A program made the position numbers and the translations under genes. A model generated the notes under the pieces. The model saw only the letters and a program-made list of their open reading frames with translations. It had not been told where the DNA came from and did not search any database. Of a DNA stretch of 39,298 bases, positions 1 through 39,298 are shown piece after piece. The stretch comes from Candidatus Dormiibacterota bacterium (GTDB lineage: Bacteria; Chloroflexota; Dormibacteria; Aeolococcales; Aeolococcaceae). Numbering within the stretch: the first letter of the stretch is position 1; every line of letters begins with the position of its first letter. The stretch is taken from contig DASXNK010000047.1 of NCBI GenBank assembly GCA_036495095.1, positions 1 through 39,298 of the forward strand, read 5' to 3'.

Positions 1-94
1 AAGCGATCGCCGGCGTCCCCGCCGAGCCCCGTCGCCCGGCCCACCGCGCCCTCGGGAAGCGGCCACCAGGACGAGCCGGCCACTGCGAGGCCCC

Positions 95-907
95 TCACCA
101 GCCGCAGTGGATGTGGAGCCCCTCGAAGCGGACGTCGGTCGCACCGTCGGCCCGGCAGCCGTCCATGAACCGTCGCTCGTCGGCGCCGATGCGGAGGACC
201 TGGCGGCCGTTGATGGTGTCCACGTCGAACGCCACCCCCGCGCCGCTCCGCGACCGGGAGGAGTGGGACCCGCCGGCGATCTCGGAGACGCTGAAGTCGA
301 ACTCCGACGCCCGGTGGAGCATGCCGGTGAGCATGGCGGTGCCGAGGGTGACGGTCCCTCCCCGCGCCTTCCCGTAGGAGCTGCGCCGGGCCGGGAGCCC
401 ATGGGCGGTGTCGCTGATGTTGTCCCGGGCGCTGGCGCCGTCCGGGGGCTCGTCGCCGCGGGGGTCGAGATGCATGGTGGCGAGGCTGATCCGCTGCTCG
501 GCGAGGATCCGGGCGGCGAGGTCGCGGGCGGTCGTCACCGGCGCGGCGAGGGTGACCGTCACCGGCAGCACCCCCCGCGACGCCGGGGCGAGCCGCTCGA
601 AGGCGGCGCGGGTGAGGTCGATGCACCACCCCGGGGCGTACGGGCCCCGGTCGTTGATGCGGACGGCGACCGACCTCCCGTTGTCGGTGTCGGTGACCTG
701 GACCATGGTGCCGAAGGGCAGCGTCCGGTGCGCGGCGGTCATCGCGTTGACGTCGAAGGGCTCGCCGCTCGCCGTCGTGGTGCCGTGGTCGTAGAAGGAC
801 GCGGTGCAGCTCTCCGCGGTCGCTCCCGGGGCCACTGCCGGCGACACGACACCCATGGCGACGAGCGCGGCGACCACCGCGGCGAGGGCACGGCCGCCCC
901 GGGCCAC
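95..907 (-). CDS. RlpA-type double-psi beta-barrel protein with C-terminal M15-like domain
   Basis: A 270-residue exported cell-wall protein. Residues 7-33 form a signal peptide ending near ATAES. Residues 34-120 are a double-psi beta-barrel of the RlpA family, which cleaves or binds glycan strands; [21 protein letters not shown] and RINDRGPY are its landmarks. Residues 195-270 resemble a D-Ala-D-Ala peptidase-like (M15) fold, with GGSHSS, GVAFDVD and a terminal LHIHCGW. The GTG start at 907 shares one base with the stop of the upstream ATPase gene, so the two are probably translationally coupled. The reading frame stays open far upstream, but that part is antisense-like shadow of the ATPase gene. 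The barrel assignment is firm. The M15-like assignment is inference from motifs, and in the usual HxxxxxxD metal motif the His position (221) is Ser. Confidence 0.85.
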
Positions 908-3735
908 TAGGCGATCCGCACCCCGCGGCGGGCGGTGAGCTCGTCGAGGTTCACCGCGGTGCAGCCCTCGACACCGCTGGCCGCGACCTGCTCGGCGACC
1001 GCCGGGTCGGCGGTGGTGAGCAGCACCTGGGTGTCGGCACTGAGCCGGAGCAGGAACTCGACCGCGGTGCGGCGGCGGCGCGGGTCGGAGCTGAGCAGCG
1101 GGTCGTCGAGCAGCAGCGGCACCGGCTCGCCCGCCTCGCCGAGCACCTCGGTGAGGGCGAGGCGCAGGAGCAGGCCGACCTGGTCGCGGGTGCCGTGGGA
1201 GACGTGCTCCACCGGGATCAGGTCGGGGCGGCCGCGGCTGTGGAGGCGGACCGCGAAGCGCTCGGGGTCGACGTGGACCTCGTCGTAGGCGCCCTCGGTG
1301 AGCAGCGCCAGGCGGCCGGCCACCGAGGCGGCGAGCCGGGGTGCGACCTCCCGATGGACCCGCCGCGCCGACTCCTCGATCAGCGCGCTGGCCCGCCGCA
1401 GTGCCTCGAGCTGGCGCAGCGCGCGCTCGCGGACCACCATGCAGGCGGCGCGCTCGTCCTCGAGGTCGGCGATCGAGGGGAGGGAGTCGAGGAGGCCGCG
1501 GAGCCGCTCGCGCAGGCCGGAGGCCTCGTTGAGCGCGGAGGCGGCGGCGTCGCGGGCACGCTCGGCGGCGATCTCGAGGTGGCGGAGGGCGGTGGCGTCG
1601 AGGGGCTTGCCCTGGGCCGCCGCCGCGGGGTCGCCGCCGCGGCGGCCCAGCTCCTGCTCCATCTGCCCGGCCTGGCGGGCGAGGGCGCGCTCGTCGCCCG
1701 CGCCGATTGCGGCCAGCCGCCGGCGGACCTCGTCGAGGCGGTCGCGGGCGGCCTCGAACTGGCGCCGGGTCGCCGCCCCCTGGCGGAAGGCGGCGACGGC
1801 GCGGGCGCTGTCGGGGTCGGCGGGGAGCCCCGCGGCGGCGAGGTGCCCGGCCAGCTCGGCGGCGAGCTCGGTGCGGGCCGCCGCCTTCCGATCCGCCTCC
1901 TCGCGGAGCTCGCGTCCGGCGCTCTCCTCGCCGGCCAGCCGGCCGTCCTCGGCCTCGAGCTCGGCGCGGCGGCGGCCGGCGTCCTCGGCGGCGGCGACCG
2001 CGGTGAGCGCCTGCCGGGCCCGGCCGAGCAGGCCGTCGGCGGCGGTGAGCTCGGCCGCCCCGGCCGGCGCCGGGAGCTCGACGGGGATCCGCGCCGCCAG
2101 CTGCAGGCAGCGGGCGGTGAGCTCGCGGATCCGTGCGGTGGCGGTCTCCAGCTCCGCACGGCCGGCCTCGACCAGCAGCTCCTGGCGCTGGCGGTCGGCG
2201 TGGAGGCGGCGGAGGTCGGGGAGGCGGCCGGTGGCCCGGCACAGGCCCTCCTCGGTGAGGTCGAGCCCGGGGCACCGCTGGGACAGCTGGCGCCGCGCCG
2301 CCTGGGCGGGCCCGCCGGCGAAGCGCTCGACCAGGAAGCTCGCGGCGACGACCGCGAGCGCGGCCAGCAGGATCCCCAGCGCCACCCTGCCGTGGCCGGC
2401 GGCGAGGGCGCCGAGCGCGGCCAGCGGCCCGACCGCGCCGGTGCCGCGCTGCAGCGGCCGCAGCCGGCGGCGCTGCGGGCCGGTGGAGGCGGTGGCGATC
2501 AGCGGCCCCACGGCGTCGAGGTCGCCGGGGGGGATGCAGGCGAGCCCGGTGGCGGCGATCTCGCGGCGGAGCCCCGCCGCCCGCGCCTCCGCGGTGTGCA
2601 GCTCCTCGGCGCGGCGGGCCACCGCCCCCTCCGACGCGACCTCGGTGGCCAGCGCCCGCGCCTGCACGAGGTCGTCGCGGTCGAGGCGGGGCACCCGTCC
2701 GAGGGCGCGGATCGAGGTGGCGATCTCGAGCCGGCGGCGCTCGGCGGCGTGGAGCCGCTCGCGGGCGTCGTTCCAGCGGCGCTGGGCGTCGGCGGCCACC
2801 TCCTCGAGCTGGCGGAGCTCGCCGCCGAGGGCGGTCACCCGCTCCTCGCACTCCACCGGGAAGGTGGCGAAGCCGCGCCAGGTCTCGGTCAGGGTCTCGA
2901 GCCGGCCGGCCTCCTCCTGGGCGGTCGCCAGGGCTCGCCGGGTGGCGCCGAGCACGGCCAGCCGGCCCGCCAGCCACTCGCGCTCGCACTCGCTGCGGCG
3001 GGCGGCGGCGCTGGCGGCGGTGCGCTCCAGGGCGCCGAGGCGCTCCATCTCCCGGGCGGTGGCCTCGGTGCGGTCGCGGGCCCGGAGCAGCTCGGTCTCG
3101 ACCCGGCGGAGCCGCGCCGTGGCGGCGCCGAGGGGGCTGCGCGAGCGCGCCTCGGTGCCCACCCGGTCCATCGCCTGCCGCAGCCGGGCCAGCGCCTCGG
3201 CCGCGGTGGCCCGGCTGGCGGAGTCGGCGAGCCGCTGGATCGCCTCCTGGAGGCGGTCGGCCCGCTGGGCGGCGGCGTCGGGCGCGTCCGGCCGCAGCCC
3301 GTCCTCGCCGAGGCAGGCGGTGGCGCAGAACACCGCCTCGTCGATGCCGAGGTGGACGAGGCCGGGCACCACCAGCCGCCCGCTGCGGAACCGGTCGGTG
3401 ACATCGCGACCGCCGATCTGCTGCACCTGGGCGACCTGCTCGCGCTCCTCCAGCCGGCGGGCGACCCGGTAGCGCCGGCCGTCGCCGAGCGAGTAGGTCA
3501 GAGCCAGCCCGTAGCTGCCCGCGTCCCAGGGCTGCCAGCGCACCCAGTCGCTGCGCTCCACGGCACGCCCGGGCCCCCCCGCCGCGATGCCGTAGAGGGC
3601 GACGCGCACCGCCCGGTGGACCGTCGACTTGCCCGCCTCGTTGGCGCCCCAGAGCACCGTCACCCGGGGGGCGAGGTCGAGGCGCAGGTCGCGGAGGCGC
3701 CCGAACCCCCCGACCTCGAGCCGCTCCAGCCTCAT
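907..3735 (-). CDS. YhaN-like SMC/Rad50-type AAA ATPase
   Basis: A 942-residue SbcC/RecF-type ATPase. Walker A is GANEAGKST at residues 30-38, directly after an N-terminal [16 protein letters not shown] strand typical of the family. Long Arg/Glu/Ala-rich helical stretches (about 170-420 and 490-760) should form coiled coil. A hydrophobic segment near residues 430-470 looks like a membrane hairpin, as in Bacillus YhaN. The C-terminal half-site has the ABC signature VSHGTRDQ and Walker B LLLDDPLL near residue 876. The ATG overlaps the stop of the phosphoesterase gene by four bases (ATGA), the usual pairing of a Rad50/SbcC-like ATPase with an Mre11/SbcD-like nuclease. It probably acts in DNA end processing. 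The exact substrate is unknown, and the internal membrane segment argues for YhaN rather than classical SbcC. Confidence 0.88.
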
Positions 3736-4877
3736 CGGAGGCCGACCTCGGCTCCGCCCAGCGCCTGGAGCCCGTAGCGGAGGGTGTCGCCGAGCAGGGC
3801 GCGCTCGCGGGGGTCGTCCTCGTTGTCGATGGCCTTGAGCACCGACCGGGTGAAGGCGCCCCGCGCGGTGCGGTCGGCGGCGGCGGCGTCGAGGTCGATC
3901 GCCGGGCTGGTGAGGTCACGAAGGCGCACCGTGGCGGCGCCGGTGGCGTCGGCGACCGCGGCCTCGACCCGCGGCAGGTCGAGGGCGAGGTCGGGGTTGA
4001 CCTCGCCGCGGAGGGACAGGCGGAGCATGGTGCGCTCCGGCGCCAGCCCGGCGAGCGCCTCGCGCGCCGCCACCCGGGCCCGCTCCACCGCCTCGCTCGA
4101 GGAGCCCGAGCCCTCCAGGTCGCAGTCGTGCTGGACCGCGGTCCAGCGGTTGAGGGTGAGCGGCTGGTAGTCGACCACGCCCCGCTCGGACACCTCGACC
4201 ACCACCGGCCCGCGGCCCCCCTCCTCGTCGAAGGTGAGCGGCTCCGGGCTGCCCGGGTAGAGCAGCCGGGCGACGGGGTCGACGCGGCGGCGGTGGTAGT
4301 GGCCGCAGAGCGCTGCGGCGAACCCGCGCCGGGCGATGCGCTCGGCCTGGAACGGGCCGTGCAGCGACTTCCCGGGGGGCCGGCCGCCCAGCTCGGCGCC
4401 GTGGAACAGGGCGAGGTGAACCCCGCCGCCCACCTCGGGGCCCTCCAGCGGGTCGCCGCTCCAGGCGGGGTCGCGGTGGGCCAGCCCCCAGAGGCTCAGG
4501 CCGTCGGCGAGCGGCGCCGGCTCGAGGGTGGCGCCGGTGAAGAGGTGGACGTTCTCGGGCCACCGCATCCGCTCGTAGAGGCTGCCGGGGAGCAGCGCGT
4601 CGTGGTTGCCGGGGGCGAGGAAGACCCGCATCGGCTGCCACGACGTGAAGGTGTCGACCAGGAAGCGCCCGGTGTCGAGCCCGGCGTGCTCGTGCTCGTA
4701 GAGGTCGCCGCCGATGGTGACCGCGTCGCAGCCGGTCTGGCGGGCGGCCTCGCCGGCCCGCCGCAGGGCGTCGCGCAGCCCCTCGCGGCGGCGGCGTGCC
4801 ACCTCCCCGAAGCAGCCCACACCGGCGAAGGCGCGGTCCAGATGGAGGTCGGAGATGTGCAGGAGACGGAAGGGCAT
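3732..4877 (-). CDS. SbcD/YhaO-like metallophosphoesterase (putative DNA exonuclease)
   Basis: A 381-residue calcineurin-like phosphoesterase of the Mre11/SbcD/YhaO group. The metal-binding motifs appear in order: HISDLHLD at the N-terminus, [20 protein letters not shown] and CGHYHRR. The remaining C-terminal region matches the capping part that contacts the ATPase partner. I chose the ATG at 4877 because [14 protein letters not shown] begins exactly at the fold; the frame stays open 40 codons further up, but that part is Arg/Pro-rich and has no family similarity. It is the first gene of the minus-strand operon, followed by the YhaN-like ATPase with an ATGA overlap. The predicted role is double-strand-break or hairpin-end nuclease. 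The specific function is inferred from the pair. Confidence 0.88.
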
Positions 4878-4985
4878 GGGGCCTCGGTGACGGAACGCCA
4901 CGGGAGAGGGGCCACCGCGAACATCGGTTCGCAGGAGCAGGCTACCACGGCACCCGGGTGATGCGCCACAGGCGCTCCTGACCTT

Positions 4986-5063
4986 CCGGACGCTCACGTC
5001 CGGTCAGTTCACGCAAGCCTTCCGTCCGGGTTGCGTTGTCTTTGTAGCGCTGAACAGTCAGCG
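4986..5063. promoter_or_regulatory. Divergent intergenic region with two inverted repeats
   Basis: The 261-base gap between the minus-strand phosphoesterase gene and the plus-strand regulator gene holds two perfect inverted repeats. CCGGACG-ctca-CGTCCGG lies at 4986-5003, and CGCTGA-acag-TCAGCG lies at 5048-5063. Both could be operators or small hairpins in a divergent promoter region. I cannot place confident -35/-10 boxes. Function is inference from position only. Confidence 0.35.
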
Positions 5064-5138
5064 GTTCCGGGGTCCGAGGGCTCCGGGGAGCCTCCGTTCA
5101 CAGCGGAGGCCGGGAGGGGAACGATACCGAGGTGGGGA

Positions 5139-5420
5139 ATGAGTGAGTACCTGACCACCGGGCAGGCGGCCGAGTTGCTCGGCGTCAGCAAGCCGACGGT
5201 GGTTCGAGCGATCCAACGGGGGCTGCTGCGGCCCGCCCTCGTGACCCCGGGGCAGCACCGGCGCTTCCGCAAGGAGGACCTGCTGGCCTTCCGGGCCCGC
5301 GCGCTGGCGTATCCGGACGGCGACTTCGTCACCGAGCCCGACTCGCATGGCAAGGACGCCATCGAGCTTCGGGGCGCACCGGCGATCGACCGAGCCTCGG
5401 AGGCCACCGAGACGAGGTGA
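5139..5420 (+). CDS. BldC/MerR-like helix-turn-helix DNA-binding protein
   Basis: A 93-residue protein with a MerR-type winged helix (HTH_17/excisionase-like) at residues 3-52. It reads LTTGQAAELLGVSKPTVV, then PGQHRRFRKEDL, the wing pattern seen in BldC-like proteins. There is no effector-binding domain; the last 35 residues look disordered. The ATG at 5139 follows a purine-rich GGTGGGG. The frame is open 36 codons further up, but that extension is unlike the family. The stop overlaps the GTG of pilB (GTGA), so regulator and pilus ATPase are coupled. It may control the pilus operon. An excisionase origin is possible, but no integrase is nearby. Confidence 0.85.
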   Translation: MSEYLTTGQAAELLGVSKPTVVRAIQRGLLRPALVTPGQHRRFRKEDLLAFRARALAYPDGDFVTEPDSHGKDAIELRGAPAIDRASEATETR

Positions 5421-7135
5421 AGCTGCTCCGGCGGGACGCGGTGCCACCTGCGGTGCCCGGGTCGCGCCGTCCGCTCGGCGAGCTGCTCGTCGAGCGGGGG
5501 GCCGCGTCCGCCTCCACGGTCCAGGCTGCGCTGCGCCGGCAGCGTCGCGATCCGCGCCATCTCGGCGACCACCTGCTCGACCTCGGCGTCTCCGAGGCGG
5601 AGATCCTCGCCGCGCTCGGCGAGCAGACCGGCCGCACCCCCGTCGACCTCGACCAGGTCACGGTCGAGGAGGAGGCGGTGCTCGTCGTGGAGGCGGGCTT
5701 CGCGCGCGAGCGCGGGGTGATGCCGATGCGCCTCGACGACAGGGGGCGCCTCCACGCCGCCACCACCACCCCGGACGAGCCCGGCCTGGTCGCCGCTCTG
5801 ACCGCCCACGCCGAGCGTCCGGTGCTGCTGGAGCTGGCCGGCCCGGCGGCGATGCAGCGCGCCCTCGACCGCCACTACACCGTGACCGAGAGGGTCCAGG
5901 AGGCGGTGCGTCGCGCCGTCGACGCCGACCACGCCCACCGCGGGCCCGCCGAGGTGCTGCCCCTGCGGGCCGACGCGCCGGTGGTGCAGATCGTCGACCT
6001 GCTGCTCACCCAGGCGCTGCGCGACCGCGCCTCGGACATCCACATCGAGCCCCAGGCCGACCACCTGCGCATCCGCTTTCGCGTCGACGGCGCCCTCCAC
6101 GACTTCCAGTCGCTGCCGCGCTCGCTGGCGGCGCCGATCTCGTCGCGGCTGAAGATCCTCGCCAACATGGACATCGTCGACCGCCACCGCAGCCAGGACG
6201 GCCAGATCGCGGTGGAGGTCGACGGCCGTGCCATCGACATCCGGGTCGCCACCGTGGAGACGATCTGGGGCGAGAAGGTGGTGCTCCGCCTGCTCGACCG
6301 CTCGCGCTCGCTGGTGCCGCTCACCGACCTGGGCCTCGGTCACCACGAGCAGGACCGGATGCGGCGGATCGTCGGCTCCCCCTACGGCCTGCTGATCGTC
6401 AGCGGGCCCACCGGCGCAGGCAAGACCACCACCCTCTACTCGGCGCTCAACGAGCTCGACCGCGCCACCCGGAACATCACCACCATCGAGGACCCGGTCG
6501 AGTACCAGTTCGCGGGCATCAACCAGATCCAGATCAACCGCCTCGCCGGGATGACCTTCGCCAACGGGCTGCGCGCCATCCTCCGCCAGGACCCCGACGT
6601 GATCCTCGTCGGCGAGGTGCGCGACGTCGAGACCGCGGAGATCGCCATCCAGTCCGCGCTCACCGGCCACCTGGTGCTCTGCTCCCTCCACGCCGCCGAC
6701 TCGATCGGGGCGCTGCACCGCTTCCTCGACATGGGCATCGAGCCGTTCCTGGTGGCCTCCGCGGTGGTCGGCGTGGTCGCCCAGCGGCTGGTGCGCCAGG
6801 TGTGCGCCCGCTGCAGCGTCGAGTACGAGCCGCGCGGCGAGGAGCTGGCCTTCTACCAGTCGGTGCGCGGCGGCCCGCCGCCGTCGGCGCCGCGGATGGG
6901 CACCGGCTGCCCGCGCTGCGCGCGCACCGGTTTCTATGACCGCACCGGGGTCTTCGAGTGCCTGCAGCTCGACGACCGGCTCCGCGAGCTGGTGGTGCGG
7001 CGCGCGACCCACACGGAGCTGCGCGACACCGCCGTGGCCGGCGGCATGCGCACCCTGCAGGAGGCGGGCTGCGACGTCATCGACGCTGGCGGGACGACCA
7101 TCGCCGAGGTGATGCGCACCGTGTACATCATCTAG
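5417..7135 (+). CDS. pilB: Type IV pilus assembly ATPase PilB (GspE family)
   Basis: A 572-residue cytoplasmic extension ATPase. The N-terminal GspE/MshEN-like domain (about residues 15-160) contains RPLGELLVERG and an EQTGRTPVDLDQ stretch. The ATPase core follows, with RASDIHIEP, Walker A GPTGAGKTT from residue 330, the Asp box TTIEDPVEYQF, Walker B VILVGEVRD and the His box SLHAADSIGA. A four-Cys zinc site is formed by C463, C466, C498 and C501, which is typical of PilB and GspE but not PilT. The GTG start at 5417 overlaps the preceding stop. It drives pilin polymerisation with the PilC platform encoded next. A type II secretion GspE is the alternative; the pilin set and a distant pilT favour type IV pili. 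Confidence 0.93.
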   Translation: MKLLRRDAVPPAVPGSRRPLGELLVERGAASASTVQAALRRQRRDPRHLGDHLLDLGVSEAEILAALGEQTGRTPVDLDQVTVEEEAVLVVEAGFARERGVMPMRLDDRGRLHAATTTPDEPGLVAALTAHAERPVLLELAGPAAMQRALDRHYTVTERVQEAVRRAVDADHAHRGPAEVLPLRADAPVVQIVDLLLTQALRDRASDIHIEPQADHLRIRFRVDGALHDFQSLPRSLAAPISSRLKILANMDIVDRHRSQDGQIAVEVDGRAIDIRVATVETIWGEKVVLRLLDRSRSLVPLTDLGLGHHEQDRMRRIVGSPYGLLIVSGPTGAGKTTTLYSALNELDRATRNITTIEDPVEYQFAGINQIQINRLAGMTFANGLRAILRQDPDVILVGEVRDVETAEIAIQSALTGHLVLCSLHAADSIGALHRFLDMGIEPFLVASAVVGVVAQRLVRQVCARCSVEYEPRGEELAFYQSVRGGPPPSAPRMGTGCPRCARTGFYDRTGVFECLQLDDRLRELVVRRATHTELRDTAVAGGMRTLQEAGCDVIDAGGTTIAEVMRTVYII

Positions 7136-7143
7136 GAGACGCG

Positions 7144-8355
7144 GTGCAGCTCTACGCCTACCGCGCCTTCACCGGCGACGGCGACCCGGTGCGCGGACTG
7201 ATGGAGGCGACCCGGCCCGGCGACGTGCGCGACGCCCTGGCGGCGCGCTCGCTGCGGGTCGTCGAGGTGCGCCGCCGCCGCCGCTCGCTCTCGCCCGCGA
7301 CGCTCTTCCCCGCGGCCTTCGCGGTGCGCCCCGCCCAGGTGGTGATGTTCTGCCGCCAGCTGGCCACCTTCGTCCGCGTCGGCATCCCGGTGACCACCGC
7401 GGTGACCACCATCGGCGAGCAGAGCGGTGGGTCGCGGATGCGGGCGGCGTGCACCTCGATGGTCTCGGACCTCGAGCGCGGCGCCTCCCTCAGCGAGGCG
7501 CTCGCCGCCCATCCCACCGTGTTCCCGGCGCTGATGGTCGACATGGTCCGCGCCGCCGAGGTCTCCGGTGACCTCGACGCCGTGCTCGGCCAGGCGGGGC
7601 GTCACATCGAGCGCGAGGCCGCCGCCCGCCGCCGCATCCACTCCGCGATGACCTATCCGGCGGTGGTGCTGGGGATGGCGACGATCATCGCCGCGGGGAT
7701 GGTGGCCTTCGTGCTGCCCCAGTTCCGCGAGCTCTTCCGCGAGTACCACGCCGGCCTGCCGGTCGCGGTGCGGCTGCTGCTCGGGGTCTCCGACGGGCTC
7801 CGCGAGCACGCCGTGGCGATCGCCCTGGCCGCGCTCGTCCTCGTGCTCGCCGGCGGCCGCCTGCTCCGCACCGACACCGGCCGGATGACCCGCGACCGGC
7901 TGGTGCTGCGCCTTCCGCTGATCGGCCGCATGGCCCGGGCGGCGGCGGTGGAGCGCTTCTGCCGCACCCTCAGCGACATGCTCGTCGCCGGGGTGCCGAT
8001 CACCCAGATCTTCCCGGTGATCATCGCCACCACCGGCAACCGGGTCTACCGCCGCGCGCTCCGCGAGGTGGCTGCGCAGATGACCGTCGGCGAGGGCTTC
8101 AGCCGGCCGCTGCGGCGCACCGGCCTGTTCCCCCCGATGGTGACCCAGATGATCCGCGTCGGCGAGGAGACCGGCACCCTGGACGTCCACCTCCACGAGG
8201 CGTCGGAGATGTACGGCGAGGAGCTGGAGTTCCGGATCAAGCGGCTGACCGCGGTCGCCGAACCGGTGCTGATCGTCGGCGTCGCGGTGATGGTCGGGTT
8301 CCTCGCCATCTCCATGGTCAGCGCCATCTACTCGCTCGCCGGTGCGATCAGGTGA
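7144..8355 (+). CDS. pilC: Type IV pilus inner-membrane platform protein PilC (GspF family)
   Basis: A 403-residue member of the GspF/PilC family, the membrane platform that couples PilB to pilin insertion. Two T2SSF repeats are visible. The first begins around VMFCRQLATFVRVGIP and ends near a membrane helix at TYPAVVLGMATIIAAGMV. The second begins around RFCRTLSDMLVAGVPI and ends with a C-terminal helix at AVMVGFLAISMVSAIYSL. A further helix lies near AIALAALVLVLAGG. The GTG at 7144 is preceded by AGGAG that overlaps the pilB stop. The gene overlaps the next one by GTGA. Confidence 0.92.
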   Translation: MQLYAYRAFTGDGDPVRGLMEATRPGDVRDALAARSLRVVEVRRRRRSLSPATLFPAAFAVRPAQVVMFCRQLATFVRVGIPVTTAVTTIGEQSGGSRMRAACTSMVSDLERGASLSEALAAHPTVFPALMVDMVRAAEVSGDLDAVLGQAGRHIEREAAARRRIHSAMTYPAVVLGMATIIAAGMVAFVLPQFRELFREYHAGLPVAVRLLLGVSDGLREHAVAIALAALVLVLAGGRLLRTDTGRMTRDRLVLRLPLIGRMARAAAVERFCRTLSDMLVAGVPITQIFPVIIATTGNRVYRRALREVAAQMTVGEGFSRPLRRTGLFPPMVTQMIRVGEETGTLDVHLHEASEMYGEELEFRIKRLTAVAEPVLIVGVAVMVGFLAISMVSAIYSLAGAIR

Positions 8356-8858
8356 GGGCGGTCCGGGGCGGGCGCGGCGGCGAGCGCGGCGTCACCCTCG
8401 TCGAGATGCTCGTCACCGTGGCGGTGATGACCGCGGGCGTCGCCGCCATCGTGGGCGGGTTCGCCGGCGCCGAGCGCAGCGCCGCGGTGGCGCGCGGCCA
8501 GTCGGCGCTGACCGCGGCGCTGCGCACCGCCTCCGACCAGCTGCGCGCCGCCCCCTACCTCGCCTGCGCCGGGGTGGGGGAGGCGGCCGGCTACGCCGTC
8601 ACCGTCACCGTCCCCGGCGTGAGCGTCGCGGTGACCGCGGTCACCCGCCCCGACGCGGCTCCGGCGCTGCGCTCCGACACCGGCACGGTGACCGCGCCGG
8701 CCACCCTCTGCACCCCCACCGGAGCGCAGGCCTCGGTGTCGCCCTGCAGCGCCACCGCCGCCGAGGCCTGCGACCACGGCATCCAGCGGGTCACCGTGGA
8801 GGTGGCCTCCGGGGGCCGCACCCTCAGCCGCGACGTGTGGAAGGGGGCGGGCGGGTGA
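8352..8858 (+). CDS. Minor pilin-like protein with prepilin N-terminus
   Basis: A 168-residue protein with a type III signal: a basic leader ending GERG, then VTLVEMLVTVAVMTAGVA as the hydrophobic helix. Cleavage is expected after G13, which puts Glu at +5 (E18), as needed for pilin assembly. The rest is a short globular domain with several Cys residues (for example PYLACAG and TLCTPTGAQ) that may form disulphides. Its place after pilC and before other pilin-like genes fits a PilV/GspI-like minor pilin. It overlaps both neighbours by four bases, so expression is tightly coupled. The exact subtype cannot be decided. Confidence 0.82.
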   Translation: MRAVRGGRGGERGVTLVEMLVTVAVMTAGVAAIVGGFAGAERSAAVARGQSALTAALRTASDQLRAAPYLACAGVGEAAGYAVTVTVPGVSVAVTAVTRPDAAPALRSDTGTVTAPATLCTPTGAQASVSPCSATAAEACDHGIQRVTVEVASGGRTLSRDVWKGAGG

Positions 8859-9424
8859 GGCCCGCACGCCGCCGCCTCCGCCGCCAGCGGGGGATGACCC
8901 TGATCGAGCTGGTGGTATCGCTGAGCATCCTCGGGGTGATCGGCGTCGGCCTCACCGCCGCCGTCGACGCCGGGCTGCGCACCCTCGGCACCGGCGGCGT
9001 GCCCGACCGGCTCCGCGGCTCCGCCGACGTGGTGGTGCTGGAGCGCGCGGTGTCCGCCGACGTCGCCCGCGCCGGCTGCGTGGTGACCCCGGCGGCCACC
9101 CTCGGCGCCTGCCCGCCGGCGATGGCCGACCTCTGTGCCGCCGGCGCGGCCCTGTGCCTGGCCTGGCCGGACCCCGCCGGGGGCTGCGACACGGTCCGCT
9201 ACCGGCTGGAGGGGGCGGTGCTCCGGCGCGAGAGCCTGACCGCCAGCGGCGACCTGGTCTCCGCCGAGCTCGGTCGCGAGGTGGGTGCCATCGGCGCCGA
9301 CGCCCACCCGGTCGCGGGCTGGACCGACGCCGTCACCGTCAGGATCACCGCCGGCCCCGCCGGGCGGGCGCAGCAGGCGGCCTTCAGCGCCCGCCCGCTG
9401 GTCGGCGAGCCGCGGCCGTGCTGA
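8855..9424 (+). CDS. Minor pilin-like protein (PilW/GspJ-like) with prepilin N-terminus
   Basis: A 189-residue protein starting with an Arg-rich leader (RRRLRRQRG) followed by MTLIELVVSLSILGVIGVG. The prepilin site is after G13, with Glu at +5. The C-terminal domain contains CVVTPAATLGACPPAM and LCAAGAALCLAW, again Cys-rich. A segment near VRYRLEGAVLRRES resembles the strand seen in PilW/GspJ-type minor pilins, which usually follow a PilV/GspI-type gene as here. The GTG start at 8855 overlaps the upstream stop (GTGA). The assignment as a minor pilin is firm; the PilW/GspJ subtype is inference from order and length. Confidence 0.82.
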   Translation: MRPARRRLRRQRGMTLIELVVSLSILGVIGVGLTAAVDAGLRTLGTGGVPDRLRGSADVVVLERAVSADVARAGCVVTPAATLGACPPAMADLCAAGAALCLAWPDPAGGCDTVRYRLEGAVLRRESLTASGDLVSAELGREVGAIGADAHPVAGWTDAVTVRITAGPAGRAQQAAFSARPLVGEPRPC

Positions 9425-9888
9425 GCCGCCGCCGGCGCCGCCGCGGCGAACGTGGCCAGGCGCTGCTCATCGCCCTCGCCTTCCTCGGGCTGTTCACCCT
9501 CTGGGGGGTGGCGGTCCTGCGCCTCGCCGGCGCCACCCAGGGGACGGTCGCGGCCGCCGCCGCCGGCGACGCCGCCCACGCCCTCTCCGAGGCGCCCGCG
9601 GCGCTGGCCCGGAGTGCGGTCGCGGCGGGGGCCGGCTGCGACGGGCTCACCGGCAGCGTCACCGTCGGCGGCTCGGTGGTGAGCTTCGGCCCGATGTCCG
9701 CGCACGACGCCGCCGGGCGCCCCATCCCCTGTCCGCCGGCCGCGCCCGCGGGCGGGCCCGTGCCCGGCACCTACGCCGCCAGCGGCACGGTGGCGGGCTC
9801 GCCGTCGGCGCCGGGGGCGTCCGTCGAGATCGGCGTCGGCCCCGCCCCCGGCAAGACTTTGTCGACACGGGCGTTCAACTATCGGTGA
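9418..9888 (+). CDS. PilX/GspK-like pseudopilin lacking Glu+5
   Basis: A 156-residue protein beginning with an Arg-rich leader (SRRRRRRGERG) followed by QALLIALAFLGLFTLWGVAV. The leader resembles a prepilin signal, but the +5 Glu of ordinary pilins is absent. This is characteristic of PilX/GspK-type proteins, which sit at the pilus tip. A low-complexity Ala/Gly/Pro domain follows. The GTG at 9418 lies seven bases inside the preceding gene, and the gene lacks its own clear Shine-Dalgarno site, which suggests coupling. It could instead be a TadE/TadG-like membrane protein; the order after two minor pilins makes PilX/GspK-like more likely. Confidence 0.7.
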   Translation: MLSRRRRRRGERGQALLIALAFLGLFTLWGVAVLRLAGATQGTVAAAAAGDAAHALSEAPAALARSAVAAGAGCDGLTGSVTVGGSVVSFGPMSAHDAAGRPIPCPPAAPAGGPVPGTYAASGTVAGSPSAPGASVEIGVGPAPGKTLSTRAFNYR

Positions 9889-9914
9889 GCGACGCTCATC
9901 TTGGGGAGGAAGTC

Positions 9915-10316
9915 ATGAGGCAGCCGAGGCGCCCGGTGCGGTCGCGGCGCAGGGGCGAGTCGGGGTTCACCCTGATCGAGCTCCTCGTCGTCATCGCGAT
10001 CCTGGGAGTTCTGGCCGCGATCGTCGCATTCAACGTGTCCGGTGTTCACGACCGCGGCGGCGATGCGGCCTGTCGCACCGACGTGGGCACGGTGCAGGCG
10101 GCGGTCGACGCCTACCGCAACGACCACGCCGACGCGACCACCGGCGCCCCCGGACCGGTGCCCACCTACGCGCAGCTGGGCCAGTACATCCGGGCCACGC
10201 CGCACTCGTGCGCGCGCCTCAACGCCGACAACCCCGACGACGGTGCGCCGTCGATCCGCGCCGACGGCACGGTGACCGGGATCCTGCCCTCCGACGGCCA
10301 CACCCGGGTGCCCTAG
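9915..10316 (+). CDS. Major type IV pilin-like protein
   Basis: A 133-residue pilin. The leader RSRRRGESG ends at the prepilin cleavage site, then FTLIELLVVIAILGVLAAIV is the classic N-terminal helix with Glu at +5 (E22). The globular part is short (about 85 residues), with two Cys residues, AACRTDVG and HSCARLN, that could form the C-terminal disulphide. The gene has a strong Shine-Dalgarno (GGGGAGGA at 9903-9910) and a 26-base gap from the previous gene, unlike the overlapping genes upstream. That fits a subunit made in larger amounts. It is the last gene of the pilus operon. Confidence 0.86.
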   Translation: MRQPRRPVRSRRRGESGFTLIELLVVIAILGVLAAIVAFNVSGVHDRGGDAACRTDVGTVQAAVDAYRNDHADATTGAPGPVPTYAQLGQYIRATPHSCARLNADNPDDGAPSIRADGTVTGILPSDGHTRVP

Positions 10317-10446
10317 GCAGCCCCAGCGCAGGTATTCCCTTCACTTCCGGGTTATACGGTTGACGCACTCGACGCCGGACACTGCACCGGACGGCGACGG
10401 AAGCGAGCGGGACAGCCCGCCAGGAAGGGTTGAGCGAGGTGGCCGA

Positions 10447-10473
10447 CCGGCCCGCCCACGGGGCGCGGGCCGG
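10447..10473. terminator. GC-rich hairpin between convergent genes
   Basis: CCGGCCCGC at 10447-10455 pairs perfectly with GCGGGCCGG at 10465-10473 around a nine-base loop. It sits in the 167-base gap between the end of the pilus operon (plus) and the end of accA (minus), so it could terminate transcription from either side. No T-run follows on either strand, so intrinsic termination is uncertain. Confidence 0.4.
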
Positions 10474-10483
10474 CGGCCCGGCC

Positions 10484-11302
10484 TCACCCGGCCGCCAATC
10501 GGTGGCGGCGGGCGCGGGCGGCGACCAGCTCGTCGGGGCTGAGCCGGCAGAGCTCCTCGAGGTGCCGCACCAGCGCTCCGCGCAGCGCCGCGATCACCAG
10601 CTCGGGGTGGGCGTGGGCGCCGGGCTCGGGCTCGGGGATCAGCTCGTCGACCAGACCGAGGCGGTGGGCGGTGTCGACCCCGGGGCGCAGCGCGGCCGCC
10701 GCCCGGGCGCGCTGGGCGGCGTCGCGGTAGAGGATGGCGGCGCAGGTCTCCGGTGGGGCCACCGTGTAGATCGCCCGCTCGAGGGCGAGCACCCGGTCGG
10801 CGACGCCGAGGGCGAGGGCGCCGCCGCTGCCCCCCTCGCTGAGCACGGCGCTCACCACGGGGACGCGCAGGCCGAGCATGAGCGACAGCGACTCGGCGAT
10901 CGCCCAGGCCTGGCCGCGCTCCTCGGCTCCGATGCCGGCGTGCGCCGCCGGGGTGTCGATGAGGCAGACGACCGGGAGCCCGAAGCGCTCCGCCAGGCGC
11001 ATCAGCCGCTGCGCCTTGCGGTAGCCCTCGGGATGGGGCATCCCGAAGTTGTGCACCGCGCGGGTGAGCGCGTCCGAGCCCTTCTCCTGGCCGATCACCA
11101 TCACCCAGCGCGATCCCAGCCGGGCGGTGCCGCCGACCACGGCGCGGTCGTCGCCGAAGAGCCGGTCGCCGCGCAGCTCGGTGAAGTCGGTGAGGATGCG
11201 GCCGATCACGTGCAGCGCGCGGGGTCGCCCGGGATGGCGGGCGAGGTCGACGGCGGCGATGGCGTCGCGCTCTCGCGCGGCGGCCTCGGTGGCCTCGATC
11301 AC
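10484..11302 (-). CDS. accA: Acetyl-CoA carboxylase carboxyltransferase subunit alpha
   Basis: A 272-residue AccA that, with AccD, transfers CO2 from carboxybiotin to acetyl-CoA to make malonyl-CoA. Family signatures include HVIGRILTDFTELRGDR, GQEKG, FGMPHPEGYRKAQRLM, DTPAAHAGIGAEERGQ, VLSEGGSGGALALGVADRV and a C-terminal PPETCAAILYRDA. The usual N-terminal helical extension (about 40 residues) is short. The GTG start at 11302 overlaps the accD stop (GTGA); the frame upstream is only a shadow of accD. Together with fabH and accD it forms a fatty-acid initiation operon. The biotin carrier and carboxylase genes are not in the window. Confidence 0.93.
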   Translation of the reverse strand: MIEATEAAARERDAIAAVDLARHPGRPRALHVIGRILTDFTELRGDRLFGDDRAVVGGTARLGSRWVMVIGQEKGSDALTRAVHNFGMPHPEGYRKAQRLMRLAERFGLPVVCLIDTPAAHAGIGAEERGQAWAIAESLSLMLGLRVPVVSAVLSEGGSGGALALGVADRVLALERAIYTVAPPETCAAILYRDAAQRARAAAALRPGVDTAHRLGLVDELIPEPEPGAHAHPELVIAALRGALVRHLEELCRLSPDELVAARARRHRLAAG

Positions 11303-12141
11303 GGCATCGCGGTGAGGGCTCGGAGCACCCGGCCGGCGGTGGCGCGGAGCTCGGCCCGCGGCACCACGGCGTCGACCATGCCGTGGGCGAGCAGGAACTC
11401 CGCGGTCTGGAACCCCTCGGGGAGCCGGGAGTGGGTCGCCTGCTCGATCACCCGTCCCCCGGCGAAGCCGATCCGCGCCAGCGGCTCGGCGAGGATGACG
11501 TCGGCCTGGGTGGCGAAGGAGGCGGTGACCCCGCCGAAGCAGGGATCGGCGAGCACGCTCACGTAGGGCAGCCGGGCGCGGGCGAGCAGCGCCGTGCCGG
11601 TGGTGCAGCGCGCCATCTGGGCGAGCGAGACGATGCCCTCCTGCATCCGGGCGCCCCCGGAGACGCAGACCGCGAGCAGCGCCCGCCGCTCGTCGACCGC
11701 GAGCTCGCAGGCGCGGGCGAAGAGCTCTCCCGCCACCGACCCGAGCGACCCGCCCAGGAAGGCGAACTCCATGCACACCAGCACCGCGGGCACGCCGTCG
11801 AGCGCCGCCCGGGCGGTGACCATCGCCTCCCCGGTGCCGCTCTCGGCCCGGGCGGCGCGGATCCGCGCCGGGTAGGGGGCCCCGTCGTCGAAGCCCAGCG
11901 GGTCGCGGTCCTCGACGACGTGGTCGACCGGCTCGAGGCTGCCCGGGTCGGCGAGCTGGGCGGCGCGGGTGGCGGCGGGGACGCGGGCGTGGTGGCCGCA
12001 GGCGGGGCAGACGCCGAGCATCTCCTCCCACCGGGCGGCGACCACGCGGCGCGCGCAGGCGGGGCAGGCGACGGTGCCGGGCGGTGCGACCGGGCGCAGC
12101 CGCGGCCCCGGGCCACGCAGGGGAGCGCCCCGCAGGCTCAC
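11299..12141 (-). CDS. accD: Acetyl-CoA carboxylase carboxyltransferase subunit beta
   Basis: A 280-residue AccD. The N-terminal zinc ribbon is visible as CPACARR and CPACGHH (two CxxC pairs near residues 25-50). The crotonase-fold core has GFDDGAPYPARI, EFAFLGGSLGSVAGELF, VCVSGGARMQEGIVSLAQMA, DPCFGGVTASFA and a C-terminal GFAGGRVIEQ. The GTG at 12141 overlaps the fabH stop. An ATG eight codons upstream at 12165 is also possible but would lie well inside fabH. It is the partner of AccA encoded immediately downstream. Function is well supported. Confidence 0.92.
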   Translation of the reverse strand: MSLRGAPLRGPGPRLRPVAPPGTVACPACARRVVAARWEEMLGVCPACGHHARVPAATRAAQLADPGSLEPVDHVVEDRDPLGFDDGAPYPARIRAARAESGTGEAMVTARAALDGVPAVLVCMEFAFLGGSLGSVAGELFARACELAVDERRALLAVCVSGGARMQEGIVSLAQMARCTTGTALLARARLPYVSVLADPCFGGVTASFATQADVILAEPLARIGFAGGRVIEQATHSRLPEGFQTAEFLLAHGMVDAVVPRAELRATAGRVLRALTAMP

Positions 12142-13172
12142 CTCGGCGGAGGCTCCAGGGACCATTCCAGGGCGACCCCGCCCCAGGTCGCCCCGGAGCC
12201 GAAGGCCACCGAGACGATGCGGTCGCCACGGCGCAGCCGGCCGGTGCGGTCGGCGTCGGCGAGCGCCAGCGGGATCGACGCGCTCGAGGTGTTCCCGAAG
12301 CGGTCGCCGTTGAAGTAGACCCGGTCCATGCCCACCCCGAGCCGCTTGGCGGTGGCCTCGACGATGCGCAGATTGGCCTGGTGGGGGATGACGTGGTGGA
12401 CGTCGTCGACGCTCCAGCCGGCGTCGGCGCAGAGGCCCTGGCCCATCTCGGTGAGCCGCTCGACGGCGAGCCGGAAGGTGCCCTTGCCGGCCATCCGAAC
12501 CCCCGGCTCGGCCTCGTCGTCGTCCGCCGGGGTGCCGTAGTAGATGAGGTCCGCCTGACCGCCGTCGGCGCCCCACCGGGCGGCGTGGATGCCGCCTCCG
12601 TCGGCCGCCCCCAGCACCACCGCGCCGGCGCCGTCGCCGAAGAGCACGCAGGTGGAGCGGTCGCCGTAGTCGACCAGGCTGGTCATCGCCTCGCTGCCGA
12701 TCACCAGCGCGGTGCCGATGCGCCCGGAGCGGATCAGCGACTCGGCCACGACCAGGCCGTAGATGAACCCGCTGCAGGCGGCGCCGAGGTCGAAGGCGGG
12801 GATGCCGCCGAGGTCGAGGCGGCGCTGCACCAGGCAGGCGGTCGAGGGGAAGAGCGTGTCCGGGCTGGCGGTGGCGACGAGCACGGCGTCGACCCGGGGG
12901 TTGCCGGCGCGCTCGAGCGCCGCCCGCGCCGCCTCGGCGCCCATCGAGGAGGCGGTCTCGCCGGAGCCGGCGCGGCGGCGCTCGCGGATGCCGGTGCGCT
13001 CCATGATCCAGGCGTCGGAGGTCTCGACCTTCGCCTCCAGCTCGGCGTTGGTGATCACGCCCTCGGGGGCGTAGGCGCCGATCCCGAGGACGCCGGCGCG
13101 GATCCGTGCGTCCGCCGGGGCGGTGTCGAGGGCCAGCGTCGCGGTGCTGTTCGTCGGCGGAGGGCTCGCCAT
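12138..13172 (-). CDS. fabH: 3-oxoacyl-[ACP] synthase III (KAS III)
   Basis: A 344-residue condensing enzyme that joins a primer acyl-CoA to malonyl-ACP to begin fatty-acid synthesis. The Cys-His-Asn triad is visible: LGAACSGFIYGL, HVIPHQANLRI and NGDRFGNTSSAS. Other landmarks are TSDAWIMERTGIRERR, LFGDGAGAVVLG and the C-terminal FGSGATWGG. The N-terminus carries about 25 extra low-complexity residues before AGVLGIGAYAPE. I chose ATG 13172; a GTG at 13199 is possible. ATG 13172 has no Shine-Dalgarno but sits seven bases after TACCAT (13185-13180), so the message may be leaderless. It heads the fabH-accD-accA operon. Confidence 0.92.
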   Translation of the reverse strand: MASPPPTNSTATLALDTAPADARIRAGVLGIGAYAPEGVITNAELEAKVETSDAWIMERTGIRERRRAGSGETASSMGAEAARAALERAGNPRVDAVLVATASPDTLFPSTACLVQRRLDLGGIPAFDLGAACSGFIYGLVVAESLIRSGRIGTALVIGSEAMTSLVDYGDRSTCVLFGDGAGAVVLGAADGGGIHAARWGADGGQADLIYYGTPADDDEAEPGVRMAGKGTFRLAVERLTEMGQGLCADAGWSVDDVHHVIPHQANLRIVEATAKRLGVGMDRVYFNGDRFGNTSSASIPLALADADRTGRLRRGDRIVSVAFGSGATWGGVALEWSLEPPPR

Positions 13173-13179
13173 CGTGACG

Positions 13180-13185
13180 ATGGTA
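13180..13185 (-). promoter_or_regulatory. Putative -10 box for a leaderless fabH message
   Basis: TACCAT on the minus strand ends seven bases before the fabH ATG, and no ribosome-binding site lies between. Placement suggests transcription starting at or next to the start codon. No good -35 hexamer is visible. Inference. Confidence 0.35.
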
Positions 13186-13393
13186 AGCGTCACCGGCACC
13201 CGCGGTTACGGCCGGCGGGGGGAAGGCCGCCGGCGACGAAGGAGCTGATGGCCTGGGGTCGGCATGGCGGTCGAACCGCCGACCGGTGCCCCGAACGCCA
13301 TCTCCGCCTCAGGCGCGCCACCGGGCTCACCTCCACGCTATCGTTGCACCGGCCGAAACGACGACGCACCACCGAGCGTTTGGTTGGACACCC

Positions 13394-14914
13394 ATGAGTA
13401 CCTCCGATCCGTCCCTGCAGCTCAGCCGGCCGTCCCACCGCCTCCGTCTCCCCCACCGTCGCCGGCTCCTGGTCGGGCTCGCGCTCGCCGTGGTCGCCGC
13501 GATCCTGGTGGTGGGCTCGGGCACCGGACTCGGCGTCTATCACGACCAGCAGAACCGGCTGGTCCAGGCCCGCGCCGACCGCGCCGCCGCCAAGCGGGTG
13601 ATCGACGCGGCGGTGGCCCGTGCCCAGAGCGACGGGATCAGCACCGACCAGCTCTCCCCGGTGCTGTCGGCCGAGGCGGCGCTGCTCTCGGGCAGCCCGC
13701 TCGCCCCCCACCTCGGCTGGTTCGACAACGGCGAGATCGGCCGGCTCCAGCGCCAGTCGGCGGGCCTCCGCAGCCTGGTGGGCCGGGTCGACGCGATCCA
13801 GGTGACCGCCACCGGGAGCGCCCGCCAGCGGGTCGCCGGCGTGATCGGCGAGCTCGACGCCGCCATCGCCGCGGCGCGCTCGGTGGGCCTCGACGCCGCC
13901 GCCGACGCCACCTTCCTCGCCGGGGTCCGCGACACCGTCGCTCGGGCGGCGACCCCCACCCAGGTCGACGCCGCGGTGGTCGGGGTCCACCAGCACGTCG
14001 CCGACCTGGGGCAGCGCACCGACGCGAAGCGCGCCGCCGACGCCGCCGTCGCCGCCCTCAACGCCAGCCAGGCGCGCGCCCAGGGCGCGGTGGCGCGGGC
14101 CGACGGGCTGATCGCCCAGGCGGCGCGGTTCCCGCAGCTGCAGATCCAGCCCTGGGTCGACGCGATCGCCGCGGTGCACCCGCAGCTGGCGGCGGCCACC
14201 ACCCAGGACCAGTACGACGCCGTCACCGCCGCGGTCAGCTCGCCGGCGAACAGCATCTCCACGCTGCTGTCGGCGCGCTCCAGCGCCTACGGGGCGATGG
14301 CCGACGCGCGCCAGGCGGTGCAGAGCGCCCTCTCCTACAAGATCGACCCGGGGACCGTGCCCTCCCAGCTCGACGCCCTGCAGTCGCGGCTCGACAGCAC
14401 CGGCACCACCAGCGGCTTCGGCGACGTCGCCAGCCAGGCGGGCGCGCTGGTGGCACCGCTGCAGGCCAGGGTGGTCACCGCGAGCCTGGGGGTGGGCAAG
14501 GTCATCCTGATCAGCCTCCACGACCAGAGCCTCGCCGCCTACCAGGACGGGGCGACCTTCCTCACCACCGCGGTGACCACCGGCCGGCCGGCGCTTCCGA
14601 CCCCCACCGGCGCCTTCCAGGTGCTCCGCAAGAGCCACCCCTGGACGATGCACTCCGACTTCCCGCGCTGGTCGCCGTACTGGTACCCGGACAGCCCGGT
14701 CACCTACGTGCTCTGGTTCACCAACCAGGGCCACGGCATCCACGACGCGCCCTGGCGCGCCACCTACGGCCCGGGCACCGAGGCGGGGGGCTCGCACGGC
14801 TGCGTCAACGTCCCCTTCGCCGCCGAGAAGCTGCTCTTCACGTGGGCCGACATCGGCACCCGCGTGGTGATCCGCGCGGAGTCGATGAACGCCCCCGCCC
14901 CCAGCGGCCACTGA
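13394..14914 (+). CDS. Membrane-anchored L,D-transpeptidase (YkuD domain)
   Basis: A 506-residue protein. A basic cytoplasmic N-terminus and one membrane helix (about residues 24-48, LLVGLALAVVAAILVVGSG) anchor it. Residues 50-355 are an Ala/Gln-rich, mostly helical extracellular stalk, probably coiled coil. The C-terminal YkuD domain (about 365-500) begins near GKVILISLHDQSLAAYQDG and ends with HGIHDAPWR and GSHGCVNVP; H468 and C470 (the nucleophile) are the catalytic pair. It would form 3-3 peptidoglycan crosslinks or attach proteins to the wall. I chose ATG 13394 because the 36 codons upstream look non-coding. It stands alone, divergent from fabH. Confidence 0.9.
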   Translation: MSTSDPSLQLSRPSHRLRLPHRRRLLVGLALAVVAAILVVGSGTGLGVYHDQQNRLVQARADRAAAKRVIDAAVARAQSDGISTDQLSPVLSAEAALLSGSPLAPHLGWFDNGEIGRLQRQSAGLRSLVGRVDAIQVTATGSARQRVAGVIGELDAAIAAARSVGLDAAADATFLAGVRDTVARAATPTQVDAAVVGVHQHVADLGQRTDAKRAADAAVAALNASQARAQGAVARADGLIAQAARFPQLQIQPWVDAIAAVHPQLAAATTQDQYDAVTAAVSSPANSISTLLSARSSAYGAMADARQAVQSALSYKIDPGTVPSQLDALQSRLDSTGTTSGFGDVASQAGALVAPLQARVVTASLGVGKVILISLHDQSLAAYQDGATFLTTAVTTGRPALPTPTGAFQVLRKSHPWTMHSDFPRWSPYWYPDSPVTYVLWFTNQGHGIHDAPWRATYGPGTEAGGSHGCVNVPFAAEKLLFTWADIGTRVVIRAESMNAPAPSGH

Positions 14915-14938
14915 CCCCTCAGGGGCGTCACGGAGAGG

Positions 14939-14944
14939 TATCCT
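14939..14944 (+). promoter_or_regulatory. Putative -10 box for a leaderless message
   Basis: TATCCT lies nine bases before ATG 14954, and no ribosome-binding site sits between them. The same spacing recurs before the starts at 26524 and 31729. This is a candidate for a leaderless promoter; no -35 match is clear. Confidence 0.35.
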
Positions 14945-14953
14945 CACCACCCG

Positions 14954-15376
14954 ATGAATCTCTTCACCGGCATGACGGACCATCAGATCGTGTCGACGAT
15001 CCTGGGGTTCCTCCTCTTCAACGCATACGTCGTCCTGCTGGTGATCTCGCTGGCGGCGTTCTGGGTGACCAGCAGGCCGCGGCGCGGACGGGTGAGGGTC
15101 TCGGCGATCTGGCACATGGTCGGCACCTTCTGCATGATGTGGGCCTTCATCTCGACGGTGTGGGCCGCCCCGGTGGAGAAGTCGTTCATCGATGCCGACC
15201 AGGTGAGCGAGCCCTTCTTCCAGGGGGTGCGCTTCCAGAAGGTGATCATCGGGTTGCTCTTCGCCGCGGTCGCGGTGGGCTGCATGCTGATCGGTGCGGT
15301 GCGCGCCGGCCGGGAGAAGCGGGCCGCGGCGCAGCGGGCGCTGCGCGAGGAGATCCCCGCCGGCGCCGGCCGCTAG
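14954..15376 (+). CDS. Membrane protein of unknown function, three predicted helices
   Basis: A 140-residue protein I do not recognise. Predicted helices lie near residues 13-39 (ILGFLLFNAYVVLLVISLAA), 50-70 (IWHMVGTFCMMWAFISTVWA) and 95-115 (VIIGLLFAAVAVGCMLIGAV). The second contains His, Cys and several Met residues, which could bind metal or haem, but this is only a possibility. The C-terminal tail is basic (GREKRAAAQRALREE). It lies 40 bases after the L,D-transpeptidase gene and about 1 kb before the Rieske gene. No signature links it to either neighbour. Confidence 0.75.
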   Translation: MNLFTGMTDHQIVSTILGFLLFNAYVVLLVISLAAFWVTSRPRRGRVRVSAIWHMVGTFCMMWAFISTVWAAPVEKSFIDADQVSEPFFQGVRFQKVIIGLLFAAVAVGCMLIGAVRAGREKRAAAQRALREEIPAGAGR

Positions 15377-15398
15377 CCTCCGAGCCCACCCCGTCGCG

Positions 15399-15896
15399 AT
15401 GAGCCAGTGGCACCGGGTGGAGATCTACACCACCTTCCTCAAGCTCACCGGCGAGCTCGAGGGAGCCGCCGAGCGGCGTCTCACCGATCTGGTGGCGGCA
15501 CCCGGCCCGGTCCTCGACCTGCGGGGCGCGGTGGTCGAGGCGGCCACCGATCACCAGCACCGGGTGGACGACGGCCAGCGGCTCAGCGTCGTCAAGTCGG
15601 CGATCAGCCTGGTCTGCCCGCGCGACCAGGTCGGCCAGGCCGCCCGCCACCGCGAGGCCTGGCGGGAGAAGCAGCGCGTCGCCGTGCGGCTCAACGCCCA
15701 GGCCTTCTCGATGCGCGGCGAGGTGCATCTCGAGCCCGGTGTGACCCTCGACCACCACCTCTCCGGCGAGGCAGGGCCCTTCGTCCCGGTGACCAACCTC
15801 TCCGCGCTCTGGCTGAGCGGCGGCGAGCCGCGTGCGGTGCAGCGCGGCTTCGCGGTGCTGAACTGCGCCGCGCTGGTCAGCTTCGCCCCGGCCTGA
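15399..15896 (+). CDS. Conserved hypothetical protein with two similar halves
   Basis: A 165-residue soluble protein of unknown function. No signal peptide or membrane helix is visible. Two halves look related. The first, from HRVEIYTTFLKLTGELEG, runs through RLTDLVAAPG and VLDLRGAVV. The second, from KQRVAVRLNAQAFSMRGEVHL, runs through TLDHHLSG and FVPVTNLSAL. Both show beta-strand, a GE(L/V) turn, a short L/T-D-x-L helix, then a strand ending in a promoter-like VTNLSA or DLRGAV motif. This resembles DUF6812-type repeats, from memory and not confirmed. The ATG at 15399 has no strong Shine-Dalgarno. Confidence 0.72.
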   Translation: MSQWHRVEIYTTFLKLTGELEGAAERRLTDLVAAPGPVLDLRGAVVEAATDHQHRVDDGQRLSVVKSAISLVCPRDQVGQAARHREAWREKQRVAVRLNAQAFSMRGEVHLEPGVTLDHHLSGEAGPFVPVTNLSALWLSGGEPRAVQRGFAVLNCAALVSFAPA

Positions 15897-15975
15897 CCGC
15901 GGTCGCTGGACCGGAGCCCACCCGTGCAAGCTATCCTCTGGGAGCCTCAGCTGACGCTCCGGAGACCCTCTGCCG

Positions 15976-16110
15976 GTGGAACGCCTGATCCTCGCGTTGC
16001 GATCCGACTTCGGATGCCTGGTGATCGCCCTGGTGTTCGTCGTCATCATGGTCTCGACGATCGTCTTTGCCGACATCGTCACTCCACCGGCCGCCAACCC
16101 CTTCGTGTAG
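15976..16110 (+). CDS. Small single-helix membrane protein upstream of the Rieske gene
   Basis: A 44-residue ORF starting at GTG 15976, with GGAG at 15961-15964. It reads as a short amphipathic start (ERLILALRSDFG), then one hydrophobic helix (CLVIALVFVVIMVSTIVFA), then a polar tail DIVTPPAANPFV. It lies 100 bases before the Rieske gene and has the same build as the small ORFs at 19203, 19331 and 31334. It may be an accessory subunit of the quinol-cytochrome c reductase. Existence is supported by composition and position; function is inference. Confidence 0.6.
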   Translation: MERLILALRSDFGCLVIALVFVVIMVSTIVFADIVTPPAANPFV

Positions 16111-16149
16111 GGCCCCGGTGGCGGACTTCCAGTCCCGTCCGGGCATAGG

Positions 16150-16155
16150 TAGAAT
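16150..16155 (+). promoter_or_regulatory. Putative -10 box upstream of the Rieske gene
   Basis: TAGAAT at 16150-16155 matches the -10 consensus in five of six bases. It lies 54 bases before the Rieske ATG and follows a 40-base gap after the small ORF stop. TTCCAG at 16127-16132 is a weak -35 with a 17-base spacer. The leader contains a CCCTCCC/GGGGGGG stretch that may fold. A candidate promoter for the reductase operon. Confidence 0.4.
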
Positions 16156-16209
16156 GACCCAAGCCTCCTCCCCCTCCCGGGGGGGTCCGAGCCTCCGCCG
16201 AGGGACCTC

Positions 16210-16845
16210 ATGGGCCTGAATCCGTACGACACGCCGCGAGGCCGCCTCCATCGACTGGCGGACATCAGCCGTCGCCAGTTCCTGCTCTTCATGGGCATCC
16301 TGGCGGCACTGGCGGCGTCCCTGTTCGGCGGGATCAAGACCCTGGGCTTCCTCTTCCCCAACGCCAACCTCGAGGAGCCGCTCGCCTTCACCGTCGACGT
16401 CGTCCCCGACGCGATCACGGTGGGCAACCCGCTGCAGATCACCGAGAAGCGGGTGAGCATCATCCGCGACGACGCCGGCTACTACGCCGTCTACCTGGTC
16501 TGCACCCACCTGGGCTGCACTCCCAACTACGTGACCAACGTCACCAGCGGCACCGGCGTGGCCGACGACGTGGCCAAGGGGCGCGGCGCCCGCCAGGCCG
16601 CCGAGCAGATCCCCAACGGCTGGGCCTGCCCCTGCCACGGCAGCCGGTACTACATCGACTCGACCAACTTCTACGGGCCCGCCCCGCGTCCGATGGACTG
16701 GGTCGACGTCCAGTACAGCCCCTCGGGGAAGCTCGTGGTCGACCGCGGGAAGCTGGTGGTGCAGCGCGGAGCCGGCGTCACCACCAAGCCGGAGTGGCGG
16801 CTCGACCCCAAGACCAAGAAGGACAACGGCAAGACCCTGCCCTAG
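16210..16845 (+). CDS. qcrA: Rieske iron-sulphur subunit of quinol:cytochrome c reductase
   Basis: A 211-residue Rieske protein that takes the first electron from quinol at the Qo site. The 2Fe-2S ligands are C98 and H100 in CTHLGC and C139 and H142 in CPCHGS; C103 and C141 form the usual disulphide. A Tat-like SRRQFL (residues 20-25) precedes one membrane anchor (about 25-48). The insertion between the two cluster-binding loops (about 35 residues, TSGTGVADDVAKGRG) is moderately long. The start ATG 16210 is preceded by GAGGGA. It is followed by the cytochrome b6 gene, giving the order Rieske, b6, IV, c as in Bacillus qcrABC. Confidence 0.93.
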   Translation: MGLNPYDTPRGRLHRLADISRRQFLLFMGILAALAASLFGGIKTLGFLFPNANLEEPLAFTVDVVPDAITVGNPLQITEKRVSIIRDDAGYYAVYLVCTHLGCTPNYVTNVTSGTGVADDVAKGRGARQAAEQIPNGWACPCHGSRYYIDSTNFYGPAPRPMDWVDVQYSPSGKLVVDRGKLVVQRGAGVTTKPEWRLDPKTKKDNGKTLP

Positions 16846-16875
16846 GGTCGGCCGGGACGAGGAAGCGGAGGAGCG

Positions 16876-17610
16876 ATGAGAGCCACTGGCGCGGGAGGCC
16901 CCAATCCGCTGGTCAAGTTCGCGTCCCAGCTGTGGGGCTCGATCTTCCGGCACGGGCTGCCGAGCACCGACAAGGTGGCGGCGCGCACCGCGCTCACCAA
17001 CTTCTTCCTCCACATCCACCCGGTGCGGGTGAAGAAGTCGGCGATCCGCGTCTCCTACACCCTCTGCCTCGGCGGCCTCTCGTTCTTCCTCTTCATCCTG
17101 CTGACCATCAGCGGCCTCTTCCTGATGTTCTATTACATCCCCTCGGTGGACCAGGCCTACCAGAACATCAAGGACCTGCAGTTCGTCGAGACCTTCGGGC
17201 TGGTCACCCGCAACCTCCACCGCTGGGCGGCGCACGGCATGGTGATCACCGTCTGGCTGCACATGGCCCGGGTGTTCTACCAGGGGTCGTACAAGCCCCC
17301 GCGGGAGTTCAACTGGGCGATCGGCTCCATCCTCCTGGTCGTGACCCTGCTGCTCTCCTTCTCCGGCTACCTGCTCCCCTGGGACCAGCTGGCGGTGTGG
17401 GCGATCACCGTGGGAACCAACATGGCCAAGTACGCGCCCATCGCGGGCCCCTACACCCGCTACGTGATGCTCGGCGGCCGCACCGTCGGCCAGGGAGCGC
17501 TGATCCGCTTCTACGTGCTCCACGTGGTCGCCCTCCCGTTGATCGGCTTCATCCTCATGGTCATCCACTTCTGGCGCGTCCGGAAGGACGGGTTCACCGG
17601 AGGCCTGTAG
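16876..17610 (+). CDS. qcrB: Cytochrome b6-type subunit with a b6f-like haem c_i cysteine
   Basis: A 244-residue four-helix cytochrome b. Two bis-His haem pairs are visible: H115 and H129 on one helix (RNLHRWAAHGMV, VWLHMA), and H216 and H231 on another (FYVLHVVALP, VIHFW). C64 lies in YTLCLGG, at the place of the Cys that carries haem c_i in b6f complexes and Bacillus QcrB (YCLGG). The spacing H216-H231 is the b6-type spacing. The protein ends after helix D, so helices E-G come from the next gene. It starts at ATG 16876 after GGAGGAG. Function in quinol oxidation is firm; the c_i haem is inference from alignment by eye. Confidence 0.93.
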   Translation: MRATGAGGPNPLVKFASQLWGSIFRHGLPSTDKVAARTALTNFFLHIHPVRVKKSAIRVSYTLCLGGLSFFLFILLTISGLFLMFYYIPSVDQAYQNIKDLQFVETFGLVTRNLHRWAAHGMVITVWLHMARVFYQGSYKPPREFNWAIGSILLVVTLLLSFSGYLLPWDQLAVWAITVGTNMAKYAPIAGPYTRYVMLGGRTVGQGALIRFYVLHVVALPLIGFILMVIHFWRVRKDGFTGGL

Positions 17611-17650
17611 GGATGGAGAGGTACGAGTCCGTCCAAGGAGGCGCACGGCC

Positions 17651-18226
17651 ATGGCCACGGTAGTCGGCAACGGCGGAGGCTCCGGGAACCGGCCGAACGG
17701 GGGCGGTCGCACCCCCGTTCCGACCCGCCGGGGGGTCACCGGCCCCGAGCTGGCGACGCCGCCGCTGGTCGTCCGCCGGCGCGAGGAGGAGGAGACCGTG
17801 GTCACCTTCCCCGCGCTGGTCTTCCGTGAGTTCCTCGCCAGCATGGCGATCACCGGCTTCCTGATGCTGGTCTCGACCTGGGTGAACGCGCCCCTGCTGC
17901 AGCGGGCGAACACGGCGATCACCCCGAACCCGGCCAAGGCGCCCTGGTACTTCCTCGGCCTCCAGGAGCTGCTCGAGCGCTTCCCGCCGGTGATGGCGGG
18001 GGTGGCCTTCCCCACCTTCGTGATCGTGGGGATGATCCTCACCCCCTACATCGACAAGAACCCCAGCCGGCGCCCGCAGGACCGCAAGGTGGCGATCGCC
18101 CTGATGACCGTCTACATCATGCTCGCGGTGGCGTTCGTGGTCATCGGGGTGTTCTTCCGCGGGGTCGCCTTCAACTGGCAGTGGGATCGCCTCCTCGGCC
18201 ATCCCGGGGTGAATCCGGGCGTATGA
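17651..18226 (+). CDS. Subunit IV-like (PetD-type) protein of the bc complex
   Basis: A 191-residue protein with three membrane helices, supplying helices E-G that are missing from the cytochrome b6 gene. The Qo-site PEWY signature appears as APWY (A97 to Y100) in PNPAKAPWYFLGLQELLER, so the usual Glu position is Pro. Helices lie near 60-80, 110-130 and 148-170. An unusual 50-residue Gly/Pro/Arg-rich tail precedes the fold. The ATG at 17651 is preceded by GGAGG. The gene ends with an ATGA overlap with the cytochrome c gene. In Bacillus the equivalent part is fused to a cytochrome c; here the two are separate. Confidence 0.88.
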   Translation: MATVVGNGGGSGNRPNGGGRTPVPTRRGVTGPELATPPLVVRRREEEETVVTFPALVFREFLASMAITGFLMLVSTWVNAPLLQRANTAITPNPAKAPWYFLGLQELLERFPPVMAGVAFPTFVIVGMILTPYIDKNPSRRPQDRKVAIALMTVYIMLAVAFVVIGVFFRGVAFNWQWDRLLGHPGVNPGV

Positions 18227-19185
18227 GCTCCGGCCTGACCAGGCTGTTCCTGGCCCTCTCCGCCTTCATCCTGGTCCTGACCGGCGTCGCCGCCGCGAAG
18301 GACAGCAGCGACCGGCACTACCTGGCGCTGCAGGAGCAGTACAAGCGCGACTACAAGGACGCCAAGTTCGACGTCGCCGTGCAGCAGCTGTTCCCCACCT
18401 TCACCGAGGCCAGGCGGGGCGACACCTTCCGGGTCGAGCGCTGCATCAGCTGCCACGTGCCCGACCTCACCATCATCGGCCCGCAGAAGGCGGCGGAGCG
18501 CCTGGTCACGGACTTCCTCAAGTACGAGCCCAAGCACGGCGAGATCGCCAAGACCTACGGCCTGACCCTCGTCCACCCGGCGACGATCACCCAGCAGCTC
18601 TACGACAAGTACGGCGAGGAGAGCTACGCCACCACCGACGGCTTCCATCCGTACACCATCGCCGGTGACAAGCCGGGCACCGTCGACACGGTCAAGCTGC
18701 CGGGCTTCATCCCCAAGTTCCTGAGCCCGGCGCAGAACAACGGCCGCGAGCTCGGCCTCGACTCGGTGGGATGCATCACCTGCCACAACGGCGGGCGCCT
18801 CTCGCTCACCGACAGCGAGTCGCACCTCAATCTGATCATCAACCCCGAGTTCACCTGGACCGAGGGTGCGTCGCTCTACTACAAGTACTGCGCCACCTGC
18901 CACGGCGGCCTCGGCGAGGGCAAGGTCGGGCCGCCGCTCTCCAACCAGGACCGGCTCGGCTACTTCAACGAGGACTACTACTACCGGTGCATCGAGTACG
19001 GGTACACCGACTTCGAGCACCTCGGCAGCGTCATGCCGGCGTGGGGCTCGGCCGCGTCCGACTTCCACTACGACCCCACTCGTGACAAGCAGCCGGGCAA
19101 GGTGACCCGGGTGCTCTCCGAGGATCAGATCAGCATCCTGGTGCAGTTCATTCGGCACTGGGAGCAGTACCAGACACTGCCGTGA
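18223..19185 (+). CDS. Membrane-anchored triheme cytochrome c of the bc complex
   Basis: A 320-residue cytochrome c. Residues 5-25 form a signal anchor (TRLFLALSAFILVLTGVAAA). Three CxxCH sites are visible: C74-H78 (CISCH), C184-H188 (CITCH) and C223-H227 (CATCH). The last is followed by GGLGEGKVGPPLSN, typical of a class I cytochrome c, and MPAW near residue 285 gives a plausible Met ligand. The first two haem sites lie in a less conserved N-terminal domain. It starts at ATG 18223, overlapping the stop of the subunit IV gene. It takes the cytochrome c1 position, passing electrons from Rieske towards the oxidase. Haem number is seen; role is from context. Confidence 0.9.
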   Translation: MSSGLTRLFLALSAFILVLTGVAAAKDSSDRHYLALQEQYKRDYKDAKFDVAVQQLFPTFTEARRGDTFRVERCISCHVPDLTIIGPQKAAERLVTDFLKYEPKHGEIAKTYGLTLVHPATITQQLYDKYGEESYATTDGFHPYTIAGDKPGTVDTVKLPGFIPKFLSPAQNNGRELGLDSVGCITCHNGGRLSLTDSESHLNLIINPEFTWTEGASLYYKYCATCHGGLGEGKVGPPLSNQDRLGYFNEDYYYRCIEYGYTDFEHLGSVMPAWGSAASDFHYDPTRDKQPGKVTRVLSEDQISILVQFIRHWEQYQTLP

Positions 19186-19202
19186 TGAAAGAGGAGCGTG
19201 GT

Positions 19203-19331
19203 ATGCGTCGCGGCACCAGCAGCACGGTGCGTGCCTTCGTCGGCACCATGGGGATGTTCGTCGTGCTCCTCATGGGCACCTTCGTCATCATCCTTCTCGA
19301 GCACTACCTCGAGAACTTCAAGAGCCACTGA
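19203..19331 (+). CDS. Small single-helix membrane protein in the reductase operon
   Basis: A 42-residue ORF starting at ATG 19203, with a strong GAGGAG six bases upstream. It has a basic start (MRRGTSSTVRAF), one helix (VGTMGMFVVLLMGTFVIILL) and a polar tail EHYLENFKSH. It lies 17 bases after the cytochrome c gene, and its stop overlaps the ATG of the next small ORF (TGATG). Its site and Shine-Dalgarno support translation. It is probably a small accessory subunit, like the single-helix Pet subunits of b6f. That is inference. Confidence 0.72.
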   Translation: MRRGTSSTVRAFVGTMGMFVVLLMGTFVIILLEHYLENFKSH

Positions 19332-19474
19332 TGCATCCACAGATCTGGGCCCTGCTCGGCTCCCTCGACCCCGGTGACGCGGGCTGGGGCGATGTGCTCT
19401 TCGTCTCCATCTGGGCGGGATGCTCGCTCCTGCTCGCCGCATACTTCTGCTATCGCAGCTTCATGGCGGGGTAG
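19331..19474 (+). CDS. Small single-helix membrane protein overlapping the previous small ORF
   Basis: A 47-residue ORF whose ATG shares the A of the upstream stop. It reads MHPQIWALLGSLDPGDAGWG, then a helix (DVLFVSIWAGCSLLLAAYFC), then YRSFMAG. Start overlap and placement between the cytochrome c gene and a larger membrane gene suggest it is a real, coupled gene. The short hydrophobic profile is like the other tiny ORFs in the respiratory clusters. No named family is recognised. Confidence 0.66.
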   Translation: MHPQIWALLGSLDPGDAGWGDVLFVSIWAGCSLLLAAYFCYRSFMAG

Positions 19475-19497
19475 CGGAACGACGGAGGTGATCCGCG

Positions 19498-19902
19498 GTG
19501 GCCCGACCGGCGATGAGACGGCCGGCGGCAGGGGCCGTGGCCGAGACGGATAGGCGGCGCGATCCACGGGTTGCGGCGGCGCTCTCGGTGGTGCCGGGCC
19601 TCGGCCAGCTCTACAACCTGCAGCCGGCCAAGGCGGCCTTCTTCCTGCTCGCCACCGTGTTCACCATCGGGCCGGCGGTGCTCCTCATCACCGCCGGTGA
19701 GCGGCTCGGCACGTCCCTGCTGCACCGGGGCGCCGGCACCCTGTTCCTGCTCCTCGCCCTCGGCTCGGTGATCGTCTTCCTGGCGCTGATCATGCTCGGC
19801 CTCGCCTTCTGGGCGAGCGCCGTGGTCGACGCCCGGCGGACCGCCGTCGAGATCACCGAGCGGCGGCTGAGCGGCGGCCGCTGGTGGTTCTTCCGGCTGT
19901 GA
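19498..19902 (+). CDS. Small membrane protein, TM2-domain-like
   Basis: A 134-residue membrane protein beginning at GTG 19498 with GGAGGTG seven bases upstream. A basic start is followed by VAAALSVVPGLGQLYNLQPA, the short amphipathic and turn pattern seen in TM2/DUF5683-like proteins. Two hydrophobic helices follow, near residues 45-65 and 80-108, then a polar C-terminal tail RRLSGGRWWFFRL. It overlaps the histidine kinase gene by GTGA. Its function is unknown; it may be an assembly factor or sensor partner. Confidence 0.68.
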   Translation: MARPAMRRPAAGAVAETDRRRDPRVAAALSVVPGLGQLYNLQPAKAAFFLLATVFTIGPAVLLITAGERLGTSLLHRGAGTLFLLLALGSVIVFLALIMLGLAFWASAVVDARRTAVEITERRLSGGRWWFFRL

Positions 19903-21338
19903 AGGGCAGCGGGCTGGGCGCGGCCCTCGAGGCCGTGCACCGCATCGTTCCCCCCGCCACCGGCGGGCTGGACTGGCCGCGTCACCGCACCGCGGGCCGG
20001 ATCCGGGGGGCGGAGCGCTCCCGCCTGCTGCACTACGAGCGGCTGATGGGGCTGGCCCATGCCACCGCGGTGCCGGTGGCGCTCGCCGCCACCCTGGTCC
20101 ACGTCGACTTCATCGCCCGGCCGGCGACGCCGTGGTTCCTGGTGCTGCTCGCCACCACCCTGCTCTACGCGGTCGTCTACCACTTCGTGCTGCCGCGGGT
20201 GTGGCTCTCGCACACCAAGGTGGTGCTCGGCCTGCTCGTCGACGTGGTCCTGACCACCGAGGTGGTGCGGCTCACCGGCTACCACATGAGCCTGCTCGTC
20301 TTCCTCTACTACCTGATCATCATCGCCTGCGCGCTCACCCTGGAGACGCGCACGCTGTACGCCATCTGCGCGGTGATCAGCATCGCGTTCTGCGCGGTGC
20401 TGCCCCTCGACCCGATCTTCGGCCAGGCCGCCCGCGCCCACGTGGGCCACGTCCTGCTGTTCCTCTTCTCGGTGTGGGGGGTGGGATTCATCAGCGCCGC
20501 CGGCGCGGCGCAGATCCAGGCGGCGGAGCGGCGGCTGATGAGCAGCGTGCGCACCCAGCGGGCGATCGCCGAGGAGAACGCGAAGCTCTCCGTCGACCTC
20601 GCCCGCCGCCTCGAGGAGAGCCGCGCCCTCACCGTCTCCCTCGACCGGCAGCGCGAGGAGATTCGGCGGCTCGCCGACATGGTCATCCACGCCCAGGAGG
20701 AGGAGCGCCGCCGGGTGGCCCGCGAGCTCCACGACGAGTCCAACCAGCTGCTCGCCGCGCTGATGACCACCGTCGACGCCGCCGAGGCGGCGGCGGCGCG
20801 GCAGGGCCAGCCCGAGCTCACCGCCACCCTGGCCCGGCTGCGCCGGCTCGCCAGCGCCACCCTGAGCGACCTCCAGCGGATCGCCACGGAGCTGCGGCCG
20901 CCCGCCCTCGACGAGTTCGGGCTGCTGCCGGCGCTCACCCGGCACGTCCGCGACCGCACCGCGGACACCCCGCTCGAGGCCTCCGTCGACACCGAGGGGC
21001 GGCCGCGCCGGCTGGCCGCGACCGTCGAGGTGGCCCTCTACCGGATCGCCCAGGAGGCACTCGCCAACGTGCAGAAGCACAGCGACGCCCGCAGCGTCCG
21101 GCTCCGGCTGCGCTTTCTCCCCGGTGCGGTGCGCCTCGATGTCACCGACGACGGCGTCGGCTTCGAGCTCGAGGGCGAGAACGGCGCCGCCCGCTCGCGG
21201 CTCGGGATCGCCGGGATGCGGGAGCGTGCCAGCATCGTCGGCGGCTCGCTTCGGGTGGCCAGCCGCCCCGGCGGGGGCACCCGGATCTCCGCCAGCATCC
21301 CGCTCGGCGAGGAGGCGCAGGTGAGCGCCCATGGCTGA
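19899..21338 (+). CDS. NarX/DesK-type membrane sensor histidine kinase
   Basis: A 479-residue kinase. The N-terminal part has about six membrane helices (residues 45-205) and no large outside loop, so the input is likely within or at the membrane. A coiled-coil linker (about 210-265) follows, then a HisKA_3 domain with phosphoacceptor H278 in RRVARELHDESNQLL, then a HATPase_c domain with ALYRIAQEALANVQKHS and VTDDGVGF and GLAGMRER-like (GIAGMRER). The GTG at 19899 overlaps the preceding gene. The paired NarL-type regulator gene follows with an eight-base overlap. Its position in the reductase operon suggests sensing of the electron-transport state, which is inference. Confidence 0.9.
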   Translation: MKGSGLGAALEAVHRIVPPATGGLDWPRHRTAGRIRGAERSRLLHYERLMGLAHATAVPVALAATLVHVDFIARPATPWFLVLLATTLLYAVVYHFVLPRVWLSHTKVVLGLLVDVVLTTEVVRLTGYHMSLLVFLYYLIIIACALTLETRTLYAICAVISIAFCAVLPLDPIFGQAARAHVGHVLLFLFSVWGVGFISAAGAAQIQAAERRLMSSVRTQRAIAEENAKLSVDLARRLEESRALTVSLDRQREEIRRLADMVIHAQEEERRRVARELHDESNQLLAALMTTVDAAEAAAARQGQPELTATLARLRRLASATLSDLQRIATELRPPALDEFGLLPALTRHVRDRTADTPLEASVDTEGRPRRLAATVEVALYRIAQEALANVQKHSDARSVRLRLRFLPGAVRLDVTDDGVGFELEGENGAARSRLGIAGMRERASIVGGSLRVASRPGGGTRISASIPLGEEAQVSAHG

Positions 21339-21993
21339 GCGCATCCGGGTGCTCCTCGTCGACGACCACGCCATGTTCCGCGAGGGCGTGCGCTCGCTGC
21401 TCGAGGGCGAGCCCGACCTCGAGGTGGTCGGCGAGGTCGAGGACGGCCGCCAGGCGGTGCAGACCGCGCTGAGCCTGGCCCCCGACGTGGTGCTGATGGA
21501 CATCACCATGCCTCAGCTCGACGGCATCGAGGCGACCCGGCAGATCCGCACCCAGAACGACGCCATCAAGGTGCTCATCCTCACCATGCACGACAACGAG
21601 GATGTGTTCTTCCGCTCGATCAGCGCCGGCGCCTCCGGCTACGTGCTCAAGCGCAGCGGCGGCCTCGAGCTGATGAGCGCGATCCGCTCCACCCACGAGG
21701 GCCACTCGTACCTGTCCCCGCTCCTCGCCAAGGCGCTGATGAGCGACTACCTGCAGCGCGGCGACCGCGGCCAGGACGGCACCACCCAGGGCCGCCGGCT
21801 CTCCGGGCGGGAGCAGGAGATCCTCAAGCTGATCGCCGAGGGCCACTCCAGCCGGGAGATCGCCGAGATGCTCGACCTCTCGGTGAAGACGGTGCACAAC
21901 CACCGCACCCGGCTGATGACCAAGCTCGACATCCACCGCAACACCGACCTGGTCAAGTATGCGATCCGGCTGGGGATGGTCCAGGTCGACTGA
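21331..21993 (+). CDS. NarL/FixJ-type response regulator
   Basis: A 220-residue two-domain regulator. The receiver domain has the acidic pair D11 and D12, the phosphoacceptor D57 (VLMDITMP), the conserved Thr (LILTMHD) and Lys (YVLKRSGG). The C-terminal LuxR helix-turn-helix begins near [18 protein letters not shown] and ends at [16 protein letters not shown]. The ATG at 21331 lies inside the end of the kinase gene, so the two are coupled. It would act on promoters of respiratory genes or the downstream subtilase gene; no target site is shown by the sequence alone. Confidence 0.92.
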
Positions 21994-22056
21994 CCGGCCG
22001 GCGCGCAGTTGGCCACGGATGTCACCGCCGTGTCGCGGGGTCGCGGGCGGCGTCAA

Positions 22057-22069
22057 CGATTGTAAATCG
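22057..22069. promoter_or_regulatory. Inverted repeat in the AT-rich gap upstream of the subtilase gene
   Basis: The 243-base gap between the response regulator and the subtilase gene is less GC-rich than its surroundings. CGATT-gta-AATCG at 22057-22069 is a perfect inverted repeat and could be an operator. I do not see a convincing -35/-10 pair. Function is inferred from position only. Confidence 0.28.
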
Positions 22070-22236
22070 GTGCCGTCATCGCTTCGTTTCCGCTCGTGCA
22101 GGCTGTTCACGGTTTTGCACGGTGGTCCGTGGCCGCCGGCGTGGTCTGATCACCCGGCACCGTTCCATGGAATCCATTCGACGCGGTGCGCGCGGTCTGC
22201 ACCAGGCGCCGTGCCCACGACCTGGGGGACACGGCG

Positions 22237-23907
22237 ATGATTGCAACCGGAGGTGCCCGCGGCACCCGCGACGGCGGCAGCTGGGGGAGGGGACGCGCTC
22301 GCGCCGCGGCCGCCGGCCTGGGACTGATGGTGGCATTCGCGGCGGGCACGACCGTGCTCGCGTCGGCCGCGTCGTCGGCCACCGGCCCGCTGGAGCCGGT
22401 CATCGTGCGGGTCCAGCCCGGGAGCGGCCTCGGCGCCGCCGAGCAGGCGGTGCGCGACCTCGGCGGCCGGGTGGGGCTGCCGCTGCCGATCATCGACGGC
22501 TTCGCCGCCCGGCTCCCGCAGGCGGGGATCGCGGTCCTGCTCGCCACCGGCGGAGTGGTGTCGGTCGAGCCCGACGCGCCGGTCCGGCTCTCGGCGAGCG
22601 GCGGCTTCGACCCCGCCGGCGACGCCGGCTCGCTCTTCACCACCACCCTCGGCACCGGCGCCCAGGCGTTCTGGCAGAACGGCTTCACCGGACGCGGCGT
22701 GGACGTCGCCCTCATCGACTCCGGGGTGGCCGCCGTCGACGGCCTCTCGGTGCCGGGAAAGGTGGTCAACGGACCCGACCTCACCCTGGACGCGTTCTCG
22801 CCGGCGCTGCGGTCCGTCGACGGCTTCGGCCACGGCACCCACATGGCCGGGATCATCGCCGGGCGCGACACCGCCGCGGTGCCCGGCGCCTACGCGGGCG
22901 ACAGCGCCGACTTCGTCGGCATGGCCCCCGACGCGCGGCTGGTGAACGTCAAGGTCGCCGACGCCCAGGGCAACAGCGACGTCTCCCAGGTGATCGCGGG
23001 CATCGGATGGGTGGTCGACCATCGCACCGCCAACGGGCTCAACATCCGTGTCCTCAACCTCTCCTTCGGAACCAACAGCAGCCAGCCGTACACCCTCGAC
23101 CCGCTCGCCGCCGCCGCCGAGATGGCCTGGCGCCGGGGACTGGTCGTGGTCGCCTCGGCCGGGAACTTCGGGAACGCCAGCAACGGGCTGGCGGATCCCG
23201 CCACCGACCCCTACGTCATCGCCGCCGGAGCGGTCGACACCATGGGCACGCCGGCCACCACGGACGACGCCGTCGCCGCCTTCTCCAGCGCCGGCACCGC
23301 GGCCCGCACCCCCGACCTGGTCGCCCCCGGGACCCACATCGCCAGCCTGCGCGACCCGGGCTCGAGCCTCGACGTGCTCCACGGCGCCACCGCCACGGTG
23401 GGTGGCCGCTTCTTCCGCGGCAGCGGCACCTCCCAGGCGGCGGCGGTGGTCTCGGGGGCGGCCGCGCTGGTCCTCTCGCAGCGGCCGTCGGCCACCCCCG
23501 ACCAGGTGAAGGCGCTCCTCACCGGTGGCGCATCTCCGCTGCCCGGGACCAGCGCCCTGCTCCAGGGGGCGGGCCGGCTCCGGCTCCAGCCCCTGCTCAC
23601 CGCGCCCACCCCCGACACCCACCAGAGCTGGCCGGTGTCGACCGGGAGCGGCTCGCTCGAGCTGTCCCGCGGCTCCGGACCCGGCGGCCTCGATGCCGCC
23701 CTCGCCGCCCTGGTGGCCGCCCTCGGCGGCGGCTGGTCGGGTGGCGGCTGGTCGGGCGGCGGCTGGTCGGGCGGCGGCTGGTCGGGCGGCGGCTGGTCGG
23801 GCGGCGGCTGGTCGGGCGGCGGCTGGTCGGGTGGCGGCTGGTCGGGCGGCGGCTGGTCGGGCGGCGGCTGGTCGGGCGGCGGCTGGTCCACCGACTTCTG
23901 GGCCTGA
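22237..23907 (+). CDS. Secreted subtilisin-like (S8) serine peptidase with GGGWS repeat tail
   Basis: A 556-residue exported subtilase. Residues 15-50 are a signal peptide ending near ASAASSA. A short inhibitor-like propeptide follows, then the catalytic core with D161 (ALIDSG), H199 (GHGTHMAG), oxyanion N310 (SAGNFGN) and S399 (GSGTSQAA). After about residue 495 the protein becomes eleven copies of GGGWS, then ends TDFWA. The start is ATG 22237, with GGGGGA eight bases upstream; the earlier in-frame ATG at 22186 lacks one. The repeat tail resembles W/G-rich C-terminal repeats I recall on subtilases of related bacteria, which may bind the wall or surface. That role is not shown here. Confidence 0.9.
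23725..23889 (+). repeat. Eleven 15-base tandem repeats coding GGGWS
   Basis: Eleven perfect-period 15-base units (GGC GGC GGC TGG TCG) run from 23725 to 23889. Only silent changes occur: units 2 (23740) and 8 (23830) begin GGT rather than GGC, and the last unit ends TCC. The two GGT units are 90 bases apart, which suggests duplication of a six-unit block. The period is a multiple of three, so all frames stay open through the array. Confidence 0.95.
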
Positions 23908-23926
23908 GAGTGAGGTCGCCGGCACG

Positions 23927-26467
23927 ATGACAGCGGAGCGCGACCTGGGGGGCCGCCGTGCCCAGGCGCCGGTCTGGGCGCTGACCGCGGCCATCCTCGC
24001 CGGCGTCGCCGTCCTCCAGGTCATCGAGACCCGCCACCTGCGCGGAGTCGACGCGCCGGTGCACATCCCCTGGTACCTTCTCGCCGGGCTCTTCGTCGTC
24101 GCCGAATGGTGGCGGATCTGCCTGTACTTCCGGAGCAGCGCCCACTCCTTCTCGCTGAGCGAGATGCCGCTGGTGCTGGGGCTCTTCCTCGCCGACCCGT
24201 CGGACCTGGTGCTCGCCCGGGTGCTCGGCGCGCTCGTCGCCATGGGGCTGCTGCGCCGCCAGCCCCCGCTCAAGCTGCTGTTCAACCTCGGGCTCTTCGC
24301 GCTCGAGACCGAGGTGGCCGCGATCGCGGTCGGCCACCTGGTCCACCGCGGAGGTGCGCTCGGCCCGGGTGCGGGGGCGGCGGTGCTGCTCGTGGTGGCC
24401 GCCGTCTCACTGCTCGGGGTCGGCCTGATCATGCTCGCCGTCACCCTGTCGGAGGGACGGCCGCCGCGGCGGACGATGCTCCAGGGGCTGCTCTTCCAGC
24501 TCCTCGCCGGGGTGACCAACGCCAGCCTGGCGCTGCTCGCCGTCTTCGTGCTCTGGCGCGACGGCCACGAGCTCTGGCTGCTGCTGGCGCCGGTCGGCAC
24601 CCTGGTCGCCGGCTACGCCGCGTACGGCGCCGAGCGGCAGCGACACGAGCGGATGCAGCATCTCTACGAGTCGAGCGAGCTGCTCCAGCGCACCCCCACC
24701 GACGGCGCGGCAACCTCCGCGCTGCTCGCCCAGCTGTGCCGGGTCTTCCAGGCCGAGGTCGCCGAGGTGACCCTGCTCCCGCCCCCGGGTGGCGGCGCCG
24801 CCCTCCGCTCGATGCTGCGGCGCGACGCCTTCGTCGAGAGCGACCGGCGTGTCGACATCGGCCTGCTCGACGAGCTGGTGCACTTCGCGGTCGAGGAGCA
24901 GCGCGGGGTCCGGCTCGGTGGCCGGGAGGGAACGCTCCTGCCCGCGGTGCTGAGCAGCCGCCACCTCAAGGACGCGATGTTCATCGCCCTGCGCAGCGAG
25001 AGCCGGATCATCGGCACCATGCTGGTGGGCAACCGGCTCGGCGACCTCAACACCTTCAACGCCGAGGACCTCACCCTCTTCGAGACCCTCGCGGTGCAGG
25101 CCAGCGTCGCCTTCGAGAACGGCAGGCTCGAGGACCGGCTCAAGCACCAGGCGTTCCACGATCCCCTCACCAACCTTCCCAACCGGGCGCTGTTCAGCGA
25201 CCGCCTGGCCCACGCCCTGACCCGGCGGAGGGCGGTGGGCGGCCCTGGCGTCGCCGTCCTCTTCGTCGACCTCGACGACTTCAAGCTGGTCAACGACGAG
25301 CTCGGCCACTCCGCCGGCGACCAGCTGCTGCGCGCCGCCGGCGACCGCCTGGTGGCGGTGCTGCGTCCCTTCGACACCACCGCCCGGCTCGGCGGCGACG
25401 AGTTCGCGGTGCTGGTCGAGGACGTCGCCGGCCCCGCCGAGGCCGCCCGCGTCGCCGAGCGGATCGTCGAGACCCTGCGCGAGCCCTTCGTCCTCCAGGG
25501 TCGCGAGCTGGCGATGCACGCGAGCATCGGCGTGGCCCTCGCCGGTGAGGAGGAGGTGGACGGCGAGGAGCTGCTGCGCCGCGCCGACCTCGCCATGTAC
25601 CGGGTCAAGCAGCGAGGCAAGGGGGCGTTCGAGGTCTACCAGGCGAGCATGCAGGAGGTGTTGGTGCGGCGCCTCGAGCTGCGCACCGACCTGGAGCGCG
25701 CCGTCCAGCGTGGCGAGCTGTTCCTCCAGTACCAGCCCATCGTCCGCCTCGATGACGCCCGCATGGTGGGCGTCGAGGCGCTGGTGCGCTGGCAGCACCC
25801 GCTGCGCGGCGCCATGCCGCCCAACGACTTCATCCCTCTCGCGGAGGAGACGGGGCTGATCGTGGGGCTGGGGATCCACGTCCTCGAGATCGCCTGCCGC
25901 CAGGCCCGCGCCTGGCATGTGGACCACCCCGAGCACGGCGACCTGGGGATGAGCGTGAACCTGTCTCCCCGCCAGCTGCAGGACGAGGGATTCGTCCGCC
26001 AGGTGGCCCGGGTGCTCGCCGAGACCGGGCTCGACCCCCGGCTCCTCACCCTGGAGATCACCGAGAGCGTGATGGTGGACGGCGGGGCGCCCAGCGGCCG
26101 GCTGAACGAGCTGAAGGCCCTCGGCGTCCGGCTCTCCATCGACGACTTCGGCACCGGGTACTCCTCTCTCAGCGCGCTCCAGCATCTCCCCGTCGACAGC
26201 CTGAAGATCGCCAAGCCGTTCGTCGACGGCATCGCCGAGGACCCGCAGAAGCGCGCCTTCGCCCAGGCGATCGTGCGCCTCGGCAGGACCCTGAAACTCG
26301 ACCTGATCGCCGAGGGAGTCGAGCGGCGCGAGCAGCGCGACCACCTGCTCGACCTCGGCTGCCACATGGCCCAGGGCTACTACTTCGCCCGTCCCATGGA
26401 CGTCGCGGCGATGGAGGAGCTGCTCCGCGCCGGCGCCCGCCGGGAGTGCGCCGCCGCCGCCCGCTGA
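23927..26467 (+). CDS. Membrane GAF-GGDEF-EAL protein (c-di-GMP turnover)
   Basis: An 846-residue protein. Residues 1-225 contain about seven to eight membrane helices. Residues 245-395 look like a GAF domain ([12 protein letters not shown] to [12 protein letters not shown]). The GGDEF domain has an exact GGDEF at 489-493 and an RxxD inhibitory site at 480-483, so it could make c-di-GMP and be product-inhibited. The EAL domain has E617-[39 protein letters not shown] and AQGYYFARP, so phosphodiesterase residues are also in place. The start is ATG 23927, 19 bases after the subtilase stop; the long open frame upstream is a shadow of the repeat array. Which activity dominates cannot be told. Confidence 0.9.
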
Positions 26468-26508
26468 GTCGGCCTGGTCACGGTGGCGGCGGCAACACGC
26501 TTGTCTGG

Positions 26509-26514
26509 TATGTT
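26509..26514 (+). promoter_or_regulatory. Putative extended -10 box for a leaderless message
   Basis: TGGTATGTT contains an extended -10 (TG-n-TATGTT, 26509-26514) that ends nine bases before ATG 26524. No Shine-Dalgarno site lies between. Similar spacing is seen at 14939 and 31714. A leaderless start is likely but inferred. Confidence 0.42.
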
Positions 26515-26523
26515 GCGGTCGCC

Positions 26524-26724
26524 ATGGGCCTCTTCGACCTCCTCCGCCGCCTGCGCGACACCGCGTCCGAGGACGAGCCCGCCAACGGCGCCCGGCCGGT
26601 CCCCGACCCCGGGATGGTGCCCACCGCCCGCGGCACCTGGGAGCAGGCGGCCCTCACCAACGTGGACATCACCGAGGTGGTCAAGCGGCAGCTGGGGACG
26701 GTCACCCCTCCCTGGAAGAAGTAG
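26524..26724 (+). CDS. Small soluble protein of unknown function
   Basis: A 66-residue protein. It begins with an amphipathic MGLFDLLRRLRDTASEDE that could associate with a membrane or partner, then a Pro/Gly-rich linker and a C-terminal helix (WEQAALTNVDITEVVKRQLG) ending TPPWKK. No family is recognised. It lies between the GGDEF-EAL gene and the oxidase cluster and probably has its own leaderless promoter. It may be a real small gene because codon composition and the -10 box agree, but function is unknown. Confidence 0.6.
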   Translation: MGLFDLLRRLRDTASEDEPANGARPVPDPGMVPTARGTWEQAALTNVDITEVVKRQLGTVTPPWKK

Positions 26725-26747
26725 CCGGCCCTTCCCGGCCCAGGCTC

Positions 26748-26763
26748 CGATGGGCCCCCATCG
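26748..26763. terminator. Palindromic hairpin downstream of the small ORF
   Basis: CGATGGG at 26748-26754 and CCCATCG at 26757-26763 form a perfect inverted repeat with a two-base spacer. It lies 24 bases after the small ORF stop and before the oxidase operon promoter. It could terminate upstream transcription; there is no strong T-run (only TGTTTG nearby). Confidence 0.35.
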
Positions 26764-26825
26764 CATAGGGTGTTTGCCCCAGGAAGGAACCCCCTCCTCT
26801 GGGGTGTAGTGCCTAGATCGCTCGT

Positions 26826-26855
26826 TTGACGCCCCCTTCCGGTGGGTGCCAAAAT
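26826..26855 (+). promoter_or_regulatory. Putative sigma70-type promoter of the oxidase operon
   Basis: TTGACG at 26826-26831 and CAAAAT at 26850-26855 are separated by 18 bases, matching the -35 in five and the -10 in four positions. Transcription would begin near 26862, downstream of the ATG at 26854. This supports the GTG at 26932 as the coxB start. Inference from consensus. Confidence 0.45.
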
Positions 26856-26931
26856 GCGGGTGCTCTGCCCCGCCCTCCCCCAGGGGGCGGAAGGGCGATG
26901 CTCCCCATCGACCACATCGGGGGTCGCGCCG

Positions 26932-27699
26932 GTGATCCTGGCGGCCGATCAGTTCGGCACCACGTACGACAGCTCTCCACTCCACCCTGCGGGTCCGGTG
27001 GAGGAGCACATCCAGAGTGTCTACACGCCCATCTTCTGGGCGTCGGTGGTGCTCTTCGTCGTGGTGTCGGCGTTCATCATCTACAGCGCCCTCCGGTTCC
27101 GCCGCAAGAGCGACGACGAGGAGCCGGTGCAGGTCCACGGCAACAACCGGCTGGAGTTCGCCTGGACCATCGTCCCCTTCCTGATCCTCTTCAGCCTGTT
27201 CATCGTGACCGCGGTCAACATGAACTTCATCACCCAGGCCCCGCAGGGCGCCCTGAAGGTGTGCGTGCTCGGCCAGCGCTTCTCCTGGTCGTACTACTAC
27301 AACACCGACTGCGGCACCGCCGTGCAGGTGCCCGGCGGCGAGAACCACGACACCAAGCTGAGCTACACCAGGATCATGGGCAAGCGCGCGGTGAGCGTGC
27401 TCAAGGTGCCGGCGGGCCGGCCGGTGGCGCTGGAGGTGGTCTCCGCCGACGTCAACCACTCCTTCTACCTCCCCACCCTCGGCGGCCAGATCAACGCCAT
27501 CCCGAACCAGCTGAACCACATGTGGTTCCAGGCGGACAGGGCGGGCAAGTACTACGGCCAGTGCACCGAGCTCTGCGGCGACAACCACTACGCCATGGAG
27601 ATCGTGGTGGAGGCCGTTCCCGGTGACCAGTTCAAGGCGTTCATCGACAGGGTTGACAGCAACAGCGCCAGGACCGGGTCCGGCGCAGGAGGTCAGTGA
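26932..27699 (+). CDS. coxB: Cytochrome c oxidase subunit II (CuA)
   Basis: A 255-residue subunit II. Two membrane helices (about residues 32-54 and 79-98) are followed by a cupredoxin domain. CuA ligands are H176 (VNHSFYLP) and C211, E213, C215, H219 and M222 (CTELCGDNHYAM). It receives electrons from a cytochrome c or cupredoxin. I chose GTG 26932, after GGGGG, because the likely promoter starts transcription after the in-frame ATG at 26854. No clear signal peptide or lipobox is visible. There is no fused cytochrome c domain, so it is not a caa3-type subunit. It overlaps coxA by one base. Confidence 0.92.
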   Translation: MILAADQFGTTYDSSPLHPAGPVEEHIQSVYTPIFWASVVLFVVVSAFIIYSALRFRRKSDDEEPVQVHGNNRLEFAWTIVPFLILFSLFIVTAVNMNFITQAPQGALKVCVLGQRFSWSYYYNTDCGTAVQVPGGENHDTKLSYTRIMGKRAVSVLKVPAGRPVALEVVSADVNHSFYLPTLGGQINAIPNQLNHMWFQADRAGKYYGQCTELCGDNHYAMEIVVEAVPGDQFKAFIDRVDSNSARTGSGAGGQ

Positions 27700-29348
27700 T
27701 GGCGGTGATGGATGCCCCGCTGCCGCGGGCCCGGGCCACGTCCCCCTGGGACAAGAACAAGGGTCTGATCTCGTGGCTGACCACCGTCGACCACAAGAAG
27801 CTCGGCATCCTCTACCTGTACACCACCTTCTTCTTCTTCCTGGTCGGCGGGATCATGGCCCTGCTGGTGCGCATCCAGCTGGCCGAGCCGCAGAACAAGT
27901 TCCTGACCCCGGCGCAGTACAACCAGATCTTCACGATGCACGGCACCACGATGATCTTCCTCTGGATCATCCCCGTCTTCGCCGGCTTCGGGAACTACGT
28001 CGTGCCGCTGATGATCGGCGCCCGGGACATGGCCTTCCCACGCATCAACGCCCTGTCCTACTGGCTGATCCCGCTCGGCGGCCTGACCATGTACGCGGGG
28101 TTCCTCTTCGGCGGCACCGGTGACGCCGGCTGGACCGGCTACGTGCCCCTCACCGAGCGGCAGTACAGCCCCTCGGTCGGCCAGGACCTCTGGATCCTCG
28201 GACTGCACACCCTCGGCCTCTCGTCGATGCTCGGCGGCATCAACTTCCTGGTCACCCTCCACAACATGCGCGCCAAGGGCCTGACCTTCTTCCGGCTGCC
28301 GCTGTTCTGCTGGGCGCAGGAGGTGACCCAGGCGCTGGTGGTGCTGGCCTCGCCCTTCCTCGCCGGCGCGCTGCTGATGGTGCTCCTCGACCGCCAGGCC
28401 GGCGCCAGCTTCTTCGCGGTGAACCACGGCGGCAGCGCCCTGCTCTACCAGCTGATGTTCTGGTTCTACTCACATCCGGCGGTCTACATCATGGTCCTGC
28501 CGGCGTTCGGGATCATCAGCGAGATCATCCCGGTCTTCTCTCGAAAGCCGATCTTCGGGTACCGAGCGATGGCGTACTCGATGTCGGCGATCGCCGTGCT
28601 CGGCTTCGTGGTCTTCGTCCACCACATGTTCGTCACCGGCCTGCCGATCGCGGTGCAGACCTTCTTCTCGGCGACCTCGATGATCATCGGGGTGCCCACC
28701 GGGGTGAAGATCTTCAACTGGGCGGCGACCCTGTGGGGAGGCAGCATCCGCTACGACACGCCGATGCTCTACGCCGTCGGCTTCCTCCTCCTCTTCCTGG
28801 TGGGCGGCGTCGACGGCGTCTACCTGGGCAGCCTGGCGGTCGACTACTCCCTGCACGGCACCTACTGGGTGGTCGGCCACATCCACTACGTGCTCTTCGG
28901 CGGCAGCGTCTTCGGGGTCTTCGCCGGCGTCTACTACTGGTTCCCGAAGATGACCGGCCGCTTCCTCAACGAGTTCCTCGGCAAGCTCCAGTTCTGGGTC
29001 ATGTTCATCGGCATGAACCTCGCCTTCATGCCCATGCACGTTCTCGGCCTGCTGGGGATGCCGCGCCGGATCAGCACCTACGACGATCACAAGGGCTGGG
29101 GCGACTGGAACTCGGTCTCCACCATGGGCGCCTTCCTGATCGCCGCCTCGGTGGCCATCTTCCTCATCAACTTCTTCATCAGCATGCGCGCCCCCAAGAA
29201 CGCCCCCGCGGATCCCTGGGAGGGCGACACCCTGGAGTGGGCGACCACGTCTCCGCCCCCGGTCTACAACTTCGAGGTGATCCCCGAGGTGCGCAGCGCC
29301 CGCCCGGTGCGGGACATGCGCCGGGCCGCGAGGAAGGTCACCGCATGA
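27699..29348 (+). CDS. coxA: Cytochrome c oxidase subunit I, A2-type
   Basis: A 549-residue haem-copper oxidase core. Haem and copper ligands: H81 (low-spin haem), H259 and Y263 (SHPAVYIMVLP, cross-linked His-Tyr), H308 and H309 (VHHMF, CuB), and H394 and H396 (VGHIHYVLFGG). The residues before H259 read WFYSHPAVY; Y257-S258 is the YS signature of the A2 subtype, with Ala where A1 enzymes have the proton-channel Glu. I chose ATG 27699, six bases after AGGAGG, over GTG 27696. It reduces oxygen to water and pumps protons. Next come ctaA and ctaB for haem A, with ATGA overlap. No subunit III gene follows. Confidence 0.95.
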   Translation: MAVMDAPLPRARATSPWDKNKGLISWLTTVDHKKLGILYLYTTFFFFLVGGIMALLVRIQLAEPQNKFLTPAQYNQIFTMHGTTMIFLWIIPVFAGFGNYVVPLMIGARDMAFPRINALSYWLIPLGGLTMYAGFLFGGTGDAGWTGYVPLTERQYSPSVGQDLWILGLHTLGLSSMLGGINFLVTLHNMRAKGLTFFRLPLFCWAQEVTQALVVLASPFLAGALLMVLLDRQAGASFFAVNHGGSALLYQLMFWFYSHPAVYIMVLPAFGIISEIIPVFSRKPIFGYRAMAYSMSAIAVLGFVVFVHHMFVTGLPIAVQTFFSATSMIIGVPTGVKIFNWAATLWGGSIRYDTPMLYAVGFLLLFLVGGVDGVYLGSLAVDYSLHGTYWVVGHIHYVLFGGSVFGVFAGVYYWFPKMTGRFLNEFLGKLQFWVMFIGMNLAFMPMHVLGLLGMPRRISTYDDHKGWGDWNSVSTMGAFLIAASVAIFLINFFISMRAPKNAPADPWEGDTLEWATTSPPPVYNFEVIPEVRSARPVRDMRRAARKVTA

Positions 29349-30400
29349 CCTCGGTCCCGCTCGGAGCGGGAAGCGCCACGGGCGCCACCACGGTGGATGG
29401 GGGGGGCTCGGAGCGGGTGCTTCGCGCGCCCTCCCGCGCGCTCCGCCGGCTCGCCGTCGCCGCCTCCGCGGCCACCTACCTGCTGATCGTGGCCGGCGGC
29501 GTGGTGCGGGTGAGCGGGAGCGGTCTCGGCTGCGGCATCAGGGGCCAGGACTGGCCGCTGTGCCACGGCCGGCTGGTGCCGCCCGCCGACCTGGCGACGG
29601 TGATCGAGTTCTCCCACCGGATGCTCGCCACCCTCTCCACCGTCCTGGTGGTGTCCCTGGCGGTGGTGGCCTGGACCCGCTACCGGCACCTCCGGCGGGT
29701 CACCCTCCCGGTCACCGCGGTGGTGGTGCTGCTCGTCGTCCAGATCCTGCTCGGCGCCGTCACCGTCGAGCTGCGCCTGCCCGGCGAGGTCGTGCTCGTC
29801 CACCTCGCCAACGCCCTGCTGCTGCTCGGCGTTCTCCTCTACGCGGCGGTGCAGACCTACGCCGACACCTCGGGCGCCCCGCGGGCGGCCGCCGACCCGG
29901 CCCGGGCGGCGGCGGTGCGCCGGCTCACCTGGGCCGCCGCCGCCACCTACGTGCTCGTTCTCAGCGGTGCCCTGGTGGTCGCCAACGGGGCGGGCTGGGC
30001 CTGCGCCGGCTGGCCACTCTGCGGCAACGGGTTCCAGCTCGAGGGCGGCACCTACGCGACCTACAACCTGCTCCACCGCGGCGTCGCCGGGGTGGTCGCG
30101 GTGGTGCTGCTGCTCGCCGTCCACGGCGTCGTGCGCACCCACCGCGGGGTCCGCCCGGTGCGGCTCGCCTCGCTCCTGGTGATGCTGCTGCTCCTCGCCC
30201 AGGTCGCCGCCGGCGCGGTGCTGGTCGAGATGCGGCTGCGCTCCGCCACCCGCGGGGTCCACCTCGCCCTGGCGTCGGCGCTGTGGGCGGCGACCGCGGT
30301 GCTGGCGATCATGGTCCGTCCGGGCACGCTGCGCTCCGACGCCTCCGCGACCGCGCCGGCGCAGGCCTCCGCATCGGTTCACGCCGAGGTGGCGCGATGA
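29345..30400 (+). CDS. ctaA: Haem A synthase (CtaA/Cox15)
   Basis: A 351-residue membrane protein with about eight helices that oxidises haem O to haem A. The two halves each carry two haem-ligand His residues: EFSHRML and LVHLANALL in the first, NLLHRGVAG and GVHLALASAL in the second. Two Cys pairs in outside loops are visible, CGIRGQDWPLC and CAGWPLC, as in Bacillus-like CtaA. The protein has extra Ala/Thr-rich tails at both ends. ATG 29345 overlaps the coxA stop and the end overlaps ctaB, so synthesis is coupled to the oxidase core. Confidence 0.92.
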   Translation: MTSVPLGAGSATGATTVDGGGSERVLRAPSRALRRLAVAASAATYLLIVAGGVVRVSGSGLGCGIRGQDWPLCHGRLVPPADLATVIEFSHRMLATLSTVLVVSLAVVAWTRYRHLRRVTLPVTAVVVLLVVQILLGAVTVELRLPGEVVLVHLANALLLLGVLLYAAVQTYADTSGAPRAAADPARAAAVRRLTWAAAATYVLVLSGALVVANGAGWACAGWPLCGNGFQLEGGTYATYNLLHRGVAGVVAVVLLLAVHGVVRTHRGVRPVRLASLLVMLLLLAQVAAGAVLVEMRLRSATRGVHLALASALWAATAVLAIMVRPGTLRSDASATAPAQASASVHAEVAR

Positions 30401-31314
30401 CCGTCGCCGTCGGCCTGGAGACCGCCGCCGCCGAGCCGCGCGCGCTCCGGGCGGTCGCCCGCGACTACGTCTCGCTCACCAAGCCGCGGATCATCGTCCT
30501 GCTCGAGGTGACCGCCCTCGCCGCGATGGTGATGGCGGCGCGCGGCTGGCCGGGCACCTGGCTGGTGCTGGCCACCCTGGCCGGCGGGGCGCTCGCCGCC
30601 GCGGGCGCGAACACCATCAACATGTGGTTCGACCGCGACATCGACCGGACCATGCAGCGCACCTGCGGCCGCCCCATCGCCAGCGGGAGGATCGGCCCCA
30701 CCGCGGCGCTCGCCTTCGGGATCGGGCTCGGCGCCGCCGGCTTCCTGGTGCTCGCCCTCTTCGCCAACCTCCTCGCCGCGGTGCTCGCCACCAGCGCTCT
30801 GCTCTTCTACGTGCTCGTCTACACGATGTACCTCAAGCGCAGCTCGATCCAGAACATCGTCATCGGCGGCGCCGCCGGGGCGGTGCCCCCGCTGGTGGGC
30901 TGGGCGGCGGTCACCGGACGGCTCGACGTCGCCGCGCTCTTCCTCTTCGCGGTGATCTTCTACTGGACCCCGCCCCACTTCTGGGCGCTGTCGCTGCTGA
31001 TGCAGGGCGACTACACCCTCGCCCGGGTGCCGATGCTCCCGGTGGTGGTGGGCTCACGCCGCACCCGGGTCCACATCGTGCTCTGGACCCTCATCCTGCT
31101 CATCGTCACCGTCCTGCCCTTCCTGGCCCACTCCTTCGGCTGGGTGTACATGGCCGGGGCGGCGGTGCTCGACGGCCTGTTCCTCGCCGACGCCCTGCGC
31201 CTGCTCGGTGATCCCAGCGCGCGTTCGGCCTCGCGCCTCTTCCACTTCTCGCTCCTCTACCTGGCGCTGCTCTTCGCGGTGATGGCGATCGACCGCGTCG
31301 TCATCCCCGGCTGA
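30397..31314 (+). CDS. ctaB: Protohaem IX farnesyltransferase (haem O synthase)
   Basis: A 305-residue UbiA-type prenyltransferase that adds farnesyl to protohaem to make haem O, the substrate of CtaA. Motifs: DYVSLTKPRIIVLLEVT at the N-terminus, the Asp-rich NMWFDRDIDRTMQRT, YTMYLKRSSIQNIVIGG, and YWTPPHFWAL. About nine membrane helices fill the rest. ATG 30397 overlaps the ctaA stop by four bases. The gene pair is standard for aa3-type oxidase clusters. Confidence 0.94.
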   Translation: MTVAVGLETAAAEPRALRAVARDYVSLTKPRIIVLLEVTALAAMVMAARGWPGTWLVLATLAGGALAAAGANTINMWFDRDIDRTMQRTCGRPIASGRIGPTAALAFGIGLGAAGFLVLALFANLLAAVLATSALLFYVLVYTMYLKRSSIQNIVIGGAAGAVPPLVGWAAVTGRLDVAALFLFAVIFYWTPPHFWALSLLMQGDYTLARVPMLPVVVGSRRTRVHIVLWTLILLIVTVLPFLAHSFGWVYMAGAAVLDGLFLADALRLLGDPSARSASRLFHFSLLYLALLFAVMAIDRVVIPG

Positions 31315-31333
31315 CTCACGGAGGCTCCGACGC

Positions 31334-31453
31334 ATGGACAAGAACCTGGCCCGGCGCAACATGCGGATGGGCATCGCGCTCTTCGTCATCCTCCTGGCGA
31401 TGTTCGGCGTCACCTTCGTGTGGGCGCAGATCTACCTCAACGCGGTCGGCTAG
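31334..31453 (+). CDS. Small single-helix membrane protein in the oxidase cluster
   Basis: A 39-residue ORF starting at ATG 31334, with GGAG ten bases upstream. It has a charged start (MDKNLARRNMRMG), one hydrophobic helix (IALFVILLAMFGVTFVWAQ) and a short end IYLNAVG. It is one of four tiny ORFs of this kind in the two respiratory clusters. It may be a small oxidase subunit like CtaF or CcoQ-type proteins, though no family match can be claimed. Placement 19 bases after ctaB and 11 before the next gene supports it. Confidence 0.68.
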   Translation: MDKNLARRNMRMGIALFVILLAMFGVTFVWAQIYLNAVG

Positions 31454-31464
31454 GGGGATCGGTG

Positions 31465-31689
31465 ATGGCGGACACCTCGCATGACCAGCACGGCCACGGC
31501 GGCCACGACGAGATCCACCTGCCCCCCAACAGCTGGGTGCCGCTCTCGACCGCGGCCTCGCTCACCACGTTCTTCATCGGCATCATCGTCGGCGTCTGGC
31601 TGGCGATCATCGGTCTGGTCTGTCTGATCCTCAGCCTGCTCGCCTGGGTGCGCGCCGCCCGCAACGAATTCCAGGAACTGCCCGACTGA
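31465..31689 (+). CDS. Small two-helix protein, likely oxidase subunit IV-like
   Basis: A 74-residue protein with a His-rich start (TSHDQHGHGGHDEIHLPP), then SWVPLSTAASLTTFFIGIIV and a second helix (WLAIIGLVCLILSLLAWV), ending in a polar tail NEFQELPD. The HxxHLPxxSWxP pattern at the front is what I would expect of small subunit IV-type proteins in actinobacterial or Chloroflexota oxidase clusters. ATG 31465 follows GGGGGATC. It follows the single-helix ORF and precedes a CtaG-like gene. The His-rich stretch could hold copper, but that is a guess. Confidence 0.72.
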   Translation: MADTSHDQHGHGGHDEIHLPPNSWVPLSTAASLTTFFIGIIVGVWLAIIGLVCLILSLLAWVRAARNEFQELPD

Positions 31690-31713
31690 GGGTCCCGGGC
31701 GGTACGCGCCCGC

Positions 31714-31719
31714 TACCCT
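31714..31719 (+). promoter_or_regulatory. Putative -10 box for a leaderless ctaG-like message
   Basis: TACCCT at 31714-31719 ends nine bases before GTG 31729, with no ribosome-binding site between. The spacing equals that at 14939 and 26509. An imperfect GGGCG/CGCCC hairpin overlaps the -35 region. Inference. Confidence 0.35.
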
Positions 31720-31728
31720 GAGGCGATC

Positions 31729-32568
31729 GTGAAGGCATCTCTGGGGCTCGGCGACTGGACCTTCGAGCCCACCGTCACCCTGGGCCTGGCCGCGCTGGTC
31801 GCCGCCTACGTGATCGCGGTGCGACGCGGCCGGCTGCGGCGGGACGACGACGTCACCCCATGGCTCGCCTCCGCGCGCTGGCGGCCCTGGCTGTTCGGGC
31901 TCGGGATGCTGACCGCGTTCCTGGCGCTGGAGTCACCGGTCGACACCGGTGGCGACAACTACCTGCTCTCCCTGCACATGGTCCAGCACCTGGTGCTGAT
32001 GATGGTGTCGCCGCCGCTCGTGCTCCTCGGCCTCTGCGGCATGCGCTCCCCCGACCCCGCCCGGTCGCCGGGGCCGCGGCGCCTCTGGACGGCGATCACC
32101 CGGCCGCTGCCGGCCACCGTGCTCTTCAACGCGGTGCTGCTGGTCTGGCACATCCCCACCCTCTACGACGCCACCCTGCGCAACGAGACCCTGCACATCG
32201 TCGAGCACGTCACCTTCATCGCCGTCGGCGTGGTGCTCTGGTGGGCGGTGGTCGACCCGATCCGGGGAGAGGGCACCACCCCGGTGAGCTCCTTCCAGAA
32301 GATCGCCGCCCTCGCGGTGGCCGGGGTGCCACCCACCGTGCTCGGGCTCATCTTCGCGGTGGCGCGGAGCCCCTTCTACGAGTTCTACGCCCGGGCGCCG
32401 CGGCTCTGGGGCCTGAGCCCGGTCACCGATCAGCAGATTGCCGGAGTGGTGATGTTCGGGCTTGGCAACCTCGTCTATTTCGCGGCGATCTCGGTGATCT
32501 TCTGGCGAATCCTCGGCAATCCCGCGGACGACGACATCGAAGCGATCGCTCCGCCTTTCATGGGGTGA
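31729..32568 (+). CDS. CtaG-like cytochrome c oxidase assembly protein (caa3_CtaG/DUF1404 type)
   Basis: A 279-residue membrane protein with about seven helices, of the CtaG/DUF1404 family that helps copper insertion into subunit I. His-containing motifs in membrane segments are LSLHMVQHLVLMM, LVWHIPTLYD and LHIVEHVTFI. The TRPLPATVLFN and SPFYEFYARAPRLWGLSP segments also fit the family. The GTG 31729 has no Shine-Dalgarno; a TACCCT box lies nine bases upstream. This CtaG is not the CoxG/Cox11 type. Context beside coxBA and ctaAB supports the assembly role. Confidence 0.86.
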   Translation: MKASLGLGDWTFEPTVTLGLAALVAAYVIAVRRGRLRRDDDVTPWLASARWRPWLFGLGMLTAFLALESPVDTGGDNYLLSLHMVQHLVLMMVSPPLVLLGLCGMRSPDPARSPGPRRLWTAITRPLPATVLFNAVLLVWHIPTLYDATLRNETLHIVEHVTFIAVGVVLWWAVVDPIRGEGTTPVSSFQKIAALAVAGVPPTVLGLIFAVARSPFYEFYARAPRLWGLSPVTDQQIAGVVMFGLGNLVYFAAISVIFWRILGNPADDDIEAIAPPFMG

Positions 32569-32574
32569 ATACCC

Positions 32575-32580
32575 TAAAAT
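32575..32580 (+). promoter_or_regulatory. Putative -10 box of the cupredoxin gene
   Basis: TAAAAT at 32575-32580 matches the -10 consensus in five of six positions and lies in the gap between the ctaG-like and cupredoxin genes, 84 bases before its ATG. No strong -35 is visible. Suggests separate expression of the electron carrier. Confidence 0.4.
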
Positions 32581-32664
32581 CCCAGGCTGATCGGGCGAAG
32601 GCACGGATTCCGCGCCGCTCCGTTCCCCGAGTGGCACAGCGACGCACATCCCGGTGAGGAGGGC

Positions 32665-33090
32665 ATGTCGATGACCAGACTCCGGAGCATCCTGCTCGGG
32701 ACCGGCGCCTCCCTGGTGCTGGTGCTCAGCGCCTGCGGGAACGGTCCTCCGCCCGACGCGGGCACCGGCGGGACCACCGGTGGCACCGGCGGCGCCGGGG
32801 GCGGCGCCGCCATCGAGGTCGCGACCGGCGGCACCGCGGTGGCGACCGTCAAGGAGACCGACGACCTCAAGTTCGATCCCGCCACGGCCACCGTCAAGGC
32901 CGGCGACATCGTCGCCTTCACCAACGCGGGGACCACCCCGCACAACGTCACGTTCAGCGATGGCGGGGTGGCGTCGCCGACGATGAACGGCGGTGACCAG
33001 TTCCTGGTGAAGTTCTCCAAGGCGGGCACCTACAAGTACGTCTGCACCTTCCACGCGCCGGGCATGGCGGGAACGATCACCGTCGGCTGA
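32665..33090 (+). CDS. Plastocyanin/azurin-like cupredoxin lipoprotein
   Basis: A 141-residue lipoprotein with a type II signal (lipobox LSAC, Cys at about residue 28), a Gly/Thr-rich linker, then a cupredoxin domain from about residue 55. Copper ligands: H in TPHNVTF, and C, H and M in YVCTFHAPGM. GAGGAGGG at 32656-32663 precedes the ATG. It is placed after the oxidase cluster, so it may shuttle electrons from the multiheme cytochrome to CuA. A role in copper delivery is the alternative. Confidence 0.88.
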   Translation: MSMTRLRSILLGTGASLVLVLSACGNGPPPDAGTGGTTGGTGGAGGGAAIEVATGGTAVATVKETDDLKFDPATATVKAGDIVAFTNAGTTPHNVTFSDGGVASPTMNGGDQFLVKFSKAGTYKYVCTFHAPGMAGTITVG

Positions 33091-33119
33091 CGAGGGCGGG
33101 TCAGCGCCCGGAGATCGGG

Positions 33120-33896
33120 TCAGCGCTCGGAGACGAGGTGCACGTCGCCGGCGAGCAGCCGGATGGTGCCGGACCCGGTCTGGAGGAGCAGCGCGCCGTC
33201 GACGTCGACGTCGACCGCCCTGCCCTCCACCCGGCCCGCGGGGGTCTCGGCGACCACCGGTCCGCCGAGGCCCACGGCTCGGGCCCGCCAGCCGTCGAGG
33301 AGCGCGGCGATCCCTCCGCTCTCGAGCGCGCGGACCCGCGCCGCGAGCGCGGGGAGCAGCAGGGTGAGCAGCTCCTCGGCGGTGGGCGGCGGATCCGGGG
33401 CGAGCAGGAGGTGCAGGCTGGTGCCCGTGGCCCCCTCGGGGAACTCCTCGACCCGCAGGTTGACGCCGACGCCCAGCACCACCGCGGTCCCGTCGCCGGG
33501 GGCGGCGGGCTCGACCTCGGCGAGGATGCCGGCGAGCTTCGCACCCCCCACCATCACGTCGTTCGGCCACTTCAGCCCCACCTCGACGCCGAGCGCGGCG
33601 ATGGCGTCGGCGACGGCGAGGCCGGCGGCGATCGGCACCCCCTCGGCGGCGGCGCGGGGGCGCAGCAGGATCGACGCGAGCAGCGCGGTCCCCGGCGGCG
33701 CCACCCACCGGCGGCCCTGACGCCCCCGCCCGGAGGTCTGCTCGCCGGCGACGCAGAGGTGGCCGGCGGCGGCCCCGGCGCGGGCCGCGGCGCGCACCAG
33801 GTCCTGGGTGCTCGGCGTTCTCGAAACTGAGCGAAACGAGAAGCCGGGGAAGGCCGTTGAACCTGCTACGAGCAGCGGCCCGGTCGCTTCTCTCAC
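33120..33896 (-). CDS. birA: Biotin-[acetyl-CoA-carboxylase] ligase
   Basis: A 258-residue class I (no DNA-binding domain) biotin ligase that makes biotinyl-AMP and attaches biotin to the carrier protein of acyl-CoA carboxylases. Signatures: RTPSTQDLVRAA, the biotin/ATP loop SGRGRQGRRW, KWPNDVMVGGAKLAGIL, and VLGVGVNLR. A C-terminal SH3-like domain ends in AGDVHLVSER. I chose GTG 33896, which gives the usual class I length; the frame is open to 34016, but that part overlaps the divergent promoter. It lies convergent to the cupredoxin gene. It would serve the AccA/AccD enzyme encoded upstream. Confidence 0.9.
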   Translation of the reverse strand: MREATGPLLVAGSTAFPGFSFRSVSRTPSTQDLVRAAARAGAAAGHLCVAGEQTSGRGRQGRRWVAPPGTALLASILLRPRAAAEGVPIAAGLAVADAIAALGVEVGLKWPNDVMVGGAKLAGILAEVEPAAPGDGTAVVLGVGVNLRVEEFPEGATGTSLHLLLAPDPPPTAEELLTLLLPALAARVRALESGGIAALLDGWRARAVGLGGPVVAETPAGRVEGRAVDVDVDGALLLQTGSGTIRLLAGDVHLVSER

Positions 33897-33975
33897 TGTC
33901 GTATGTCCATTGGCAAGCCTCCGCAACGTCGTGACCCAGACCCGTCCTACCGTTCGGACCGTGAGATCAACGCAG

Positions 33976-34004
33976 TTGACGCGAAAGTGGGACGGGGCTA
34001 CCAT
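33976..34004 (+). promoter_or_regulatory. Strong sigma70-type promoter for the small gene at 34074
   Basis: TTGACG (33976-33981) and TACCAT (33999-34004) are separated by exactly 17 bases. Transcription would begin near 34011, leaving a leader of about 63 bases before ATG 34074. This excludes the in-frame ATG at 33903 as the start of that gene. It is the best-looking promoter in the window. Confidence 0.6.
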
Positions 34005-34073
34005 CCCGGGTGGCACTGGGCACTACACCCCACAGACAGGAGTATTGCCCCCGTTTGGGAGCCTAGGGGTCGG

Positions 34074-34385
34074 ATGATCGATAGAACCGTCTTGCAGATC
34101 GAACGTCTCAACGAGCACCACGAGCGTGAGCGCGAGCATCGCTACGCGCGTCGCAATCGCATCCGATACATCGACGAGCTTCTCAACGAGTTTGAGCTCC
34201 TCAATCTCGCCGACGAACCCGACGTTCCTCGTGAGTTGACCGGGAAGGCGTACCGCCTGGTGGCGGAGGAGGAGCATCCGATCGTCCGCAGGCCTCTCCG
34301 AGAGGTCCCGATCGCGGACTGGATGGATGCGCTGTACGACCTCCAGGACACGCTCATGCTGACCGTCGAGGACGACATCGACTAG
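34074..34385 (+). CDS. Small charged helical protein of unknown function
   Basis: A 103-residue protein with no recognised family. The N-terminal half is a highly charged helix (LQIERLNEHHEREREHRYAR, then RRNRIRYIDELLNEFELL), probably coiled coil or RNA/DNA-binding. The second half is acidic (VAEEEHPIVRRPL, DLQDTLMLTVEDDID). AGGGG precedes ATG 34074. The base composition here and upstream is visibly less GC-rich than in neighbours, with codons such as ATT, GAG and CGT used freely, which may mean transfer. A promoter with 17-base spacing lies upstream. It could be a regulator or an antitoxin-like protein, but no partner toxin is adjacent. Confidence 0.66.
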   Translation: MIDRTVLQIERLNEHHEREREHRYARRNRIRYIDELLNEFELLNLADEPDVPRELTGKAYRLVAEEEHPIVRRPLREVPIADWMDALYDLQDTLMLTVEDDID

Positions 34386-34394
34386 CTGGCCGCG

Positions 34395-35159
34395 TCAGCC
34401 GGGGAGGCCGCCGACCCCGGCGGGCTCCAATGGGTCGACACCCCCGGCGAGGTAGGTCGCGCATCGGGTCCGTGCCATGCTGACGGCACGTTCGGCGATG
34501 TCTCCACCCACGAACCGGCAGCCGTTCCGGAGCGCGGCGATCGCCGCCGAGCCGCTGCCGACGAACGGGTCGCAGACCAGGAAGCCGGGCTCGGTGCTGC
34601 CCGCCAGCATCCGCTCGAAGAGCGCCACCGGTTTCTGGGTCGGATACGGCGCTCGGGTCAGCCGCTTGATCGCCCACACGTCGGGCAGGTCGCGGCGTGA
34701 GAGCCGGCGCCGTCCCTTGGTGGCGAAGAGCACGTGCTCGTGGCGCCGCCGGAAGTAGTGGCCCATGCCCAGGTTGACCTTGTCCCAGACCAGCACGTTC
34801 TTGACGTCGAACACCTCGCGGACCACCGCGCCCAGGCTGAGCAGCGAGAAGCTGTCGAACATGATGTAGATGTGCCGCCCGTCACGGAGCACGCGGTGGC
34901 ACTCGGTGAGGAAGGCCCGGTAGCTGTCGGGGTCGTCGTGGAACTCGGTGAACCAGCGGCCGTCGCCGTGGTGGTCGCGGTAGTGCCCCACGATCCGGCC
35001 GTGACCGAACTGCATGTGCTGGTTCATGCCGGAATAGGCAGGATCGGTGACGATGAGGTCGACCGACTCGTCGGCGAGGCCGCGCAGGAAGCGGATGCAG
35101 TCGTCCTGGCGGATGTCGTACGGCGCCGGCGCCACCGCGTCCTGCGTCAGCGGTCGCAT
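34395..35159 (-). CDS. Orphan beta-class DNA methyltransferase (N6-adenine or N4-cytosine)
   Basis: A 254-residue DNA methylase of the N6_N4_Mtase family. Motif IV (catalytic) is VTDPAYSGMNQH, a DPAY variant of DPPY, near residue 38. The SAM-binding motif I, CDPFVGSGSAAIAAL, comes afterwards, which is the beta-class order; TQKPVALFERML lies just before it. GGAGGTG is eight bases before ATG 35159. No restriction gene adjoins, so it may be a regulatory or defence-related orphan. Its recognition site and whether it modifies A or C cannot be told. It lies on the 3'-side of the tRNA-Arg gene. Confidence 0.86.
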   Translation of the reverse strand: MRPLTQDAVAPAPYDIRQDDCIRFLRGLADESVDLIVTDPAYSGMNQHMQFGHGRIVGHYRDHHGDGRWFTEFHDDPDSYRAFLTECHRVLRDGRHIYIMFDSFSLLSLGAVVREVFDVKNVLVWDKVNLGMGHYFRRRHEHVLFATKGRRRLSRRDLPDVWAIKRLTRAPYPTQKPVALFERMLAGSTEPGFLVCDPFVGSGSAAIAALRNGCRFVGGDIAERAVSMARTRCATYLAGGVDPLEPAGVGGLPG

Positions 35160-35180
35160 CGCCACCTCACCTCCGCCACC

Positions 35181-35194
35181 CGAACGCTCGTTCG
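35181..35194. promoter_or_regulatory. Inverted repeat upstream of the methyltransferase gene
   Basis: CGAACG-ct-CGTTCG at 35181-35194 lies 22 bases before the methyltransferase ATG and 31 bases from the tRNA 3' end. It could be an operator or the tRNA terminator stem. Function is unknown. Confidence 0.33.
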
Positions 35195-35224
35195 CAACTC
35201 TATCAGCGGGCGGTGGGGGAGGGG

Positions 35225-35300
35225 TGGTACGCCTGGAGGGACTTGAACCCCCGCTCCCGGCTCCGGAGGCCGGTGCTCTATCCAGCTGAGCTACAGGCGC
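35225..35300 (-). tRNA. tRNA-Arg (anticodon CCG), CCA encoded
   Basis: On the minus strand the sequence folds as a full cloverleaf. The seven-base acceptor stem (GCGCCTG at the 5' end, CAGGCGT near the 3' end) closes with a G-U pair. The D arm is GCTCAGCTGGATAGAGC and the anticodon loop is CTCCGGA, giving anticodon CCG (Arg). The T arm contains GGTTCAA. The discriminator A is followed by an encoded CCA. TATACT on the minus strand (35321-35316) makes a good -10 box just upstream. Confidence 0.96.
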
Positions 35301-35315
35301 ACGGCGTGGAAGGCG

Positions 35316-35321
35316 AGTATA
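35316..35321 (-). promoter_or_regulatory. -10 box of the tRNA-Arg gene
   Basis: TATACT on the minus strand ends 15 bases before the tRNA 5' end, matching the -10 consensus in five of six positions. It overlaps none of the SCO1664-family CDS, whose stop is at 35335. The -35 is not clear. Confidence 0.5.
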
Positions 35322-35334
35322 CCCGCGGGACTGC

Positions 35335-36276
35335 TCAGCCCCACTCGAAGGGGCGCCCGTCCCAGGGGTCGAGGATGGGATGGACGGGGGTCGCGGCGAG
35401 CTCGGCGAGACGGCAGAGGAAGGCCTCGACCTCCTCGGCGTCGAGCAGCCGCAGCAGCTGGCGGCGCAGCCGGGTGCGGCGCCGGGCGTCGGCGTGGAGC
35501 TCGCGGACGGCCACCGCGGCCTCCTCGGGGAGCGGGCTGCCGCCGAGCTGGAGGAGGACCGTCCGCTGCCGCGGGTAGGGAAGGAAGCTCAACCCGTTGT
35601 CGATCCCCCACAGGCGCAGGTCGCGGCCGACCAGCAGGTGTGCGCCCTTGCGGTCGGCGTTGTTGATCAGGGCGTCGAGGGTGGCGAGCAGCGGCAGCTG
35701 TCGCTCCAGGGTCGCGCGCTCCTCGGGCGTGGGGCGGCGCTCGGCGACGTCGACGAAGAGCTGCACCGAGCCGGGGCCGGCGGGCCCATCGCGGAGCACC
35801 GTGGGCGGGATCAGCCCGAACCCGAGGGCGGCGTCGACCCGGTAGCTGGCCACCTCCCGGAGGTGGAGGGTGCCGTGGGGGAAGTCCCAGAGCGGCCGCT
35901 CGCCGCGGGCCGGCTTGTACACGCCCCGCAGCGGCAGCTCGGGGTCGGTGGGGTCGGGGGCCTCGAGCTCCAGCAGGAAGACGGCGTTGGAGGCGTAGAC
36001 GATGCGCCCCACGCCGCGGAGCGGCGCGGTGGCGAGCAGCCGCAGCGCCGTCGCGTCGACGTCCGCGCCACCCTCCTCGGGAGCGCGGGCGGCGACGGTG
36101 CGGAAGCGGTGGTCGGGCTGGCGGCGCCCGGTGGCGTCGTCGGGGAGGAGCGCGCCGCGCACCAGGCGCGAGGACCAGGCGTCGGGGTCGAGGTGGGGAC
36201 GCCGGCCGGCGGGCAGCGGAGCCTCCGGCTCGGGGTCACCCGCGCCCGCCCGGTCACGGCGTCCGCCGTCGCTCAC
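35335..36276 (-). CDS. SCO1664-family protein (PI3/PI4-kinase-like fold)
   Basis: A 313-residue member of the SCO1664 family (TIGR03843-type), which has a kinase-like core related to PI3/PI4 kinases. Typical motifs are GVYKPARGERPLWDFP (nucleotide-binding Lys), a REVASYRVDAALG helix, NNADRKGAHLL (catalytic-loop-like, Asp) and LWGIDNGLSFL (metal-loop-like Asp). The first 75 residues are Pro/Arg/Asp-rich and not family-like, so the true start may be downstream; GTG 36276 is the earliest possible. In actinobacteria these genes sit near DUF3090 and histidine-phosphatase genes, which are absent here. The biochemical role is unknown. Confidence 0.82.
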   Translation of the reverse strand: MSDGGRRDRAGAGDPEPEAPLPAGRRPHLDPDAWSSRLVRGALLPDDATGRRQPDHRFRTVAARAPEEGGADVDATALRLLATAPLRGVGRIVYASNAVFLLELEAPDPTDPELPLRGVYKPARGERPLWDFPHGTLHLREVASYRVDAALGFGLIPPTVLRDGPAGPGSVQLFVDVAERRPTPEERATLERQLPLLATLDALINNADRKGAHLLVGRDLRLWGIDNGLSFLPYPRQRTVLLQLGGSPLPEEAAVAVRELHADARRRTRLRRQLLRLLDAEEVEAFLCRLAELAATPVHPILDPWDGRPFEWG

Positions 36277-36294
36277 GCCCCGGCGCGTGCCCCG

Positions 36295-36666
36295 TCAGCC
36301 GGAGCGGCGGACGATGACCGCGGCGGTGACCGCGGCGAGCAGCGCCGGCACGCCGAAGACGAGGAGGACCACCACCACGCTCCGCAGCGAGCCGCCACCG
36401 ATCCCGATCCAGGTCACCAGGGCGGCGACGAAGACCACCAGGGCGGTGATCGCCGCATTGCGCACCCGGGCGGGGTGACCGGTCACCCCGGCCGCGGCCG
36501 CGGAGCGGCGCGGTGCCGGCCGGTCGACCGTCGAGGGTCGGGGGGCGCCGCCGCTGTCGTCCTCGGGCAGGTCGGAGCGGTCGAGGGCGGCCCACCACGG
36601 GGGCGCGCCACGGTTGCGGCGCTGCTCTGGCCGGTGGCCGGGGGCTGAACGGAGCTCGTCAGACAT
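36295..36666 (-). CDS. Two-helix membrane protein of unknown function
   Basis: A 123-residue protein. The first 65 residues are hydrophilic, Pro/Arg-rich and probably disordered (for example RRNRGAPPWWAALDRSDLPE). Two helices follow: ITALVVFVAALVTWIGIG and a second from SVVVVLLVFGVPALLAAVTA, ending RRSG. ATG 36666 begins MSDELRSAPG. It lies 18 bases before the SCO1664-family gene on the same strand, so they may be cotranscribed. No family is recognised. Confidence 0.65.
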   Translation of the reverse strand: MSDELRSAPGHRPEQRRNRGAPPWWAALDRSDLPEDDSGGAPRPSTVDRPAPRRSAAAAGVTGHPARVRNAAITALVVFVAALVTWIGIGGGSLRSVVVVLLVFGVPALLAAVTAAVIVRRSG

Positions 36667-36829
36667 CCTGTAGCGCGTGTCGACCTGCGGGTTCGTGGGC
36701 GGACACCGCCCGTCGACGACATCAGGAGGGCTGGCGGCTCCGGTGATCATACGCCTCCGCGTGGGCCCGGCCCAGGGGGCCAGATCGAGAGGCGACGGAT
36801 GGCGGCCGCGGGGCTGCGACAATCGCGGC

Positions 36830-37492
36830 GTGGCGGAGGCGCGGGAGCGAGACCTCGAGGAGCTGGTTGCCGCCCACCGCGCCTGCACCCGCTGCGCGGA
36901 CGGCGGCCTGATCGCCGTCGCCCGGCCGGTCTTCAGCGGCCGCCCCGGCCAGCGCATCCTGCTGGTGGGCCAGGCGCCCGGGCCGGTCGAGCACGACGTC
37001 AGCCGGCCCTTCGCCGGCCGCGCCGGCCGCGAGCTGGTCCGCTGGATGATCCGCGCCGGCTTCCGGGACGAGGACGACTTCCGCCACCGGGTGTGGATCA
37101 CCTCGACCACCACCTGCTTCCCCGGCCGCCGCCCCGACGGCGCCGGCGACCGCCGCCCCGGACCGGCGGAGGTGGCGCTCTGCGCCGGCTGGCTGGACGG
37201 GGTGCTCCGGCTGCTCGCGCCGCGGCTGGTCATCCCGGTCGGCAGCCTGGCCCTCTCCCGGCTGCTCGGCGGGATGCGCCTCGACGACGCCGTCGGCCAC
37301 GCCGTCGACGCCGCCGGAGCCCGGGTGGAGGAGACGTCGCCCGCGGTCGACCGGCTCCTGCTGCCGCTGCCCCATCCTTCGGGCCAGAGCCGCTGGCTCA
37401 ACGACCCCGAGCGGCGGCTCCGCCTCGAGGCGGCGCTGGCGCGGCTGGGCGGCCTGCTGGACTGGGCCGGGAATGGCGACCCGGAGCGGTGA
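36830..37492 (+). CDS. Family 4/5-type uracil-DNA glycosylase (Fe-S)
   Basis: A 220-residue Fe-S uracil-DNA glycosylase. Four Cys residues for a 4Fe-4S cluster are visible: C19 and C22 (CTRC), C96 (TTTCFPGR) and C118 (LCAGWL). Motif A is VGQAPGPVEHD (48-58) and the C-terminal active-site motif is LPHPSGQSRW. It removes uracil from DNA in base excision repair. The motif A (GQAPG, no catalytic Asp or Glu at the usual place) is of the family 5 (UdgB) rather than family 4 type. GTG 36830 is chosen because the family begins there; GACAAT six bases upstream may be a leaderless -10 box. Confidence 0.85.
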   Translation: MAEARERDLEELVAAHRACTRCADGGLIAVARPVFSGRPGQRILLVGQAPGPVEHDVSRPFAGRAGRELVRWMIRAGFRDEDDFRHRVWITSTTTCFPGRRPDGAGDRRPGPAEVALCAGWLDGVLRLLAPRLVIPVGSLALSRLLGGMRLDDAVGHAVDAAGARVEETSPAVDRLLLPLPHPSGQSRWLNDPERRLRLEAALARLGGLLDWAGNGDPER

Positions 37493-37548
37493 CGCCATGT
37501 GGCGATGCTAAGATCCCGCGGTTGCCGAATTCCGTCGACTGAGAGCCC

Positions 37549-38037
37549 GTGCCTGACATCACCGAGCCCGAGCCGCCCGTCACCGGGATGGTGAGCGCGA
37601 CCAAGAACGCCGAGGAGATCCTCGAGCGGATCTTCGCTCCCACCCCCAAGGCCAGCCCCGCCGAGCAGGCGGAACGCACCCTGCGCCGTCCCCGCCAGCT
37701 GGTCTATGTGGGGATGAGCAACCGCAACTTCTACTGGCGCGCGCACATCACCAAGTTCGTGCTCGACGAGGGCTTCGTGCCCCTGACGCCGTTCATGCTC
37801 TTCGACTACTACCTGCTCCACACGGTGCCGAAGGACGTGGTCCGCGAGGCCCTGAACAACCTGATCGTGCGCTGCGACCAGCTCTGGGTCTTCGGCAACC
37901 TCTCGCTCGGCGTGAAGGTGCAGATCGGCATCGCCAAGCGGCTCGGCAAGCCGGTGCGCTACTACGACATCACCGATCTCCCCTACCGGGTGGTGAGCGT
38001 GCCCGAGTCGATGGTCAGCGAGGAGCGGCGCGACTAG
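37549..38037 (+). CDS. Conserved hypothetical protein, nucleoside 2-deoxyribosyltransferase-like
   Basis: A 162-residue soluble protein. After a 45-residue variable start, the core reads RQLVYVGMSNRNFYWRAHIT, then FVPLTPFMLFDYYLLHTVP, NNLIVRCDQLWVFG and GIAKRLGKPVRYYDI. This alternating beta-alpha pattern resembles DUF4406/DUF7768-type proteins related to nucleoside 2-deoxyribosyltransferases, but the Glu nucleophile cannot be assigned with confidence. TAAGAT at 37509 could be a -10 box. The GTG at 37549 has GAGAG upstream. Role is unknown; a nucleotide-related function is inference. Confidence 0.65.
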   Translation: MPDITEPEPPVTGMVSATKNAEEILERIFAPTPKASPAEQAERTLRRPRQLVYVGMSNRNFYWRAHITKFVLDEGFVPLTPFMLFDYYLLHTVPKDVVREALNNLIVRCDQLWVFGNLSLGVKVQIGIAKRLGKPVRYYDITDLPYRVVSVPESMVSEERRD

Positions 38038-38100
38038 GCACCCCGGGGGACGCGGGTCGACCTCCGCCGGCCGTACATCCCCCCCGACCAGCCGGGCTTC

Positions 38101-38118
38101 TGCGACCCAGATGTCGCA
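38101..38118. repeat. Short inverted repeat in the gap before 38194
   Basis: TGCGAC-ccagat-GTCGCA at 38101-38118 is a perfect six-base inverted repeat with a six-base spacer, in the 156-base gap between two plus-strand genes. It could be an operator or a weak hairpin. Nothing else in the gap is supported. Confidence 0.25.
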
Positions 38119-38193
38119 TCGAATGTCACCAGCGGACCGCCTCGAGGGATTAGGCTGGTCCCCTGGCCGGCAGTCGAGCGAGAGGAGAGCCCG

Positions 38194-38553
38194 GTGATCC
38201 AGTCCCCAGACCGGTCCGCCTGGACGAATCGCCGCCCGGACGTCGCCGGGCTGCTCCGGGACCGGACGCTGCGCCTGCTGTGGATCGTCTACTGCGGGGC
38301 GGGCGCCGCCGACCTGCTCACCACGGGGCGAGCGCTCTCGATCGGGTTGCGCGAGCGCAACCCCATGGGCTCCTGGCTCTACCTCCACGCGGGCATGGCC
38401 AGCCTCTGGACGGTCAAGGCCGTGGTGCTCGGCGCCATCCTCGTCGGGCTCTCCCTTCTCCCGCGCAGGGTGGCGGCGGGGGTGACCGCGGCCCTCGCGC
38501 TCGTCGCCTGGTTCACCGTGGTCGCCAACCTGGCCGCCCTCGCCGCCGGCTGA
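38194..38553 (+). CDS. DUF5658-like membrane protein
   Basis: A 119-residue membrane protein with about three helices. The pattern GAADLLTTGRALSIGLRERN, then PMGSWLYLHAGM and WTVKAVVLGAILVGL, matches DUF5658-type proteins (a first helix with Asp, an RExNP loop and a second helix with Lys). GAGAGGAG precedes GTG 38194. The stop lies four bases before the putative start of the next gene. Function is unknown. Confidence 0.68.
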   Translation: MIQSPDRSAWTNRRPDVAGLLRDRTLRLLWIVYCGAGAADLLTTGRALSIGLRERNPMGSWLYLHAGMASLWTVKAVVLGAILVGLSLLPRRVAAGVTAALALVAWFTVVANLAALAAG

Positions 38554-38557
38554 CCCG

Positions 38558-38857
38558 CTGAGCGGAGCCTCCGTCGCCTGGCTCGCCATCCTCGGCGCCC
38601 TCGCCGGCGCGGCGGTCGGGTCCTACTCCGGGGTGATCGCCGGTCGGGGGTGGCGCGGCTCGCTCGCCGGCCGTTCGGGGTGCGACGGGTGCGGGCGCGA
38701 GCTGCGCGGCTGGGAGCTGGTGCCGGTGGTGAGCTACCTCGCACTGCATGGCCGGTGCGGGCGCTGCGGGGCGCGGATCCCGGTCTCGCTGCTGGTGCGT
38801 GAGCTGATCGGTACAGTCGTGGGGGTGGTGGTTGTCCTGCTCGTGACGCGACGGTGA
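38558..38857 (+). CDS. Free-standing prepilin-peptidase N-terminal domain (DiS_P_DiS-like)
   Basis: About 99 residues if started at CTG 38558. The sequence LAILGALAGAAVGSYSGVIA is the N-terminal helix of type IV prepilin peptidases, followed by two CxxC pairs, SGCDGCGRELRGWELVPVVS and HGRCGRCGARIPVSLLVREL, the zinc-binding cytoplasmic loop of PilD. A second helix ends at VVVVLLVTRR and the gene stops there. The aspartyl-protease half (A24, with GxGD) is missing. No ATG, GTG or TTG occurs in this frame between the upstream stop (38483) and GTG 38633, which would cut into the helix. So the CTG start is inferred. It may be a truncated peptidase or a separate half. Confidence 0.58.
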   Translation: MSGASVAWLAILGALAGAAVGSYSGVIAGRGWRGSLAGRSGCDGCGRELRGWELVPVVSYLALHGRCGRCGARIPVSLLVRELIGTVVGVVVVLLVTRR

Positions 38858-38866
38858 CCCAGGGCC

Positions 38867-38896
38867 TTGCTTCGAGGTGTACACCTACCCTATGGT
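38867..38896 (+). promoter_or_regulatory. Putative pilT promoter with palindromic operator
   Basis: TTGCTT (38867-38872) and TATGGT (38891-38896) are separated by 18 bases. The spacer contains the perfect 12-base palindrome AGGTGTACACCT at 38875-38886. A protein binding there would sit between the two hexamers, as for repressors or MerR-like activators. The -10 ends ten bases before ATG 38907. Inference from sequence only. Confidence 0.45.
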
Positions 38897-38906
38897 CCAT
38901 CTGCGC

Positions 38907-39298
38907 ATGCCCAACGATTCCGTAAGCATCGGTCCGCTCCTCGACGCCCTGTTCGATCAGGGCGCCACCGACCTCCTGCTGAGCGTCGGCGCTCCGCCGA
39001 GCCTGCGCATCGACGGCCGGCTCACCCCGGCGACGTCGCGGCCGCTCACCGCACTGCAGACCGAGGAGCTCGTCCAGCAGCTGGTCGCCGACGGAGCGCG
39101 GCACACCCTCGAGGAGCAGGGCGCCGTCGACTTCTCCTTCCAGTGGACCGAGCGTGGCCGCGTCCGCGGAAACGCCTTCAGGCAGCGCTCGACCTACGCG
39201 ATCGCGCTGCGGGCGATCCCCAACGCGATCCCCTCCTTCGGCGACCTCCGGCTGCCGGCGGTCGTGGAGCGGCTGGTGGAGCTGCCCCGCGGTCTGAT
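38907..39298 (+). CDS. pilT: Type IV pilus retraction ATPase PilT, N-terminal part (runs off the window)
   Basis: The first 130 residues of a PilT-type retraction ATPase. The PAS-like N-domain is recognisable: IGPLLDALFDQGATDLLLSV, then GAPPSLRIDGRLTPA, VDFSFQWTERGRVRGNAFRQ and LRLPAVVERLVELPRGL, which precedes the Walker A motif of PilT. The window ends before Walker A. I chose ATG 38907 (MPNDSVSIG) because a -10 box ends ten bases upstream; an in-frame ATG at 38892 overlaps that box. Absence of a Shine-Dalgarno site suggests a leaderless message. It complements the pilus assembly genes at the left of the window. Confidence 0.88.
   Translation, partial: MPNDSVSIGPLLDALFDQGATDLLLSVGAPPSLRIDGRLTPATSRPLTALQTEELVQQLVADGARHTLEEQGAVDFSFQWTERGRVRGNAFRQRSTYAIALRAIPNAIPSFGDLRLPAVVERLVELPRGL

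What the first reader, a model, noticed from the sequence alone, without database searches (positions are those of the whole stretch)
22237..23907. Subtilase with eleven silent-variant GGGWS repeats at the C-terminus
Exact 15-base periodicity with only silent changes (GGT at units 2 and 8, TCC at the last) indicates recent expansion, including a six-unit duplication, with selection or conversion keeping the protein repeat. Gly-Trp-Ser-rich tails on secreted proteases may bind cell wall, pili or polysaccharide.
Basis: partly seen in the sequence, partly recalled or inferred. Interest (0 to 1): 0.5.

Follow-up and report, generated by a model that had tools for sequence, protein, structure and literature searches.

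The report
Trp-tailed protease paired with membrane sensor
The tryptophan repeat at the end of this secreted protease is not a local oddity: close relatives in several bacterial groups carry a tryptophan every fifth residue there, and most sit next to a gene for a membrane signalling protein, which suggests an undescribed protease-and-sensor partnership.

Summary
ORF 22237-23907 is a complete subtilase (Pfam E 1.1e-40) ending in eleven GGGWS units with three silent changes. Relatives show what it is. Of 149 distinct close relatives, 140 carry at least four Trp at exact spacing 5 and one has spacing 6; of the other 8, five are cut by a contig end, one is masked, one is split and one has a run of three. 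The filler differs between groups (GGGWS, GSSWS, VSWDS, NWDHV, WYGSS, SSAWN); Trp does not. Of the 141 tailed genes, 103 are followed on the same strand by a ~210-aa multi-helix membrane domain (MASE9-like in part); 18 have room but lack it, 20 lack room. That domain carries GGDEF-EAL, histidine-kinase or SpoIIE outputs, or stands alone. Here it heads a GAF-GGDEF-EAL protein 19 bases downstream. Protease and membrane domain are co-inherited (Mantel r 0.84). Most likely the pair is an envelope sensory unit in which the Trp tail docks the protease to envelope or sensor; the pairing is shown, the docking inferred. The tail weakly resembles pentapeptide-repeat beta-helices, but AlphaFold gave no confident fold. 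The rows listed by my paper searches describe no such system.

The parts
22237..23907 (+). Subtilase gene (556 aa): signal sequence, propeptide, S8 domain, linker, Trp tail
22237..22377 (+). Probable signal sequence (aa 1-47), by inspection (basic stretch, then hydrophobic stretch); no signal predictor run
   Evidence: sequence; inference
22384..22590 (+). Propeptide-like domain (about aa 50-118)
   Evidence: Inhibitor_I9 E 0.0028, 18.7 bits against a cut-off of 21.2; model mostly confident over aa 51-110; best Foldseek hit ProN-Tk-SP
22690..23568 (+). Peptidase S8 domain (aa 152-444); D161 22717-22719, H199 22831-22833, S399 23431-23433
   Evidence: PF00082 E 1.1e-40; the three residues are invariant columns of 29 aligned sequences; their role as triad from established S8 motifs
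23725..23889 (+). Eleven GGGWS units
23890..23904 (+). Terminal TDFWA; W555 keeps the spacing of 5
23927..26467 (+). Neighbour: membrane domain + GAF + GGDEF + EAL protein (846 aa), 19 bases after the subtilase stop
   Evidence: GGDEF with RxxD five residues before it, and EALVR, present
23990..24632 (+). About 210-aa multi-helix membrane domain shared by the neighbours
19884..21338 (+). Upstream sensor histidine kinase; also upstream in two genus-mates
   Evidence: L034, L035
21331..21993 (+). NarL/LuxR-type response regulator; also upstream in two genus-mates
   Evidence: L034, L035

Best explanation
The gene encodes a secreted subtilisin-like protease whose C-terminal tail carries Trp at every fifth residue. 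With the gene 19 bases downstream it forms a two-gene sensory unit: the neighbour's membrane domain is the input and its cytoplasmic GAF-GGDEF-EAL part turns c-di-GMP over. I propose that the tail folds into, or assembles as, a repetitive Trp-lined surface that docks the protease on the cell envelope or on the sensor's outer face, so that protease state or activity sets the sensor. Shown: S8 domain with triad residues, conserved Trp spacing, conserved neighbour, co-inheritance, swapping of outputs. Inferred: secretion, self-activation, docking, direction of signal.
For: Tail: 141 of 149 distinct relatives have a spacing-5 (140) or spacing-6 (1) Trp tail; modal Trp spacing is 5 in 138 of 141 tails and 1673 of 2035 spacings are 5. 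Neighbouring units differ at 35% of first and second codon positions outside Trp, so Trp is kept although the DNA has diverged. Neighbour: membrane domain downstream on the same strand in 103 of the 121 tailed genes that have at least 1200 bases of flank or a hit; three more have it nearby (two divergent, one behind a tandem subtilase). In the window's genome the domain is found 3 times and 2 lie behind the two tailed subtilases. Mantel r 0.837 over 103 pairs that passed length filters (of 106), none of 999 permutations as high, maximum 0.105. Outputs vary while the membrane domain stays: of 106 neighbours 37 GGDEF+EAL, 13 GGDEF, 19 histidine kinase, 1 GGDEF+kinase, 3 SpoIIE, 13 without a detected output, 20 cut by an end.
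Against: No physical contact is tested. Fifteen of the 121 have no such domain in the fetched stretch; several lie beside unrelated genes such as Lon, glutamate-cysteine ligase, a sulfotransferase or an ABC transporter. The membrane domain also occurs without a tailed subtilase. The system is patchy: 43 of 121 relatives (11 of 44 good-quality ones) and 46 of 394 Actinomycete-class genomes match at the limits used. Operon linkage can mean co-expression only, and the Mantel value shows co-inheritance, which descent of an operon also gives. AlphaFold left the window's tail under pLDDT 50 and, for tails of 14 relatives, a mean of 42 with no residue above 70.
Confidence: 0.45

Rival explanations
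1. The tail is only an anchor (a pentapeptide-repeat-like beta-solenoid or a sticky Trp array) holding the protease on wall or matrix polymers; the neighbour is co-expressed because both serve surface life, without direct signalling between them.
For: The profile of 14 tails finds six solved chains at E up to 1, the first five pentapeptide-repeat proteins (four Qnr, one thylakoid lumenal 15 kDa protein; best E 0.0085). Eleven of the tails again put those five first (best E 0.02), while the same eleven reversed find none of them. The L061 tail matches Pentapeptide_4 at E 0.0023, under the cut-off. Genes without the membrane domain keep the tail.
Against: Does not explain why one membrane domain recurs with changing outputs and is co-inherited with the protease. 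AlphaFold shows no confident solenoid.
Confidence: 0.3
2. The tail, not the protease, is the signal: the protease releases or presents Trp-repeat peptide that the sensor detects.
For: In two species (G029, G031, one genus of the window's family) the gene before the membrane GGDEF-EAL gene is an 82-84 aa ORF that keeps the subtilase's start and two DGxSWS motifs but lacks the protease domain.
Against: pN/pS of that short ORF is 0.88, so it may be a decaying remnant; a search of 40 genomes around G029 found it only in these two with conviction, probably one event.
Confidence: 0.15
3. Low-complexity repeat produced by slippage in GC-rich DNA, without function.
For: Near-identical 15-base units in the window and array-wide filler changes within a genus.
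Against: Modal spacing 5 in 138 of 141 tails with diverged DNA; silent 1536 against non-silent 713.
Confidence: 0.04

Closest known systems
Peptidase family S8 subtilases such as Tk-SP (3afg) and subtilisin
   Same: Propeptide-like region, S8 domain and triad residues
   Different: No Pfam family covers the Trp tail, and the sensor neighbour is not a feature of the family
LapG/LapD (periplasmic protease and c-di-GMP receptor; PMC4359373, PMC3032545: only the abstract starts in the listing seen)
   Same: An extracytoplasmic protease linked to a membrane protein with c-di-GMP domains
   Different: LapG is a cysteine protease and LapD a degenerate receptor (recalled); here a subtilase, GGDEF and EAL motifs present in the window, a multi-helix membrane domain, and outputs that swap to kinases
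Pentapeptide-repeat proteins (QnrB1; Rfr fold)
   Same: Strict 5-residue period; in the weak match Trp columns fall mostly on Phe/Leu; the A(D/N)LXX motif is recalled
   Different: Trp in place of Leu/Phe, no match over a Pfam cut-off in the 5 tails tested, no confident model
MASE9 membrane-associated sensor domain (PF20972)
   Same: Multi-helix domain in front of signalling outputs; 9 of 39 members match at E 0.1 or better; L177 reaches 26.9 bits against a cut-off of 24.3
   Different: The window member has no match; of the ten members scanned only one passes the cut-off

Membership tests
Peptidase S8 subtilase | S8 domain with Asp-His-Ser triad | tested here: met
   PF00082 140.2 bits against 21.8; D161, H199, S399 invariant in the 29-row alignment
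Peptidase S8 subtilase | Proteolytic activity | not testable with these tools
   No assay
T7SS mycosin (TIGR03921) | Score over the curated cut-off | tested here: not met
   133.9 against 278.75 bits
Pentapeptide-repeat (Rfr) proteins | Match to a pentapeptide family over its cut-off | tested here: not met
   0 of 5 tails (best L061 18.4 against 38 bits); of 29 whole members one weak Pentapeptide_4 match, E 0.026
Pentapeptide-repeat (Rfr) proteins | Quadrilateral beta-helix fold | tested here: inconclusive
   No confident model of the tail; weak profile hits with this fold first, none for the reversed control
LapG/LapD system | LapG-type cysteine protease | tested here: not met
   The protease is S8
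LapG/LapD system | Receptor binds and sequesters the protease under c-di-GMP control | not testable with these tools
   Needs binding experiments
MASE9 domain | Match to PF20972 over its cut-off | tested here: inconclusive
   Window member: no match. L177: 26.9 bits against 24.3, met; the other nine scanned are under it or unmatched

The most novel reading that the evidence does not exclude
A new class of bacterial sensory system: secreted proteases with a Trp-every-five tail (a Trp-type repeat domain) are dedicated extracellular partners of a MASE9-like membrane receptor whose cytoplasmic outputs (c-di-GMP turnover, histidine kinase, SpoIIE phosphatase) are exchanged in evolution; the tail itself may be the element the receptor reads, as the protease-less short form in two species hints.
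Probability: 0.38. Interest if true: 0.85.

Novelty: new variant of a known kind. Interest (0 to 1): 0.68.

Why it matters
What many membrane c-di-GMP enzymes and histidine kinases sense is unknown (general knowledge); the review PMC8846402 (passages seen) lists MASE1 among sensory domains without discernible purpose. A conserved secreted neighbour encoded next to such a domain gives a concrete candidate input in Dormibacterota/Chloroflexi and Actinomycetota. The tail is also a candidate new repeat fold: strict Trp spacing with free filler, which a single structure could settle.

Tried and rejected
Mycosin of type VII secretion: under its cut-off. LapG/LapD membership: the protease family differs. 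Pure slippage: codon statistics over 141 tails.

Tail as a general module on other proteins: I classified the frames with six Trp at spacing 5 in the pattern loci held (L100-L139, L295-L321). The frames of 500 aa and more are subtilases and L127 is the tail part of a split one; the rest are 53-371 aa without a subtilase match and I read most of them as shadow frames, without testing each, for example the other strand of ordinary pentapeptide-repeat genes in G119. L113 (61 aa) is unclear. The match listings do not give a locus for each match (one search is cut), so this is no census.

Structure: both AlphaFold jobs left the tail unresolved. Plasmids: 4 of 72,556 records match, S8 peptidases of Bacillaceae-type hosts with at most 64% of the query covered, none reaching the tail.

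Papers: ten searches. Searches looked for this system or tail; two searches gave no paper, and no title or abstract start listed by 18 (1 of 1), 19 (20 of 35) or 22 (10 of 39) deals with it. The library misses most subscription papers. One search (MASE9) gave one unrelated paper.

Dropped before counts: repeated catalytic stretches (259 ORFs to 163) and 97% clusters (163 to 160); 11 ORFs under 190 bits. Those 11 have no tail and no membrane domain downstream, but 3 of them are pieces of one broken relative (L063), so only 8 are true controls. Pfam on downstream genes covered 20 chosen genes, not all, some of them wrong frames without matches; one search used home-made queries and a different limit. 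The first forward search used 14 tails and the reversed control 11 of them; one search repeats the forward search with the same 11.

Full report
The ORF 22237-23907 is open, starts with ATG and ends in eleven GGGWS units whose only changes are silent. TRF scores the array 314, the next in the window 70. A twelfth Trp in the final TDFWA keeps the spacing.

The protein is a subtilase. Pfam gives Peptidase_S8 at E 1.1e-40, the residues D161, H199 and S399 are invariant in the alignment of 29 relatives, and the predicted model, confident over most of residues 51-480 (not 114-121), finds ProN-Tk-SP and subtilisins. The best NCBIfam match, mycosin, stays under its cut-off. The signal sequence is my reading of the N-terminus.

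The window's genome holds a paralogue with a GGTWS tail (C118). Relatives were gathered three ways: the whole protein against the genome and 120 relatives (43 of 121 genomes match; 11 of 44 of good quality); the whole protein against genome contigs (34 loci; one of its six seed patterns lay in the tail); and the catalytic domain of L043 alone against 8 genomes chosen because they hold a locus (8 of 8) and 394 Actinomycete-class genomes (46 of 394 at E 1e-40). The last search cannot be biased towards tails. Record titles include Chloroflexi, Candidatus Dormiibacterota, Acidimicrobiia, Frankiales, Nocardioidaceae, Pseudokineococcus, Conexibacter and Paractinoplanes.

After removing duplicates and clustering at 97% there are 160 distinct ORFs, 149 of them at 190 bits or more to the catalytic profile. 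Of these 149, 140 have at least four Trp at exact spacing 5 and one (L094) has eighteen at spacing 6. The remaining eight: five end with the contig (L164, L154, L006, L261, L180); one reads N there (L021; tail units appear after the N in L086); one is a split frame (L127, tail in the next frame); one has a run of three (L233). In loci L140-L266, which came almost all from the catalytic-only searches (L185 came), 82 of 87 have tails and four of the five others are cut by a contig end.

The filler is not conserved: GGGWS, GSSWS, GGTWS, GTSWS, GASWG, VSWDS, NWDHV, WRMNA, WYGSS, SSAWN, GLRWN, GAGWR. Weighted over tails, the second residue after Trp is Gly in 60% and the direct neighbours are mostly Ser, Thr or Ala. 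Modal spacing is 5 in 138 of 141 tails; 1673 of 2035 spacings are 5 and 105 are 10. Adjacent units differ at 35% of codon positions 1 and 2 and 48% of position 3, and single-base differences are silent 1536 times against 713, where 28% silent would be expected. These comparisons are not independent, but the direction is plain: the spacing is held by selection, not only by fresh copying. Copying also happens: apparent counterparts in one genus read GGTWS nine times and GGQWS five times (the latter cut by a contig end).

The neighbour is the larger result. The window gene is followed after 19 bases by a GAF-GGDEF-EAL protein with several hydrophobic stretches in front. A profile of its first part, iterated on the downstream genes, defines a domain of about 210 residues with one invariant Asn and a nearly invariant Lys. 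It lies on the same strand behind 103 of the 141 tailed genes, median 88 bases from stop to domain start, at most 902; 18 have at least 1200 bases of flank and lack it, 20 have less. Of the 18, two have it divergently and one behind a tandem subtilase. Of the 11 low-scoring tail-less S8 ORFs none has it, but three of these are pieces of one broken relative. The window's genome has 3 such domains in 4.4 Mb, two of them behind its two tailed subtilases.

The membrane domain stays while the output changes: of 106 neighbours (103 behind tailed genes, 3 behind incomplete ones) 37 have GGDEF and EAL, 13 GGDEF only, 19 HisKA-HATPase, 1 GGDEF and kinase, 3 SpoIIE, 13 no detected output and 20 are cut (Pfam on chosen genes). 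Most of the 13 are short stand-alone copies in one family (f3), where a second copy in a longer frame follows, in several loci with GGDEF similarity. Pfam calls the domain MASE9 in 9 of 39 members at E 0.1 or better; one of them, L177, passes the cut-off, the window member does not match. Distances of protease and membrane domain correlate at 0.837 over 103 pairs; the highest of 999 permutations is 0.105. The membrane domain also occurs unpaired: of 20 further loci fetched none has an intact tailed subtilase, though L280 and L285 end at a contig end close upstream.

Two of those loci (L278 of G029, L279 of G031) have, in the subtilase's place, an 82-84 aa ORF with the start of the subtilase and two DGxSWS motifs. 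It hints that tail and signal sequence can outlive the protease, but pN/pS is 0.88, so decay is as likely.

What the tail is remains open. A profile of 14 tails finds six solved chains at E up to 1; the first five are pentapeptide-repeat proteins, best E 0.0085. Eleven of these tails again put the five first, best E 0.02; the same eleven reversed find none of them. AlphaFold leaves the window's tail under pLDDT 50 and 14 relatives' C-termini at a mean of 42, 38 of 138 residues at 50-70, with shallow alignments of 29 and 14 rows. I hold the beta-solenoid as a lead.

Mechanism: I think the pair is a sensory unit, the tail docking the protease to envelope or sensor. In the window GGDEF with RxxD before it and EALVR are present, so the protein probably makes and breaks c-di-GMP rather than being a pure receptor. 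Among neighbours with a detected domain, 37 of 45 GGDEF domains keep G[GS][DE]EF (14 of these 37 with RxxD) and 30 of 37 EAL domains keep the motif searched. The rows listed by my paper searches show no such system, in a library that lacks most subscription papers.

On the second check I added. They raised MASE9 from 'under the cut-off' to 'met by one member' and gave the matched forward control.

Noticed in passing
L094 6317-8257 (G119): A distant relative has a Trp tail with period 6 (GGQTWT type, eighteen in a row) instead of 5 and no membrane-domain neighbour in the fetched stretch.
   Followed up: partly
L278 5183-5437 (-) and L279 6114-6362 (+): Protease-less short ORFs with the subtilase start and two DGxSWS motifs before the membrane GGDEF-EAL gene.
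   Followed up: partly
L071 7888-12501 (G005 C130): Subtilase tail and neighbour lie in one open frame of 1538 aa; the end of the tail looks frame-shifted, so a fusion or a sequencing error.
   Followed up: no
L063 3938-5662: A relative broken over several frames, in one of which the S8 domain runs straight into an EAL domain.
   Followed up: no
L040 29-4843: Two tailed subtilases in tandem before one membrane GGDEF-EAL gene.
   Followed up: no
window 22150-24600 (-): An 816-aa open frame opposite the subtilase (the repeat reads as Ala/Arg/Pro units); probably a GC-rich shadow frame.
   Followed up: no
L113 1411-1593 (-) (G010 C20 near 30450): A 61-aa frame with WSSGG/WSDCV units resembling a tail without a protease.
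   Followed up: no
L267-L273: A second group of the membrane domain (163-174 bits, most with GGDEF or EAL in the frame) without a tailed subtilase next to it; its partner, if any, was not sought.
   Followed up: no
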